A model generated the notes under the pieces. The model searched no databases, was not told where the DNA came from, and saw nothing but the letters and a program-made list of their open reading frames with translations. From Ramlibacter tataouinensis TTB310 (lineage in GTDB: Bacteria; Pseudomonadota; Gammaproteobacteria; Burkholderiales; Burkholderiaceae_C), in the NCBI RefSeq assembly GCF_000215705.1, contig NC_015677.1, positions 2,182,001-2,246,000 of the forward strand: DNA of 64,000 bases, read 5' to 3'. The position numbers and the translations under genes were made by a program. Of this stretch, positions 1 through 64,000 are shown piece after piece. Position 1 is the first letter of the stretch, and every line of letters starts with the position of its first letter.

Positions 1-397
1 GCGTGTAGGCATCGTCGCTGCGGATCTTCCGGTCGGCTGTGTACCGGTTGATCATGGAATCCATGTTGCCGGCGGTCACGCCGAAGAACAGGTTGGGCTT
101 GCCCAGCGCCTTGAATGGCTCGGGCGACTGCCAGTCGGGCTGGGCGATGATGCCTACCCGGAAGCCCTGCGCCTCCAGCACGCGGCCGATCACCGCCATG
201 CCGAAGCTGGGATGGTCCACGTAGGCGTCGCCGGTGACGATGACGATGTCGCAGCTGTCCCAGCCGAGCTGGTCCATCTCGGCCCGGCTCATCGGCAGGA
301 ACGGCGCCGTGCCGAAGCGCGCGGCCCAGTACCGCCGGTAGCTGGTGATCGGCTTGGCGGCGCGCGCGAACAGCGAAACGTCGGCGGGGGCGTTCAT
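1..397 (-). CDS. ygiQ: YgiQ-family radical SAM protein, N-terminal part (cut by left edge)
   Basis: Only the first 132 codons are inside the window; the gene runs off the left edge. The translation carries blocks I recognise from Escherichia coli YgiQ (UPF0313): [29 protein letters not shown] and [15 protein letters not shown]. The visible part is the N-terminal domain; the CxxxCxxC motif that holds the radical-SAM iron-sulfur cluster would lie beyond the edge. The biochemical role of YgiQ is not known to me. The start is ATG at 397, with no clear ribosome binding site. Codon use matches the neighbours. The identification is firm because the similarity is nearly continuous. Confidence 0.9.
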
Positions 398-450
398 GCG
401 GAAAGGGGTGGGGGTCGCGCCCGTGGGCGCGCGGTGCGGGGAAGGCCGCC

Positions 451-456
451 ATTGTA
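451..456 (-). promoter_or_regulatory. Candidate -10 element for ygiQ
   Basis: On the minus strand this reads TACAAT, a good -10 hexamer about 54 bases before the ygiQ ATG. I see no convincing -35 hexamer at the usual spacing. This is inference from sequence alone. Confidence 0.3.
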
Positions 457-488
457 GGTGGCGCGGCCCGCGCCGGCCACCCTCGTGG

Positions 489-671
489 TTATTCGGCGGC
501 GCACTGCGCGCGCACGTTCTCCACCAGGGGCAGCACCATCTCGGCGCTGGGATGCCGCGCCATCAACGCCAGGCACAGCATGGAGAGGAACAGCTGCGCC
601 TTGTCGGGCCCCACCTCGGCAAGGGCTTCACGCACGGCGGCATAGCTGCGGTCCAGGTCGGCATCGGTCAT
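489..671 (-). CDS. Small hypothetical protein, 60 aa
   Basis: Unrecognised 60-residue protein beginning [20 protein letters not shown]. It is predicted helical: an acidic N-terminal helix, then a more hydrophobic stretch ([16 protein letters not shown]), ending near two cysteines' worth of ordinary sequence (C34 and C57). Codon third positions are mostly G or C, supporting real coding. There is no ribosome binding site; instead TAGGAT lies six bases before the ATG (678-683), which suggests a leaderless transcript. It lies between ygiQ and another small gene, all on the minus strand. No function can be inferred. Confidence 0.6.
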
Positions 672-683
672 GCCCCTATCCTA
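672..683 (-). promoter_or_regulatory. Candidate leaderless promoter -10 (TAGGAT, 6 bases, ATG)
   Basis: Minus strand reads TAGGAT-AGGGGC-ATG, so a -10-like TANNNT hexamer lies six bases before the start codon at 671. A transcript from it would begin at or next to the A of ATG. It is one of several such arrangements in this window. Confidence 0.4.
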
Positions 684-715
684 GGGTCGGCCGAGCCTGC
701 GTTGGTGACAAGGCG

Positions 716-1012
716 TCACCGCTGTCGTGTGGGCGGCGGGTTGCCGCGCGCGGCCTCCAGCTCCCAGGGGCTGTTTTCGACGTTGGGACCCTCCGGGTAG
801 GCCTGCGGGCCCTTGGCGATGCCCGGATCGGCCGGCGCGCCGGCCACGCCGGCCGGCATGTCGGGCGCCGCCTGCTCGAGCAGGTCGTCGTCCGGCGAGG
901 TCGCCAGGGTGCCCGAGCCCTTCTCGCCCAGGGTCTTGTTGCGCGGATCGCCGTCGTGGTTCTCGTTGCCGGCGCCGCGGCCGGGTCCGGCACCGATGCT
1001 GGTGTTGCTCAT
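716..1012 (-). CDS. Hypothetical hydrophilic protein, 98 aa, low complexity
   Basis: Unrecognised 98-residue protein starting MSNTSIGAGPGRGAG. It is rich in Gly, Pro, Ala, Asn and Asp, with no membrane segment or signal peptide, and looks intrinsically disordered. A GAGGA ribosome binding site lies nine bases before the ATG at 1012. It resembles in composition the other short disordered proteins in this region (6986-7222, 7255-7467, 8127-8297), which sit among stress-protein genes. No family or function can be assigned; it could be a desiccation- or osmotic-stress protein, but that is a guess. Confidence 0.55.
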   Translation of the reverse strand: MSNTSIGAGPGRGAGNENHDGDPRNKTLGEKGSGTLATSPDDDLLEQAAPDMPAGVAGAPADPGIAKGPQAYPEGPNVENSPWELEAARGNPPPTRQR

Positions 1013-1179
1013 TGCTGTGTCCTCGCTGTGTCTGCGGGCTCCACCTTAGACCGGCCTGCCACGACCGGCGCAGGCCCCGGCCCCATGGCGCTGTAGGCAT
1101 CCGGCCAACGCGAAGCCTCGACAAGGCCGTCCTACGCCGGACGGCTAGGCTTGCCGACACCGCCCCGCCCCGGCGCGCC

Positions 1180-1191
1180 TAGGGTGGAAGC
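1180..1191 (+). promoter_or_regulatory. Candidate leaderless promoter -10 (TAGGGT, 6 bases, ATG)
   Basis: TAGGGT-GGAAGC-ATG places a TANNNT hexamer six bases before the start codon at 1192. GGAAG here is only one base from the ATG, too close to act as a normal ribosome binding site. Upstream TTGCCG (1151-1156) is a possible but badly spaced -35. Confidence 0.4.
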
Positions 1192-1815
1192 ATGAACGAA
1201 GCACACGAGATTCCACAACACCTGCTGGGCGGCCAGCAGGTGGCCATCTTGGCCCTGGACGGGGTCGAGCAATCCGAACTGGCCCAGCCGCGCGCGGCGC
1301 TGCAGGAGATGGGCGTGATCACGCGGCTGCTGTCCGCCCGCCGCGGCAGCGTGCAAGGGGTGGAGCACGGCCGGCCGGCCGACACCTTCGCGGTAGACAT
1401 GACCTTCGACAAGGCCGATGCGTTCGCCTTCGACGGCGTGCTGCTGCCCGGCGGCGAGAAGAACGCTGCGGCCTTGCGCCACCACCCGCAGGCCCAGGCG
1501 TTCGTACGGGCCATGGACGAGCAGGGCAAGCCCCTGGCCGTGATCTGCCACGGGCCCTGGCTGCTGGCCTCGGCCGGGCTGGTGCAGGGCCGCCGCATGA
1601 CCAGCTACCCCGCCCTGGCCGACGAATTGCGCCAGGCTGGCGCCCGCTGGGAGGACGCGCCCGCCGTGCGCGACGGCCACTGGATCTCCAGCCGCACGCC
1701 GCAAGACCTGGACGCCTTCATCCAGGGCTTCAAGGAGCTGCTGGCTGAGCGCATGAAGCGCAGCGTGGCCGGCACCGCCGACGACACGCTCACCGCCGTG
1801 GGCATCGACGGCTGA
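1192..1815 (+). CDS. DJ-1/PfpI family class I glutamine amidotransferase-like protein
   Basis: 207-residue single-domain protein of the DJ-1/PfpI/YhbO family. The nucleophile elbow is AVICHGPW with Cys119 followed by His120, and an acidic partner is present at Glu26 in DGVEQSEL, the usual Glu-Cys-His arrangement. DGVLLPGGEKN (81-91) is the oxyanion-loop strand. Members act as stress proteins, described as deglycases, glyoxalases or chaperones; which of these applies cannot be told from sequence. The protein is probably cytoplasmic. It is followed 33 bases later by a DUF924 gene. The family call is secure; the substrate is unknown. Confidence 0.9.
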   Translation: MNEAHEIPQHLLGGQQVAILALDGVEQSELAQPRAALQEMGVITRLLSARRGSVQGVEHGRPADTFAVDMTFDKADAFAFDGVLLPGGEKNAAALRHHPQAQAFVRAMDEQGKPLAVICHGPWLLASAGLVQGRRMTSYPALADELRQAGARWEDAPAVRDGHWISSRTPQDLDAFIQGFKELLAERMKRSVAGTADDTLTAVGIDG

Positions 1816-1836
1816 GGCGGCGGGCGCCAACGCCGC

Positions 1837-1848
1837 CACAATGCGGGC
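1837..1848 (+). promoter_or_regulatory. Candidate leaderless promoter -10 (CACAAT, 6 bases, ATG)
   Basis: CACAAT-GCGGGC-ATG precedes the DUF924 gene, with no Shine-Dalgarno sequence. The same word CACAAT, again six bases from ATG, precedes ligA on the other strand (29458-29463). Confidence 0.4.
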
Positions 1849-2403
1849 ATGACCACCGCCGCCGGCGAGACCTCCCCAGCCGACCTGCTGCGGTTCTGGC
1901 GCGAAGCCGGGCCGCAGCGCTGGTTCCGCAAGGACCCGGCGTTCGACGAACGCTTTCGCACGCGCTTCCTGCCCGCGCACGAGGCGGCGGCACGGGGCGC
2001 GCTGCAAGGCTGGGCCGACACGGCCGACGGCGCCCTGGCGCTGCTGCTCCTGCTGGACCAGTTCCCGCGCAACGCCTTCCGCGGCTGCGCACGCGCCTAT
2101 GCCACCGATGCCGCGGCGCGCGAGATCGCCCACGGTGCGCTCGAGCGCGGGTTCGATGCGCAGGTCGAGGCGCCCCTGCGCAACTTCTTCTACCTGCCGC
2201 TGATGCACTCGGAGCGGCTGGCCGACCAGGTGCTGGCGGTGGACAAGACCCGCGCGCTGGGCGAGGAGCCGCTGCGCCATGCACGCATCCACCACGACAT
2301 CATCGAGCGCTTCGGCCGCTTTCCGCACCGCAATGCGGTTCTGGGTCGGGCCACCACGCCCGAGGAGCAGGCGTTCCTGGACGGCGGCGGCTTCGCCGGC
2401 TGA
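1849..2403 (+). CDS. DUF924 family protein
   Basis: 184-residue protein of the DUF924 family, a compact all-helical fold related to tetratricopeptide repeats. The family hallmark LLDQFPRNAFRG is present near residues 69-80, and the N-terminal PADLLRFWREAGPQRWFRKD and the segment YLPLMHSE near residue 110 are also typical. Length agrees with the family. Biochemical function is not established for this family. Start is ATG at 1849, preceded by CACAAT and no ribosome binding site. It lies downstream of the DJ-1-like gene on the same strand. Confidence 0.85.
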   Translation: MTTAAGETSPADLLRFWREAGPQRWFRKDPAFDERFRTRFLPAHEAAARGALQGWADTADGALALLLLLDQFPRNAFRGCARAYATDAAAREIAHGALERGFDAQVEAPLRNFFYLPLMHSERLADQVLAVDKTRALGEEPLRHARIHHDIIERFGRFPHRNAVLGRATTPEEQAFLDGGGFAG

Positions 2404-2553
2404 TCACGCGCCGGCCACGCGCAGGGCGAGGACCAGCCCTTGCGCCAGATGGCCGGCACGGCAGGCCGGCACCACGGTCCCGGCGGTCGCGACGGCCTGC
2501 ATGGCCAGCGTCACCAGGAGCACCACGAGCATCATCGTGAGGTGGAAGTACAT
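2404..2553 (-). CDS. Possible small membrane peptide, 49 aa
   Basis: An open frame starting MYFHLTMMLVVLLVTLAMQ, with one strongly hydrophobic segment (about residues 4-22), a short middle with one Cys, and a second weaker hydrophobic end. Its stop abuts the stop of the convergent DUF924 gene. There is no ribosome binding site; TAGCCT lies eight bases before the ATG (minus strand, 2562-2567). A single-pass small membrane protein is plausible, but the frame is too short for composition to decide. Confidence 0.3.
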   Translation of the reverse strand: MYFHLTMMLVVLLVTLAMQAVATAGTVVPACRAGHLAQGLVLALRVAGA

Positions 2554-2750
2554 GCGCGCCTAGGCTAGGACCGGGAGGCCGGCGCACCCGTAGGAAGACG
2601 CCTCATGCCCGCGGCGGACATGCCGGGCCAGCCATTGCCGGCGGTGCTCGGCGCAGGACAGCCGCTCCCGCAAGGCGAAGGCCCTCGACTACAGCGCCGC
2701 CCCGCGGGCCGCGCTCCACTGCGGGAAAGCCACTGCACGACGAGCCCGCC

Positions 2751-3662
2751 ATGCGCATCCACCACCTCAATTGCATCTCCACCTGCCCGCTGGGCGGCCA
2801 CCTGATGGACGGCCGCACGCCGGGTGTCCTCACGCGCGGCCATCTGTGCTGCCACTGCCTGCTGCTGGAAACCGAGCAGGGGCTGGTCCTGGTGGACACC
2901 GGCCTGGGCCTGCGTGACGTGGCGCATCCGCGCGCGCGCCTGTCCGGCTTCTTCCTTGCCCTGCTCAGCCCAGAGTGGCGCGAGGAGATGACGGCGGCGC
3001 GCCAGCTCGCCCAGCTGGGGTACCAGCCGCGCGACGTGCGCCACATCGTGCTCACGCACCTGGACTTCGACCACGCCGGCGGCCTGGACGATTTCCCCCA
3101 GGCCACGGTGCACCTGCTGCGGCAGGAGCGCGACGCGGCGGCGGCGCAGGCGACCTGGCTGGACCGCCAGCGCTTCCGCCCGCAGCAGTGGGGCACGCGC
3201 GCGAACTGGCGGGTGTACGGCGCCGCCGGCGGGGAGCGCTGGTTCGGCTTCGACGGCGTGCGCCAGCCCGAGGGGCTGCCGCCCGAGGTGCTGCTGGTGC
3301 CGCTGCCCGGCCACACGCTGGGCCACGCCGGGGTGGCGGTGCGCCGCGACGACGGCCACTGGCTGCTGCAGGCGGGCGACGCCTACTTCCACCACCGCGA
3401 AATGGACCTGGAGCGGCCCTGGTGCACGCCCGGGCTGCGGATGTACCAGGCGCTGATGGAAAAGGACCGCCGGGCCCGGCTGGACAACCAGGCGCGCCTG
3501 CGCGAGCTGCGCCGCGCGCACGGCCACGAGGTGGAACTGGTCTGCGGCCACGACCCGGTGGAATTCGAACACGTCAGCGGGCGGCCGCTGGGCGCGCCGG
3601 CCGGCGCAGCGCAGGAGCCCGCACGCGGCCGGGGGTTCGCCCCGGCGGGCGGCCGCGCCTAG
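2751..3662 (+). CDS. MBL-fold metallo-hydrolase (AHL-lactonase-like)
   Basis: 303-residue metallo-beta-lactamase-fold protein. The metal-binding motif THLDFDHAGG (102-111) gives His103, Asp105, Asp107 and His108; further ligands are the His in PLPGHTLGH, the Asp in LQAGDAYFH and the His in VCGHDPVE near the C-terminus. This binuclear HxxDH pattern is that of the N-acyl-homoserine lactonase/glyoxalase II group. The true substrate cannot be told from sequence. No signal peptide, so cytoplasmic. The last ~30 residues are Gly/Pro/Ala-rich and look disordered. It ends on a CTAG shared with the stop of the convergent gene at 3659. Confidence 0.85.
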   Translation: MRIHHLNCISTCPLGGHLMDGRTPGVLTRGHLCCHCLLLETEQGLVLVDTGLGLRDVAHPRARLSGFFLALLSPEWREEMTAARQLAQLGYQPRDVRHIVLTHLDFDHAGGLDDFPQATVHLLRQERDAAAAQATWLDRQRFRPQQWGTRANWRVYGAAGGERWFGFDGVRQPEGLPPEVLLVPLPGHTLGHAGVAVRRDDGHWLLQAGDAYFHHREMDLERPWCTPGLRMYQALMEKDRRARLDNQARLRELRRAHGHEVELVCGHDPVEFEHVSGRPLGAPAGAAQEPARGRGFAPAGGRA

Positions 3663-4270
3663 GTGGCCCAGGCCGTCGTGCCCATGCCCAGGCCAGCGAA
3701 GGTGCTGGCCGCCGCATCGCCGTGGCTGGGAGCCGGCGTGAGCGAAGCCGTCGCCGAGTCCTCGCCATCGAATTCCTCGGTCAGCAGGCAGCCGGGCGCC
3801 TCGCGCACCTGGTTGCGCACCAGGGCGTAAGCCTCGGGCGAGATGACGATGCTTCCGCCGCAGGCGGTGGCAGCCACCTGGGCCACCTCCACGGTGGCCG
3901 GGCCGACCACGCACCAGAAGATGGCGCTGCCCACGCGGAAGCTGGCGATCCCGGCCGGCGCGGTATGCAGGCCGATGCGCAGCCGCAGCTCGCTGGCGCA
4001 GCGCTGCAGGTTCAGGGCCATCTGCAAGGCGCAGCCCGGATCCTCGAAGAACAGCACGGTGCCGCTGGCACGCTGCCGGTCCACCTTGCCCTGGTGGCGC
4101 GAGGCCAGCCAGTCGACTTCGGCGGCGAAGCTTTCGCGGTCCGGCGCGGGCCAGCCGGCCATGCCGGGGCTGTCGATGCACAGCAGCGTGACCACACGCT
4201 GCTCGAAGGAGATGACGCTGCTGCCGCTGGCGTCGTGTCCGGTGTCGAGGGCAGCCTGGGTGAAATTCAT
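3659..4270 (-). CDS. Degenerate class III nucleotidyl cyclase-like domain protein
   Basis: 203 residues with the outline of a class III adenylate/guanylate cyclase homology domain: RVVTLLCIDSPGM near residue 25, where active enzymes have a metal-binding Asp followed by a second helix; LRIGLHTAPAGI near 97; and GSIVISPEAYALV near 143. The usual pair of catalytic Asp residues and the transition-state Asn/Arg are not evident, so I read it as non-catalytic, perhaps a ligand sensor or partner domain. The last 40 residues are low complexity. Start ATG 4270 has GGAAA seven bases upstream. It shares a CTAG stop with the convergent MBL gene. Confidence 0.6.
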   Translation of the reverse strand: MNFTQAALDTGHDASGSSVISFEQRVVTLLCIDSPGMAGWPAPDRESFAAEVDWLASRHQGKVDRQRASGTVLFFEDPGCALQMALNLQRCASELRLRIGLHTAPAGIASFRVGSAIFWCVVGPATVEVAQVAATACGGSIVISPEAYALVRNQVREAPGCLLTEEFDGEDSATASLTPAPSHGDAAASTFAGLGMGTTAWAT

Positions 4271-4325
4271 GGGTGGTTTCCAGCGGTTCTGTGCAACCGG
4301 ATGAAACCATCCTCCTCGCGCGGCG

Positions 4326-4355
4326 CCCTAGGGAAGACCTCCGTCTTCCCTAGGG
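4326..4355. terminator. Perfect 13-bp hairpin, loop CTCC
   Basis: CCCTAGGGAAGAC (4326-4338) and its exact complement (4343-4355) enclose a four-base loop. It begins eight bases beyond the stop of the minus-strand YsnF-type gene at 4363, where a terminator is expected, and lies upstream of the cyclase-like gene start. No T-run follows on either strand, so Rho-independent action is uncertain; it could also be an mRNA 3' stabiliser. Confidence 0.5.
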
Positions 4356-4362
4356 AAAGCGC

Positions 4363-5361
4363 CTAGCGGCGGCCGCCGCTCGGGTCGCGTTCGCGGCCCA
4401 GCAGATCGGGCGTGCCGCCGGTGCGCGGCGTGTCCGAGGCCACCGCCCGCTCGCGCGCCGCCGTTCCCGCCTTGCCGTCGAGGCGTTCGACTTCCACGTC
4501 CTTGCGGCGGACGGTGTCGCTGATGGCTTCCTCGCGCTCGCGCACCTGCTTGCCCACCACCACCTCCTCGACCACGTGCGCGGTCTTGGCCACCACCGGC
4601 TCCTCGACCACCTCGCGCACCTCGATCTCGCCCTCGGTGAAGCTTTGCAGGTCCGCCGGGGTGGCCGGCCGGTCCACCGCATGCCGCTCGACGATGGCAT
4701 GCTCCTCGCGCAGCCGCACCAGTTCACGCACCGGCCGCTCCGAGACGCGCTGGATGACGCGCACGCCGCCGCGGTCCACGGCGCGCTTGCCGACCTGCAG
4801 CTCCTCCTCCACGACGTTGAGCTTCTGCTGGCCGATGACGCCGGACTGGGCGTCGGTGCCGCGCGCCATCGCGCCGGTGGCGCCGGCGGCGATGCCGACG
4901 TTGGCGGCGCTGCCGGTCAGGCTGTGCGTGCCCACCGGCGCGCCGGCCGCCGCCTGCGTGCCGGGAGCCATGCCGTCCCACCCGGCGGCGCGCCATTGCT
5001 GCGCCCGCTCGTCGATGTCGATGGCGCCGCACTCGCGCATCAGGTCGGCCGCCCGGTCGGCCTGCTCGTCGGTCTGCGCGTCCACCACCAGCACCATGCT
5101 GCCGCGGTTCACCGCCTCGGAGTACACGCCGTGGTCGGCATGGCTTTCGAACAGGTTGGCGAAGAAGCTGCCGATGGACGCCATCACGCCCTGGTGCTGC
5201 TGCGGCTGGCCGCTGCCGGCCGTGCCGGTGGAGGCGGAAGCCGTGGCGCCCTGCTCCGGCTCGAGGTGGACCTGGTCGCGCGGGACGCCGGCCTGGGTCA
5301 CTCGTTCCATGGCGCGCTGGGCGGAAGAGATATCGTCGAAGACGCCGATGACGGTTTGCAT
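4363..5361 (-). CDS. YsnF/AvaK-type stress protein (DUF2382) with YflT-like N-terminus
   Basis: 332 residues when started at ATG 5361, which has GGAG at good spacing; the open frame extends further upstream but without support. The N-terminal ~110 residues (MQTVIGVFDDISSAQRAMER) resemble the general-stress YflT/17M domain. A Gly/Ala-rich linker near 150-180 follows, then the DUF2382 region with repeated acidic beta segments (LNVVEEELQVGKRAVDRGG, EIEVREVVEEPVVAKTAH). The end is Arg/Asp-rich. Relatives are induced by stress, and some bind photosynthetic reaction-centre surfaces or membranes; the molecular role is unclear. A second DUF2382 gene lies just upstream. Confidence 0.8.
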   Translation of the reverse strand: MQTVIGVFDDISSAQRAMERVTQAGVPRDQVHLEPEQGATASASTGTAGSGQPQQHQGVMASIGSFFANLFESHADHGVYSEAVNRGSMVLVVDAQTDEQADRAADLMRECGAIDIDERAQQWRAAGWDGMAPGTQAAAGAPVGTHSLTGSAANVGIAAGATGAMARGTDAQSGVIGQQKLNVVEEELQVGKRAVDRGGVRVIQRVSERPVRELVRLREEHAIVERHAVDRPATPADLQSFTEGEIEVREVVEEPVVAKTAHVVEEVVVGKQVREREEAISDTVRRKDVEVERLDGKAGTAARERAVASDTPRTGGTPDLLGRERDPSGGRR

Positions 5362-5449
5362 GTTGAGACTCCAGATGGGGGAAGGAAAAAAAGGAAGATG
5401 GAAACGGGCGTGGAACGTGTCGCCTGGCCGCCGGCCCTGGCGGCCAGGC

Positions 5450-5920
5450 TCAGGACTGCGGGGGCGGCCCTGGGCCCGAAGGCGGCTCGGCAACCGGCTC
5501 TTCGGCGCGCCACTGGCCGGTGGCGGGATCGCGCCGCTCGACCACGACCTGTTCGCGCCGCAGCCGCACCGGCGCCAGGCCGGCCGGCCGCTCCTCGCGG
5601 CGGCGGGTGATTCGCAGCTCCTCCACCAGCACCAGCTGCTTGTGCAGCACCAGCCGCTCCTCGACGACGGGCACGACCAGCACCTCGCCCTCATGGCGCG
5701 GCGCCATCGGGCCGTCGATCACGCGCCCGACCGGCACGCGCTCGGTTTCGACCACCTCGCGCACCAGGATCTCGTCGAGCTCGACTTCGGCCTCCTCGAC
5801 CTGTTTGCGCACGCGCACCGCTTCGCCCGTCTCGACCTCGCGGCGCCCGACCTGCAGCACCTCCTCGACAACGGGGATGGTGGCGGTGGTGGTGCGCTGG
5901 ACTGCGTCGTGCTTGGCCAT
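5450..5920 (-). CDS. DUF2382 (YsnF-type) protein, domain only
   Basis: 156 residues consisting almost wholly of a DUF2382 domain: IPVVEEVLQVGRREVETGE, then VRKQVEEAEVELDEILVREVV, then VVPVVEERLVLHKQLVLVEEL, alternating acidic and valine-rich strands. It lacks the YflT-like N-terminal part of the neighbour downstream (4363-5361), from which it is separated by 88 bases, so the pair may be a duplication with domain loss. The C-terminus is Pro-rich. It is likely to be a cytoplasmic stress protein. A ribosome binding site at normal spacing is not evident. Confidence 0.75.
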   Translation of the reverse strand: MAKHDAVQRTTTATIPVVEEVLQVGRREVETGEAVRVRKQVEEAEVELDEILVREVVETERVPVGRVIDGPMAPRHEGEVLVVPVVEERLVLHKQLVLVEELRITRRREERPAGLAPVRLRREQVVVERRDPATGQWRAEEPVAEPPSGPGPPPQS

Positions 5921-6012
5921 GGCGGCCCATTCTTCTCCTCACGTCACGCCTGGCTGTCGGGGCCCGTCCCCCGACCCTGCGGGCGGGCGCGGCGACGCCC
6001 CGTAGGTCACGG

Positions 6013-6036
6013 CTGACGGCACGCTTCGTGCGTCAG
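6013..6036. terminator. Imperfect hairpin downstream of exonuclease III
   Basis: CTGACGGCACG and CGTGCGTCAG can pair around CTT with one bulged G. It lies 14 bases beyond the minus-strand stop of the exonuclease III gene. No T-tract follows, so its role as a terminator is tentative. Confidence 0.35.
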
Positions 6037-6049
6037 GCGAGCGGCGCCA

Positions 6050-6865
6050 TCAGCGCTTGCGCGTGCGTGCAGCGGGCCGTGCGCCTGGTCGGCCCAGGTC
6101 CAGCCGCACCCAGGCCGGCGCATGGTCGCTGGCATGCGGCTGGCCGCGCACCCATGCGTCCACGCCCGCGTCCTGCAGGCAGGGGGCCAGCGCGCGATTG
6201 AGCAGCAGGTGGTCGATGCGCAGCCCGGCGTTGCGCTCCCAGTGCTGGCGGAAGTAGTCCCAGAAGGTATAGGGGGCCGCCTGCGGGTGCCGCTCGCGGA
6301 TGGCGTCGGTCCAGCCCTGCGCCAGCAGGCGCTGGTAGCGTTCGCGGCTCCCGGGCTGCAGCAGCGCGTCCTTCTGCCAGGAGCGCGGGTTGTAGATGTC
6401 GGCGTCGGTGGGCACCACGTTGAAGTCGCCGCACAGCACGACCGGGTGGCCCGAGTCCGCCAGGCCCTTGGCATGCGCGAGCAGCCGGTCGAACCAGGCC
6501 AGCTTGTAGTCGAACTTGGGTCCAGGCTGCGGATTGCCGTTGGGCAGGTACAGGCAGCCCACCACCACCCCGTCCACCGCCGCCTCCAGGTAGCGGCTCT
6601 GGTCGTCGGCTGCGTCGCCCGGCAGCTCCCGGCGGATTTCCACCGGCTCGGCGCCACGCGCCAGGATGGCCACCCCGTTCCACGAGCGCTGGCCCTTCCA
6701 GAGCGCGTGGTAGCCCGCTTCGCGCAGTGCCGCCGCCGGGAACGCCGCGTCCAGCGCCTTGAGCTCCTGCAGGCAGGCCACGTCGGGCTGCTCGCGCGCC
6801 AGCCACTCGAGCAGGCCGGGCAGGCGGCTCTTGATCCCGTTGACGTTGAAGGTGGCGATCTTCAT
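6050..6865 (-). CDS. xthA: Exodeoxyribonuclease III
   Basis: 271-residue member of the exonuclease III/APE1 family, which cleaves DNA at abasic sites and removes 3' blocking groups during base excision repair. Visible motifs in order: MKIATFNVNGIKSR (start; Asn of the metal site), CLQELKALD (catalytic Glu), YLPNGNPQPGPKFDYKLAW (the family's characteristic tyrosine region), LCGDFNVVPTDADIYNP (catalytic Asp and Asn), LRIDHLLLN (Asp) and ASDHAPAWV (catalytic Asp-His). Length is normal. The extra C-terminal tail (PAARTRKR) is basic. It is a single gene, divergent from a small plus-strand gene, with a REP-like palindrome between them. Confidence 0.95.
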   Translation of the reverse strand: MKIATFNVNGIKSRLPGLLEWLAREQPDVACLQELKALDAAFPAAALREAGYHALWKGQRSWNGVAILARGAEPVEIRRELPGDAADDQSRYLEAAVDGVVVGCLYLPNGNPQPGPKFDYKLAWFDRLLAHAKGLADSGHPVVLCGDFNVVPTDADIYNPRSWQKDALLQPGSRERYQRLLAQGWTDAIRERHPQAAPYTFWDYFRQHWERNAGLRIDHLLLNRALAPCLQDAGVDAWVRGQPHASDHAPAWVRLDLGRPGARPAARTRKR

Positions 6866-6900
6866 CCGGCCATCATGGCCGAGGTGGACCGCACCACTGC

Positions 6901-6932
6901 GTAGGAGCCCGCCGCTGGCGGCACCGTCCTAC
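6901..6932. repeat. REP-like palindrome GTAGGA...TCCTAC
   Basis: GTAGGA at 6901-6906 and TCCTAC at 6927-6932 bracket an inner hairpin CCGCC-GCT-GGCGG (6909-6921). The outline resembles the GTAGGAGC-type repetitive extragenic palindromes of other proteobacteria. Further GTCCTAC or GTAGG words occur in other intergenic gaps (1093-1135, 8331-8337, 22058-22073, 22173-22179, 26940-26946). Confidence 0.45.
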
Positions 6933-6985
6933 CGGCGCGCGATCGGGCCCGTCCTAGAGTGGCGGATCGACAAGGAGCACACCGC

Positions 6986-7222
6986 ATGAACCCTCAGGAT
7001 CCGAAGCCGGGCGGGAGGCCGGTAGCCCAGGCCGACGTGCTGGGTGAGGACGCCGTCGCCACCGGCGCGATGGAAGGCCTGTCCGGTGACGCGGGCGCCC
7101 GGACACCGCCCGACCGCGGCCAGGCTGCCCGCGGCGACGAGGAAGGCGAAGCACGGCCGGGCAAGGACGAGAACCAGGCCGGCTTTCTCAAATCCGACAG
7201 CGACGGGCCTGGGCGCGGCTAA
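6986..7222 (+). CDS. Small hydrophilic hypothetical protein, 78 aa
   Basis: 78 residues, starting MNPQDPKPGGRPVAQADVLG; rich in Asp, Glu, Gly, Arg and Pro, with no hydrophobic segment. ATG 6986 is chosen because AAGGAG lies nine bases upstream, whereas the in-frame GTG at 6959 has none. A -10-like TAGAGT lies 27 bases before the start. Composition suggests an intrinsically disordered protein similar in type to those at 716-1012 and 7255-7467. No family recognised. Confidence 0.55.
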   Translation: MNPQDPKPGGRPVAQADVLGEDAVATGAMEGLSGDAGARTPPDRGQAARGDEEGEARPGKDENQAGFLKSDSDGPGRG

Positions 7223-7254
7223 GGTTTTCGCCAGGTGCTTCCGTGCGGAAAAGC

Positions 7255-7467
7255 TCAGAGCCCGAGGTTCTTGCGGCTGAACGCCTCCGCACCGCCGCTG
7301 CCGCCGCCGTCCGGAAAGTCGTGCGGATCCAGCCGGCGGCGGCGCGGTTGGGGCGCCTCGATCACCGTGCTGGCGCTGCTCTCCCCATGGTCGGGCTTGG
7401 CGGCTGGCGAGGCGGTCGGCGGCGCGTCCTGCTTGGCGCTGGTGGGGCTGGTGTCCTGGCGCGACAC
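7255..7467 (-). CDS. Small hydrophilic hypothetical protein, 70 aa, GTG start
   Basis: Convergent to the previous gene. The GTG at 7467 is preceded by CAAGGAGAACCC, an excellent ribosome binding site, which decides the start although the frame is open further upstream. The product begins with SRQDTSPTSAKQDAPPT, continues with a basic patch PQPRRRRLDPHDFPD and ends GGAEAFSRKNLGL. It has no membrane segment and appears disordered. No function recognised. Confidence 0.5.
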   Translation of the reverse strand: MSRQDTSPTSAKQDAPPTASPAAKPDHGESSASTVIEAPQPRRRRLDPHDFPDGGGSGGAEAFSRKNLGL

Positions 7468-7579
7468 GGGTTCTCCTTGCAAGTGGTCGGCGCAGGATAG
7501 GCAGCCAGCCTGCCCGCGGCTGTCGGACGGCGCCGCGCAAGGAGCCCGGCAGCGAACTTGGGGCTTGGATCGCCTTCCA

Positions 7580-8062
7580 ATGCGCATGGGCCACCATCTT
7601 GCTGCCGTGCTCGGGCTCGCAACCCTGCTTTGCGCCACGGCCGCAGCGGCCGCCGATCCGCTCAAGTCACCGGCCTGCGGCCAAGCCATCGCCGCGCTCG
7701 AGTCGGTGCGTGCCGGGACACCGGACACGGCGGACCGGCGCGAACGGGTCCACGCCGCGCGCAGCCAGGCCGCGCGCATCTGCCTCGGGCAGGTCGATCC
7801 GCCGGCGCGCACCGCGCGCCCGGCCGTGGCGCCGCTGCAGGTGCCGCCGCCTCTTATCGATCCGCCGCCGTTGCCGCCGGTGGCCGTGACGCCGCCCGTC
7901 TCCCCGCCCGCGCCGGCCTGGCGGCCGCCGCCCGTGGTCACCAGCTGCGACGCCGGCGGCTGCTGGGACAGCGATGGCACGCGACTGGACCGCGCCGGCC
8001 CGCTGCTGACGGGGCCGCGCGGGCCTTGCATCCAGCAGGGGGCGGTGCTCTCCTGCCCTTGA
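7580..8062 (+). CDS. Secreted Pro-rich hypothetical protein
   Basis: 160 residues. The N-terminus MRMGHHLAAVLGLATLLCATAAAAAD is a clear Sec signal peptide with a probable cleavage near ATAAAAA-D. The mature part holds four or more Cys (SPACGQAI, RICLGQ, SCDAGGCWDSDG, GPCIQQG), suggesting disulfide bonds in the periplasm, and a Pro-rich central stretch (PPPLIDPPPLPPVAVTPP, about residues 85-115). The C-terminal CWDSDGTRLDRAG looks like a short conserved cap motif. I do not recognise the family. ATG 7580 or 7586 could start it; neither has a strong ribosome binding site. Confidence 0.6.
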   Translation: MRMGHHLAAVLGLATLLCATAAAAADPLKSPACGQAIAALESVRAGTPDTADRRERVHAARSQAARICLGQVDPPARTARPAVAPLQVPPPLIDPPPLPPVAVTPPVSPPAPAWRPPPVVTSCDAGGCWDSDGTRLDRAGPLLTGPRGPCIQQGAVLSCP

Positions 8063-8126
8063 ACGGAGGCGCCGGCTTTTGTGGCCCAATGGCGCCTTCG
8101 CTTTTTATTCAAAACAAGGACCAGCC

Positions 8127-8297
8127 ATGGGCAACAAGATCGTGACCGAAGCCGACCGCAAGCGCAGCGCCACGCCGCCGACCACCGCCAATTTCACCGC
8201 GCCCCGCAGCGGCGGCGGCCAGAAAATCAGCCTCGAGCGCGGCAGCGCCACGCGCAGCAAGAAGAACCCGGGCAAGCGCCCGCACAAGGGCGGCTGA
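8127..8297 (+). CDS. Small basic hypothetical protein, 56 aa
   Basis: Starts MGNKIVTEADRKRSATPPTT and ends KKNPGKRPHKGG; strongly basic and Ser/Thr/Gly-rich, with no hydrophobic segment. AAGGA lies six bases before ATG 8127, which decides the start over an in-frame upstream one. It may bind nucleic acid, from charge alone. A T-rich patch just upstream (8098-8112) is unusual for this DNA and may belong to its promoter. No family recognised. Confidence 0.55.
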   Translation: MGNKIVTEADRKRSATPPTTANFTAPRSGGGQKISLERGSATRSKKNPGKRPHKGG

Positions 8298-8312
8298 GGC
8301 CTGCATCTCCCG

Positions 8313-8337
8313 CGAGGCCGCCACGGCCTCGTCCTAC
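8313..8337. repeat. Hairpin followed by GTCCTAC
   Basis: CGAGGCC-GCCAC-GGCCTCG is a perfect 7-bp stem with a five-base loop at 8313-8331, immediately followed by the GTCCTAC word. It lies 16 bases after the stop at 8297, so it may also end that transcript. Confidence 0.4.
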
Positions 8338-8401
8338 ACCGCCGGGCGGCCAGCCGGGCGATAACAAGGCATCGCGCGCCACGCGCTTGAGGATGCCTTT
8401 C

Positions 8402-8647
8402 ATGCAGCTCGACATCTACCGCCGCCCCGAACCCGAACACAAACTGTCCTACCTGGCCGTGCCCTCGGACCAGGCCATCCCCGAAGAGGCGACGAACACC
8501 GACTGGGTTCTGCACGCCCGAGCCGTGGAACTGGACGAGAACGCACCCTCGTTCGCCGAGTACGGCATCGACCGCGCGGCGCAGCAGATGGCCGAGAAGG
8601 GCTACGCCATCACCAGCCTGGCGCACCAGATCGAAGCCGGGGACTGA
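8402..8647 (+). CDS. Small conserved hypothetical protein (DUF6139-like), 81 aa
   Basis: Starts MQLDIYRRPEPEHKLSYLAV; the block IPEEATNTDW and the C-terminal MAEKGYAITSLAHQIE remind me of a short betaproteobacterial family that I recall as DUF6139, but I cannot confirm the number. GAGGA lies eight bases before ATG 8402, so I prefer it to the ATG at 8393. The protein is acidic and soluble, with no Cys. Function unknown. Confidence 0.6.
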   Translation: MQLDIYRRPEPEHKLSYLAVPSDQAIPEEATNTDWVLHARAVELDENAPSFAEYGIDRAAQQMAEKGYAITSLAHQIEAGD

Positions 8648-8729
8648 GCCCGCGGGGCAGGAGCGTCCGGCAGAACGGATGTGTTAGAAACCAAGGGCGC
8701 CGCCGACCGGGGGGCGCCCCGGGTTTCGC

Positions 8730-10931
8730 ATGCGCCTACGCCTTCGCCTTCTGCTGCTCGTCCTCGCCGTCCTGATCCCGGCCTTCGCCATGTCGGCCAT
8801 CGGCATGGCCCATGTCTGGCACGAGCAGCAGAAGTTCAACCACGAGTCGCTACGCGAGGCCGCGCGGGCCCTGGCGCTCGCGCTGGACCGCGAGCTGCGC
8901 GAGCGCGAACGCATCCTGCTGGCGCTGGCCAGTTCGCCCCCGCTGGCGGCGGGCGACCTGCGTTCCTTCCATGCCCACATCCAGTCGGTGGGGCAGGCCC
9001 TGCAGGCGTCCATCATCCTGTCGGACACCTCGGGCCGGCAGCTTCTCAACAGCCGGCTGCCTTTCGGCACCGAGCTGCCGCGCATGACCTCGCAGGAGCG
9101 CGCGTTCCGCGCGCAGTACGGCAACGAAACCACCCTGGTCAGCAACCTGTACCTGCCCCCGGCGGGGCTGGGGCCGTACAGCTTCGCGGTGCAGGTCCCT
9201 GTGCGCAACGCGGCCGGCCGGGTCGAGCACTTCCTCATGCTCGGCTCGCCGGCGCGCCAGCTGCAGGGCCTGCTGGAGGCGCAGCGCCTGCCGCCGGGCT
9301 GGCTGGCCACCATCACCGACCGCGAGGGCTACCTGGTGGCCCGCAACACCGAGGAGACCCGCTACGTCGGCCAGCGCCTCAGGGCGGACCTGCTGGCGCG
9401 CCTGCCCGAAGGCGCCGGCTTCCACCAGGGCGTCACGCTGTCCAACCTGGACGGCTCGGGCTTCTTCAGCCGCGCCGCGGAGTCCGGCTGGTACTTCATC
9501 GTGACCGTGCCGACCGACCAGCTCCAGGGCGCGGCCGTCCGCACCACGGCGCTGATGGCGGCGATCTCGGTGCTGTTGCTGGCCGTGGCCGTGGCCGCGG
9601 CCTTCGCCGTGGGACGGGCCATCGCGCGGCCGATGGAATCGCTGCGGCTGGCCGCCGGCCGCCTGGGCCGCAACGAGCCGGTGCAGCCGCAGGCCAGCGG
9701 CATCGTCGAGATGGACGCGGTCCATGCGGCCATGGTCGACGCCAGCCGCCGCCTGCGCGATGTCAATGCCGACCTGGAGCGCAAGGTCGCCGAGGCGATG
9801 GCCGGCTACGAGCAGTCGCAGCGGGCGCTGATGCAGGCGCAGAAGCTGGAGGCGCTGGGCCGGCTGACGGGCGGCATCGCCCACGACTTCAACAACGTGC
9901 TGCAGACCCTGACCACCGGCCTGCAGGCGGCCAGCCATCAGGCACCCGAGAAGGTGCGCGCCCTGCTGGCGATCTGCCAGCGCGCGGTCACCCGCGGGGC
10001 CGAGCTGGCGCGCCAGCTCGCCGTTTTCGGCCGGGTCCAGGAGGTGCGCATCGAAACGGTGGACCTGGCGTGCCGGCTGCAGGAGGCACGGCCCCTGCTC
10101 TCGGGCGCCCTGCCCAGCAACGTCGAACTGGCCTACGACCTGGGCCCCACGCTGTGGCCGGTGATGCTGGACCCGGCGCAGCTCGAGCTGGCCCTGCTGA
10201 ACCTGGTGATCAACGCGCGCGATGCCATGCCCGGCGGCGGGCAGGTGGTGCTGCGGGCGGTCAACGAGCCGCTGGCGCAGCCGCCGGCCGGGCTGCCCGC
10301 GGGCCACTATGTCGCGCTGTCCGTCGCCGACGACGGCGAGGGCATGACCGAGGAGGTGATGGCGCGCGCCTTCGATCCCTTCTTCACCACCAAGAGCATA
10401 GGCAAGGGGACGGGCATGGGCCTGTCGCAGGCCTATGGCTTCGCGCGCCAGAGCGGCGGCACCCTGGTGCTGCGCAGCCAGCCCGGCCGCGGCACCACGG
10501 CGACGCTGTACCTGCCGCGGGCGCGGACGCAGCCGGCGGCGGCGCCCGCGGCCGAGGCGCAACCGGTCACCCAGGGCCGCGGCCGCGTGCTGCTGGTGGA
10601 GGATGACCCGCTGGTACGCGACACCGTGCGCCCGGCGCTGGAGGCCGCCGGGTTCGAGTTGCGCTCGGCCGGTACAGCCGACGAGGCGCTGCGGCTGCTG
10701 GCCCAGGACCCGCAGTTCGACCTGGTGTTCTCCGACGTGGTGATGCCCGGCGCGATGACCGGCATCGACCTGGCGCAGCAGGTCCAGCAGCGCTGGCCGC
10801 GGATGCGGGTGGTGCTGGCCACCGGCTACTCGGACCGGCGCATCGACGTGCCGGGCGTGCGGGCGCTGGCCAAGCCGTACGACCTGCAGCAGGCGGTCCA
10901 TGCCCTGAACGAGGCCCTGGCGTCGCGATGA
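8730..10931 (+). CDS. Membrane hybrid sensor histidine kinase / receiver
   Basis: 733 residues. Order: membrane segment about 5-27; periplasmic sensor region 28-270 resembling a double Cache domain; second membrane segment about 273-297; HAMP linker to about 345; dimerisation helix with phosphoacceptor His385 in GRLTGGIAHDFNN; ATPase domain with NARDAMPGGG, VADDGEGM and GKGTGMGLS; C-terminal receiver from about 620 with VEDD and phosphoacceptor Asp in LVFSDVVMP. It should sense an extracytoplasmic signal and phosphorylate its own receiver; no DNA-binding output is present. Its stop overlaps the next start (ATGA, 10928-10931), so translation is coupled to the helicase gene. ATG 8730 has no clear ribosome binding site. 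Confidence 0.9.
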   Translation: MRLRLRLLLLVLAVLIPAFAMSAIGMAHVWHEQQKFNHESLREAARALALALDRELRERERILLALASSPPLAAGDLRSFHAHIQSVGQALQASIILSDTSGRQLLNSRLPFGTELPRMTSQERAFRAQYGNETTLVSNLYLPPAGLGPYSFAVQVPVRNAAGRVEHFLMLGSPARQLQGLLEAQRLPPGWLATITDREGYLVARNTEETRYVGQRLRADLLARLPEGAGFHQGVTLSNLDGSGFFSRAAESGWYFIVTVPTDQLQGAAVRTTALMAAISVLLLAVAVAAAFAVGRAIARPMESLRLAAGRLGRNEPVQPQASGIVEMDAVHAAMVDASRRLRDVNADLERKVAEAMAGYEQSQRALMQAQKLEALGRLTGGIAHDFNNVLQTLTTGLQAASHQAPEKVRALLAICQRAVTRGAELARQLAVFGRVQEVRIETVDLACRLQEARPLLSGALPSNVELAYDLGPTLWPVMLDPAQLELALLNLVINARDAMPGGGQVVLRAVNEPLAQPPAGLPAGHYVALSVADDGEGMTEEVMARAFDPFFTTKSIGKGTGMGLSQAYGFARQSGGTLVLRSQPGRGTTATLYLPRARTQPAAAPAAEAQPVTQGRGRVLLVEDDPLVRDTVRPALEAAGFELRSAGTADEALRLLAQDPQFDLVFSDVVMPGAMTGIDLAQQVQQRWPRMRVVLATGYSDRRIDVPGVRALAKPYDLQQAVHALNEALASR

Positions 10932-13237
10932 AGTACGGCATCGCCGTGCGCACGCTGTGCGAGTTCACGGCCCGGCAAGGCGACCTGGACCTGCGGTTCA
11001 CGCCCTCGCCCACGGCGCAGCAGGGCATCGCCGGCCACCAGCAGGTCGCGGCGCGGCGCCGCGCCGGCTACCAGAGCGAGATCGCGCTGCAGGCCGACTT
11101 CGGCCCGCTCACCGTGCGCGGCCGCGCGGATGGCTGGGACCCGGCGCTGCAGCAGCTGGAGGAGATCAAGACGCACCGGGGCGACCTGGCGCGCCAGCCC
11201 GCCAACCACCGCCACCTGCACTGGGCGCAGCTCAAGGTCTACGGCTGGCTGCTGTGCCAGGCGCGCGGCCTGGCCGAGGTGCGGCTGGCCCTGGTGTACT
11301 ACGACATCGCCAGCGGTCGGGAGACGGTGCTGGCCGAGGTGCACGGTGCGGACAGCCTGCGCGTCTTCTTCGAGGAGCAGTGCGGCCGCTTCCTGGCCTG
11401 GGCCGAGCAGGAGCTGGCGCACCGGCAGGCGCGGGACGCCGCGCTCGCCGCCCTCGCCTTCCCGCATGCCGATTTCCGGCCCGGCCAGCGCATGCTGGCC
11501 GAGGCGGTCTGGCGCGCCGCCGCGTCGGGCCGCTGCCTGCTGGCCCAGGCGCCCACCGGCATCGGCAAGACCGTGGGCACGCTGTTCCCGCTGCTCAAGG
11601 CCTGCCCCGGCCAGCGGCTGGACCAGGTGTTCTACCTGGCCGCCAAGACGCCCGGGCGCACCCTGGCGTTGGAGGCGCTGCGGCTTCTCGCCGGTGGCAC
11701 GGGCGACGGGCAGCCGCTGCCGCTGCGCGTGCTGGAGCTGGCGGCGCGCGAGAAGGCCTGCGAGCACCCGGACAAGGCGTGCCACGGCGAGTCCTGCCCG
11801 CTGGCGCGCGGCTTCTACGACCGGCTGCCCGCGGCGCGCGCCGAGGCGATCGGGTTGCCGGCGCAGGACCGCGCCGCGCTGCGCGAGGTCGCCCTGCGGC
11901 ACCAGGTCTGTCCCTACTGGCTGGGCCAGGAACTGGCCCGCTGGGCCGACGTGGTGGTGGGCGACTACAACTACTTCTTCGACGCCACGGCCCTGCTGCA
12001 TGCGCTCACCGCCGCCCAGGAGCGCCGGGTGGCGCTCCTGGTGGACGAAGCGCACAACCTGCTGGAGCGGGCCCGCGGCATGTACAGCGCCGAGCTGGAC
12101 GAGGCGCAGCTGCTGGCGCTGCGCCGCCAGGCGCCGGTCGCCCTGAAGCGGCCGCTGGAGCGGCTGGCCCGCGCCTGGCGCGGGCTGCAGCGCGACCAGG
12201 CCGACACCTATGCGGCGCACGACGAGCTGCCCGGTCCCTTCATGGAGGCGCTGCAGCAGGCCGCGGCTGCCGTCGCCGACCATCTGGCCGAGGCGCCGGC
12301 CCAGCCGCCGGGCGAGCTGCAGCAGTTCTGCTTCGACGCGCTGGCCTTCGGCCGCCTGGCCGAGACCTTCGGCACGCACTCGCTGTTCGACGTGACGCTG
12401 CGCCAGGAGCGCGGCCGCACCCGGGCGCGCGTCTGCATCCGCAACCTGATCCCGGCCCCGCACCTGGCACCGCGCTTCGCCGCCGCCCACACCGCCACCC
12501 TGTTCTCGGCGACGCTGGGCAGCGCCGCGTTCTGCCGCGACACCCTGGGCCTGCCCGCCGACACCGCCTGGGTGGAGGTCAACTCCCCGTTCGTCGCCGA
12601 CCAGCTGGCGGTGCACGTGGTGCGCGAGGTCTCCACCCGCTATGCCGACCGCGGCCGCTCGGTGGCGCCCATCGTGCGGCTGATGGCGCGCCAGTGGCGC
12701 GAGCGGCCCGGCAACTACCTGGCCTTCTTCAGCAGCTACGACTACCTGCGCCAGGTAGCAGGCCCGTTCGCCGACGCCCATCCCGAGATCCCCGTGTGGC
12801 AGCAGTCGCCCGGCATGCGCGAGTCCGAGCGCGAGGCCTTCCTGGCCCGCTTCGTGGCCGGCGGCAGCGGCATCGCCTTCGCCGTGCTGGGCGGCCCGTT
12901 CGCCGAGGGCATCGACCTGCCGGGCGAGCGGCTGGTCGGCGCCTTCATCGCCACGCTGGGCCTGCCCCAGGTCAACCCGGTCAACGAGCGCCTCAAGCAG
13001 AGGCTGCAGCAGGCCTTCGGCGCCGGCTATGACTACGCCTACCTGTACCCGGGCCTGCAGAAGGTGGTGCAGGCGGCCGGGCGCGTGATCCGCGGCCCCG
13101 AGGACCGCGGCGTGGTCTACCTGATCGACGACCGGTTCCAGCGGCCCCAGGTGCGCGGCCTGCTGCCGAGGTGGTGGCAGGTCGACACCGGACGGGCGCC
13201 GCCGTCCGCGAAAAAAGAGGGGGCCGATGTCGATTAA
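10928..13237 (+). CDS. RecB-like nuclease fused to XPD/DinG-type iron-sulfur helicase
   Basis: 769 residues. The N-terminal ~165 residues look like a PD-(D/E)XK nuclease of the RecB/Cas4 type: Asp68 in GRADGW, Glu79-Ile-Lys81, and the downstream QLKVYGWLL (Gln101, Tyr105). The rest is a superfamily 2 helicase: Walker A APTGIGKT (208-215), four Cys at 278, 285, 290 and 328 that would hold a 4Fe-4S cluster, Walker B LVDEAHN (372-377), ATLFSATL (motif III) and VVQAAGRVIRGPED (motif VI). Relatives unwind DNA 5' to 3' in repair. The biological role of this nuclease fusion is not known to me. Its start overlaps the stop of the sensor kinase gene; its last codons contain a putative sigma-factor promoter for the next gene. 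Confidence 0.85.
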   Translation: MKYGIAVRTLCEFTARQGDLDLRFTPSPTAQQGIAGHQQVAARRRAGYQSEIALQADFGPLTVRGRADGWDPALQQLEEIKTHRGDLARQPANHRHLHWAQLKVYGWLLCQARGLAEVRLALVYYDIASGRETVLAEVHGADSLRVFFEEQCGRFLAWAEQELAHRQARDAALAALAFPHADFRPGQRMLAEAVWRAAASGRCLLAQAPTGIGKTVGTLFPLLKACPGQRLDQVFYLAAKTPGRTLALEALRLLAGGTGDGQPLPLRVLELAAREKACEHPDKACHGESCPLARGFYDRLPAARAEAIGLPAQDRAALREVALRHQVCPYWLGQELARWADVVVGDYNYFFDATALLHALTAAQERRVALLVDEAHNLLERARGMYSAELDEAQLLALRRQAPVALKRPLERLARAWRGLQRDQADTYAAHDELPGPFMEALQQAAAAVADHLAEAPAQPPGELQQFCFDALAFGRLAETFGTHSLFDVTLRQERGRTRARVCIRNLIPAPHLAPRFAAAHTATLFSATLGSAAFCRDTLGLPADTAWVEVNSPFVADQLAVHVVREVSTRYADRGRSVAPIVRLMARQWRERPGNYLAFFSSYDYLRQVAGPFADAHPEIPVWQQSPGMRESEREAFLARFVAGGSGIAFAVLGGPFAEGIDLPGERLVGAFIATLGLPQVNPVNERLKQRLQQAFGAGYDYAYLYPGLQKVVQAAGRVIRGPEDRGVVYLIDDRFQRPQVRGLLPRWWQVDTGRAPPSAKKEGADVD

Positions 13238-13255
13238 CAGCCGACTCACGCATCG
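13228..13255 (+). promoter_or_regulatory. Candidate ECF42-dependent promoter
   Basis: TGTCGA at 13228-13233, inside the final codons of the helicase gene, matches the -35 word I recall for ECF42 sigma factors upstream of DGPF genes. The recalled -10 is CG(A/T)C; the word at the right distance here is CATC (13251-13254), so the match is partial. It lies about 75 bases before the DGPF gene, which fits autoregulation of the downstream pair. Confidence 0.45.
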
Positions 13256-13307
13256 GTGCTGCAGGAGCGCGATGGTCGTGCTCCGTTCGACTGACTGGAG
13301 AAATGCG

Positions 13308-13679
13308 ATGGAATACATGCTGATGTACTGGGAAACCGCAGAGGACGAGGCCTGCCGCAACGACCCGGCGCGGGCCGGCCCCTACTGGGCCGCATGGACG
13401 GCCTACATCGGCGCGCTGCAGGCCTCGGGTTGCATGACGTCGGGCAACGGCCTGCAGCCGCCGGCCACGGCCACCACGGTGCGCATCCGCGGCGGCCAGC
13501 GCCAGGTGCAGGACGGCCCGTTCGCCGACACGCGCGAGCACCTGGGCGGCTACGTCATCCTGGACGTCGAGTCGCTCGACCAGGCGCTTGAATGGGCAGC
13601 CCGCGCGCCCTGCGCCGCCACTGGTGGCACCGAGGTGCGGCCGGTGGAGCCGCCCCCGCCCGGCATCACGCCGCGCTGA
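13308..13679 (+). CDS. YCII-related (DGPF domain) protein
   Basis: 123 residues of the YCII/DGPF family: MEYMLMYW at the start, and QVQDGPFADTREHLGGYVILDV holding the name motif in the middle. Such small proteins are regularly encoded next to ECF42 sigma factors and are thought to be their targets or partners; the reaction is unknown. ATG 13308 is chosen because GGAG lies seven bases upstream; an in-frame ATG at 13227 would overlap the helicase end and has no site. The stop overlaps the sigma factor start (TGATG), so both are made from one mRNA. Confidence 0.88.
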   Translation: MEYMLMYWETAEDEACRNDPARAGPYWAAWTAYIGALQASGCMTSGNGLQPPATATTVRIRGGQRQVQDGPFADTREHLGGYVILDVESLDQALEWAARAPCAATGGTEVRPVEPPPPGITPR

Positions 13680-14917
13680 TGAGGCCGGCCGGCTGGAGCG
13701 AGGCCGAGGCGGCCGCGCGCGGCTCCTATGGCCGGCTGGTGGCCTGGCTGGCCTGGCGCTGGCGCGACCTGGCGGGGGCGCAGGACGCGATGGGCCAGGC
13801 CCTGCTCGCCGCCCTGGAGCGCTGGCCGCGCGATGGCGTGCCCGCCAACCCCGATGCATGGCTGCTGACGGCGGCCCGGCGCGAGCTGCTGCAGCGCTCG
13901 CGCCACCGCCGCGTGCAGGAAGCGCCCGAGGCACGGGCCGTCCTGGCCGGGGAACCGCAGGTGCCGCAAGCGCCCGCCGTGCCGGACGTGCGCCTGAAGC
14001 TGATGTTCGTCTGCGCCCACCCGGCGCTTGCGCCGGCCATCCACGCGCCACTGATGCTGCAGGCCGTGCTGGGGCTGCAGGCACAGACCATCGCCCAGGC
14101 TTTCCTGGTCTCGCCCGCGGCCATGGCGCAGCGCCTGGTACGGGCCAAGACCAAGATCCGCGAGGCCGGCCTGCGCTTCGAGGAGCCCGAGGCGCGCGAG
14201 CTGCCGCAGCGGCTGGCCGCGGTGCTGGAAGGCATCTATGCCGCCTACACCATCCGCACTGACGCCCTGGCGCTGCACGGCGCGCAGGCCGACCTGCTGC
14301 CAGAGCTGGGCACCGAGGCGCTGTTCCTGGCACGCCTGGCCGCGCAGCTGCAGCCGCGCAGCGCCGAGGCCTGGGGCCTGCTGGCGCTGCTGCTGTACTG
14401 CGAATGCCGCCGTGGTGCGCGCTTCGACGCGCAGGACCGCTTCGTGCCCCTGGCGCGGCAGGACACCGCCTTGTGGGACCGCGGCTTGCTGCTGGAGGCC
14501 GAGCGCTGCCTGCGCCAAGCCGCGGCGCTGGGCCAGCCGGGCTGCTTCCAGCTGGAGGCGGCGATCCAGTCGGCGCACTGCCAGCGTGCGTTCGACGGCG
14601 GCACGCCCTGGGGCGCCATCGCCGGCCTGTATGGCGCGCTGGTCGCCCAGGCACCGACCATCGGCGCACGCATCGGCCACGCGGTGGCCCTCGCCGAGGC
14701 GGGCGATGCCGCGGGCGGGCTGGCGCTGCTGGAGGCGCTCGTTGCGCCCGGCCTGGCCAGCCACCAGCCCTACTGGGTGGCCCTGGCCCACCTGCGCCGC
14801 GCCTGCGGCCACGCCGGGCCGGCCCGCGAGGCCTTGCAACGCGCCATCGGCCTGACGCCCGACCCGCGGGTGCGGGCGTATCTGCTACGCGAGATCGATG
14901 CCCTGGCCGTCAAGTGA
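13679..14917 (+). CDS. ECF42-type RNA polymerase sigma factor with TPR-like C-terminal extension
   Basis: 412 residues from ATG 13679. The first ~170 carry sigma region 2 (RGSYGRLVAWLAWRWRDL, WLLTAARRELLQRSRHRR) and region 4 (QAQTIAQAFLVSPAAMAQRL, a helix-turn-helix). The remaining ~230 residues are helical, with PQRLAAVLEGIYAAY and repeated hairpins (PRSAEAWGLLALLLYCE, AQAPTIGARIGHAVALAEAG) like the tetratricopeptide extension of group ECF42. No anti-sigma factor gene is nearby, as is usual for this group, where the extension is thought to control activity. It overlaps the DGPF gene upstream and the convergent nhaR end by eight bases. Confidence 0.9.
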   Translation: MRPAGWSEAEAAARGSYGRLVAWLAWRWRDLAGAQDAMGQALLAALERWPRDGVPANPDAWLLTAARRELLQRSRHRRVQEAPEARAVLAGEPQVPQAPAVPDVRLKLMFVCAHPALAPAIHAPLMLQAVLGLQAQTIAQAFLVSPAAMAQRLVRAKTKIREAGLRFEEPEARELPQRLAAVLEGIYAAYTIRTDALALHGAQADLLPELGTEALFLARLAAQLQPRSAEAWGLLALLLYCECRRGARFDAQDRFVPLARQDTALWDRGLLLEAERCLRQAAALGQPGCFQLEAAIQSAHCQRAFDGGTPWGAIAGLYGALVAQAPTIGARIGHAVALAEAGDAAGGLALLEALVAPGLASHQPYWVALAHLRRACGHAGPAREALQRAIGLTPDPRVRAYLLREIDALAVK

Positions 14918-15821
14918 ACAGCTGGCGCCGCGCCGCGTTGGTGATGGCGGCGACGGCCGGGTGGGTGATGCGCCGCTCGATCGAGATCGCGTAGAACTCC
15001 ACGGCCAGGTCGTCGGCCCGGCCAACGACCGAAACGCCGTACTGCCGGCGGATTTCCGCCTCCAGCACCGTGGGCGCGACGAACACGCCGCCGCCTTCGC
15101 GCCCGAACGCCTTGACCAGGGCACTGTCGTCGAATTCGCCCGCCACGGGCGGTTGCAGCCCCTGCTCACGCAGCCAGGCTTCCAGCCGTGGCCGCACCGC
15201 CGAGTCCGGCCCCGGCAGCAGCAACGGCAGCCGCTCCAGCACCTGCGGGAAACGCAGCCCGCCACGGTGCGCCTTGAGCAATGCGGGTCCAGCAAAAAAG
15301 CTGGTGCCCGACTTGCCCAGCACGTGGCTGAATGCCTTGACGCTCACCTGGGCGGGTAGCGGCACGTCCGAGATCACCAGGTCCAGGCGGTGCACGGCCA
15401 GCTCGCCCAGCAGGCTGGACAGCTTGCCTTCGCTGCACAGCATCCGCATGGCCGGCCGCAGCCGCATCGCCGGCTCCAGAACGTGATAGGCGATCGACTT
15501 CGGCACGGAGTCGGCCACGCCGACGCTAAAGCGCGCCACCGGGCCCGCGCCGCGCCCGCCGCCCTCGCCGCGCAGCGCCTGCTCCAGCTCGGCGCCGGCC
15601 GCGAAGATCTCGTCGGCGTACCGCAGGGCCAGCCGGCCGGCGGCCGTGAGTTCCACGCCGCGCCCCACCTTGCGCAGCAGCTGCTGGCCCAGGCGCTCCT
15701 CCAGCAGCTTGATCTGGGCGCTCAGGGTCTGCGGCGTGACGTGCAACCGCTCGCCGGCCTTGACCACCCCGCCGGCCTGGGCCACCGCCCAGAAGTAGTG
15801 CAGGTGCTTGTAGTTGATCAT
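14910..15821 (-). CDS. nhaR: LysR-family transcriptional activator NhaR
   Basis: 303 residues. The N-terminal winged helix MINYKHLHYFWAVAQAGGV with HVTPQTLSAQIKLLEERLG matches NhaR closely, and the effector domain contains DSVPKSIAYHVLEPA and LDLVISDVPLP, also typical. In Escherichia coli NhaR activates genes in response to sodium and alkaline conditions. Here no nhaA antiporter gene is adjacent; instead nhaR is divergent from the raiA-like/TerC/SbtA-like operon across a 105-base AT-rich gap containing a palindrome, which makes that operon a candidate target. A weak AGAAACTG precedes the ATG. Confidence 0.88.
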   Translation of the reverse strand: MINYKHLHYFWAVAQAGGVVKAGERLHVTPQTLSAQIKLLEERLGQQLLRKVGRGVELTAAGRLALRYADEIFAAGAELEQALRGEGGGRGAGPVARFSVGVADSVPKSIAYHVLEPAMRLRPAMRMLCSEGKLSSLLGELAVHRLDLVISDVPLPAQVSVKAFSHVLGKSGTSFFAGPALLKAHRGGLRFPQVLERLPLLLPGPDSAVRPRLEAWLREQGLQPPVAGEFDDSALVKAFGREGGGVFVAPTVLEAEIRRQYGVSVVGRADDLAVEFYAISIERRITHPAVAAITNAARRQLFT

Positions 15822-15848
15822 CAGTTTCTTCCGAAGTGTTGGCTGCTT

Positions 15849-15858
15849 AATTCGAATT
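15849..15858. promoter_or_regulatory. Palindrome AATTCGAATT in the nhaR divergent promoter region
   Basis: A perfect 10-bp palindrome in an unusually AT-rich stretch, 28 bases before the nhaR start and 69 before the divergent operon. LysR-type activators bind such dyads between divergent genes. A TAGATT -10-like word for the plus-strand operon lies at 15880-15885. Inference from position only. Confidence 0.4.
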
Positions 15859-15926
15859 TATCCCAGGAAGGCCATCCATTAGATTCGCTCCGTTCCGCAT
15901 CTTCTTGTTGCCGAAAGGAGTAAGCC

Positions 15927-16274
15927 ATGAACGTCGAAATCCGCGCCACCGAACTCAAGCTCACGGTGCGCCAGCGCGCCGACGCCGCCGCCCGCGTGCG
16001 CGCAGCGTTCGCCCGGCTCGCGCACCGCGTGTCGCGCGTCGTGGTCGACCTGCGCGGCGCGGGCGCCCACAAGTCGCGGCGCTGCGCGGTCGAGGTGCAC
16101 ATCCCCGGCGAGGCGCCGGTGCTGGTCGAGGACCGGCATGTCAACGTGGCCGCGCTGGTGCGCCGCGCGCTGGCGCGCGCCTGGCGCGCGGCCATCGCCC
16201 GCGTTGCGGCGCTGGCCGCGCGCCGCCCCATCCACCACCTGCCGGCGCCGGTGCGGCAAGCGCCATGGAAATGA
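15927..16274 (+). CDS. HPF/RaiA family ribosome-associated protein
   Basis: 115 residues, starting MNVEIRATELKLTVRQRAD, with the family's beta-alpha-beta fold: KLTVRQRADAAARVRAAFARL helix, then VVVDLRGAGAHKSRRCAVEVHIPG and LVEDRHVNVAALVRRALARAWRA. Such proteins bind the ribosome decoding centre and cause hibernation or reduce errors under stress. It is short (no long-HPF C-terminal dimerisation domain) and its C-terminal tail is basic. AAAGGAG precedes the ATG at ideal spacing. It heads a run of four same-strand genes with minimal gaps. Confidence 0.75.
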   Translation: MNVEIRATELKLTVRQRADAAARVRAAFARLAHRVSRVVVDLRGAGAHKSRRCAVEVHIPGEAPVLVEDRHVNVAALVRRALARAWRAAIARVAALAARRPIHHLPAPVRQAPWK

Positions 16275-16426
16275 GCGCCACGCTGCTGGCCATCCTGGCG
16301 GCGACCTGCGCCGCCGCGGCCCTGCTGTCCTGGCGCCGCGGCGACGCGGCGCGCGACGTCGGCCTGATGTCCGCGGTGGGCGCGGCGGCCGGCGGCCTGG
16401 GGGCCGCCCTCGCCATCGCCGCCTGA
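16265..16426 (+). CDS. Small two-helix membrane protein, 53 aa
   Basis: Starts MEMSATLLAILAATCAAAALL, then SWRRGDAARD, then a second hydrophobic segment (VGLMSAVGAAAGGLGAALAIAA). Two short membrane helices joined by a charged loop are predicted. It overlaps the end of the hibernation-factor gene; ATG 16271 would give an ATGA overlap and is an alternative start. Its place inside the operon before the TerC gene, and the G/C third-base pattern, support it. Function unknown. Confidence 0.55.
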   Translation: MEMSATLLAILAATCAAAALLSWRRGDAARDVGLMSAVGAAAGGLGAALAIAA

Positions 16427-16444
16427 ACAGACCGACTGGACACC

Positions 16445-17455
16445 ATGGCCATGCCCGACCTCCTCCTCCAACCCTTCCTCGGCCACGCCGTCTGGCTGTG
16501 GCTGACCTTCCTTGTCCTGGTCGTCGCGCTGCTGGCCTTCGACCTGGGCGTGCTGCACAGGGACGACCACGAGATCGAGGTGGCCGAGAGCCTGTGGCTG
16601 TCGGCCGGCTACATCGCCGTGGCGCTGGCCTTCGGCGGCTGGCTGTGGTGGCAGCTGGGCCCGCAAAGCGGCCTGGAGTACTTCACCGGCTACCTGATCG
16701 AGAAGTCGCTGTCGATGGACAATGTGTTCGTCATCGCGATGATCTTCTCCTTCTTCGCCATCCCCCGCCAGTACCAGCACCGCGTGCTGTTCTGGGGCAT
16801 CCTGGGCGTGATCGTGCTGCGCGCCGTCATGATCGCGCTCGGCGCGGCCCTGGTCTCGCAGTTCTCCTGGGTGCTGTACGTCTTCGGCGCCTTCCTGGTG
16901 CTCACCGGCATCAAGATGCTGTGGGTGGCCGACCACCAGCCGGACCTGGCGGACAACGCACTGCTCAAGTTCCTGCGCAGGCGCCTGCGCGTCACGCCCG
17001 AGCTGCGCGGCAACGCCTTCTTCGTGCGCGAGCCCGACCCTGTGACCGGACGGGCCGTGCTGTGGGCCACCCCCCTGTTTCTGGCGCTGGCCCTGGTCGA
17101 GTTTGTCGACCTCATCTTCGCCGTGGACTCGGTGCCGGCGATCTTCGCGATCACCACCGACCCTTTCATCGTCTACACCAGCAACATCTTCGCCATCCTG
17201 GGGCTGCGGGCGCTGTACTTCGCGCTGGCCGCGATGATCCACCGCTTCATCTACCTCAAGTACGCCCTGGCCCTGGTGCTGGTGTTCATCGGAGGCAAGA
17301 TCTTCCTGGTGAACATCGTCGGCAAGCTGCCGCCGGTCTTCAGCCTGGGCGTGACGGCCGGCCTGATCGCCGGGGGTGTGATCGTCTCGCTCTGGAAGAC
17401 CCGGGGCAGCGGGTCCGGCACGCGGCCGCCCGAGCAGGCTCGGCGGCCGGGCTGA
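16445..17455 (+). CDS. TerC/Alx family integral membrane protein
   Basis: 336 residues with about nine hydrophobic segments. Family motifs: LAFDLGVLHRDDHEI (acidic residues of the presumed metal path), EKSLSMDNVFVIAMIFSFF, LVLTGIKMLW, EFVDLIFAVDSVPAIFAIT, FIVYTSNIFAILGLRALYF. This matches Alx more than short TerC proteins. Alx exports manganese and is induced at alkaline pH in Escherichia coli. I see no Mn/pH riboswitch in the short upstream gap. It is followed after one base by the SbtA-like gene, so the two are co-expressed. Confidence 0.92.
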   Translation: MAMPDLLLQPFLGHAVWLWLTFLVLVVALLAFDLGVLHRDDHEIEVAESLWLSAGYIAVALAFGGWLWWQLGPQSGLEYFTGYLIEKSLSMDNVFVIAMIFSFFAIPRQYQHRVLFWGILGVIVLRAVMIALGAALVSQFSWVLYVFGAFLVLTGIKMLWVADHQPDLADNALLKFLRRRLRVTPELRGNAFFVREPDPVTGRAVLWATPLFLALALVEFVDLIFAVDSVPAIFAITTDPFIVYTSNIFAILGLRALYFALAAMIHRFIYLKYALALVLVFIGGKIFLVNIVGKLPPVFSLGVTAGLIAGGVIVSLWKTRGSGSGTRPPEQARRPG

Positions 17456-17456
17456 C

Positions 17457-18395
17457 ATGGGCGACCCCGTCGTCCTGTTCTTCCTGCTGGGGTTGGCCGC
17501 CCGCCTGCTGCGCAGCGAGTTGCGCCTGCCGGAGGGGCTGTACGACATCCTGGCCTTCTACCTGCTGCTGGCCATCGGGCTCAAGGGCGGGGTGGAGCTG
17601 AGCCGGCAGCCGTTGGCGGACATCGGCACCCAGGTGGCGGCCTGCGTGGGCCTGGGCCTGGCCATCCCGTTCGCGCTGGTGCCGGTGCTGCGCGCGCTGG
17701 GCTTCAGCCGGGCCGACAGTGCCTCGCTGGCGGGTCACTACGGCTCGGTCAGCGTCGTCACCTTCGCCTTGGCGGCGGCCTACCTGCAGCGGCAGGCCGT
17801 TCCCGTGGAGGCGCACGCGGCGCTGTGGGTGGCGTTGATGGAGGCGCCGGGCCTGGTCGCGGCCATCCTGCTTGCACGGTGGCCGGGCGCCGGCAACCAG
17901 ACCACGCCCTGGCGGCAGCTGGGCCACGATGTCTTCCTGGGCCGCTCGGTGCTGCTGCTGGTGGGCGGCATCGCCATCGGCGTTGGGCTGGGCGAGGCCG
18001 GCATGGCGCCCCTGCAGGCCGTGTTCGTCGAGCCGTTCAAGGGCGTGCTCGCGCTGTTCCTGCTGGAGCTGGGGCTGGTGGTGGGCAGCCGGCTGCCGGC
18101 GGTGCGGACCTTCGGCTGGCGCCTGCTGGGCTTTGCGGTCATCGCACCCCTGGCGCTCGCGGTGGCGGGCGCCCTGGTGGGCGTTGCCGTGGGCCTGTCC
18201 ACCGGCGGCGTCGCGCTGATGGCGACCCTGGCCGCCAGCGCCAGCTACATCGCGGCGCCCACGGCCATGCGCATCGCCGTGCCGGAAGCCGACCCGGCGC
18301 TGTCGATCACGGCGGCGCTCGCGGTCACCTTCCCGTTCAATCTGCTGCTGGGCATCCCCTTGTATCTGCAGCTGGCGCGCGCCCTCTCCCCCTGA
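17457..18395 (+). CDS. SbtA-like sodium-dependent bicarbonate transporter
   Basis: 312 residues, about ten membrane segments, of the SbtA/DUF897 family. Typical pieces are LPEGLYDILAFYLLLAIGLKGG (near 25), LAGHYGSVSVVTFALA (near 92, a conserved substrate-site repeat), LFLLELGLVVGSR (near 198) and ASASYIAAPTAMRIAVPEAD (near 258). Cyanobacterial SbtA imports bicarbonate with sodium. No PII-like SbtB gene is adjacent. Coupled to TerC, and probably within reach of NhaR, it may serve pH or sodium homeostasis rather than carbon fixation, for which I see no other genes here. Confidence 0.85.
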   Translation: MGDPVVLFFLLGLAARLLRSELRLPEGLYDILAFYLLLAIGLKGGVELSRQPLADIGTQVAACVGLGLAIPFALVPVLRALGFSRADSASLAGHYGSVSVVTFALAAAYLQRQAVPVEAHAALWVALMEAPGLVAAILLARWPGAGNQTTPWRQLGHDVFLGRSVLLLVGGIAIGVGLGEAGMAPLQAVFVEPFKGVLALFLLELGLVVGSRLPAVRTFGWRLLGFAVIAPLALAVAGALVGVAVGLSTGGVALMATLAASASYIAAPTAMRIAVPEADPALSITAALAVTFPFNLLLGIPLYLQLARALSP

Positions 18396-18471
18396 CCGGC
18401 AGGCCTTCGGCGCCCGGCCCGCGCCAGCTGCTCTCGAACGGTCACCGCCGCCCTGCTGCCCGACAGGCAGC

Positions 18472-18486
18472 TACACTCGCTGGCCC
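18472..18486 (+). promoter_or_regulatory. Candidate -10 (TACACT) nine bases before ATG
   Basis: TACACT-CGCTGGCCC-ATG: a good -10 hexamer close to the start codon of the hybrid kinase gene, with no Shine-Dalgarno sequence. It fits the near-leaderless pattern seen elsewhere in the window. Confidence 0.35.
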
Positions 18487-20547
18487 ATGCTGGTTCCTGC
18501 CCCCGCCCCGCCCACGGTGAAGGTGCTGATCGTCGACGACCAGCCGGCCAACCTGCTCGCGCTCGAGGTGGTGCTGCAGGAGATCGGGGCCACCCTGGTG
18601 CGGGCGGGCTCCGGCGAGGAAGCGCTGGCCCGCACGCTGCAGGACGACTTCGCCGCCATCCTGCTGGACATCCGCATGCCGGGCATGGACGGCTTCGAGG
18701 CCGCGCGCCTGATCCGCTCGCGCCCGCGCTCGCGCACCACGCCCATCCTGTTCGTCACCGCCTCGGACAGCGCCGAGCTGTACCTGGAGGATGCCTACGC
18801 GCTGGGCGCGGTGGACTTCCTGACCAAGCCGCTGCACCCGGCCGCGCTCAAGGGCAAGGTGTCGTTCTTCATCGAGCTGCAGCGCAGCCGCGACGAGCTG
18901 CGGGCGGCCGAGCGCCAGGCGGTCAACGAGCGGGCCTTCCTGTCGGCCGTGCTGGAGGCGGTGCAGGATGGCATCGTCGCCTGCGATCCCCACGGCGCCC
19001 TGACGCTGTTCAACCGCGCCACCCGCGAGCTGCACGGCCTGCCCGCTGCGCCGCTGCCGGCGACGCGCTGGCCCGAGTACTACGACCTGTACCGCCCGGA
19101 TGGGCACACGCCGCTGTGGGCGCAGGAGATCCCGCTGGTTCGCGCCCTGGCCGGCGAGCGGGTGCGCAACGTGGAGATGGTGGTGGCGCCCAGGAACGGG
19201 CCGCGCCGCACCCTGGTGGCCAGCGGCCAGACGCTGTACGACCCCAGCACCGGCGCCAAGCTGGGCGCGGTGGTGTCCATGCACGACGTCACGGCCGAGC
19301 GCGAGGCCGACGCGGCGCGCGCCGCCGCCCTGCGCGAGCAGGCGCGGCGCGAGCAGGCCGAGGCCACTGCCGAGCTGCTGCGCGTCAGCGAAGAACGGCT
19401 GCGCCGGCTGGCCGAGCAGCTGGCCGAGTCCGACCGGCGCAAGACCGAGTTCCTGGCGACCCTGGCGCACGAGCTGCGCAACCCGCTGGCGCCGCTGCGC
19501 AACGGGCTGCACCTGATGCAGCGCGCGCAGGAGCCCGAGGTGCTGGAGCGCACGCGCGACATGATGGAGCGGCAGCTGAGCCACATGGTCCGCCTCATCG
19601 ACGACCTGCTGGACATCGCCCGCGTCACCAGCGGCAAGGTGGAGCTCAAGAAGGAGCGCATCGACCTGCGGCAGGTCGTGGACAGCGCCGTGGAGATCAG
19701 CCTGCCGACCCTGGAAGCGGCCGGCCACCGGCTGGAGGTGCGGCTGCCGCCCGAGCCGCTGCCTTTGGACGTGGACCCCACGCGCATCGCCCAGGTGCTG
19801 GGCAACCTGCTGAACAACGCCGCCAAGTACACGCCCGACGACGGGCAGGTCGTGCTGCAGGCCCGCCGTCAGGAGGGGCAGGTGGTGATCTCCGTGACCG
19901 ACAGCGGCGTGGGCATCCCCGCCGAGGCCCTGCCCCGGGTGTTCGAGATGTTCACCCAGGTGGGCCGCAACGGCGACCGCTCGCAGGGCGGGCTGGGCAT
20001 CGGCCTGGCCCTGGTGCGCGCGCTGGTCGAGCTGCACGGCGGCACGGTGACGGCGTCCAGCGCGGGGCCGGGCCGGGGCAGCACCTTCACCGTGCAGCTG
20101 CCGCTGGCGGCCGACCTGCCCGCGGCCGAGGCGGCGCCCGCGCCGGGCGCGGACGGCGCGGCTGCCGGCGAATCGCTGCAGGTGCTGGTGGTGGACGACA
20201 ACCAGGACGCGGCCGAGAGCCTGGCGATGATCCTGGAGATGAGCGGCCACCGGGCCCGCGTGGCCCATGACGGCGACCAGGCCCTGGCCCTGGCCCGCGA
20301 GTTCCGGCCGCAGGTGGTGTTCCTGGACATCGGCATGCCCGGCAAGAACGGCTACGAGGTGGCCCGCGAGATGCGCCAGCAGGCCCGGAAGCTGGGGCGC
20401 CAGCCGGTGCTGGTGGCCCTGACCGGCTGGGGCGGGCAGGACGACCTGGCGCGCTCCCGGGCGGCCGGCTTCGACCATCACCTGACCAAGCCCGCCGACA
20501 TCGCCGCCGTCGAGAACCTGCTGGCCGGCCTGGAACCGGCCGTCTGA
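18487..20547 (+). CDS. Soluble hybrid kinase: receiver-PAS-histidine kinase-receiver
   Basis: 686 residues, no membrane segment. Receiver 1 (about 11-125) has DDQP and phosphoacceptor Asp61 in LLDIRMPGMDG; a PAS-like domain covers about 150-275 (DGIVACDPHGALTLFN); a helical linker leads to His328 in LATLAHELRNPLAPL; the ATPase domain has NNAAKYTPDDG, VTDSGVGIP and GGLGIGLALV; receiver 2 starts near 562 with VDDNQD and Asp in VVFLDIGMPGKNG. No DNA-binding output is present, so it must act through phosphotransfer or protein contact. Flanked by an SbtA-like gene and a convergent diiron-oxidase gene; no partner is evident. Confidence 0.9.
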   Translation: MLVPAPAPPTVKVLIVDDQPANLLALEVVLQEIGATLVRAGSGEEALARTLQDDFAAILLDIRMPGMDGFEAARLIRSRPRSRTTPILFVTASDSAELYLEDAYALGAVDFLTKPLHPAALKGKVSFFIELQRSRDELRAAERQAVNERAFLSAVLEAVQDGIVACDPHGALTLFNRATRELHGLPAAPLPATRWPEYYDLYRPDGHTPLWAQEIPLVRALAGERVRNVEMVVAPRNGPRRTLVASGQTLYDPSTGAKLGAVVSMHDVTAEREADAARAAALREQARREQAEATAELLRVSEERLRRLAEQLAESDRRKTEFLATLAHELRNPLAPLRNGLHLMQRAQEPEVLERTRDMMERQLSHMVRLIDDLLDIARVTSGKVELKKERIDLRQVVDSAVEISLPTLEAAGHRLEVRLPPEPLPLDVDPTRIAQVLGNLLNNAAKYTPDDGQVVLQARRQEGQVVISVTDSGVGIPAEALPRVFEMFTQVGRNGDRSQGGLGIGLALVRALVELHGGTVTASSAGPGRGSTFTVQLPLAADLPAAEAAPAPGADGAAAGESLQVLVVDDNQDAAESLAMILEMSGHRARVAHDGDQALALAREFRPQVVFLDIGMPGKNGYEVAREMRQQARKLGRQPVLVALTGWGGQDDLARSRAAGFDHHLTKPADIAAVENLLAGLEPAV

Positions 20548-20569
20548 GCCGGCGGGCCCGGCGCCGGTC

Positions 20570-22000
20570 TCAGGCCCGGCTGCGCTCCCAGAACAGGCGG
20601 GTGGCCTTCAGGCCGGCCGGCGTCCAGTGCTGCACCGGCGACATGGCCTGCACCAGCAGCTGCATCTGGGCATCAGCATCGAGCACGCGCAGCTGGTCCT
20701 CCAGCGCGTCCAGGTCGGGATCGAGCAGCGGCGTCTGAACGTCCGGCGTGGGCAGCGCACGGCCGCGCAGGGTCGCCAGGCGCTGCGCCGCGCGAAAGCT
20801 GGCGCGCTGCGGCACGCCCAGGTCGGCATACGGCTGGCCGTCGGCGCTGGCGGCGCCGCGGATCCAGTCGTGGATCACCTGCAGTTCGTAGCTGCTGAAC
20901 ACGCCGAACATCTCGGCCTTCTCGCCCTGCAGCAGGCCCCAGAAGCGGCTTTCGTCCACCGGCCGGCCCAGGTGGATCCAGCCGGCCTGCTGAAGCGCCT
21001 CCAGGAACCCGGGCACCCGGGACGGTTCGGCCAGCCAGTCGTTCACGCTGCGGCCGGCCACCTTGCAGTAGTCCGAGTGCGCGCCGTGGCCGGCCACGCT
21101 CTTGCGCGACAGGATGCGCACCACCTCGCGGGCGATGTCGAACTCGCGGATCACCTGGGTGGTGCCCAGGCCGGCGTCGGCCAGCTTGCTGCCGTTGCGC
21201 ACGCGCTCCCAGAAGCCGCTGCTGTCGCCCAGCTTGGGCAGGGTGTCCAGCACCGCCTGGCAGGCGCGCTTGGCGTGGCCGGTGTCGGTGTTGTCCACGG
21301 TGACGTGGAGCGTGAAGTAGTAGGGGTCCAGGCCCAGCTCGTTGAGCTCGTAGGCCGTGATCAGCAGGTGCAGCGGCAGCTGCTCGTAGCCCAGGTTGAA
21401 GCCGATCACCTCGGGCAGCAGCGCCTCGCCGTGCCAGCCCAGGGCCAGCTGGATCAGCCCCTGCTCGTAGAAGGCATCGTCCAGGTCGTCCACCGGGTCC
21501 AGCCCGCTGGAGGCCAGCAGCTTGCGATACAGCAGCACGTGGTTCTTGTCGGGGGCGCCCTCCCCCAGTTCCTCCACGTAGGTGCGCACCAGGTCCGAGA
21601 AGCGGCTGTTGCGCCAGTGCGCCACCAGTCCGTAGAGCCAGGAGCCGTCGACCAGCTTGGTGGGCGCGACCACCCGCAGGAAGTACAGCGCGTGGGCCCG
21701 GTTGCCGAAGAAGCGGCGCGGACCGCCCGCCTTGCGCCCTTCCAGGTACTCGGCGTACTGGGCGGCCACGCGCTGGGCGTTGCCGTCCATCCAGGCGCCC
21801 AGCTCCTCCGGGGCGGCGGGGAGATCGGTCGGCGAATCGGCCACCTCGTCCAGCTTGCGCCGCACGAACGCGAGCGCCTCGGCCCGGGCCGCGTCGTCGG
21901 GCTGGTGGCCCGACAGGCGCCAGTACAGGCTTGCCATGGGGCCGGTGGACGCGATCTGGGTGGGGATGGGCCGGGCCCACTCGTGTGCGGCGATGTGCAT
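20570..22000 (-). CDS. Haem-oxygenase-like iron-containing redox enzyme (HDO superfamily)
   Basis: 476 residues. The central part (about 140-310) has the helical haem-oxygenase-like diiron fold: a Glu in YVEELGEG, the HGEALLPEVIGFNLGYEQLP helix, and TLHVTVDNTDTGHAKRACQ, whose His-x4-Asp-x3-His pattern is the family's metal motif. The fold is called iron-containing redox enzyme (Haem_oxygenas_2); characterised members oxidise or cleave small amino-acid or fatty-acid derived molecules. Substrate unknown. GGAG lies nine bases before ATG 22000. The gene is divergent from two ferritin-like genes and convergent with the hybrid kinase. Confidence 0.82.
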   Translation of the reverse strand: MHIAAHEWARPIPTQIASTGPMASLYWRLSGHQPDDAARAEALAFVRRKLDEVADSPTDLPAAPEELGAWMDGNAQRVAAQYAEYLEGRKAGGPRRFFGNRAHALYFLRVVAPTKLVDGSWLYGLVAHWRNSRFSDLVRTYVEELGEGAPDKNHVLLYRKLLASSGLDPVDDLDDAFYEQGLIQLALGWHGEALLPEVIGFNLGYEQLPLHLLITAYELNELGLDPYYFTLHVTVDNTDTGHAKRACQAVLDTLPKLGDSSGFWERVRNGSKLADAGLGTTQVIREFDIAREVVRILSRKSVAGHGAHSDYCKVAGRSVNDWLAEPSRVPGFLEALQQAGWIHLGRPVDESRFWGLLQGEKAEMFGVFSSYELQVIHDWIRGAASADGQPYADLGVPQRASFRAAQRLATLRGRALPTPDVQTPLLDPDLDALEDQLRVLDADAQMQLLVQAMSPVQHWTPAGLKATRLFWERSRA

Positions 22001-22232
22001 GGGAACATGCTCCGCCCGAGCCCTGCGTACAGGTATAGGTTGGGCGCGGCAACGTCCGTGGGAGCGGGCCTACGACTGGGCAGTAGCGACTCAGGCCGGG
22101 TTTCCTGCGCGCCAGTGACTGCGCGGCAACGTGGCTCAGCGCAAGCGCGGACCGCCCGGCATTGATGAATGCGTCCTACAGGCCGGGGCAGGCGCCACTC
22201 GCAAAGATGGCCTGATCGTCCCAAGGAATCCC

Positions 22233-23042
22233 ATGGAAGCCACCCTCCCCGGAAAGAACCGCACCGGCACGGCCACTTCGCCGGTCAACACGCAGGCCAT
22301 GACCGAAGCCGCCGCCGAGTTGTCGCCGGCCGTGCCGGTGGACACGGCGGGCCTGGAGGCCGAGCGCATCCTCTACATCAACGGTTCGGAGTCGGTGGGC
22401 TCGATACCGCCGCCCACCGACCTCAAGGGCGTGTTCAAGAACGGCATCGCCAAGATCAAGGGCGGCCAGCCCAGCATCCTGATGGACAAGGTGGGCGAGC
22501 GCATCGCCTTCGAGCGCGGCAGCGTGCGGCTGTACGAAGCGCTGATCGCCAAGTACGAGGCGACCGCAGGGCCCGCCGGCGGCGTGCTGCCCATGGCGCA
22601 GGATGTGATCGAGAACGAGATGCAGGCGCTGGCCGTGCTGGCGCCGGTGGAAGGCGAGCAGCCGCTGGACACCCTGCGGCGCATCCGCACCGAGGAACTG
22701 GTGCACTTCAAGCTGGTGTGCGACGGCATGGTGCGGCTGGGCGGCGATCCGACGGCGCAGACGCCGTGCGCCGACGTGATCGGCACCGCCTCGCTCGGCC
22801 TGATCCAGGTGGTCACCGACCCGCGCACCACGCTGGCCCAGAGCCTGACCGCCATCCTGACCGCCGAACTCACCGACAACGCCGGCTGGGAGCTGCTGAT
22901 CCAGCTGGCCGAGCAGTCCGGCGAATCGGAGCTGGCCGGCGAATTCCTGGGTGCGCTGGCACAGGAACAGGAACACCTGGCCACCATCAAGGGCTGGGTC
23001 GCCGCGCTGGTGTCGCAGGGCGCCGGCACGAATGCCGTCTGA
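22233..23042 (+). CDS. Ferritin-like diiron protein, 269 aa
   Basis: After a disordered N-terminus of ~75 residues, a four-helix bundle appears: RIAFERGSVRLYEALIAKYE; then VIENEMQAL and TEELVHFKLV (an ExxH); then AILTAELTDNAGWELLIQL; then LAQEQEHLATIKGW (a second ExxH). The Glu...ExxH...Glu...ExxH order is that of diiron ferritin-like proteins. It is not a ferritin or bacterioferritin by length. AAGGA precedes ATG 22233, chosen over an upstream in-frame start. It is 27 bases from the next ferritin-like gene. Function unknown; an oxidase or stress protein is possible. Confidence 0.75.
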   Translation: MEATLPGKNRTGTATSPVNTQAMTEAAAELSPAVPVDTAGLEAERILYINGSESVGSIPPPTDLKGVFKNGIAKIKGGQPSILMDKVGERIAFERGSVRLYEALIAKYEATAGPAGGVLPMAQDVIENEMQALAVLAPVEGEQPLDTLRRIRTEELVHFKLVCDGMVRLGGDPTAQTPCADVIGTASLGLIQVVTDPRTTLAQSLTAILTAELTDNAGWELLIQLAEQSGESELAGEFLGALAQEQEHLATIKGWVAALVSQGAGTNAV

Positions 23043-23069
23043 TTGCGAAGAACAACAAGGAGAACCTCC

Positions 23070-24251
23070 ATGGCCATCCACCTGCTCAAGGACAAGGGCA
23101 TGCCGCTGGAGCGCCAGCGCCTGACCTGGAAAGACATGGTCGACAAGCCGATCAGCAAGCTCGACGACGACGCCTTCACCCGCCTGCGCGTCATCCTCAT
23201 GAACGGGCTGGAGCTCGACTCGCTGCGTACCAAGCAGGTGGCCTTGCGGCAGAACCTCGAAGCGCGGGTGCCGATCGCGCAGCTGATGCGGGTGGAGCAG
23301 CACCAGGCCACCACCATCAACTGGCTGATCGGCCCGGATCATTCGCCGCTGGAGACCACCATCGGCTACGAACAGGCCGCCATCGAGATCACCGCCGCCG
23401 TGGCGCAGCTCGAGCCCGATCCCTACCTGGCCCAGGGCTACCGCTTCGGCCTGCTGGAGGACTTCGACCACCTGTACCGGTATTCGGCCCTGCTGGACCG
23501 GCTGGAGGGCAAGGACGCCAACAACATCACCCAGGGCTACACTGACATCGTGCCCGGCCGCGCCACGCTGTTCCACCACCGCGCGCCGGAGCATGAGCTG
23601 CTGGAGCCCTACGGTCCCAACGCCGCTCTGGCCACCAAGCTGAACGCGCTGACGCTGACCGGCGCCGAGTACCAGACGCACGACTACTACATGAACATCG
23701 GCCCGCTGTTCGCCGATCCGCTGGCGCGCCAGCTGTATGCCGAGATCGCGTCGGTGGAGAGCCAGCACATCACGCACTACGGCTCCATGCTCAATCCGCA
23801 CGAGAGCCTGCTGGAGAAGCTGCTGCTGACCGAGGTATGCGAGGTCTGGAACTACGCCGGCTGCGCCGAGCAGGAGACCAATCCGCGGCTGCGGGCCCTG
23901 TGGGAGCAGTTCCTGGACTACGAGCTGGGCCACCTGCAGGTGGCGATCCGGCTGTTCCAGGACGTGGAGCGGCGCGACGTGGCCGAGGTGCTGGGCGACG
24001 GCCGCCTGCCGCCCTTCATCCCGTTCCGCAGCCAGCGCGAGTTCGTGCGCCAGGTGGTGGAAACCGAGACCCAGCTGCGCAAGCGCGGCACGGAGTTCGT
24101 CGACGAGGCCCAGGAAGGCAAGTCGTCGCTGGAGTACCGCAAGGCGGTCAACGCCGGCGGCTCGCCGTCCGAGACCGTGTCGGCCACCTGGTCCTGGTCG
24201 CCCGGCACCGAGCTGACGCGCGAGGAAGTGCCGCAGCAGCAGTCCGCCTGA
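23070..24251 (+). CDS. Larger ferritin-like protein, 393 aa
   Basis: Four or more helices carry possible metal ligands: RVEQHQATTINWL, TTIGYEQAAIEIT, LLEDFDHLYRY, GAEYQTHDYY, IASVESQHITHYGSM and LDYELGHLQVAIRLF. The last two ExxH sites (ESQH, ELGH) and the repeated Glu/His placement suggest one or two diiron centres in a ferritin-like bundle. The C-terminal ~90 residues are charged and then low complexity. ACAAGGAG precedes ATG 23070 at ideal spacing. It is surely co-transcribed with the 269-aa ferritin-like gene. I do not recognise a characterised homologue. Confidence 0.7.
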   Translation: MAIHLLKDKGMPLERQRLTWKDMVDKPISKLDDDAFTRLRVILMNGLELDSLRTKQVALRQNLEARVPIAQLMRVEQHQATTINWLIGPDHSPLETTIGYEQAAIEITAAVAQLEPDPYLAQGYRFGLLEDFDHLYRYSALLDRLEGKDANNITQGYTDIVPGRATLFHHRAPEHELLEPYGPNAALATKLNALTLTGAEYQTHDYYMNIGPLFADPLARQLYAEIASVESQHITHYGSMLNPHESLLEKLLLTEVCEVWNYAGCAEQETNPRLRALWEQFLDYELGHLQVAIRLFQDVERRDVAEVLGDGRLPPFIPFRSQREFVRQVVETETQLRKRGTEFVDEAQEGKSSLEYRKAVNAGGSPSETVSATWSWSPGTELTREEVPQQQSA

Positions 24252-24287
24252 GCGCCGCGCGGCGCCGGGCGCAGTGGATGGACGCCT

Positions 24288-24638
24288 ATGAGCGATAGGG
24301 TGTGGGTTGACCTGGCAGGCGACCTGATCCTGGCCAGGATCAGGGGCGAGCCGGACGCCGAGATGCTTCGCGAGTGCCAGGAGAAGGTGCTGCTATTGGC
24401 CGCTGAGGCAGGCCGGTCCCGCGTCTTGTACGACACCTTGGAGATGACGCCACCTCCGGTGGAGGTGACGTTCGTCCAACGACAGCTTGACGCGCAAGCG
24501 GGAGCCGCCGCCTTGCGTCGTGCGATCGTGGTTCCGAACAGCCGCCTGGCGTACCTGGCGCGATTGGCATTCGGAGAGGGCGACTACCGCGTCTTCTATG
24601 GCGACATGGTTGCAGCCATCAAATGGCTGAGTGAATGA
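24288..24638 (+). CDS. SpoIIAA/STAS-like small protein
   Basis: 116 residues: VWVDLAGDLILARIRGEPDA, ECQEKVLLLAAEAGRSRVLYD and ALRRAIVVPNSRLAYLARLAF, an alternating strand-helix pattern like the SpoIIAA-like (STAS/SEC14) single-domain proteins. It lacks an obvious phosphorylated Ser of the anti-sigma-antagonist type. Its base composition is less GC-biased at third positions than the neighbours, for instance near 24400-24560, hinting at a different origin. It overlaps the end of the convergent PAS kinase by 20 bases. A related protein lies at 26999-27355. Confidence 0.55.
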   Translation: MSDRVWVDLAGDLILARIRGEPDAEMLRECQEKVLLLAAEAGRSRVLYDTLEMTPPPVEVTFVQRQLDAQAGAAALRRAIVVPNSRLAYLARLAFGEGDYRVFYGDMVAAIKWLSE

Positions 24639-25764
24639 CGTCAGGCCCCGGCCGGCCACCCTCCTGCGCGGGCGGGGCCAGCGCCAGCCGCACCGTGAAC
24701 TCGGCGCCCTTGCCCAGCCCCGCGCTGCGCGCCTGCACCGAGCCGCCGTGCAGCTCCACCAGCTGGCGCACCAGCGCCAGCCCGACGCCCAGCCCTCCCG
24801 GCGCCAATTCGCTGGCCCGCGACTCGCGGGTGAACAGGTCGAAGATGCGCGGCAGCACCTCCGGAGCGATGCCGATGCCGGTGTCCTCCACCCGCAGCAC
24901 GGCCTCGTGGGCCTCCTGCGTGAGCTTGACCCAGACGACACCGCCGGACGGGGTGTACTTGACCGCGTTGCCCAGCAGGTTGAGCACGACCTGGCCGAAG
25001 CGGGCGGGGTCGGCCTCGACCACCACCGGGACCTGCGGTACCAGGACCTGCAGCTCCAGCCGCTTGTGCGCGGTGGCTTCGGCCAGGCCGGCCACCTCGG
25101 TCTCCAGCAGCTTGCGCAGGTCCAGCTGCTGCAGTTCCAGCTTCAGCTGGCCCTGTTCCAGGCGGGTGATGTCCATCAGGTCGTCGGCCAGCCGCCGCAG
25201 CAGCTCGACCTGGGTGCCGATGGTACGGGCCGCCGCCTTCATGCGGTCATCGGTCGCCAGGCGCTCGATGATGAACTTGGTGTTGCCCAGGGGCGCGAGC
25301 GGGTTGCGCAGCTCGTGTCCCAGCGTGCGCAGGAACTCGTGGGTACGCTCCCGCCCAGCCTGCAGTTCGGCCACCTCGGCTTCCAGCCGCTCGGTGCGGA
25401 TGCGCATATCGGTGCGGTCCCGCAGGACCTTGATGAAGCCCAACAGATGTTTGTCCTCGTCGTGCAGCGCCGTGACGGTGCCGCTGGTCCAGATGCGTGA
25501 GCCGTCACCGCGCAGATGCCAGCGCTCGTCTTCCGAGCGGCTGTCCACGCGTGCGATGTCCAGTTCCAGCCGGTCCAGGTGCCTGGCCCGGTCCTCGGGG
25601 GTGAACAGCAGGGAGATGGAACGGCCGACAGCCTGGGCCGCCGGATACCCCAGCACCTGCTCGGCCGCGCCCAGCCAATGGGTCACCACGCCCTCGGGAT
25701 CCAGCAGGATCACGGCGTAGTCCCTGGCCGTGCGCAGCCAGATGCCGATCAGGTCGTGGTTCAC
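24619..25764 (-). CDS. Soluble PAS-domain sensor histidine kinase, GTG start
   Basis: 381 residues if begun at GTG 25764, the first plausible start after the upstream gene's stop; the frame remains open further back, but only as an antiphase reading of a repeat gene. PAS domain about 5-125 (ARDYAVILLDPEGVVTHWLG, LGFIKVLRDRT); helix; His in FLRTLGHELRNPLAPLGN near 159; ATPase domain with LGNAVKYTPSGG, VEDTGIGIAP and GGLGVGLALV. No receiver is attached. It is 19 bases downstream of a secreted Ser/Gly-repeat gene, possibly in one transcript. Partner regulator not visible. Confidence 0.85.
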   Translation of the reverse strand: MNHDLIGIWLRTARDYAVILLDPEGVVTHWLGAAEQVLGYPAAQAVGRSISLLFTPEDRARHLDRLELDIARVDSRSEDERWHLRGDGSRIWTSGTVTALHDEDKHLLGFIKVLRDRTDMRIRTERLEAEVAELQAGRERTHEFLRTLGHELRNPLAPLGNTKFIIERLATDDRMKAAARTIGTQVELLRRLADDLMDITRLEQGQLKLELQQLDLRKLLETEVAGLAEATAHKRLELQVLVPQVPVVVEADPARFGQVVLNLLGNAVKYTPSGGVVWVKLTQEAHEAVLRVEDTGIGIAPEVLPRIFDLFTRESRASELAPGGLGVGLALVRQLVELHGGSVQARSAGLGKGAEFTVRLALAPPAQEGGRPGPDVIHSAI

Positions 25765-25783
25765 CCCGGCCTGCCGGAGAGGG

Positions 25784-26452
25784 TTAGCGGGAGCTGCCGC
25801 CGCTCCCGCCGGAACCACCGCTGCTGCTGCCGGAACTGCCGCTCGCGCCGCCGCTGCCGCCGGACGAGCCCGAGCCGCCCATGCCGGACCCCATGCTGCC
25901 ACCCGACGAGCCCGACGAACCCGAACCGGAACCCATGCTGGAGCCGCTGCCAGAGCTGCCGCCCATGGTGCCCGTGGAGCCGGAAGACCCGGAGGAGCCG
26001 CTGCCCATCGTGCCGGTCGAGCCGGAACTGCTGCCCATGGAGCCCGAGGAGCCGCTGCCGCTCGAGCCGCTGCCCATCGAGCCCGAGGAGCCGCTGCCCG
26101 TCGAGCCGCCCGAGCCGGAACTGCCGCCCATGGTGCTGGAGGAACCGCTGCCGCTGGAGCCCGAGCCGGTGCTGCCGCTCGAGCCACTGGCGCCCGAGCC
26201 GCTGCTGCCGCCTGCGCCCATGGTGGACGTGCTGCCGGAGGTGTCGGATGAATTCGCGCTGCTGCCGGCACGGCGCTGGTTGCCGCCGACCGATGAGCCG
26301 CTGCCGCCGGTGCCCTGCGTGGCGCTCGAGCCGCTGGAGCCGGACGTGCCGCTGCCGCCGGAGCTGCTCTGGGCGGTGGCCACCCCCACGCCGGCCGCCA
26401 GGCACAGGCCCAGCAGGGTGGAGGGACGAATGAGTGATTTGCTCAAAGACAT
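25784..26452 (-). CDS. Secreted Ser/Gly-repeat protein
   Basis: 222 residues from ATG 26452. A signal peptide (MSLSKSLIRPSTLLGLCLAA, then GVGVATAQ) is followed by almost pure Ser and Gly with scattered Thr, Met and Ala: units such as GSSGSMGSGSSG and SGSTGTMG repeat imperfectly over about 190 residues. No Cys follows the signal, no anchor is visible. The DNA is a run of GGC/AGC-type codons and so also reads as an acidic Pro repeat on the other strand, which I reject. Such sequences can be flexible extracellular or surface linkers. ATG 26518 is an alternative start but would precede the signal by 22 residues. Confidence 0.65.
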   Translation of the reverse strand: MSLSKSLIRPSTLLGLCLAAGVGVATAQSSSGGSGTSGSSGSSATQGTGGSGSSVGGNQRRAGSSANSSDTSGSTSTMGAGGSSGSGASGSSGSTGSGSSGSGSSSTMGGSSGSGGSTGSGSSGSMGSGSSGSGSSGSMGSSSGSTGTMGSGSSGSSGSTGTMGGSSGSGSSMGSGSGSSGSSGGSMGSGMGGSGSSGGSGGASGSSGSSSGGSGGSGGSSR

Positions 26453-26583
26453 GGAAAGACTTTCATGAGGGTTGCAGGAATGACAGCGCGTCCATGCGCT
26501 GTTCCCACGACAGGGCAAGCGGGATGCCCGTCAACGCAGCGGCCGTGCTGGCCGGCCGCGTACCCTCGTGCTCAGGCGGCGGA

Positions 26584-26604
26584 TGCCCGGTCTCCCGGCG
26601 GGCA
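26584..26604. terminator. Hairpin downstream of the KGG gene
   Basis: TGCCCG and CGGGCA pair around a nine-base loop, 13 bases after the minus-strand stop at 26617. No T-tract. Weak candidate. Confidence 0.3.
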
Positions 26605-26616
26605 CCGCCGGACAGC

Positions 26617-26847
26617 TCAGGCGCTGGGACCGCCCTCGGACTTGGCGGCCAGCGCGGCGACGCGCAGCTGGTGGCGCTTCTTGCCGGCGGCACGGGCTTC
26701 CTCGCTGGTGAAGCGGTGCGCGCGGCCATGCTCGTGGGCCGCCTTGCCGCCCATGCTGGCGATCTCGCGCTTCTTCTCCGGGCTGAGCACGGCGAAGCCG
26801 CGCTTGGCGCGAACGGGAATGGCGGGGGTGGTATTGCTGTTGTCCAT
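26617..26847 (-). CDS. KGG-motif stress-induced protein
   Basis: 76 residues. The core RGFAVLSPEKKREIASMGGKAAHEHGRAHRF fragment (shown in part: RGFAVLSPEKKREIASMGGK) and FTSEEARAAGKKRH match the stress-induced bacterial acidophilic repeat (KGG) family found in GsiB- and YciG-like proteins. Members are hydrophilic, largely disordered and induced by stress or at stationary phase. GAAGGAG at ideal spacing marks ATG 26847, which overrides the longer open frame from 27015. The protein is basic at its C-terminus. It lies between the Ser/Gly-repeat gene and a divergent STAS-like gene. Confidence 0.85.
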   Translation of the reverse strand: MDNSNTTPAIPVRAKRGFAVLSPEKKREIASMGGKAAHEHGRAHRFTSEEARAAGKKRHQLRVAALAAKSEGGPSA

Positions 26848-26984
26848 AGCTTCTCCTTCAGTGGTGGACATGGATGAGGCAGACGGATTCTGAAGAGTCC
26901 AAGCCCAACCGGGGGGACTCGGCCGTGAAAATGGATGTTGTCCTACAGAAAGCCGCGCCGCGCGGCTGGCCACCGGCAATGCGA

Positions 26985-26998
26985 AATAATCCGGCGCC
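26985..26998 (+). promoter_or_regulatory. Candidate -10 (AATAAT) eight bases before ATG
   Basis: AATAAT-CCGGCGCC-ATG precedes the STAS-like gene, with no Shine-Dalgarno sequence. A GTCCTAC word lies upstream at 26940-26946. Confidence 0.35.
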
Positions 26999-30523
<3,525 letters not shown>

Positions 30524-30544
30524 GCCTCCACCCGGCCGCGTCCG

Positions 30545-33500
30545 TCAGGCCGCCTCGACCATGGACACGGCCGATTCCATGTCCACCGCCACGATGCGCG
30601 AGACGCCCTGCTCCTGCATGGTCACGCCGATCAGCTGCTCGGCCATCTCCATGGCGATCTTGTTATGGCTGATGAACAGGAACTGCGTGCCCTTGGACAT
30701 GGCGGAAACCAGCTTGGCATAGCGCTCGGTGTTGGCGTCGTCCAGCGGCGCGTCCACCTCGTCCAGGAGGCAGAACGGCGCGGGGTTGAGCTGGAAGATG
30801 GCGAACACCAGGGCGATGGCCGTGAGCGCCTTCTCGCCGCCGGACAGCAGGTGGATGGTCTGGTTCTTCTTGCCGGGCGGCTGGGCCATCACCTGCACGC
30901 CGGCGTCCAGGATCTCCTCGCCGGTCATCACCAGCTTGGCGTTGCCGCCGCCGAACAGCTCCGGGAACATCCGGCCGAAGTGCTCGTTCACGGTGTTGAA
31001 GGTGCCGGCCAGCAGCTCGCGCGTCTCGCCGTCGATCTTCTTGATCGCGTCCTCCAGCGTGGTGATGGCCTCGTTCAGGTCGGCCGACTGGGCGTCCAGG
31101 AACTGCTTGCGCTCGCGCGCCGAGGTCAGCTCCTCCAGCGCCGCCAGGTTCACCGCGCCCAGCGCCGCGATCTCGCGGTGCAGGCGGTCGATCTCGCCCT
31201 GCAGGCCCGACAGGCGCACACTGCCGTCCGCAATGGACCTGGCCACCGCTTCCAGGTCGGCCTGCGCGTCGGCCAGCAGTTGGGTGTACTGCTCCAGGCC
31301 CAGGCGCGCCGCCTGCTCCTTGAGCTGCAGGTCGGTGATGCGCTGGCGCAGCGGTTCCAGCTCGCGCTCCAGCTGCAGCCGGCGCTCGTCGCTGGCGCGC
31401 AGCTTGGCGGTGAGGTCGTCGTACTCGCTGCGCTTGGCACCCAGAGCGGCCTCGCGCTCCGACTTGAGCTGCAGGGCGTTCTGCAGGCCGGCCTGCGCCG
31501 CGGCATCGGTCAGGCGCGACAGCTCGTCGTGCGCACGCTGCTCCTCCGCCGCGACAGACGCGGCCTGCTGCGTGGCGGTCTCGATGGTGCGCTGCAGCTC
31601 GCCGCGGCGCGCCTCCAGCGAGCGCTGGGCGAACTGCGCCTCTTGCGCCCGGCGTTCCAGGCTGCGCTGCTGCTCGCGCGACTCGGTCAGCCGGCGCTCG
31701 GCCTCGAGCACGCGCTCGTCCAGCTGGGCATGCCGCTCCTGGCTGTCGGCCAGCTGCATGTCCAGTTCCTCGAAGCGGGCCTCGGCCGTGACGCGGCGCT
31801 CCTGCAGTTCCTCCAGCATCGCGTCGACCTCGGCCAGGTCGCCGGCGATCTGCTCGCTGCGGGCCCGGGTCTGCTCGGCCAGTTGCGTCAGGCGCAGGGT
31901 CTCGACCTGCAGCTCGTGGGCACGGCTCTGCGTTTCAGACGCCTCGCGCCGCACGCCCACCAGGCGCTGGGACGCGTCGGTGTACGCGGCCTCCACCCGC
32001 ACCAGGGCCGAGCGCGCCTCCTCGGTGATCAGCGCCTGGGCCCGCAGCTGCTTCTCCAGGTTCTCGATCTCCTGCTGGCGCGCCAGCAGGCCGGCCCGCT
32101 CGGAATCCTGGGCATAGAAGCTCACGCTGTGCGGCGTGACGCAATGGCCGGTCCGGACGTAGATGACCTCGCCCGGCTTGAGCCTGTCGCGGGCGGCCAG
32201 CGCGTCCTCGAAACTGGCCGCGGTGTAGCAGCCGTGCAGCCAATCGGCCAGCAGCGCCTTCTGGCCGGCGTCGTTCAGGCGCAGCAGGTCGGCCAGGCGC
32301 GGCAGCGCGGCAGCCGCTTCGGGGACGGCGGCCTGCGGCGGGCTGTAGAACGCCAGCTTGGCCGGCGGCGCATCGGCCGCGAAGGTACGCACCATTTCCA
32401 GGCGCGACACCTCCAGCGAGGACAGCCGCTCGCGCAGCGCGGCCTCCAGCGCGTTCTCCCAGCCGGGCTCGACGTGGATGCGGCTCCACAGCGCCTGCAG
32501 GCCGTCCAGGCCGTGCCGGGCCAGCCAGGGCTTGAGCTTGTCGTCGGTCCGGACCTTCTCCTGCAGCGCCTTGAGCGCCTCCATGCGGGCCGACAGGTCG
32601 GCCTGCTTGGCCGTGTGCTGGTTCAGCGCCTGCTGGCGGCCGCGGCGTTCCTCGTCCAGCTGCGGCACCTGCTCCTGCAGCTCGTGCAGGCGGGCGTCGG
32701 CGGCCTCGGCCGCTTCCTGCGCGGCGGCCAGCTGCTGCTGCAGGCTGGCCAGGCGGGCTTCGTCGGGCGCGGCCAGCGCGTTGCGGTCCGCCGCCAGCCG
32801 CTCGCGCCGCTGATTGAGCTGGCGCGACTGCTCCTCGATGTTGCGCTGGTCGGCCGCCAGCACCTGGATCTGCTGCTGCACCTGGGCGACGCTGGCGCGC
32901 TGCTCGGCCGAGCGTGCCTGGGCCTGGCGCAGCGCCTCTTCCAGCTCGGGCAGGCGCTGCGCCTGCTCCTCGACCTGAGCGGCCAGCAGCACCGCCTGTT
33001 CCTCGGCCTCCACGCCCTGCCCGGCCAGGGCCTCGAGCTCGACCGAAGCTTCGTCGCGCCGCGCCGCCCACTGGGCCGTCTGCTCCTTCAGCTGGACCAG
33101 GCGCTGCTCGGCGCGCTGGCGGCCTTCGACCACGAAGCGGATCTCGGCCTCCAGCCGGCCGACCTCGGCGCTGGCCTCGTACAGCTGGCCCTGGGCCTGG
33201 TTGACCTGGTCGCCGGCGGCGTAGTGCGCCTGGCGCACGGTCTCCAGCTCGCTTTCCACGCGGCGCAGGTCGGCGACGCGCGACTCCAGGTCGTTCACGG
33301 CTTTTTCCGCGTCGGCCTTGAGCTTGCCCTGGTCGGCCTCGCTCTCGGAGCGCTTCAGGAACCACAGCTGCTGCTGCTTCAGCGTGGCGTCGGCCTGCAG
33401 GCCGTTGTACCTGCGCGCGACCTCGGCCTGCTTTTCCAGCTTGTCGAGGTTGGCATTGAGCTCGCGCAGGATGTCCTCCACCCGCGTGAGGTTCTCGCGC

Positions 33501-34060
33501 GTGTCGGACAGGCGGTTCTCGGTTTCGCGCCGGCGCTCCTTGTACTTGGACACGCCGGCAGCCTCCTCCAGGAACAGGCGCAGTTCCTCGGGCTTGGATT
33601 CGATGATGCGGCTGATCGTGCCCTGGCCGATGATGGCGTAGGCACGCGGCCCCAGGCCGGTGCCCAGGAACACGTCCTGCACGTCGCGCCGGCGCACCGG
33701 CTGGTTGTTGATGTAGTAGCTGCTGGTGCCGTCGCGGGTGAGCACGCGCTTGACGGCGATCTCGGTGAACTGGCTCCACTGGCCGCCGGCGCGGTGGTCG
33801 GCGTTGTCGAAGACCAGCTCCACGGAGGAGCGCGAGGCCGGCTTGCGGGTGGTCGTGCCGTTGAAGATCACGTCCTGCATGGACTCGCCGCGCAGCTCGC
33901 TGGCCTTGGACTCGCCCAGCACCCAGCGCACGGCGTCCATGATGTTGGACTTGCCGCAGCCATTGGGGCCGACCACGCCCACCAGCTGGCCGGGCAGCAT
34001 GAAGTTGGTGGGTTCGGCGAACGACTTGAACCCGGAGAGCTTGATGGAGGTGAGACGCAC
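30545..34060 (-). CDS. smc: Chromosome segregation ATPase SMC
   Basis: 1171 residues from GTG 34060, the length usual for this family. N-terminal Walker A GVVGPNGCGKSN (28-39), with RLTSIKLSGFKSFAEPT right after the start; Q-loop region QGTISRIIESKPEELR; long Glu/Gln/Arg-rich coiled coils; a central hinge (about 500-660) with KPGEVIYVRTGHCVTP; C-terminal signature HLLSGGEKALTAIAL and Walker B FCLLDEVDAPLDD. It condenses and segregates the chromosome with ScpA/ScpB, not seen here. The GTG has no obvious ribosome binding site, and the frame continues upstream without better starts. First gene of smc-zipA-ligA. Confidence 0.97.
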   Translation of the reverse strand: MRLTSIKLSGFKSFAEPTNFMLPGQLVGVVGPNGCGKSNIMDAVRWVLGESKASELRGESMQDVIFNGTTTRKPASRSSVELVFDNADHRAGGQWSQFTEIAVKRVLTRDGTSSYYINNQPVRRRDVQDVFLGTGLGPRAYAIIGQGTISRIIESKPEELRLFLEEAAGVSKYKERRRETENRLSDTRENLTRVEDILRELNANLDKLEKQAEVARRYNGLQADATLKQQQLWFLKRSESEADQGKLKADAEKAVNDLESRVADLRRVESELETVRQAHYAAGDQVNQAQGQLYEASAEVGRLEAEIRFVVEGRQRAEQRLVQLKEQTAQWAARRDEASVELEALAGQGVEAEEQAVLLAAQVEEQAQRLPELEEALRQAQARSAEQRASVAQVQQQIQVLAADQRNIEEQSRQLNQRRERLAADRNALAAPDEARLASLQQQLAAAQEAAEAADARLHELQEQVPQLDEERRGRQQALNQHTAKQADLSARMEALKALQEKVRTDDKLKPWLARHGLDGLQALWSRIHVEPGWENALEAALRERLSSLEVSRLEMVRTFAADAPPAKLAFYSPPQAAVPEAAAALPRLADLLRLNDAGQKALLADWLHGCYTAASFEDALAARDRLKPGEVIYVRTGHCVTPHSVSFYAQDSERAGLLARQQEIENLEKQLRAQALITEEARSALVRVEAAYTDASQRLVGVRREASETQSRAHELQVETLRLTQLAEQTRARSEQIAGDLAEVDAMLEELQERRVTAEARFEELDMQLADSQERHAQLDERVLEAERRLTESREQQRSLERRAQEAQFAQRSLEARRGELQRTIETATQQAASVAAEEQRAHDELSRLTDAAAQAGLQNALQLKSEREAALGAKRSEYDDLTAKLRASDERRLQLERELEPLRQRITDLQLKEQAARLGLEQYTQLLADAQADLEAVARSIADGSVRLSGLQGEIDRLHREIAALGAVNLAALEELTSARERKQFLDAQSADLNEAITTLEDAIKKIDGETRELLAGTFNTVNEHFGRMFPELFGGGNAKLVMTGEEILDAGVQVMAQPPGKKNQTIHLLSGGEKALTAIALVFAIFQLNPAPFCLLDEVDAPLDDANTERYAKLVSAMSKGTQFLFISHNKIAMEMAEQLIGVTMQEQGVSRIVAVDMESAVSMVEAA

Positions 34061-34130
34061 GGGAGGACGGAAGCGGTTGTCGTTCGCGGGAACAGGCGCC
34101 GGGCTTGCGGACCCGCGGTGGCGCGGATGA

Positions 34131-34325
34131 TACCGTGGCCCCCATGGCGTACCTGCCGCGGCGCGGGCACTTCGACCCGCCGGGCCTGCGCGGGCGCGCG
34201 AGCTGGCGCACGCGGCCTCGGCGTTCGCCGCCACCGAGTTCGATGGCATCGGCCCTGCCTTCATCACGCTGCACCACGCGCCGGACGATGCGTTGGAGCT
34301 TGTTCGTATAGCGCAGCAGGCGTGA
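34131..34325 (+). pseudogene. Possible gene remnant (coding-like frame without start)
   Basis: The frame ends ...ASAFAATEFDGIGPAFITLHH, then APDDALELVRIAQQA and TGA. Its third positions are G/C-rich like real genes here, but it has no ATG, GTG or TTG start. In another frame ATG 34144 (MAYLPRRGHFDPPGLRGR) could begin a product that a one- or two-base shift near 34185-34200 would join to it. I cannot name a family, and chance is not excluded. Confidence 0.25.
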
Positions 34326-34350
34326 AAAAGTACTCCTGTCTCTCACATAT

Positions 34351-34363
34351 TCTCAAGTTGAGA
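34351..34363. promoter_or_regulatory. Palindrome TCTCAA-G-TTGAGA
   Basis: Perfect inverted repeat with a single central base, nested within a looser TGTCTC...GAGACA pair (about 34337-34365), 119 bases before the MHYT gene start and in AT-rich DNA. It looks like an operator for a dimeric regulator. Confidence 0.35.
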
Positions 34364-34423
34364 CACTTTTCAGACGAAGCGGTCTAGCCGTATCCATAAC
34401 AGTTGCTTACATTTGCGGCTGGG

Positions 34424-34471
34424 CTTCTCTCGCCCTTCTCTCTCGTTTTTCTCTCTCTCTCATCTCTCTCT
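34424..34471 (+). repeat. Pyrimidine tract with CT repeats
   Basis: 48 bases with only three purines, including two runs of alternating CT (34451-34461 and 34464-34470) and one T5. It ends at the GGAG ribosome binding site of the MHYT gene, so it forms the 5' untranslated leader or spans the start site. Confidence 0.6.
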
Positions 34472-34481
34472 GGAGTCCGTC

Positions 34482-35258
34482 ATGTCCACCGTAATGAGCA
34501 CTAGCTACAACGCCTCCTTCGTGGCGTTGTCCTATGCAATCGCCGCCATCGGCGCCTTCGTGGCCTTGACGGCCGCCACCCGCATTGCCGGCCCCGGCGG
34601 CCGGCTCAACATGATCAACGTGCTGTCGGCCGGCCTGGCGCTGGGCGGCATCGGCGTGTGGTCCATGCACTTCATCGGCATGCTGGCCCTGGACGTGCGG
34701 ATGGGCATCGGCTACTCGCTGCCCGAAACCCTGGTGTCGCTGGTCGCCGCCGTGCTGGCGACGGCAGCCGCGATGGCCTGGGTGGGCGTCAAGCCCAGCA
34801 TGGGCCGCCTGATCGGCGCCGGCGTGCTGCTCGGGCTGGCGGTGTGCGTCATGCACTACCTGGGCATGTACGGCATGCGCTTCGCGGGCTTCTTCCAGTG
34901 GTCGTCCGAGCTGGTGGGCCTGTCCATCGTGATCGCCATCGTCGCCGCCACCGCCGCCCTGTGGCTGGGCCTGGTGGTGCGCAACATCGCCGCCCGTGTC
35001 GCGGCCTCGCTGATCATGGCAGCCGCCGTGTGCGCCATGCACTACACCGGCATGGCCGCCGCCGACTTCGTCTGCACCTCGCCCAACCCGATGGCCACGC
35101 CCCAGGGCTTCGGCATCATCTCCTCGCTGCAGCTGCCGGTGCTGGTCTCCGTGTTGGCGCTGGGCATGGCCTTCGTGATCTCCGTGGACCAGGCCTTCCA
35201 GCACTTCGCGCTGGGCGAGCAGCGCCGGATGGCCGCCATGCGCCGCGCCGCCCGCTGA
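34482..35258 (+). CDS. MHYT-domain integral membrane sensor without output domain
   Basis: 258 residues, seven hydrophobic segments. The three MHYT repeats are visible: GVWSMHFIGMLAL, CVMHYLGMYGM and CAMHYTGMAAAD, spaced as in the family, where the Met and His residues are proposed to bind copper and sense oxygen, CO or NO. Most MHYT proteins carry GGDEF/EAL or kinase output domains; this one ends after the seventh segment with a short basic tail. ATG 34482 is chosen because GGAG lies six bases upstream. It may act with a separate signalling partner. Confidence 0.9.
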   Translation: MSTVMSTSYNASFVALSYAIAAIGAFVALTAATRIAGPGGRLNMINVLSAGLALGGIGVWSMHFIGMLALDVRMGIGYSLPETLVSLVAAVLATAAAMAWVGVKPSMGRLIGAGVLLGLAVCVMHYLGMYGMRFAGFFQWSSELVGLSIVIAIVAATAALWLGLVVRNIAARVAASLIMAAAVCAMHYTGMAAADFVCTSPNPMATPQGFGIISSLQLPVLVSVLALGMAFVISVDQAFQHFALGEQRRMAAMRRAAR

Positions 35259-35268
35259 GCGGCGGCGG

Positions 35269-36036
35269 TCAGTCCATCCGCGGCTGGCCGGAGGCGGCGG
35301 TGACGCCGCCGTCCACCGGCAGCGCGACACCGGTGACCATGGAAGCGTCCGGGCTGGCCAGGAAGGCCACCACGGACGCGACCTCCTCCGGCCGGGCCGG
35401 CCGGCCCAGGGGCATGCGCTTGCGGAACTCGGCCATCAGCTTGCGGTCGCCCTGCATGTCCTCGGTCATGGGCGTGAGGGTGAAGCTGGGGCACACGCAG
35501 TTGACGCGCACCCCCTCGGCGCCGTGGTCCAGCGCCAGGGCCCGGGTGAAGTTGACGATGGCGCCCTTGGAAGCGTTGTAGAAGCTCAGGCCCCAGTCGC
35601 CGCCCAGGCCGGAGACCGAGGCCATGTTGACGATGCAGCCGCGGCTGGCCACGAGGTGCGGCATGGCGGCACGGCAGCCGTGGAACACGCCGCCGGCATT
35701 GATCGCCATCACCTCCTCCCAATCGGCCAGAGAGGCCTCGGTGACCTTGCCTTCGGGCGCCACGCCGGCGTTGTTGACCATGACGTGCAGCCCGCCGAAG
35801 GCCTTGACGGCCGCCTGCACCAGGGCCTCCACCTGCCGGTACCTCGAGACGTCCGTGGGCTTGACCAGGGTGCGCTCGGGCGGGAGGTCGCGCGCCACCC
35901 GCTCCAGCTTGGCGCGGGTGCGGCCGGCCAGCACCACGGCCGCGCCCTCCTGGGAGAACCGCCGGGCGATCGCCTCGCCGATGCCGGAGCCGGCGCCCGT
36001 GACGACCACGACCTGGTTCTCGAACCGCTGCTGCAT
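35269..36036 (-). CDS. SDR family NAD(P)-dependent oxidoreductase
   Basis: 255 residues, classical short-chain dehydrogenase. Nucleotide motif TGAGSGIGEA (near 14), NNAG (near 88), catalytic Ser in NMASVSG and Tyr-x3-Lys in YNASKGA (near 157), and a C-terminal VDGGVTA. The residues after the second strand (AGRTRAKL) include Arg, which favours NADP, as in FabG-like ketoreductases. Substrate unknown. It is alone between the convergent MHYT gene and divergent dapC. Confidence 0.9.
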   Translation of the reverse strand: MQQRFENQVVVVTGAGSGIGEAIARRFSQEGAAVVLAGRTRAKLERVARDLPPERTLVKPTDVSRYRQVEALVQAAVKAFGGLHVMVNNAGVAPEGKVTEASLADWEEVMAINAGGVFHGCRAAMPHLVASRGCIVNMASVSGLGGDWGLSFYNASKGAIVNFTRALALDHGAEGVRVNCVCPSFTLTPMTEDMQGDRKLMAEFRKRMPLGRPARPEEVASVVAFLASPDASMVTGVALPVDGGVTAASGQPRMD

Positions 36037-36118
36037 GGATGCTCCCTAGACCGGCTCATTCTGGGCCGTCAGCGCCGTGCGCAGGGAACACTGCGTCCGC
36101 TTGTTACGGACGGCCGCC

Positions 36119-36131
36119 GATAATCGGCCGC
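36119..36131 (+). promoter_or_regulatory. Candidate -10 (GATAAT) seven bases before ATG of dapC
   Basis: GATAAT-CGGCCGC-ATG, with no ribosome binding site. The word lies inside an inverted repeat CGGCCG...CGGCCG around the -10. A possible -35 (TTGTTA, 36101-36106) is too close for standard spacing. Confidence 0.35.
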
Positions 36132-37328
36132 ATGAATCCCCTGTTGTCGCGCCTGCAGCCCTACCCGTTCGAGCGGCTGCGGCAACTCTTCGCCGGCGTC
36201 ACGCCCGACCCCCGACACCGCGCGATCAGCCTGGGCATCGGCGAGCCCAAGCACCCCACCCCCGCGTTCATCAAGCAGGCGCTGGTCCAGGCCCTGGACA
36301 CGCCCGGCAGCGACCTGGCGGGCTACCCGCCCACCGCGGGCTCGCCCGCGCTGCGCGAGGCCTGCGCCCGCTGGCTGCAGCGGCGCTACGGCATGGCGGT
36401 CGATGCCGCGACCCTGGTGCTGCCGGTCAACGGCTCGCGCGAGGCGCTGTTCTCGTTCGCCCAGACCGTGATCGACCCGACGCGCCCGGCGGTGGTGGTC
36501 TGCCCCAATCCGTTCTACCAGATCTACGAGGGCGCGGCGCTGCTGGCGGGCGCGCAGCCCCACTACGCGCCCAGCGACCCGCAGCGCAACTTCGCGGTCG
36601 ACTGGGACAGCGTGCCGGCGGCCGTGTGGGCGCGGACCCAGCTGCTGTTCGTCTGCTCGCCGGGCAACCCCACCGGCGCGGTGATGCCGCTGGCCGAATG
36701 GAAGAAGCTGTTCGAGCTGTCGGACCGCCACGGCTTCGCCATCGCCTCGGACGAGTGCTACAGCGAGATCTACTTCCAGGGCGAGCCGCCGCTGGGCGGG
36801 CTGGAGGCCGCCCGCCAGCTCGGGCGCGGCTTCGACCGGCTGGTCGCCTTCACCAGCCTGTCCAAGCGCAGCAACGTGCCCGGCATGCGCTCGGGCTTCG
36901 TCGCCGGCGACGCGGCCATCCTCAAGCAGTTCCTGCTCTATCGCACCTACCACGGCGCCGCGATGAGCCCGGCCGTGCAGGCCGCCAGCATCGCGGCCTG
37001 GAACGACGAGGCCCATGTGGAGGCCAACCGCGACATGTACCGGCAGAAGTTCGCGCAGGTGCAGCCGCTGCTGTCGCAGGTGCTTGACGTGCGCCTGCCC
37101 GATGCGGGCTTCTACCTGTGGGCCGGCGTGCAAGGAAGCGACACCGCCTTCGCCCGCGAGCTGCTCGCTCAATACAATGTGACCGTGTTGCCGGGCAGCT
37201 ATCTCGCGCGCGAATCCGAGGGCCGCAACCCGGGCACCGGCCGCGTCCGCATGGCCCTGGTGGCCGACACCGCCGAATGCCTGGAAGCCGCCCGCCGCAT
37301 CGTCCAGTTCGTCCAATCCAAGAAGTGA
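36132..37328 (+). CDS. dapC: Succinyldiaminopimelate transaminase DapC
   Basis: 398 residues, class I/II PLP-dependent aminotransferase. It converts N-succinyl-2-amino-6-ketopimelate to N-succinyl-diaminopimelate in lysine and cell-wall synthesis. Motifs: [13 protein letters not shown] near the start, [43 protein letters not shown] and the PLP lysine in [16 protein letters not shown]. Context decides DapC over other aminotransferases: dapD follows after four bases and dapE two genes later. ATG 36132 is taken as the start because homology begins there ([16 protein letters not shown]). Confidence 0.95.
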
Positions 37329-37332
37329 TCCA

Positions 37333-38157
37333 ATGACCCAGCAGCTGCAGCAGATCATCGACAACGCGTGGGACAACCGCGCCAGCCTGTCGCCCAAGGC
37401 GGCACCGAAGGAAGTGGCCGACGCGGTCGAGCATGTGGTCGCCGAGCTGAACAACGGGCACCTGCGCGTGGCCACGCGCCAGGGCGTGGGCCAGTGGACG
37501 GTGCACCAGTGGATCAAGAAGGCGGTGCTGCTGTCCTTCCGCCTGAAAGACAATGCCCTGATGAAGGCCGGCGAGCTGGCCTTCTTCGACAAGGTGCCCA
37601 CCAAGTTCGCCCACCTCACGCCCGAGGAGCTGGCCGCCACCGGCGTGCGCGTGGTGCCGCCGGCCGTGGCGCGCCGCGGCAGCTTCATCGCCAAGGGCGC
37701 CATCCTGATGCCCAGCTACGTCAACATCGGTGCCTACGTGGACGAGGGCAGCATGGTGGACACCTGGGCCACCGTGGGCAGCTGCGCCCAGGTCGGCAGG
37801 AACGTGCACCTGTCCGGCGGCGTGGGGCTGGGCGGCGTGCTGGAGCCGCTGCAGGCCAACCCGACCATCATCGAGGACAACTGCTTCATCGGCGCGCGCT
37901 CGGAGATCGTCGAGGGCGTGATCGTCGAGGAGAACTCGGTCGTCTCCATGGGCGTGTACATCGGCCAGAGCACGCCCATCTACGACCGCGCCACCGGCGA
38001 GACCAGCTACGGCCGCGTGCCCGCCGGCTCGGTGGTGATCTCCGGCAGCCTGCCCAAGGACGGCGGCAAGTACAGCCTGTACGCCGCCATCATCGTCAAG
38101 CGGGTCGACGCGCAGACGCGGGCCAAGACCAGCCTGAACGACCTGCTGCGCCCTTAA
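37333..38157 (+). CDS. dapD: Tetrahydrodipicolinate N-succinyltransferase DapD
   Basis: 274 residues, normal length. It succinylates tetrahydrodipicolinate using succinyl-CoA. The left-handed beta-helix hexapeptide repeats are visible from about 100: [70 protein letters not shown]-terminal [15 protein letters not shown] and C-terminal LNDLLRP are typical. It follows dapC by four bases. Confidence 0.97.
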
Positions 38158-38185
38158 AGTAAAGAACACCAGCCGCACGCCCTGA

Positions 38186-40516
<2,331 letters not shown>

Positions 40517-40518
40517 CC

Positions 40519-41382
40519 ATGACCGTGCTGGAGCTGATCGAGGCCGGGGCGCGGCGCCTGGCGGATGCGGGCGTCGCCTTCGGCCACGGCACGGCCAATG
40601 CCTTCGACGAGGCCGCCTGGCTGGTGCTGTGGAAGCTCGGCCTGCCCCTCGGCGAGCTGGATGCGGTGGCCCAACGGGCGGTCAACCCGGCCGAGCGGGC
40701 GCAGGTGGCCACGCTGCTGGAGCAGCGCATCGCCAGCCGCAAGCCGGCCGCCTACCTCACCCACGAAGCCTGGCTGCAGGGCGTGCCCTTCTACGTGGAC
40801 GAGCGCGCCATCGTGCCGCGCTCCTTCATCGCCGAGCTGCTGGCCGACGGCACCGTCGATCCCTGGCTGGGCGAGCACACGAGGCAGGTGCTGGACCTGT
40901 GCACCGGCAACGGCAGCCTGGCGGTGCTGGCGGCGATGGCCTGGCCCGACGTGAAGGTGGATGCGGCCGACCTCTTGCCCGAGGCGCTGGAAGTCGCGCG
41001 CATCAACGTCGACCGGCACGGCCTGCAGGGCCGGATCCGCTTGCTGCAGTCCGACGGCCTGGCCGCGGTGCACGGCCCCTACGACCTGGTCCTGTGCAAC
41101 CCGCCCTACGTCAACGCCGCCGGCATGGCGGCGCTGCCCGCCGAGTACCGGGCCGAGCCTGCGCTGGCCCTGGCCGGCGGTCCCGACGGCATGGACTTCA
41201 TCCGCCGCCTGCTGCGCGAGGCGCCCGGGCGCATGGCCGAAGGCGCCGTGCTGGTGCTGGAGATCGGCAACGAGCGCGCGAACTTCGAAGCGGCCTTCCC
41301 GTCCCTGGAAGCGGTCTGGCTGGAGACCAGCGCCGGCGAGGACCAGGTGCTGCTGCTGACGCGGGAGGCGCTGCCCGCATGA
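40519..41382 (+). CDS. prmB: Ribosomal protein L3 glutamine methyltransferase PrmB
   Basis: 287 residues. SAM-dependent N5-glutamine methyltransferase, with the glycine motif VLDLCTGNGSLAVLAA, acidic DAADLLPEALEVA, and the catalytic LCNPPYVNAAGM. PrmB rather than PrmC because of AAYLTHEAWLQGVPFYVDERAIVPRSFI, the PrmB-type substrate region before the fold, although PrmC is close. It methylates L3 during large-subunit assembly. The gene follows dapE by two bases and overlaps the ABC-F gene by ATGA. Confidence 0.9.
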   Translation: MTVLELIEAGARRLADAGVAFGHGTANAFDEAAWLVLWKLGLPLGELDAVAQRAVNPAERAQVATLLEQRIASRKPAAYLTHEAWLQGVPFYVDERAIVPRSFIAELLADGTVDPWLGEHTRQVLDLCTGNGSLAVLAAMAWPDVKVDAADLLPEALEVARINVDRHGLQGRIRLLQSDGLAAVHGPYDLVLCNPPYVNAAGMAALPAEYRAEPALALAGGPDGMDFIRRLLREAPGRMAEGAVLVLEIGNERANFEAAFPSLEAVWLETSAGEDQVLLLTREALPA

Positions 41383-43307
41383 TCACCCTGCGCGAGGTCA
41401 CGCTGCGCCGCGGCGCCAAGGTGCTGCTGGACAAGGTCTCGGCCACTCTCAACCCCGGCGAGAAGGTCGGCCTGGTCGGGCGCAACGGCGCCGGCAAGTC
41501 CACCCTGTTCGCCCTGTTCAACGGCAGCCTGCACGAGGACGCGGGCGAATTCTCGCGGCCCGCCCACTGGCAGCTGGCCCAGGTGGCGCAGCACATGCCC
41601 GAGACCGGCGAGCCGGCCACCGACTTCGTGCTGGCCGGCGACACCCGCCTGATGGCGCTGCGCGCCGCGCTGGCGCAGGCCGAGGCCGAGGGGGACGCGA
41701 ACCCGGAGGACCCCGAGATCGGCATGCGCATCGGCCAGGCCCATGCCGACCTGGCCGACGCCGGCGAGCACGACGCGGTCCCGCGCGCCCAGACCCTGAT
41801 CCTGGGCCTGGGCTTCAAGACCCACGAGCTGGACCAGCCGGTGAACAGCTTCTCGGGCGGCTGGCGCATGCGGCTGCAGCTGGCGCGCGCGCTGATGGCG
41901 CCGTCGGACCTGCTGCTGCTGGACGAGCCCACCAACCACCTGGACCTGGACGCCTTGGTCTGGCTGGAGGCCTGGCTGCAGAAGTACGCGGGCACGCTGA
42001 TCGTGATCAGCCACGACCGCGAGTTCCTGGACGCGGTGACCGACGTCACTCTGCACATCGAGCAGCAGAAGCTGGTGCGCTACGGCGGCAACTACAGCGC
42101 CTTCGAGACGCTGCGCGCCCAGCAGCTGGAGCTGCAGCAGTCCGCCTTCTCCAAGCAGCAGGACAAGATCGCCCACCTGCAGAAGTTCATCGACCGATTC
42201 AAGGCCAAGGCCAGCAAGGCCAAGCAGGCGCAGAGCCGGGTCAAGGCGCTGGAGCGCATGGAGAAGATCGCGCCGGTGCTGGCCGAGGCGGACTTCAGCT
42301 TCGAGTTCAAGGAGCCGGCCAACCTGCCCAACCCCATGCTGGCCATCAGCGACGCGGCCTTCGGCTATGGCGACAAGACCATCCTGCGCGGCGTCAACCG
42401 CTCGGTGCTGGCCGGCCAGCGCATCGGCATCCTGGGCGCCAACGGCCAGGGCAAGTCCACCCTGGTCAAGACCATCGCGCGCGAGATCGCGCCGCTGGCC
42501 GGCACGCTGACCGGGGGCAAGGGCCTGAACATCGGCTACTTCGCCCAGCAGGAGCTGGACGTGCTGCGGCCGCAGGACAACGCGCTGGAGCACATGGTGC
42601 GCCTGGCGCGCGACGTGGGCCCGCCGGCGCGCGAGCAGGAGCTGCGCAACTTCCTGGGCAGCTTCAATTTCTCCGGCGAGATGGCGGCCCAGACCGTGGG
42701 CACCATGAGCGGCGGCGAGAAGGCGCGGCTGGTGCTGGCGCTGATCGTCTGGCAGCGGCCCAACCTGCTGCTGCTGGACGAGCCCACCAACCACCTGGAC
42801 CTGGCCACGCGCGAGGCGCTCTCGGTCGCGCTCAACGAGTTCGAGGGCACGGTGCTGCTGGTCAGCCACGACCGGGCCTTGCTGCGGGCGGTGTGCGACG
42901 AGTTCTGGCTGGTGGGCCGCGGCGAGGTGAAGCCCTTCGACGGCGACCTGGACGACTACCAGCGCTACCTGCTGGAGGAAGCCAAGCGGCTGCGCGAACT
43001 GGCGCGCGCGCAGGCGGCAACGACCACGACGGCCGCCGCCCCGCCGCCCTCCCCGGCGGCAAGCCCGGCCCAGCGGGCGGCCCGCGCCCGGCCGCTCAAG
43101 CGCGAGCTGGAGCAGGTGGAAAAGGACATGGCCCGCGTCGACGCTGCCAGAGACGCAGCGCAGGCGCGCCTGGCCCAGGGCCTGCCGCCGGCCGAGATCG
43201 CCGAAGCCGGCCGCCGCCTCAAGGCCCTGGGCGAGGAGATGGCGGCGCTGGAGGAGCGCTGGCTCGCGCTGTCGGGCGAGATCGAGGCGCTGGAAGCGGC
43301 CGCCTGA
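41379..43307 (+). CDS. ABC-F family ATPase (YheS-like)
   Basis: 642 residues with two ATPase domains and no membrane segments. Walker A GRNGAGKST (near 35) and GANGQGKST (near 352); signatures FSGGWRMRLQ and MSGGEKARL; Walker B LLLLDEPTNHLDLD and LLLLDEPTNHLDLA; the linker between them (SKQQDKIAHLQKFIDRF, KAKQAQSRVKALERM) is the ABC-F hallmark. Such proteins act on the ribosome during difficult translation. A C-terminal charged coiled coil (about 570-642) follows an Ala/Pro/Thr-rich stretch. Start overlaps prmB; GGGAGG lies upstream. Confidence 0.93.
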   Translation: MITLREVTLRRGAKVLLDKVSATLNPGEKVGLVGRNGAGKSTLFALFNGSLHEDAGEFSRPAHWQLAQVAQHMPETGEPATDFVLAGDTRLMALRAALAQAEAEGDANPEDPEIGMRIGQAHADLADAGEHDAVPRAQTLILGLGFKTHELDQPVNSFSGGWRMRLQLARALMAPSDLLLLDEPTNHLDLDALVWLEAWLQKYAGTLIVISHDREFLDAVTDVTLHIEQQKLVRYGGNYSAFETLRAQQLELQQSAFSKQQDKIAHLQKFIDRFKAKASKAKQAQSRVKALERMEKIAPVLAEADFSFEFKEPANLPNPMLAISDAAFGYGDKTILRGVNRSVLAGQRIGILGANGQGKSTLVKTIAREIAPLAGTLTGGKGLNIGYFAQQELDVLRPQDNALEHMVRLARDVGPPAREQELRNFLGSFNFSGEMAAQTVGTMSGGEKARLVLALIVWQRPNLLLLDEPTNHLDLATREALSVALNEFEGTVLLVSHDRALLRAVCDEFWLVGRGEVKPFDGDLDDYQRYLLEEAKRLRELARAQAATTTTAAAPPPSPAASPAQRAARARPLKRELEQVEKDMARVDAARDAAQARLAQGLPPAEIAEAGRRLKALGEEMAALEERWLALSGEIEALEAAA

Positions 43308-43324
43308 GGCCGGGCCCCCAGGAA

Positions 43325-43357
43325 AAAGGCCCGTCCACCGGAGGCGGACAGGCCTTT
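43325..43357. terminator. Bidirectional terminator between ABC-F gene and tRNA-Lys
   Basis: AAAGGCC-C-GTCC...GGAC-A-GGCCTTT forms an 11-bp stem with one mismatch and a nine-base loop. On the minus strand it is followed by TTTTT (T5 overlapping the stem), so it is a good terminator for the tRNA; on the plus strand TTTC follows, serving the ABC-F operon. Confidence 0.75.
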
Positions 43358-43368
43358 CAACGCGATCC

Positions 43369-43444
43369 TGGTAGGACGTACAAGATTCGAACTTGTGACC
43401 AACGGATTAAAAGTCCGCTGCTCTACCAACTGAGCTAACGTCCC
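43369..43444 (-). tRNA. tRNA-Lys (anticodon TTT)
   Basis: 76 bases including encoded CCA. The minus strand folds as a standard cloverleaf: acceptor GGGACGT/ACGTCCT (one G-U), D arm GCTC-AGTTGGTA-GAGC, anticodon stem CGGA/TCCG with loop CTTTTAA, variable TGGTC, T arm ACAAG-TTCGAAT-CTTGT, discriminator A. It reads AAA and AAG lysine codons. Confidence 0.98.
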
Positions 43445-43481
43445 ACGGCGGTGATGATTTCCACCGCAGCAAAGCCCGCGA

Positions 43482-44276
43482 TTATAGCGTCTGTCGGGCT
43501 TGTGTTTTCGCAGCCAGCCGATCGAGCACGAAACCGGCGGCGCACAGGCCGAAGGTGGCGGTCACGCTGACCACCGAACCGTAGCCGTGGCAGTTGAGGG
43601 AACCGTCGCCTTCGATGGCGCAGGAGGGGTCCGGCGGCGCCACGGCCTCGCGGCTGAAGACGCAGGCGATGCCGATGGCCTGGCCCTCGCGCGGCGCGCC
43701 ATGGAACTTGCGCAGCCGGTAGCGCAGCTGCGCCAGCAGCGGGTCGTGCGTGGTGCGCGACAGGTCGTCGATGTCCACGCGGTGCGCCAGGCGCTTGCCG
43801 CCCGCTGCCCCCACGCTCACGAACGGCAGGCGCGCGCGCAGGGCCCAGGCGGCCATCGCCGCCTTGGCCTTCACGTCGTCGCAGCAGTCGATGACCGCCT
43901 GCACGCCGGGTGCCAGCAGCCCCGGCCAGTTGCCGGGCTCGGCGAACTCCTCGATGCCGTGCACCGTGCAGCCGGGATGGATCTGCGCGATGCGCTCGCG
44001 CATGGCCTGCACCTTGGCCTGGCCCAGCGTGGACTCCAGCGCATGGACCTGGCGGTTGATGTTGGACTCGGCCACATGGTCCAGGTCGACCAGCGTGAGC
44101 TCGGCGACGCCGCTGCGCGCCAGCGCCTCGGCGGTCCAGGAGCCCACGCCGCCTATGCCCACCACGGCCACGTGCGCGCGGCGGATGGCCGCCGCGCCGG
44201 CGACGCCGTACAACCGCTCCAGCCCGCCGAAGCGGCGCTGCAGGTCGGCCGCCAGGTCGAGCGCGGGCGCGTGCAT
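43482..44276 (-). CDS. tcdA: tRNA threonylcarbamoyladenosine dehydratase TcdA
   Basis: 264 residues of the ThiF/E1-like family. It cyclises the t6A modification at position 37 of tRNAs reading ANN codons, using ATP. Motifs: FGGLERLYG near 15, nucleotide-binding VVGIGGVGSWTAEALARSG, LVDLDHVAESNINRQVHA, VIDCCDDVKAK and the C-terminal GSLNCHGYGSVVSVTATFG. Last gene of the minus-strand run that begins with the glycosyltransferases; 16 bases after cpoB. Confidence 0.93.
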   Translation of the reverse strand: MHAPALDLAADLQRRFGGLERLYGVAGAAAIRRAHVAVVGIGGVGSWTAEALARSGVAELTLVDLDHVAESNINRQVHALESTLGQAKVQAMRERIAQIHPGCTVHGIEEFAEPGNWPGLLAPGVQAVIDCCDDVKAKAAMAAWALRARLPFVSVGAAGGKRLAHRVDIDDLSRTTHDPLLAQLRYRLRKFHGAPREGQAIGIACVFSREAVAPPDPSCAIEGDGSLNCHGYGSVVSVTATFGLCAAGFVLDRLAAKTQARQTL

Positions 44277-44292
44277 GGGCGCCGCCGCGAAC

Positions 44293-45075
44293 TCAGCGCA
44301 GCCGGGCCAGCCGCTCGCGCGCCGCGGCCGCCGCCTCGGACTGCGGGTAGGCCTTGACCAGCTCGTCCAGCGTGCGACGCGCCCCGGCGCTGTCCTTCAG
44401 CTCGATCTGGCAGTTGGCGATGGACAGCACCGCCTCGGGCGCGCGCGCATGGTCGGGCGCCTGCGCCAGCAGGCTGCGGAAGTTGCCGATGGCGCCGCGG
44501 TAGTCGCGGTTGGCGTACTGCGCATTGCCCAGCCAGAACAGCGCCGACGGCCGGTAGCCGCTTTGCGGGTAGCGCTGCAGGAACTGCGTGAAGGCCACCT
44601 GCGCGGCGGGAAACTCGCCCCGGCGGAACACAGCCAGGGCCGCGTCGAACTCGCGCTGCTCGGTCGCATCGGCGCTGAACTCGCGGCCGTCCAGCGTGAC
44701 CTTGGCCGGCTCGACCTTGCGCAGCCGGTCTTCCACGCCCTGCACCATGTCTTTCTGCAGGCGCTGCAGCTCGGCGACGTCGCGCGCGATCTGCTCGTCC
44801 TGGCCGCGCTGGCGCGCCAGCTCGCCGCGCAGCGCCTCGATCTGCGTCTGCAGGTCCAGCAGGCTGCGGCGCAGCTGGCCGTTTTCCTCGGTCGCGCGGC
44901 GCAGGTCCTCGATCTGCCGCTCCATCTGCACGCGCTGGCTGTCCAGGCGCTGGCGCAGCTCGATGATGGCGCGCCGTGCCTCGTCGTCCCCACCGAACAG
45001 CTGGGCCCGCGCGGGCGCCGCGGCCAGCGAGGCCGCCACCGCCACCGCGGCCAGCAGGAAGCGTGCGGCCGCCAT
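44293..45075 (-). CDS. cpoB: Cell division coordinator CpoB (YbgF)
   Basis: 260 residues. Signal peptide MAAARFLLAAVAVAASLAAA with cleavage near ARA-Q; a coiled-coil trimerisation region (about 30-105, LRQRLDSQRVQMERQIEDL); a C-terminal TPR domain (EQREFDAALAVFRRGEFPA, SALFWLGNAQYANRDY, EAVLSIANCQIEL). It links the Tol-Pal system to peptidoglycan synthesis in the periplasm. The start overlaps the pal stop (TGATG). Confidence 0.93.
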   Translation of the reverse strand: MAAARFLLAAVAVAASLAAAPARAQLFGGDDEARRAIIELRQRLDSQRVQMERQIEDLRRATEENGQLRRSLLDLQTQIEALRGELARQRGQDEQIARDVAELQRLQKDMVQGVEDRLRKVEPAKVTLDGREFSADATEQREFDAALAVFRRGEFPAAQVAFTQFLQRYPQSGYRPSALFWLGNAQYANRDYRGAIGNFRSLLAQAPDHARAPEAVLSIANCQIELKDSAGARRTLDELVKAYPQSEAAAAARERLARLR

Positions 45076-45614
45076 CAGCGGTACGCGATCTCGGCGCGCC
45101 GATTCTTGGAGAAGGCGGACTCGTCGCTGCCGCTCTCGGCCGGCTTCTCCTTGCCGAAGCTCACGGCCTCGATCTGGCTGTCCGGCACGCCCAGCAGGGT
45201 GAGCGCCCGGCGCACCGCCTCGGAACGGCGCTGGCCCAGCGCCAGGTTGTACTCGCGGCCGCCCCGCTCGTCGGTGTGGCCCTCGACGGCGACACGCCGG
45301 CCGTTGTTGGCGCGCAGGTAGCGCGCGTGCGCCTCGATCAGCGACTGGAACTCGGGCTTGATGACGTAGCTGTCGTAGTCGAAGTAGACGACGCGGCCGG
45401 CGTCCCGCGGCCCGGGCTGCAGGTTGACGGCGGGATCGGCCGTCACCGGCGCGACGCCGGTCTGGGCGCCGCCGCTGCCGGCCCCGCCGCCGCCAGGCGC
45501 CGTGCCGGCGGCATTGCGGTCCTCCACCGGGGTGTCATTGAGCTTGACGCTGGAGCCGCAACCGGCCAACGCCGCCACCAGGCCCACGGCCACGAAAACA
45601 CGCTTCACGTTCAT
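45075..45614 (-). CDS. pal: Peptidoglycan-associated lipoprotein Pal
   Basis: 179 residues. Lipoprotein signal with lipobox LAGC (Cys19), a Gly/Pro linker, then an OmpA-like peptidoglycan-binding domain: VVYFDYDSYVIKPEFQ, GHTDERGGREYNLALGQRR and VSFGKEKPAESG. It anchors the outer membrane to peptidoglycan and binds TolB. A near-perfect ribosome binding site, CCTAGGAGGT, lies nine bases before ATG 45614, in keeping with very high expression. Confidence 0.97.
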   Translation of the reverse strand: MNVKRVFVAVGLVAALAGCGSSVKLNDTPVEDRNAAGTAPGGGGAGSGGAQTGVAPVTADPAVNLQPGPRDAGRVVYFDYDSYVIKPEFQSLIEAHARYLRANNGRRVAVEGHTDERGGREYNLALGQRRSEAVRRALTLLGVPDSQIEAVSFGKEKPAESGSDESAFSKNRRAEIAYR

Positions 45615-45641
45615 CTTTGCTATACCTCCTAGGAAAATGTT

Positions 45642-46928
45642 TTATCGCTGGAAAGGACCCCAGTCCGGCTCGCGGATGTCGCCCCCCTGCCCGGCCAGCC
45701 GTGCCTTGATCTTGCCGTCCAGCGTGGTGGTCATGAGCGCCTCGCGCCCGCCCTGCCGGGTCGCGTAGACGATCAGGCGGCCGTTGGGCGCGAAACTCGG
45801 ACTCTCGTCGGCCGTGGTGTCGGTCACCGACACGGGCGCGCCGCCGGCCAGCTCCATGACCTGCAGCTTGAAGGCCCCTCCAATGCGCGAAATGTAGGCC
45901 AGCCATCTGCCGTCCGGGCTGAGTGCCGGGGAAATGTTGTAACTCCCGGTAAAGGTCACCCGTTCAGGGTTGCCGCCTGTGGCGGGCATGCGATAGACCT
46001 GCGGCGCGCCGCCGCGGTCGCTGACGAAGTAGATGCTGCGCCCGTCCGGCGTGAACAGCGGCTCGGTGTCGATGCCCGCCGACTGCGTCAGGCGGCGCGG
46101 CTCGCCGCCGCCGGCGTCGATGGTGTACAGCTGCGAGCCGCCCTCGCGGCTGAGGGTCACGGCCAGCGTGCGGCCGTCGGGCGACCAGGCGGGCGCGCTG
46201 TTGGAGCCGCGGAAGTTGGCCAGCAGGCGGCGCCGGCCGCTGGCCACCTCGTGCACGTAGACCACCGGCTTGCGCGACTCGAAGGACACGTAGGCCAGCT
46301 GGGCGCCGTTGCTCGACCAGGCCGGCGAGATGATGGGCTCGGGGCTGGCCAGCGCCGACTGCGCGTTCTCGCCGTCCGCGTCGGCCACCCACAGGTTGTA
46401 GCGGTTGCCCGCCTTGGTCACGTAGGCGATGCGGGTGGAGAACACGCCCCGCTCGCCGGTGAGCTTCTCGTAGATGAAGTCGGCCACGCGATGGGCGGCC
46501 AGCCGCAGGTCGCCCGCGTTGACCGCGTAGCTCTGGCCGCCCAGGTCTTGGCCGCGCACCACGTCCCACAGGCGGAAGCGCACGTCCCAGCGGCCGTCGC
46601 TCAGGCGGCCGACCCGGCCGGCCACCAGCGCGTCGGCGCCGCGCTGGCGCCAGGGCGCCACGTCGGGCCGGCTGGCCTCGTCCAGCAGCCCGGCGCCCGC
46701 GGCATCGACGCCGCGGAAGCGGCCGCTGCGCTCCAGATCGGCCTGGACGATGGCCGCGATCTTCTGCGGCGCCTCCGCGTCGCCGCGGAACGGCGCGACG
46801 GCGATGGGCAGCTGCGTCAGGCCCACACCCGTCACCTCCACCCGGAACTGTGCGAATGCCGCGGGCAGCGCGCCCGCACCGAGCAGGCCGACCACGTGGC
46901 GGCGGCGGAATTGACCCAGCGAATTCAT
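45642..46928 (-). CDS. tolB: Tol-Pal system protein TolB
   Basis: 428 residues. An N-terminal signal with two or three Arg (FRRRHVVGLLGAGALP, AAFAQ) could be a Tat or Sec signal; TolB is usually Sec-exported. Then the N-terminal domain (ITGVGLTQLPIAVAPF-like, VEVTGVGLTQLPIAVAPF) and a six-bladed beta-propeller with repeats YVSFESRKPVVYVHEVASG, SPDGRTLAV, TPDGRSIYFVSD, SPDGRWLAYIS. It binds Pal and the TolA system. Start ATG 46928 overlaps the preceding glycosyltransferase stop by ATGA; tolQ, tolR and tolA are not upstream. Confidence 0.95.
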   Translation of the reverse strand: MNSLGQFRRRHVVGLLGAGALPAAFAQFRVEVTGVGLTQLPIAVAPFRGDAEAPQKIAAIVQADLERSGRFRGVDAAGAGLLDEASRPDVAPWRQRGADALVAGRVGRLSDGRWDVRFRLWDVVRGQDLGGQSYAVNAGDLRLAAHRVADFIYEKLTGERGVFSTRIAYVTKAGNRYNLWVADADGENAQSALASPEPIISPAWSSNGAQLAYVSFESRKPVVYVHEVASGRRRLLANFRGSNSAPAWSPDGRTLAVTLSREGGSQLYTIDAGGGEPRRLTQSAGIDTEPLFTPDGRSIYFVSDRGGAPQVYRMPATGGNPERVTFTGSYNISPALSPDGRWLAYISRIGGAFKLQVMELAGGAPVSVTDTTADESPSFAPNGRLIVYATRQGGREALMTTTLDGKIKARLAGQGGDIREPDWGPFQR

Positions 46929-47791
46929 GCTCCAGTTTCTCCTTGACGATGGTTCAGTTCGGTCACGGCCACCCCGGGTTGGTTCCCGGCCTCGGCCAGG
47001 CCGATGGCCGCGCGGCGCAGGCCGCTGCTTTGGCGCTCCAGCACCCGCGCCCGGTTGGCGGCTTCGCCCGCCCGGCTGTTCTCGCGGTGCCACAGGTGGA
47101 ACACCTCGGTGGACAGGAAGCCATTCTTGCGCGCCAGCCCCTGGTTGTGCAGCCGCAGCACCAGGTCGGCATCCTCGTGACCCCAGCCGCTGAAGCTCTC
47201 GTCGAAGCCGTTGACCGCCTCCAGGTCACCGCGCCACAGGCCGAAGTTGCAGCTGCGGATGCCGCGCCAGCGGAACCGCGGCTCGCGCCGGCCCGGTGCC
47301 CCGGTCCAGCGCACCAGGTGGGCCAGCTTGTTGACGTCGCCGGCCAGGCGCAGCCGCAGCCACTGCGCCGGCGGCAGCCGCCCCGGGTCGATTTCGCCGG
47401 CGAGCACGCGGCGGCTCAACCGCTCGCTCAGCAGCACGCGGCTGCCGTTGACGAAGGCGCCTGGCTCGGCCAGCCGGCGGTGCTGCGCCACGAAGCGCGG
47501 GTTGGGCACGCAGTCGCCGTCCATGAACACCAGGTAGTCCGCCGGCGCGTGCAGGGCACCCAGGTTGCGCGCGCGCGCCGCGGTGAAGCCGACGTCCGGA
47601 TGCCACACGTGCCGCACCGGGCAGGGGAAGCGCGGCAGCCCCGCGCGCAGCGCGTGCACGTGCTCGGGCCGCGACCCGTCGTCGGCGACCACCACCTGGT
47701 CGTCGGGCGCGCACTGGGGCGCCAGGCCGCGCAGCACCGCCAGCAGCGCGTCCGAGCGGTTGTAGGTGAGGACGACGAAGGCCGTCCTCAT
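46925..47791 (-). CDS. Glycosyltransferase family 2 (galactosyltransferase-like)
   Basis: 288 residues, GT-A fold. AFVVLTYNRSDALLAVLRGL at the start, VVVADDGSRPEH (first acidic site), DYLVFMDGDCVPNPRF (the DxD metal site) and a C-terminal FSGWGHEDADLVLRL, the GWGxEDxD motif of chondroitin-polymerase/galactosyltransferase-like members. It would add a sugar to a surface glycan, probably on the inner face of the membrane. Overlaps with genes on both sides (ATGA) tie it to the tol operon and to the other glycosyltransferase. Confidence 0.85.
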   Translation of the reverse strand: MRTAFVVLTYNRSDALLAVLRGLAPQCAPDDQVVVADDGSRPEHVHALRAGLPRFPCPVRHVWHPDVGFTAARARNLGALHAPADYLVFMDGDCVPNPRFVAQHRRLAEPGAFVNGSRVLLSERLSRRVLAGEIDPGRLPPAQWLRLRLAGDVNKLAHLVRWTGAPGRREPRFRWRGIRSCNFGLWRGDLEAVNGFDESFSGWGHEDADLVLRLHNQGLARKNGFLSTEVFHLWHRENSRAGEAANRARVLERQSSGLRRAAIGLAEAGNQPGVAVTELNHRQGETGA

Positions 47792-48555
47792 GGGCCGGTG
47801 GTCCGGGCGGCAGCGCGCTGCAGCAGCCACAGCTTGAGGTAGCGGTAGTAGGTGCCCTCGGCATTGGAGATGGCCAGCGCCAGGCCGAGCCGGCCGTCCA
47901 GGAAGCCGCGCCGCAGCAGATAGGTCCGCACGAAGGCCCACAGGCCGTGGCCCAGCGCCTTGGCGAACGAGCCCTTGACGCCGCGCCGCTGCAGCGCGCG
48001 CGCGGCGGCGGTGGAGTACCGGTCCACCTTGGCCAGCACCGACTCGAAGTCGCGCATGCTCTCGTGCAGCAGCTCCCCGCCCAGCCGGCCCACGCTGCCG
48101 TCCACCAGCAGGCGCTCGTGCACCAGGTCGTCCGAGAAGCGCGCCTGGCCCCTGCGCCACAGCCGCACGATGCGGTCGGGGTACCAGCCGGAATGGGCCA
48201 TGTACTGACCGCAGTAGCTGGAGCGGCGGTTGACGCTGTAGGCCGCATGCGCGGCCGACCGCATCGCCTGGCGGATCTGCGCGGCCAGGTCGGGCGTGAT
48301 GCGCTCGTCGGCATCGAGCGAGAACACCCAGTCGCCCTGGGCCAGGTCCAGCGCGCGGTTCTTCTGCGGCCCGAAGCCCGGCCAGTCGGGCGTGACCACC
48401 ACGCGCGCGCCCAGCGAGCGGGCGAGCTCGACCGTGTCGTCGGTGCTGCCGGAGTCGAGCACCACAACCTCGTCCGCGAACTGCGCGGAACGCACGCACT
48501 CGGTGATGTGGATGGCTTCGTTCTTGGCGACGATGATGATGGACAGGCGATTCAT
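47788..48555 (-). CDS. Glycosyltransferase family 2, WaaE/KdtX-like
   Basis: 255 residues. NRLSIIIVAKNEAIHITEC, VVVLDSGSTDDTVE, GFGPQKNRALDLAQGDWVFSLDADE (DxD site) match the WaaE/KdtX-type lipopolysaccharide core beta-1,4-glucosyltransferases. Two late membrane-associated helices (GLWAFVRTYLLRRGFL) are typical. ATG 48555 is chosen because homology starts at NRLSI; a longer frame starts at 48588 without support. It is divergent from galE across 80 bases and overlaps the next glycosyltransferase by ATGA. Confidence 0.85.
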   Translation of the reverse strand: MNRLSIIIVAKNEAIHITECVRSAQFADEVVVLDSGSTDDTVELARSLGARVVVTPDWPGFGPQKNRALDLAQGDWVFSLDADERITPDLAAQIRQAMRSAAHAAYSVNRRSSYCGQYMAHSGWYPDRIVRLWRRGQARFSDDLVHERLLVDGSVGRLGGELLHESMRDFESVLAKVDRYSTAAARALQRRGVKGSFAKALGHGLWAFVRTYLLRRGFLDGRLGLALAISNAEGTYYRYLKLWLLQRAAARTTGP

Positions 48556-48635
48556 AGCTCGTGCAAGCCGTCGAGCGGAGCATGCCACGGCATAATCCGC
48601 GACTCGACAAACGCCTGATTATCACACCCCGACTC

Positions 48636-49637
48636 ATGAACAAAGCGCCCGCGGTCGTCGTTGCCGGAGGCACCGGCTACATCGGCTCCCACATGGTGCG
48701 CATGCTGCGCGAAAGCGGTTGGCGCCCCATCATCATCGACAACCTCGCCACCGGCCATGCCGAGGCGGCTGCCAGCGCCGAGCTCAAGGTCGGCGAAATC
48801 GGCGACAAGGCCTTCGTCGCGGCCGTGCTCAAGGAGTTCGAGCCGCAGTGCGTGATGCACTTCGCCGCCTCCAGCCTGGTAGGCGAGTCGGTGCAAAAGC
48901 CCGGCAAGTACTGGCGCAACAACCTGGTGCAGACGCTGAACCTGCTGGACACCATGCTGGAGCACGGCGTCACGCAGTTCATCTTCTCGTCCACCGCCGC
49001 CGTGTACGGCAACCCGGTCGAGGTGCCCATCCCCGAGGACCACCCCACGCGACCGATCAACCCCTACGGCCACAGCAAGCTGGCCGTGGAGTACGCGCTG
49101 GAGGATTACTCCGCCGCGCACGGCCTGCGCTCGATCACGCTGCGCTACTTCAACGCCGCGGGCGCGCACCCGGACGGCAGCCTGGGCGAGCGGCACGAGC
49201 CCGAGACGCACCTGATCCCGCTGATCCTGCAGGTGGCCTCGGGGCGGCGCCCGCACATCGCGCGCTACGGTTCCCAGCACGCCACCCCGGACGGCTCCTG
49301 CATCCGCGACTACATCCACGTGCAGGACCTGTGCGCGGCCCACCTGCTGGCGCTGCGCAGGCTCGAGGCCGGCGCGGCCACCACCACCTACAACCTGGGC
49401 AACGGGCTGGGCCATTCGGTCAACGAGGTGATCGAGGCGGCGCGGCGCGTCACCGGCCATCCCATCCCCATGCGCGACGACCCGCCGCGCGCCGGCGACC
49501 CGCCGGTGCTGGTGGCCGACGCCGCGCGCGCCCGCGCCGAGCTGGGCTGGTCGCCGCAGTACGGCGACATCGAGACCATCATCGCCCACGCCTGGCAGTG
49601 GGAGCGCCGGCTCCACCAGGCCGCCCGCCACCCGTGA
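48636..49637 (+). CDS. galE: UDP-glucose 4-epimerase GalE
   Basis: 333 residues, extended SDR. It interconverts UDP-glucose and UDP-galactose, supplying galactose for surface glycans. NAD motif VAGGTGYIGSHMVRML; catalytic Ser in FSSTAAVYG and Tyr-x3-Lys in YGHSKLAVE; RYFNAAGAHPDG and GSCIRDYIHVQDL are typical. ATG 48636 has no clear ribosome binding site. It overlaps msbA by GTGA and is divergent from the glycosyltransferase genes, which its product may serve. Confidence 0.93.
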   Translation: MNKAPAVVVAGGTGYIGSHMVRMLRESGWRPIIIDNLATGHAEAAASAELKVGEIGDKAFVAAVLKEFEPQCVMHFAASSLVGESVQKPGKYWRNNLVQTLNLLDTMLEHGVTQFIFSSTAAVYGNPVEVPIPEDHPTRPINPYGHSKLAVEYALEDYSAAHGLRSITLRYFNAAGAHPDGSLGERHEPETHLIPLILQVASGRRPHIARYGSQHATPDGSCIRDYIHVQDLCAAHLLALRRLEAGAATTTYNLGNGLGHSVNEVIEAARRVTGHPIPMRDDPPRAGDPPVLVADAARARAELGWSPQYGDIETIIAHAWQWERRLHQAARHP

Positions 49638-51361
49638 CCCGGATCGACCTCGCCGCGGTGCGGTGGCTGCTGCCGTACTTCGGCGGTTCGCGCCGCCTCT
49701 GGATCGTCGCGGCGCTGGCGACCCTGGTGTCCTCGGCCACCGAGCCGCTGGTGCCGGCCCTGCTCAAGCCCCTGCTGGACCGGGGCTTCAAGCCCGGCGG
49801 CCTGGAGCTGTGGATGGTGCCCGCCGCCCTGCTGCTGCTGTTCGCGGTGCGCGGCACGGCCGGCTACCTGGCCGACCTGGCGGTGGCGCGCATCACCCAG
49901 GACGGGCTGCTCGCGCTGCGCGAGGCCCTGTTCGGCCGGCTGCTCGACGCGCGGCTGTCGCTGTTCGGCACCGAGAACGCGACCTCGCTGTCCAACACCG
50001 TGGTGTTCGAGGTGCAGAACGGCGTCACCCTGCTGGTCAACTCCGTCATGGGGCTGCTCAAGGACAGCCTGGCGCTGCTGGCGCTGCTGGTGTACCTGCT
50101 GCTGCTGAACTGGCAGCTCACGCTCGTCGTCTTCGCCATCGTGCCGGGCGTGGGCTGGATCATGCGCACGCTGTCGCGCCGGCTCTACCGCATCGCGCGC
50201 AGCACCCAGACCGCCACCAACGACCTGGCCTACGTGGTCGAGGAGAACGTGCTGGCCGCGCGCGTGGTGCGGCTGCACGGGGCCCAGGCGGCGCAGGCCG
50301 CGCGCTTCGCCGGCCTGAGCGCGGCGCTGCGCCGGCTGGCGCTCAAGTCGGTGGCGGCCTCGGCCGCCATCACGCCGCTGACGCACATGCTGGCGGCGGC
50401 GGCGCTGTCGGTGGTGATCTGCATCGCGCTGTGGCAGACCCGCGACGGCATCACCGTGGGCACCTTCGCTTCCTTCATCACGGCCATGCTGATGCTGATC
50501 GCGCCGAGCAAGCGCCTGTCCGAGGCGGCCAACCCGATCTCGCGCGGCCTGGCGGCGGTGCAGCGGGCCATCGACCTGGTCGAGAAGACGCCGGCCGAAT
50601 CCGGCGGCAGCCACGCACCGGGCCGGGCCCAGGGGCGCATCAGCCTGCGCTCGGTCAGCGTGCGCTACCGCGATGAGGGAGCGCCGGCGCTGGACCATCT
50701 AAGCCTGGACATCGAGCCCGGCCAGGTCGTCGCGCTGGTCGGCCCGTCGGGCTCCGGCAAGACCACCCTGGCCAACCTGCTGCCGCGCTTCGTCGTGCCC
50801 GACGGCGGCCAGGTGCAGCTGGACGGCGTCGACCTGGCGCAATGGCGCCTGGATGCCCTGCGGGCCCAGTTCGCCCTGGTCAGCCAGGACGTGGTGATGT
50901 TCAACGACACCCTGGCGGCCAACATCGCGCTGGAGGATCCGCCCGACCGCGAGCGGGTGGAGCGCTGCGTCGACGCGGCCAACCTGCGGGCCCTGGTCGC
51001 TTCGCTGCCGCAGGGCCTGGAGACCGTGACCGGCCACAACGCGGCCGAGCTGTCCGGCGGCCAGCGCCAGCGCCTGGCCATCGCGCGCGCGCTGTACAAG
51101 GACGCGCCTATCCTGATCCTGGACGAGGCCACCTCGGCGCTGGACGCGGCCTCCGAGCGCCTGGTGCAGGAGGCGCTGCAGCGCCTGATGGCCGGCCGCA
51201 CCACGCTGATCATCGCCCACCGCCTGTCCACCATCGAGCATGCCGACCGCGTTGTCGTGCTCGAGCAGGGCCGGCTGGCCGAAAGCGGCAGCCATGCCGA
51301 GCTGATGGCGCAGGGCGGCCTGTACGCCCGGCTGCGGGCGCTGCAGCAGGGCGCGGCATGA
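49634..51361 (+). CDS. msbA: Lipid A export ABC transporter MsbA, GTG start
   Basis: 575 residues: six membrane helices in the first ~320 residues, then the ATPase domain with Walker A GPSGSGKTT, Q-loop FALVSQDVVMFNDT, signature LSGGQRQRL and Walker B LILDEATSALD. FNDTLAANIAL and the linker fit MsbA, the lipid A/LPS flippase. The GTG at 49634 overlaps the galE stop (GTGA). Genes for glycosyltransferases and an O-antigen ligase next door fit this role. Confidence 0.93.
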   Translation: MTRIDLAAVRWLLPYFGGSRRLWIVAALATLVSSATEPLVPALLKPLLDRGFKPGGLELWMVPAALLLLFAVRGTAGYLADLAVARITQDGLLALREALFGRLLDARLSLFGTENATSLSNTVVFEVQNGVTLLVNSVMGLLKDSLALLALLVYLLLLNWQLTLVVFAIVPGVGWIMRTLSRRLYRIARSTQTATNDLAYVVEENVLAARVVRLHGAQAAQAARFAGLSAALRRLALKSVAASAAITPLTHMLAAAALSVVICIALWQTRDGITVGTFASFITAMLMLIAPSKRLSEAANPISRGLAAVQRAIDLVEKTPAESGGSHAPGRAQGRISLRSVSVRYRDEGAPALDHLSLDIEPGQVVALVGPSGSGKTTLANLLPRFVVPDGGQVQLDGVDLAQWRLDALRAQFALVSQDVVMFNDTLAANIALEDPPDRERVERCVDAANLRALVASLPQGLETVTGHNAAELSGGQRQRLAIARALYKDAPILILDEATSALDAASERLVQEALQRLMAGRTTLIIAHRLSTIEHADRVVVLEQGRLAESGSHAELMAQGGLYARLRALQQGAA

Positions 51362-52626
51362 CGGTCTTGAAGGCGCTGCGCGAGCCGGCGCTGCCGCCGG
51401 CCCCGCGGCTGGCCGCGCCGCTGGACCGGCTGCTGGCCGGCACCCTGGCCGTGTTCGGCTTCGTGCTGCCCTTCTCGCCGCCGGCGGTGGCGCTGGCCAT
51501 GCTGGCCCTGCTGCTGCTGCTGCTGCCCGCAGCGCCGGCCTTGTGGCGCAGCGCCCCCTGGCGCGACCCGGTGATCGCGGTCGGCCTGGCGCTGCTGGCC
51601 TACATCGCGCTGCACACCTGGGTCGTCTCCGGCTTCACCGCGAGCTCGGGCCGCCTGGTGAACCACTACCACGAACTCCTGATGGCGGCGGTGCTGCTGG
51701 GCCTGTTCCGGCTCGTGTCGCGGCCGCAGTGGTTCTTCTTCGGGCTGGCCCTGGGGGCGGTCGGCTATGCCGCCGTGCACTGGCTGGGCCTGGCCTGGCA
51801 GCCCCTGGCCGAGGACCTGAGCTCGCGCCGCATCTCCGCCGGCTTCGGCCTGGCGCTGTGCGCCTTCCTCCTGCTCGACCAGTCGCGCCGCTACACCGGC
51901 CGCGTCCGCGCGCTGCTGCGGGCCGGCGCGCTGTTCCTGGCGGCCACGGTGCTGTTCGCCATCGACGGCCGCACCGGGCACGTGGTGCTGCTGGTGCTGG
52001 TGGCGTGCGCGGCCTGGTGGCACAGCCCGCCGCGCCTGCGCTGGGCGGCCCTGGTGGCGCTGCCCACCGCCGCCGCGCTGCTGGCGCTGAGCTCCACGGC
52101 GGTCCAGTCGCGCCTGGGGGAGACGCTGGCGGTCGCGCGGGGCGCCCCCAACGGCGAACTCACCTCCACCGGCATCCGGATGGAACTGCTGCATGCCGCC
52201 CTGGAAGTCGCCCGCGGCCACTACGCGACGGGCGCAGGCTTCGCGCGCTACGGCGATTTCCATTCCGCCTCGGCCCGCGCGCGGGACGCCGCTCTGGGCC
52301 GGCCGGCCGCCCCCTATCCCTGGGCGCAGGTGAACAACCCGCACAACGAGTTCCTGATGCAGCTGGTGGGCGGCGGTGTGCTCGCCCTCGCCCTGTTCCT
52401 GGCCTGGCTGGGGCTGACCGCGCTGCGGCGCACCGCCGGCCGACCCGATCGCCTGCTGATCGCCATGAGCCTGGCCTTCGCCACCGGCTGCCTGTTCAAC
52501 TCGCTGCTGCGGGACTTCGCCGAGGGCCATCTGTACGTGGCGCTGCTCGCGTGGGCACTGGCCCGGTCCGGACGCCAGGAAGCCGCTGCGCCCGCCGTGG
52601 CCGGCGGCGGCAAGCGCGCGGCCTGA
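51358..52626 (+). CDS. O-antigen ligase family protein
   Basis: 422 residues with about ten to twelve membrane segments. The Wzy_C/WaaL-type region is a long periplasmic loop (about 255-340: LTSTGIRMELLHAALEVARG, HYATGAGFARYGDF) ending in QVNNPHNEFLMQLVGGG, whose PHNE His is the conserved catalytic residue of the family. It should join a glycan to lipid A-core, or polymerise glycan units. Start overlaps msbA by ATGA. Waal versus Wzy cannot be decided from sequence; adjacency to msbA favours ligase. Confidence 0.85.
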   Translation: MTVLKALREPALPPAPRLAAPLDRLLAGTLAVFGFVLPFSPPAVALAMLALLLLLLPAAPALWRSAPWRDPVIAVGLALLAYIALHTWVVSGFTASSGRLVNHYHELLMAAVLLGLFRLVSRPQWFFFGLALGAVGYAAVHWLGLAWQPLAEDLSSRRISAGFGLALCAFLLLDQSRRYTGRVRALLRAGALFLAATVLFAIDGRTGHVVLLVLVACAAWWHSPPRLRWAALVALPTAAALLALSSTAVQSRLGETLAVARGAPNGELTSTGIRMELLHAALEVARGHYATGAGFARYGDFHSASARARDAALGRPAAPYPWAQVNNPHNEFLMQLVGGGVLALALFLAWLGLTALRRTAGRPDRLLIAMSLAFATGCLFNSLLRDFAEGHLYVALLAWALARSGRQEAAAPAVAGGGKRAA

Positions 52627-52632
52627 GCGGCT

Positions 52633-54114
<1,482 letters not shown>

Positions 54115-54211
54115 GCGGCCACAGGATACCTCAGCCCCTGCGCCGTGAAGGCGCTGCTAGACTGACTTCTCGCATGCGAAATGCCTCCCCGTGCCCACTG
54201 GCACCCCCCAC

Positions 54212-55681
54212 ATGAGCACCCCGACACAGCCTCCGGCCTTTCTCCAGGGAGGCGGCGCCATGGGCGAGCGGATCCGGGCCTTCGACTGGGCCTCGCATCC
54301 GCTGGGCCCGCCGCAGCAGTGGCCGGACGCGCTGCGCATGGCGCTCACGCTGTGCCTCAATTCCAGCTTCCCCACGGCGATCTACTGGGGGCCGGAGATG
54401 CACGTCCTCTACAACGACGCCTGGTCCGTGATTCCGGCGGAGAAGCATCCCTGGATCCTGGGTAAGCCGGCGCGGGAGGGCTGGGCCGACATCTGGCACA
54501 TCGTCGAGCCGCAGTTCCGGCAGGTGTTCGACGCCGGCCAGGGTCTGGCGCTGTACGAGCAGATGCTGCCCATGGTCCGCGGCGGCGCGCCGCGCGAGAC
54601 CTGGTGGAACTACAGCATCACGCCGATCCGCCACGCCGACCACGCCGTGGGCGGCATCTTCAACCAGGGCCACGAGATCACCGAGGTGGTGGTCGCGCGC
54701 CGCCAGCGCGAGGCGGAGCTCGCCCGCTGGCGCGAGATGTTCCGGCAGGCACCCGTGCCGGTGGCGCTGCTGCGCGGGCCGGGTCACGTGTACGAGTTCA
54801 CCAATGACGCCTACCTGCGGCTGATCGGGCGCCGGAACGTGACTGGCCAAAAGGTCCGGGACGCCCTGCCGGAGATGGTGGAGCAGGGTTTCATCGCCCT
54901 GCTTGACCGGGTCTACCGCAGTGGCGAGACTTACCTGGGCGCCGGTGCTTCCGTGAAGCTGCAGCGCCTGGAAGGCGGGCCCATCGAGGACCGCACCGTC
55001 GACTTCATGTACCAGCCCATGCGGGATGCGCGCGGCGAGGTCGAGGGCATCCTGGTGCTGGTCACGGACGTCACCGAGCGGGCGCGCGCGGAGGCGGCGC
55101 TGCGGCTGTCGAACTGGCAGCTCGGGGAGGAGCGCGCGCGGCTGGCCTCGCTGAACGAGGCCGAGCAGCGGACGCAGCAGGCGCTTCGCCGGTTCAACGA
55201 CACGCTGGAGGCCGAGGTGAGGCGCCGCACCTTCGACCAGACCCGCGCGCTGCAGTCCCAGGGCGCGGTCGCCGACCGGCTGCGTGCCGCCTTCGCCACC
55301 GACCTCATCTTCCAGGGCTTCATGGACCCGGACGGCACGCTGCGCGACAGCAACCCCGCGTCGCTGGCGGCGATCCGCTGCAGCCTGCACGAGGTGGTGG
55401 ATCGCCCGTTCTGGGAGACGCCCTGGTTCAGCGCCACGCCCGGGATGCCACAGCGCGTGCGCGAAGCGGTGGAAACGGCCCGCCAGGGGCGCACGGTGCG
55501 CGCCACCTTGACCGTTGACCTGCCGGACGGCAGGCGCAGCTTCCGCTTCTCCGTGCGGCCGGTGTTCAATGGCCGGCAGGAGCTCGTGGGCCTGGTGGCG
55601 GAGGCGCTGGAGGTCGCGGCGGCGCCGGAGAAGCCGGCCGACGCAGAGGTGGTGATGCGCAGCCGGGAGCCTACGGCCTGA
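54212..55681 (+). CDS. PAS-domain protein without kinase or output
   Basis: 489 residues from ATG 54212; GTG 54191 is an alternative. Three PAS-like units: about 15-150 (MGERIRAFDWASHPLGPP, FPTAIYWGPEMHVLYNDAW, the form often found at the N-terminus of large kinases), 165-285 (VYEFTNDAYLRLIG, ILVLVTDVTERARAEAAL), and 365-475 (DLIFQGFMDPDGTLRDSNPA) after a coiled coil. No histidine kinase, GGDEF or DNA-binding domain follows, so it may signal through partners. TAGACT about 50 bases upstream could be its -10. Its end overlaps convergent maf by 11 bases. Confidence 0.8.
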   Translation: MSTPTQPPAFLQGGGAMGERIRAFDWASHPLGPPQQWPDALRMALTLCLNSSFPTAIYWGPEMHVLYNDAWSVIPAEKHPWILGKPAREGWADIWHIVEPQFRQVFDAGQGLALYEQMLPMVRGGAPRETWWNYSITPIRHADHAVGGIFNQGHEITEVVVARRQREAELARWREMFRQAPVPVALLRGPGHVYEFTNDAYLRLIGRRNVTGQKVRDALPEMVEQGFIALLDRVYRSGETYLGAGASVKLQRLEGGPIEDRTVDFMYQPMRDARGEVEGILVLVTDVTERARAEAALRLSNWQLGEERARLASLNEAEQRTQQALRRFNDTLEAEVRRRTFDQTRALQSQGAVADRLRAAFATDLIFQGFMDPDGTLRDSNPASLAAIRCSLHEVVDRPFWETPWFSATPGMPQRVREAVETARQGRTVRATLTVDLPDGRRSFRFSVRPVFNGRQELVGLVAEALEVAAAPEKPADAEVVMRSREPTA

Positions 55682-56276
55682 TCCCGACCGCTTCCAGTAG
55701 GGTCGCCGTCTCGTGCAGCGGCAGCCCCATGATCCCCGTGTAGGACCCGCTGATGCGCATGATGTGCGCCGCCGCCCGCCCCTGCACGGCGTAGGCGCCG
55801 GCCTTGCCCATGGGCTCGCCGCTGTCGACGTAGGCGCGGATCCGCGCCGGGCTCAGGGCCGCGAAGCTGACGCGCGAGTCGCTCAGCGCCTCCACCCGCT
55901 TGCGGCCGGACTGGACCGCCACCGCGGTCAGCACGCGGTGGGTCCGGCCTGCCAGCTCGCGCAGCATGCGCGCCGCCTCCTTCGCATCCGCCGGCTTGCC
56001 GTAGATCGCCCGGCCCAGGGCCACGGTGGTGTCCGAGCACAGCACCGGCGCGGGCGGGAGCTGGCGGCGCCGCAGCCGCGCCAGGGCGGCGTCCAGCTTC
56101 AGGCCGGTGACACGACGAACGTAGGCCGCCGGCGCTTCGCCGGGCTTGACCTCCTCCAGCGCCTCGCTGTCCTCGTCCTCGTCCGGCAGCAGCAGTTCGT
56201 GGCGCACGCCCAGCTGCTCCAGCAGCTGGCGCCGGCGCGGGCTCTGCGAAGCCAGGTAGATGAAGGTCGAAATCAT
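55671..56276 (-). CDS. maf: Maf nucleotide pyrophosphatase
   Basis: 201 residues, normal length. Hydrolyses non-canonical or m7G/UTP-type nucleoside triphosphates, a house-cleaning role. Motifs: YLASQSPRRRQLLEQLG at the start, VLCSDTTVALG, GKPADAKEAARMLRELAGRTH, and DSGEPMGKAGAYAVQG, with the conserved Asp/Glu and Lys. ATG 56276 is chosen as homology starts at ISTFIYLASQSP; the frame runs further back into a repeat. Separated from rlmH by that repeat. Confidence 0.93.
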   Translation of the reverse strand: MISTFIYLASQSPRRRQLLEQLGVRHELLLPDEDEDSEALEEVKPGEAPAAYVRRVTGLKLDAALARLRRRQLPPAPVLCSDTTVALGRAIYGKPADAKEAARMLRELAGRTHRVLTAVAVQSGRKRVEALSDSRVSFAALSPARIRAYVDSGEPMGKAGAYAVQGRAAAHIMRISGSYTGIMGLPLHETATLLEAVGIRP

Positions 56277-56291
56277 GGCCGAGTCGCCGCC

Positions 56292-56364
56292 GGGCCGCCC
56301 CAAGGCGACTCAGCCCCCTCGGGGGGCAGCGCAGTACACGAAGTGACAAGCGTGGGGGCTGACA
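56292..56364. repeat. Comamonadaceae-type intergenic repeat
   Basis: A 73-base element beginning GGGCCGCCCCAAGGCGACTC, with a strong hairpin GCCCCC-TC-GGGGGC (56313-56327), GCAGCGCAGTACACGAAGTG, and ending with GTGGGGGC. I recall this word order from many intergenic regions of Comamonadaceae. It fills the gap between rlmH and maf and could act as an mRNA hairpin. Only one clear copy is in the window. Confidence 0.7.
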
Positions 56365-56832
56365 TCACTCGCGGTGGTAGGGATGGCCGGCGTTGATCGA
56401 CCACGCGCGGTACAGCTGCTCGACCAGCAGCACCCGCACCATGGCATGGGGCAAGGTAAGGTCCGACAGGCGGATGCGCTCGTGGGCCGCCTCGCGGAAC
56501 GCCGGCTGCAGGCCGTCCGGGCCGCCGATCACCAGGGCCACGTCCTCCCCGCCCAGCTGCCAGGCCCTGAGCTGGGCGGCCAGCGCCACCGTGGTCAGGG
56601 AGGTGCCGCGCTCGTCCAGGGCCACGACGCGGGCGCCGCGCGGGATGGCGGCCGCTATGCGCTCGCGTTCGGCGGCCAGCAGGGTGTCCAGCGACTTGGA
56701 GCCGCGCGGCTCGGTCTTCACGGCCTTGAGCTCCAGCCGCAGCTCGGGCGGGAAGCGCTTGGCGTAGTCGTCCCAGGCCGCCTGTGCCCAGTCGGGCACG
56801 CGCTGGCCCACGGCCACCACGAGCAGCTTCAT
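56365..56832 (-). CDS. rlmH: 23S rRNA pseudouridine1915 N3-methyltransferase RlmH
   Basis: 155 residues, SPOUT-class methyltransferase acting on helix 69 of 23S r[23 protein letters not shown] at the start, [27 protein letters not shown] and the C-terminal knot end [25 protein letters not shown] fragment ([16 protein letters not shown], then NAGHPYHRE). Starts within an ATGA overlap of rsfS. Confidence 0.96.
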
Positions 56833-57512
56833 CCCTTGCGGGCGGGCGCCTTCTTGGCCGCGCCCTTGGCGGCGGTCTTGGCCGGGGCCTTCTTGGCCGG
56901 CGCCTTCCGGGCGGGCGGGGCGGCCGGCGCCGCTGCCTTCCTTGCGGAGGCCTTGGCGGCCGGCGACCTGGCCGGCGCGCGCTTCTTCGCCGGGGCCTTG
57001 GCCGCCTTCTCCGCCGCGTCGGCGGCCCGGATGGCCTTCTTGGCGGCGCTGCTGCGCCGCAGCGAGGGCTCGTTGGCCGCCTTGCGGGCCGGCGTCTTGC
57101 CCGTGGCCTTCGCCGGCGCGGCACGTTCCGCTGGCGGCTTGGGCGCGCCGAACTTCAGGCGGATCGGCTTGTCGCCCCAGATCTCTTCCAGATGGTAGTA
57201 GGTGCGGATGGCCGGCTGCATGATGTGGGCGACGGCCGGGCCGCAGTCCACGATGATCCACTCGCCGTTCTCCTCGCCTTCCACGCGCGGCTTGGGAAAG
57301 CCCGCATCGCGCACCGCGTCGCGCACGCTGGCGGCCAGGGCCTTGGTCTGCCGGTTGGAGGTGCCCGAGGCCACGATGACCCGCTCGAACAGCGGCGACA
57401 GATGCTCGGTGTTGAAGACCTGGATGTCCTGCGCCTTGACGTCCTCCAGCCCATCGACGATGGCGCGCTGCAGGCGTTGGGTGTCTTTCTTGACGGCGGT
57501 GTCTTGGGTCAT
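56829..57512 (-). CDS. rsfS: Ribosomal silencing factor RsfS with histone-H1-like tail
   Basis: 227 residues. The first ~120 form the RsfS domain ([14 protein letters not shown] [62 protein letters not shown]), which binds L14 and blocks subunit joining. From about 120 on, an Ala/Lys/Pro-rich tail follows ([38 protein letters not shown]), strongly basic and disordered, like histone H1 or bacterial Hc1/AlgP-type tails. The usual family length is about 105-135, so the tail nearly doubles it. Starts one base inside nadD's stop (57512). Confidence 0.95.
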
Positions 57513-58123
57513 CAGGTCTTGCGGTAAAGATGGTGTCGGTCAATATAACGTGCGACGCCGGGGGGAACCAGCTCGGCAATGTCCTGTCCGGCGGCGACGC
57601 GCGCGCGGATGCCGGTCGCGCTCACCGGCATGGGCGGCAGCTCCACCGGACGCCAGCGCACGCCGGGCAGCTTCTGCGGATCGAACGGTGCGGCGGCCGG
57701 CTCCGGCCGGGCACGGGCCGCGATGCAGATGGTGGCCAGCCGGATGATCTGGTCGCTGTCGCGCCAGCCGTGCAGGGCCTCGGCCTGGTCGGCGCCTATC
57801 ACCAGCATGAGCTCGGCGCCGGGGAACTCGGCGCGCAGCTCGCGCAGCGTCTCCACGGTGTAGGTCGGCCCGCTGCGCGCCAGCTCGCGGCCGTCGACCA
57901 CCGCGCGCGGCACGTCGGCGAAGGCCTCCTGCGCCATCGCCAGCCGGTGCTCGCCCGCGCTGAGTGCGCGCGCCTTGTGCCAGGCCTGCCCGGTGGGGAA
58001 GATGCGCAACTGGTCCAGCTGCAGCTGCCCCACGGCCGCGGCGGCCAGCCCGACGTGCGCCCGGTGCGGCGGGTCGAAGGCGCCGCCGAACATGCCCACG
58101 CGGCCGATGGCCGGGCGGTTCAT
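57512..58123 (-). CDS. nadD: Nicotinate-nucleotide adenylyltransferase NadD
   Basis: 203 residues. Makes nicotinate adenine dinucleotide from NaMN and ATP for NAD synthesis. [18 protein letters not shown] carries the (H/T)xGH-type site (PPHRAH), and [12 protein letters not shown] is the ISSTxIR motif. [15 protein letters not shown] and [10 protein letters not shown] are typical. Overlaps rsfS by one base (TGATG). It is 58 bases after hemF. Confidence 0.96.
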
Positions 58124-58154
58124 CAGGAAACCTCCGCCCTACGGGCTGCGGTGC

Positions 58155-58186
58155 CATGAGCCTTCGGAGCGGCCGTGCGGCTCATG
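58155..58186. other. Hairpin spanning the hemF stop
   Basis: CATGAGCC (58155-58162) and GGCTCATG (58179-58186) form a perfect 8-bp stem with a 16-base loop, overlapping the last codon and stop of hemF. No T-tract. It could attenuate or stabilise the transcript between hemF and nadD. Confidence 0.4.
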
Positions 58187-59102
58187 CCCACTCCCGCGGC
58201 ACCAGGAACTCGCGGTACAGCGCCTCCTCGGCGGATCCGGCCTCGGGCTGGTTCTGGTAGGCCCAGCTCGCCAGCGGCGGCATGGACAGCAGGATGGACT
58301 CGGTGCGCCCGCCCGACTGCAGGCCGAAGTGCGTGCCGCGGTCCCACACCAGGTTGAACTCGACATAGCGCCCGCGCCGGTATAGCTGGAACGCGCGCTC
58401 GCGCTCGCCGTGGGGCAGTTCCTTGCGCCGCTGCAGGATGGGCAGGTAGGCGCCCAGGAAGGCGTCGCCCACCGCGCGCAGCATGCCAAAGCCGCCCTCG
58501 AAGCCCAGCTCGGAGAAGTCGTCGAAGAACACGCCGCCGATGCCGCGCTGCTCGCCGCGGTGCTTCAGGCGGAAGTACTCGTCGCACCAGTGCTTGAAGC
58601 GCGGGTACTTGTCCTGGCCGAACGGCGCCAGCGCGTCCCTGCAGGCGCGGTGGAAGTGGCGCGCGTCCTCCTCGAAGCCGTAACAGGGCGTCAGGTCCAT
58701 GCCGCCGCCGAACCAGAACACCGGCGCACCATCGGCCGGGGTGGCGGCCAGCATGCGCACGTTCATGTGCACCGTGGGCGCGTACGGGTTGCGCGGGTGG
58801 AACACCAGCGACACGCCCATGGCCTCGAACGGCGCGCCGGACAGCTCGGGCCGGTGCTGCGTCGCCGAGGGCGGCAGCCGCGGGCCGGTCACGTGCGAGA
58901 AGCCGCAGCCGGCGCGCTCGAACACCGGCCCGCCTTCCAGGATCCGGGTGATGCCGCTGCCCTGCAGCGGCTCGCCGGCCGGCTTGGTCCAGGCATCGGA
59001 CAGGAAGGGCGTGCCGTCGACCGCGGTGCAGGCGTCGGTGATGCGCGACTGCAGGCCCAGCAGGTAGTCCCGGACCGAGGCGACCGCGGGAGTGCCGCTC
59101 AT
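58182..59102 (-). CDS. hemF: Oxygen-dependent coproporphyrinogen III oxidase HemF
   Basis: 306 residues, normal length. Oxidatively decarboxylates coproporphyrinogen III to protoporphyrinogen IX in haem synthesis, using oxygen. [51 protein letters not shown] and [17 protein letters not shown] are hallmark blocks. ATG 59102 overlaps the purD stop (ATGA). Internal to a row of housekeeping genes with short overlaps. Confidence 0.98.
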
Positions 59103-60379
59103 CCGCGCGTGGCGCGATGGCCGATGTCGCGGCGCCACTGGGCGCCGGCGAAGCCGATGCCGCGCACCACCTCGTAGGCGCGCTGCTGCGCCGCCTTCAC
59201 CGTCTCGGCCAGGGTGGTCACGCACAGCACGCGCCCGCCCGTGGTGACGACGGCGTCGCCCTGTTTCGCGGTGCCGGCATGGAACACCATGGCGTCGGGC
59301 GTGGGGCGCGGCAGGCCGCTGACCACGTCGCCCTTGCGCGGGCTCAGCGGGTAGCCGCCCGCGGCCATCACCACGCCCAGCGCGGTGCGGCGGTCCCATT
59401 GCAGCTCGATGCCGCCCAGGCCCGGGCCGGTGGCGGCCATCAGCACGTCGAACAGGTCGGACTTGAGCCGCATCATGATGGGCTGGGTTTCCGGATCGCC
59501 CATGCGGCAGTTGAATTCCAGCGTCTTGATGCGGCCCTGCCTGTCGATCATCAGGCCGGCATAGAGGAAACCGGTGTAGGGCACGCCGTCCTTGTCCATG
59601 CCGCGCACCGTGGGCAGGATCACCTCGCGCATGGCGCGGGCGTGCACCGCGGGCGTGACCACCGGCGCCGGCGAGTACGCGCCCATGCCGCCGGTGTTGG
59701 GCCCCTGGTCGCCGTCCAACAGGCGCTTGTGGTCCTGGCTGGTGGCCAGCGGCACCACGTTGCGGCCGTCGCACAGCACGATGAAGCTGGCCTCCTCGCC
59801 CTGCAGGAACTCCTCGATCACCACCCGCGCGCCGCCGTCGTTGTGGCTCACGCCCAGCTTGCCGTCCAGCAGCATGAAGTCGATCGCCTCGTGGGCCTCG
59901 GCCGCGGTCATGGCCACCACCACGCCCTTGCCCGCCGCCAGGCCGTCGGCCTTGACGACGATGGGCGCGCCCTGCCGGTCCACGTAGGCATGGGCCTGGG
60001 CCGGGTCGGAGAAGGCCTGGTAGGCCGCGGTCGGGATGCCGTGGCGCTGCATGAAGGCCTTGGAGAAGGCCTTGGAGCTCTCCAGCTGGGCGGCGGCCTT
60101 GCTCGGCCCGAACACGCGCAGCCCCGCCGCCTGGAACTCGTCCACCAGGCCGGCGGCCAGCGGCGCCTCGGGGCCGACCACGGTCAGCGCGATCTTCTGG
60201 TCGATCGCCCAGTGCCGCAGCGCGGCGTGGTCGGTGATGGGCACGTTCTCCAGCCGCGGGTCCATGGCGGTGCCGCCGTTGCCCGGCGCCACGTAGACCG
60301 CCTGCACCTTGGGCGACTGGGCCAGCTTCCAGGCCAGCGCGTGCTCGCGACCGCCGCCGCCGACGACCAGGACTTTCAT
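59099..60379 (-). CDS. purD: Phosphoribosylamine-glycine ligase PurD
   Basis: 426 residues, ATP-grasp enzyme of purine synthesis, joining phosphoribosylamine and glycine. [20 protein letters not shown] at the start; AAGKGVVVA in the ATP lid; [49 protein letters not shown] carries the metal site. Starts inside an overlap with the YebC gene stop (ATGA). Confidence 0.98.
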
Positions 60380-61101
60380 GAAGGCAACGCGGCGTTGTGG
60401 AACACGTCCTGCACGTCGTCCAGGTCCTCCAGCATGTCCAGCAGCTTCTGCATGCGCGCCGCGTCGTCGCCGGACAGCTCGATGGTGTTTTCCGGCCGCA
60501 TGGTGACCTCGGCCACCTCGGGCTGGAGGCCGGCGGCCTCCAGGGCGTTCTTCACCGCCTCGAACCCGGAGGGCACGGTGAGGACCTCGATCGCGCCGTC
60601 CTCGTCGGCCACCACGTCGTCGGCGCCGGCTTCCAGCGCCACCTCCATCACCCTGTCCTCGCTCTGGCCGGGCGCCAGCACCAGCTGGCCCACGTGCCTG
60701 AATTGGAAGGCCACCGAGCCCTCGGTGCCCAGGTTGCCGCCGTACTTGCTGAACACGTGGCGCACCTCGGCCACGGTGCGCACCTTGTTGTCGGTCATGG
60801 TGTCCACGATGATGGCCGCCCCGCCGATGCCGTAGCCCTCGTAGCGGATCTCCTCGTAGTTGACGCCTTCGAGGTTGCCGGTGGCCTTGTCGATGTTGCG
60901 CTTGATGGTGTCGGCCGGCATGTTGGCGGCCTTGGCCTTGTCCACGGCCAGCCGCAGGCGCGGGTTGGCGTTGAGGTCGCCGCCGCCCTGGCGCGCCGCC
61001 ACCATGATCTCGCGGATGACCCGGGTCCAGATCTTGCCTCGCTTCTCATCCTGGCGCCCCTTGCGGTGCTGGATGTTCGCCCATTTGCTGTGTCCGGCCA
61101 C
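60376..61101 (-). CDS. yebC: YebC/PmpR family protein, GTG start
   Basis: 241 residues. [20 protein letters not shown] and [18 protein letters not shown] are the family blocks; members aid translation through proline stretches and also act as transcription regulators. The true start is GTG 61101 (GTGGCCGGACAC), with AAGGAAG six bases upstream. First gene of the minus-strand row yebC-purD-hemF-nadD-rsfS-rlmH. Confidence 0.95.
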
Positions 61102-61174
61102 GTGATTGCTTCCTTGCCTGCTCTGGTGTGCGTTACGCTCATGCGCTGTTGATCCTTATTCTACGTTTCGCACC

Positions 61175-62677
61175 ATGGCCGAACCGCTGCTGATCGCCAA
61201 GAACCGGGAGGCCGAGTGCTTCCTGCTGCCCCCGCTCGCCAACCGCCACGGGCTGATCACCGGGGCCACCGGCACCGGCAAGACCGTGAGCCTGCAGACA
61301 CTGGCGCAGCACTTCAGCCGCATCGGCGTGCCGGTGTTCATGGCCGACGTCAAGGGCGACCTCACCGGCATCAGCCAGCCCGGCGCGCCCTCGCCCAAGC
61401 TGGCGCAGGCCATCGCCGAGCGGGGCCTGCCCACCCCCGAGCCGGCCGGCTGCCCCACCACGCTGTGGGACGTGTTCGGCGAGCAGGGCCACCCGGTGCG
61501 GGCCACCGTGTCCGACATGGGCCCGCTGCTGCTGAGCCGGATGCTCGGCCTGAACGAGACCCAGGCCGGCGTGCTGCAGATCGTCTTCAAGATCGCCGAC
61601 GCCCAGGGCCTGCTGCTGCTGGACCTGAAGGATCTGCGGGCCATGCTGGCCTTCGTCGGCGAGAACGCGCGCGAGTTCACCACCGAATACGGCAACATCA
61701 GCGCCGCCAGCGTGGGCGCGATCCAGCGCGGGCTGCTGCAGATCGAGGCCCAGGGCGGCGACCGCTTCTTCGGCGAGCCCATGCTCGACATCGCCGACTT
61801 CATGCAGGTGGTGGACGGCCAGGGGGTGGTCAACATCCTGGCCGCCGACAGGCTGCTGAACTCGCCGCGCCTGTACGCCACCTTCCTGCTGTGGATGCTG
61901 TCCGAGCTGTTCGAGACCCTGCCCGAGGTCGGCGACCTGGACCAGCCCAAGCTGGTGTTCTTCTTCGACGAGGCCCACCTGCTGTTCAACGAGGCGCCCA
62001 AGGTGCTGGTCGAGCGCATCGAGCTGGTGGTGCGCCTGGTGCGCTCCAAGGGCGTGGGCGTGTATTTCGTAACGCAGAACCCGCTGGACATCCCGGACAG
62101 CGTGCTGGCCCAGCTGGGCAACCGGGTGCAGCACGCGCTGCGCGCCTTCACCCCGCGCGACCAGAAGGCGGTGAAGGCCACGGCGCAGACCATGCGTCCG
62201 AAGAAGGGCCTGGACATCGAGGCTGCCATCACCGAGCTGGCGGTGGGCGAGGCGCTGGTCAGCTTCCTGGACGCCAAGGGCCGCCCCAGCGAGACCGAGC
62301 GCGCCTACGTGCTGCCGCCGGGCAGCCAGATCGGCCCGATCACGGCCGCGCAGCGCCAGGCCCTGCTGGACGGCTCCCTGGTGGCCGGCGTGTACGAGAA
62401 GGCGGTGGACCGCGAGTCGGCCTACGAGAAGCTGAAGAGCCGCGCCGCGCAGGCCCAGGCGGCGGCCGGCTCGCCGGCGGGCGCGCCGGGCGGCGGCGGC
62501 CTGCTGGGCGGCCTGGGCGACCTGGTCATGGGCTCCACCGGGCCGCGCGGCGGCCGGCGCGAGGGCCTGGCCGAGATGATGGCCAAGTCGGCCGTGCGCA
62601 CCATCGGCAGCAGCGTCGGCCGCGAGATCATGCGCGGCGTGCTGGGCGGCCTGCTGGGCGGGAGCCGGCGGCGATGA
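61175..62677 (+). CDS. HerA-like ATPase (DUF853)
   Basis: 500 residues. Walker [15 protein letters not shown] (near 27), Walker [16 protein letters not shown], and arginine region [25 protein letters not shown]. This is the DUF853/helicase HerA C-terminal-like family of RecA-fold ATPases; function unknown, perhaps DNA translocation. The end is Gly-rich ([16 protein letters not shown]) with a hydrophobic C-terminus. ATG 61175 is chosen at the conserved [16 protein letters not shown] 13 bases upstream may be its -10. It overlaps the next gene (ATGA). Confidence 0.9.
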
Positions 62678-63639
62678 GCGCGCTGCCCACCTTCGAGGAC
62701 GTGCAGGCCGCGGCCGCCCGGCTGGCCGGCCAGGCCCACCGCACGCCAGTGCTGCGCTCGGGCACGGCCGACGCCCTGGGCGGCGGCGCCCGGTTCTTCT
62801 TCAAGTGCGAGAACTTCCAGCGCATGGGCGCGTTCAAGTTCCGCGGCGGCTACAACGCCCTGGCCCGGTTCACGCCGCAACAGAGGCAGCGCGGCGCCCT
62901 CGCCTTCTCCTCGGGCAACCATGCGCAGGCCGTGGCGCTGGCGGCGCGCCTGCTGGGCATGCCGGCCACCATCCTGATGCCGCAGGACGCGCCGGCGGCC
63001 AAGCTGGCCGCCACCCGCGGCTACGGCGCCGAGGTGATCACCTTCGACCGCTTCAAGGAGGACCGGGAAGCCCTGGCCCGGCGCCTGGCCGAGGAGCGCG
63101 GCATGACCCTGGTGCCGCCCTACGACCATGCCGACGTGATCGCCGGCCAGGGCACGGCGGCGCTGGAGCTGTTCCAGGAGGTGGGCGAGCTGGACCACCT
63201 GTTCGTCTGCCTCGGGGGCGGCGGCCTGCTCGGCGGCTGCGCGCTGGCCGCCCGGGCGATGTCCCCGCGCTGCAAGGTCTACGGCGTGGAGCCGGAGGCG
63301 GGCAACGACGGCCAGCGGTCGTTCCGCAGCGGCGAGCTGGTGCACATCGAGGTGCCGCGCACCATCGCCGACGGCGCCCAGACCCAGCACCTGGGCCAGC
63401 TGACCTTCCCGCTGATCCGCCACAACGTTGACGACATCTTCACGGCCAGCGACGCGCAGCTGGTGGACGCCATGCGTTTCTACGCCTCCCGCATGAAGAT
63501 GCTGGTCGAGCCCACGGGCTGCCTGTCGCTGGCGGGCGCCCTGGCCTGCGGCCTGGACCTCCAAGACGCCCGCGTCGGCGTGCTGATCAGCGGCGGCAAC
63601 GTCGACCTGGCGCGTTTCGCGCAGCTGGCGGGGTCCTAG
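62674..63639 (+). CDS. Threonine dehydratase-like PLP enzyme
   Basis: 321 residues, fold-type II PLP enzyme with no ACT regulatory domain. PLP Lys55 in [24 protein letters not shown], and the phosphate loop [14 protein letters not shown] near the end. Catabolic threonine/serine dehydratases, serine racemase and threo-3-hydroxyaspartate ammonia-lyase share this length and cannot be separated here. Start ATG 62674 overlaps the HerA-like gene by ATGA, so they are co-translated. Confidence 0.85.
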
Positions 63640-63680
63640 GCCTGCGCCTTGCTGTACATTGTTTTTCTGGAGGGTCCGCC

Positions 63681-64000
63681 ATGTCCGTTGAAGTTCCCGC
63701 GCCGCGCCACATCCGCCTGACCTCGCACAGCGGCGGCACCGGCGCCCTGCCTGTCCGCTGGGGCGCGGCCACGCCCGCCGAGCGCGGCCCCGTGGTCGGC
63801 ACCACCGGCCAGCGCAGCCACCGCAACGTCATCGGCACCCACAGCGGCTCGTACAGCGTGTACCGGGCCCTGGCCGTGGCCGCCGGCGCGCTGTCGCGCC
63901 AGCACCGCGCCGACCTCACCAACACCTCGCCCACCGACCCCATCGGGCCCTACCCGCAGTGGAGCGACCCCGGCAAGATCGTCAGCCTGGACCCCTGGGG
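63681..64000 (+). CDS. GTP cyclohydrolase II-like protein, N-terminal part (cut by right edge)
   Basis: The first 106 codons are visible. RHIRLTSHSGG, VVGTTGQRSHRNVIGTHSGS, YSVYRALAVAAGAL, LTNTSPTDPIGPYPQW and KIVSLDPWG match my memory of the large GTP-cyclohydrolase-II-like (URC1-type) proteins of the uracil catabolic (URC) pathway, rather than riboflavin RibA, which lacks this N-terminal part. GGAGG lies seven bases before ATG 63681. If right, URC4 (DUF1688) and a uracil phosphoribosyltransferase gene should follow outside the window. Confidence 0.65.
   Translation, partial: MSVEVPAPRHIRLTSHSGGTGALPVRWGAATPAERGPVVGTTGQRSHRNVIGTHSGSYSVYRALAVAAGALSRQHRADLTNTSPTDPIGPYPQWSDPGKIVSLDPW

What the first reader, a model, noticed from the sequence alone, without database searches (positions are those of the whole stretch)
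20570..24251. Three different diiron-type proteins in one divergent cluster
A haem-oxygenase-like diiron enzyme (476 aa) faces two adjacent ferritin-like proteins (269 and 393 aa), the latter with four to six candidate Glu/His helices. None is ferritin, bacterioferritin, Dps or a known hydroxylase. Their shared intergenic region (22001-22232) has REP-like words. Such clusters often build or break a small molecule, or protect against peroxide. I cannot match it to any described pathway, and regard it as the best candidate for an undescribed system here.
Basis: partly seen in the sequence, partly recalled or inferred. Interest (0 to 1): 0.7.

Follow-up and report, generated by a model that had tools for sequence, protein, structure and literature searches.

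The report
Desiccation-type diiron proteins beside double ferritin
Three iron-type proteins sit back to back in a soil bacterium: one is a relative of a protein recently shown to keep a hospital bacterium alive when dried, and the other two form a widespread, little-described pair, one of which looks like two ferritin-type bundles in a single chain, so together they are a good candidate for protection against iron and peroxide damage in dry cells.

Summary
The three proteins are real and the diiron reading holds. HDO (20570-22000, -) is a full-length homologue of DtpC, the haem-oxygenase-like protein that protects Acinetobacter baumannii from drying (PMC13232832, 2026); the three residues whose mutation abolishes DtpC's protection are conserved. 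f1 (22233-23042) is a ferritin-like protein with an invariant E...ExxH...E...ExxH motif, nearest in sequence to symerythrin. f2 (23070-24251) belongs to a large family without a Pfam or NCBIfam match. Its predicted fold has eight helices that match ferritin folds in two ranges, apparently nested; candidate ligands are conserved to Actinomycetota. f1 and f2 are adjacent in 80 of 80 fetched loci, despite one gene-order inversion; in more distant genomes f2 stands beside DUF4142, hemerythrin or DUF892 proteins in 8 of 9 loci. HDO is usually not linked to the pair, but one other genome (G754) has the same divergent arrangement in a Ku/LigD/trehalose stress island. HDO and pair loci are both enriched for such markers, the pair only moderately. 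In 19 of 20 fetched Pseudomonadaceae loci HDO is followed by a methyltransferase that this genome seems to lack. Most likely function: protection from iron and peroxide damage during drying. The REP claim fails. No activity is shown for f1 or f2.

The parts
20570..22000 (-). HDO: 476-aa haem-oxygenase-like diiron protein (PF14518 at residues 106-257), homologue of A. baumannii DtpC; conserved E143/E144, H154, E206, H232, D236, H242, and a conserved C-terminal part without a Pfam match
22001..22232 (.). 232-bp divergent intergenic region between HDO and f1; no REP family, no sigma-70 or terminator consensus match found
22233..23042 (+). f1: 269-aa symerythrin-like ferritin-fold protein; E94, E155xxH158, E212 (with D215), E245xxH248 invariant in 39 rows; conserved N-terminal N9-T11 peptide of low model confidence
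23070..24251 (+). f2: 393-aa protein of a family without a Pfam or NCBIfam match; eight-helix model that matches ferritin folds in two ranges (about 30-302 and 88-244), read as two nested bundles; candidate ligands E48, E76/Q79, E101, E130/D131/H134, E200, E230/H233, E255/E258, E285/H288
   Evidence: ligand numbers count Met as 1, model ranges do not

Best explanation
The cluster is a desiccation and oxidative-stress protection locus. HDO is a DtpC-type haem-oxygenase-like dimetal protein that keeps hydrogen peroxide low in dry or resting cells (shown only for the A. baumannii homologue). The pair f1-f2 is a conserved two-protein ferritin-like module. f1 is a single bundle of the rubrerythrin/symerythrin type. 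f2 carries two nested bundles with two candidate dimetal sites. The pair most likely oxidises loose Fe(II) with H2O2 or O2, so that Fenton chemistry is quenched when metabolism stops. Steps shown here: homology, ligand conservation, pairing, stress-island context in part of the loci, and a second genome with the same divergent layout. Steps inferred: metal binding, peroxide or iron chemistry, f1-f2 contact, the nesting, shared regulation with HDO.
For: HDO aligns with the A. baumannii ORF that directly precedes a katE-type catalase over 434 residues at 35% identity. DtpC E143, H153 and H232, whose alanine mutants fail to protect (PMC13232832), correspond to window E144, H154 and H232. The fetched stretch of the other PF14518 protein of this genome gives no tblastn match to that ORF. 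f1 ligands are invariant in 39 rows. f2 ligands are invariant or nearly so in 12 rows down to 37-40% identity, in three phyla. f1 lies beside f2 on the same strand in 80 of 80 loci, at most 127 bp apart between tblastn matches in 79 and 527 in one. The order f1-f2 needs one change on the tree (98/92) and the partner was kept. Outside beta/gamma-proteobacteria, f2 stands beside DUF4142, hemerythrin or DUF892 genes in 8 of 9 distinct intact loci. G754 has HDO(-) beside f2-f1(+), between Ku-LigD and SDR-GlgE-TreS genes. Stress markers occur in 14 of 80 pair loci and 13 of 33 HDO loci against 1 of 40 control loci.
Against: No activity of f1 or f2 is known. HDO and the pair are unlinked in nearly all genomes. 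The window holds none of katE, Ku, LigD, GlgE, TreS, DUF892, DUF4142 or hemerythrin; only a 34% SDR match far off at 35302-36027. 66 of 80 pair loci show no marker of the set within about 6 kb. The marker set was taken partly from these loci; without the three query-source loci the pair enrichment is 11 of 77 against 1 of 40, p 0.04, not corrected for relatedness. The 33 HDO loci were picked by me, not at random, and averaged 16 kb against 13 kb for controls. DtpC did not protect against acute peroxide (PMC13232832).
Confidence: 0.6

Rival explanations
1. HDO is a biosynthetic oxygenase: with a dedicated methyltransferase it makes or modifies a protective small molecule, and peroxide control is indirect. 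Its nearness to f1-f2 is only co-residence in stress loci.
For: A PrmC/HemK-like methyltransferase lies on the same strand in 21 of 33 HDO loci: directly downstream in 19 (20-101 bp between alignment edges) and upstream in 2 (275 and 1535 bp); 0 of 40 control loci have it. In Ramlibacter, 9 of the 20 best methyltransferase loci have HDO within 1.5 kb. A zinc alcohol dehydrogenase is near HDO in 7 of 33 loci, directly after the methyltransferase in L212, and in 0 of 40 controls. Characterised HDOs make small molecules, and the DtpC authors list this option (PMC13232832).
Against: No orthologue of the methyltransferase was found in this genome: its best hit, 2.3e-14 at window 40828-41274, looks by its sequence like the housekeeping PrmB type (my reading). 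12 of 33 HDO loci show no methyltransferase, among them the three plasmid-collection loci, two of these Acinetobacter, where DtpC works. The dehydrogenase varies in place and strand.
Confidence: 0.35
2. f1-f2 is an enzyme complex (oxygenase, or manganese-catalase-like), not an iron-handling system: f1 or f2 supplies an O2- or peroxide-activating dimetal site for a defined substrate.
For: Ferritin-like bundles include monooxygenases. The f1 homologue of G754 scores above the Pfam cut-off for COQ7 (34.3 against 23.5 bits). The f2 structure lists include manganese catalase KatB and aldehyde-deformylating oxygenase. A luciferase-like monooxygenase gene recurs near the pair in 22 of 95 loci against 1 of 40 controls.
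Against: Structure matches are tied across ferritin, Dps, bacterioferritin and YciE types. f2's partner changes between ferritin-like and hemerythrin families, which suits a shared iron or peroxide role better than one substrate. The luciferase-like gene was seen only in Pseudomonadaceae loci, nearly all Stutzerimonas by title, and L022, so descent explains it; a zinc dehydrogenase is near the pair in only 8 of 95 loci.
Confidence: 0.25
3. The adjacency of HDO and f1-f2 in this genome is accidental: two unrelated stress genes that came to lie together.
For: 0 of 80 pair loci and 1 of 33 HDO loci show the linkage. By genus, 4 of the 7 f2-bearing genera in Pseudomonadaceae also carry HDO, 8 of 19 genera having a match to it (about 3 expected; read).
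Against: G754, with an f2 from another clade, has the same divergent layout within a stress island. Genome co-occurrence in Pseudomonadaceae is 29 against 15.2 expected (not corrected for phylogeny).
Confidence: 0.35

Closest known systems
DtpC (desiccation tolerance protein C, ABUW_2437, A. baumannii)
   Same: Full-length homology (35% over 434 aa to the ORF before katE, taken as DtpC from its place and residue numbers), PF14518 domain, conserved E143/H153/H232 equivalents
   Different: No katE in this window; divergent ferritin-like pair instead; host is a soil bacterium (recalled)
Symerythrin and rubredoxin-less rubrerythrins
   Same: f1 profile matches symerythrin (1.6e-6); E...ExxH...E...ExxH motif
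   Different: f1 has an extra N-terminal region of about 60 residues with a conserved peptide, and a constant f2 neighbour
YciE/YciF (DUF892) stress ferritin-like proteins
   Different: G754 f1 scores below the DUF892 cut-off (22.7 against 23.7)
Ferritin-like fold as in Dps, bacterioferritin and rubrerythrin, for f2
SznF, UndA, CADD and other HDOs
   Same: HDO domain and ligand pattern, by the DtpC comparison in PMC13232832
   Different: No significant sequence match to any solved HDO (best E 1.7)

Membership tests
DtpC-type HDO | PF14518 domain | tested here: met
   5.5e-32, 111.4 against 28.9 bits
DtpC-type HDO | residues E143, H153, H232 needed for DtpC function | tested here: met
   align to window E144, H154, H232
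DtpC-type HDO | full-length similarity, better than the other PF14518 protein of this genome | tested here: met
   35% over 434 aa; the fetched stretch of the other PF14518 locus gives no match
DtpC-type HDO | protects drying cells and limits peroxide | not testable with these tools
   known only for A. baumannii (PMC13232832)
Rubrerythrin/symerythrin-like (f1) | ferritin-like four-helix bundle | tested here: met
Rubrerythrin/symerythrin-like (f1) | E, ExxH, E, ExxH on the four helices | tested here: met
   E94, E155xxH158, E212, E245xxH248 invariant in 39 rows
Classical rubrerythrin (f1) | rubredoxin domain | tested here: not met
   no such Pfam match, so f1 is not filed as classical rubrerythrin
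Pfam Ferritin PF00210 (f1) | curated cut-off | tested here: not met
   19.2 against 24.5 for window f1; its G754 homologue reaches 28.9
Ferritin/Bfr/Dps cages | 12- or 24-mer iron-storage shell | not testable with these tools
   no oligomer modelling available
Any named family (f2) | Pfam-A or NCBIfam model over cut-off | tested here: not met
   best 13.9 against 24.7 in Pfam, 16.8 against 183.75 in NCBIfam; three distant homologues no Pfam match to E 0.01
Ferritin-like superfamily (f2) | ferritin fold with conserved carboxylate/His ligands | tested here: inconclusive

The most novel reading that the evidence does not exclude
f2 founds a new protein family: one ferritin-like bundle inserted into the crossover of another, giving two dimetal sites in one chain. 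It works with a small diiron partner (f1, DUF4142, hemerythrin or DUF892) as a peroxide-consuming iron oxidase for dry or dormant cells, and has been joined at least twice, independently, to a DtpC-type HDO in one divergent stress locus.
Probability: 0.35. Interest if true: 0.75.

Novelty: new variant of a known kind. Interest (0 to 1): 0.6.

Why it matters
DtpC was reported in 2026 as the only HDO linked to drying, with its chemistry unknown. Finding relatives in soil bacteria, in an operon-like arrangement with a methyltransferase in Pseudomonadaceae and beside ferritin-like pairs in two genomes, gives other organisms in which to find that chemistry. f2 is widespread (7971 of 7998 scored candidates significant) and none of the 120 rows listed carries a Pfam domain; most of the named rows there read hypothetical protein, a few rubrerythrin or ferritin-like. 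If it is a double ferritin, that would give meaning to many such genes and predicts what to assay.

Tried and rejected
REP-like words in the intergenic region: rejected. A fixed three-gene operon: rejected. Sequence search of solved structures: no significant hit for HDO, f1 or f2 alone, none for the HDO or f2 profile; the f1 profile found symerythrin. Profile comparison of f2 pieces with f1 gave no confident match (probability under 2%), and f2 outer against inner pieces only 7.9%, so an internal repeat is only suggested. Ergothioneine genes egtB/egtD beside the pair: seen in 3 of 95 pair loci and 1 of 40 controls, so not claimed. Paper searches: no paper describing f2 was seen in the listings (library limited to open-licence papers). 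Papers: PMC13232832 abstract, sections 3, 6, 10 and passages; PMC3164672 and PMC5114695 passages; others search listing only. The organism name Ramlibacter tataouinensis TTB310 is recalled from the genome size (4,070,193 bp); no call names it, but named Ramlibacter proteins are close. 'YhdF', used for the SDR in scripts, and the comparison of D215 with rubrerythrin's extra carboxylate are recalled.

Duplicate genomes exist among the 95 loci (L026 and L048). Tistrella L187 and G680 L220 appear to be the same locus (100% over both neighbours) and are counted once; L222 and L223 are two loci of one genome; L225 was cut by its contig and not counted. The 33 HDO loci were chosen by me from the hits (L202 because of its adjacency). 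In one search I dropped G277 (weak hit only) from the HDO set and kept G839, whose f2 is a fragment. f2 was run as 23073-24251, without its initiator Met, in every call.
Full report
Observation. Three ORFs lie as described: HDO 20570-22000 (-, 476 aa), f1 22233-23042 (+, 269 aa) and f2 23070-24251 (+, 393 aa), with 232 bp between HDO and f1. HDO matches PF14518 (5.5e-32); f1 and f2 reach no Pfam cut-off, and none of the three has a meaningful NCBIfam match. Relatives are many: 1993 for f1, 7971 for f2 and 2822 for HDO at E 1e-3 or better, among about 8000 candidates scored in each case. The REP-like words are not a repeat family: two exact copies in the genome, and 6 matches against 18 for the reversed control with up to 2 mismatches.

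HDO. A profile of 16 rows shows invariant E143, E144, H154, E206, H232, D236 and H242. A paper of June 2026 (PMC13232832; abstract, sections 3, 6 and 10 read) describes DtpC of A. baumannii: an HDO co-transcribed with katE. A dtpC katE double mutant survives drying poorly and accumulates H2O2, and either gene rescues it. The E143A, H153A and H232A forms fail. In a fetched A. baumannii locus an ORF of 478 aa (PF14518, 3.3e-24) directly precedes a catalase ORF (PF00199, 7.8e-180). It aligns to HDO at 35% over 434 residues, and counted from its Met10 the three DtpC residues fall on window E144, H154 and H232. The fetched stretch of the second PF14518 protein of this genome gave no match to it. 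I therefore file HDO as a DtpC-type HDO by sequence; its activity is untested.

Pairing of f1 and f2. In a sample of 150 genomes of the family, f2 occurs in 5 and f1 in the same 5, plus two weak hits. In 299 genomes of the phylum f2 occurs in 7 and f1 in 6 of these, plus one weak hit elsewhere; the seventh f2 genome is G278. In the 80 fetched named loci f1 is beside f2 on the same strand in 80, at most 127 bp apart between matches in 79 and 527 bp in L098; in L096 the contig end cuts f1. This genome has a second pair at 1,227,783-1,229,698. A tree of 40 f2 sequences needs a single change for the order f1-f2 (98/92), so the pair stayed together through an inversion. Outside the f1 range, f2 stands next to other small diiron-type proteins in 8 of 9 distinct intact loci: DUF4142 plus hemerythrin (L136, L223), DUF4142 plus a hemerythrin-DUF892 fusion (Tistrella L187, L221), hemerythrin (L188, L189, L222), DUF4142 (L224); L190 has none.

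Link of HDO and pair. HDO is in 9 of 150 family genomes and shares only G000 with the pair. It is in 15 of 299 phylum genomes, 5 of them among the 7 with f2. In 148 Pseudomonadaceae, f2 is in 34, HDO in 66 (G277, weak, dropped) and both in 29 (15.2 expected, Fisher 4e-8, not corrected for phylogeny). By genus the association is weak: 4 of 7 f2 genera carry HDO, about 3 expected (read). Of the 29, 13 have both on one contig by the listed places and 1 has them adjacent. No pair locus among the 80 has HDO within about 6 kb. The adjacent case, G754, has HDO(-) and f2-f1(+) back to back, within a locus holding Ku, LigD, an SDR, GlgE and TreS. Its f2 belongs to a different clade from the window's, so the layout probably arose twice.

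Context. Markers (Ku, LigD, DUF892, SDR, GlgE, TreS, DUF4142, hemerythrin and others) occur in 14 of 80 pair loci against 1 of 40 control loci spread over five pair-bearing genomes (p 0.014; 11 of 77 without query-source loci, p 0.04). A similar set with katE occurs in 13 of 33 HDO loci (p 6e-5; 11 of 31 without L201 and L202, p 3e-4). The HDO loci were picked by me and were somewhat longer than controls; neither test corrects for relatedness. The window itself shows none of katE, Ku, LigD, GlgE, TreS or DUF892. Two other genes recur: a luciferase-like monooxygenase near the pair in 22 of 95 loci (L022 and Pseudomonadaceae loci, nearly all Stutzerimonas by title; 1 of 40 controls), and zinc alcohol dehydrogenases near the pair in 8 of 95 and near HDO in 7 of 33 loci (0 of 40 controls), at varying places and strands.

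A second partner of HDO. In 21 of 33 HDO loci, and 0 of 40 controls, a methyltransferase (PrmC/HemK-like by score, below every NCBIfam cut-off shown) lies on the same strand, directly downstream in 19; these 19 are among the 20 Pseudomonadaceae loci fetched. In Ramlibacter, 9 of the 20 best methyltransferase loci have HDO within 1.5 kb. The window's genome has only a weak hit, 2.3e-14 at window 40828-41274, in an ORF that looks like PrmB (the name is my reading). This favours an enzymatic role for HDO and keeps the small-molecule rival alive.

Verdict. HDO: new member of a known kind (DtpC). f1: new member of the ferritin-like superfamily. f2: a family without a model and a new arrangement of a known fold, if the nesting is right. 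The cluster most likely protects dry or dormant cells from iron and peroxide damage. The host, if it is R. tataouinensis TTB310 (recalled), is a bacterium from a semi-arid region whose cysts resist desiccation (abstract start of PMC6848086 in the listing); its genome paper has no occurrence of 'ferritin' or 'heme oxygenase' in its main text.

Noticed in passing
window 24288-24638 (+) and 26999-27355 (+): Two SpoIIAA-like (PF11964) small proteins; the first, below the Pfam cut-off, starts 36 bp after f2 on the same strand, the second is clear (43 bits).
   Followed up: no
L022:8781-10702 (G000:C1:1227783-1229698): Second f2-f1 pair in the same genome, in the other gene order, next to egtB and egtD ergothioneine genes; the same neighbours occur in Ramlibacter rhizophilus (L058) and Tistrella (L187), 3 of 95 pair loci against 1 of 40 controls.
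   Followed up: partly
L202:5278-6276 and 18 other Pseudomonadaceae HDO loci: Methyltransferase directly downstream of HDO on the same strand.
   Followed up: partly
window 20570-22000, C-terminal half of HDO: About 180 residues after the HDO domain are well conserved (K300, H308, C312, N320, W322, H458 among invariant columns) but have no Pfam match.
   Followed up: no
window 22233-22300 (f1 N-terminus): Conserved peptide around N9-T11 of f1 in a region of low model confidence; might dock f1 to f2.
   Followed up: no
G000:C1:416909-417280 (L002): A second PF14518 protein in this genome; the fetched stretch gave no tblastn match to the A. baumannii DtpC-type ORF.
   Followed up: partly
L104, L048 (same genome as L026), L067: DUF1264 proteins near the pair in three genomes, one of them the query; none in 40 control loci.
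   Followed up: partly
L022:7607-8632 and Stutzerimonas loci such as L064:2574-3620: Luciferase-like monooxygenase (PF00296) near the pair in 22 of 95 loci, 1 of 40 controls.
   Followed up: partly
L070:2350-4792 and L224:7774-10258: ORFs that look by eye like cytochrome bd oxidase subunits close to f2 (not scanned).
   Followed up: no
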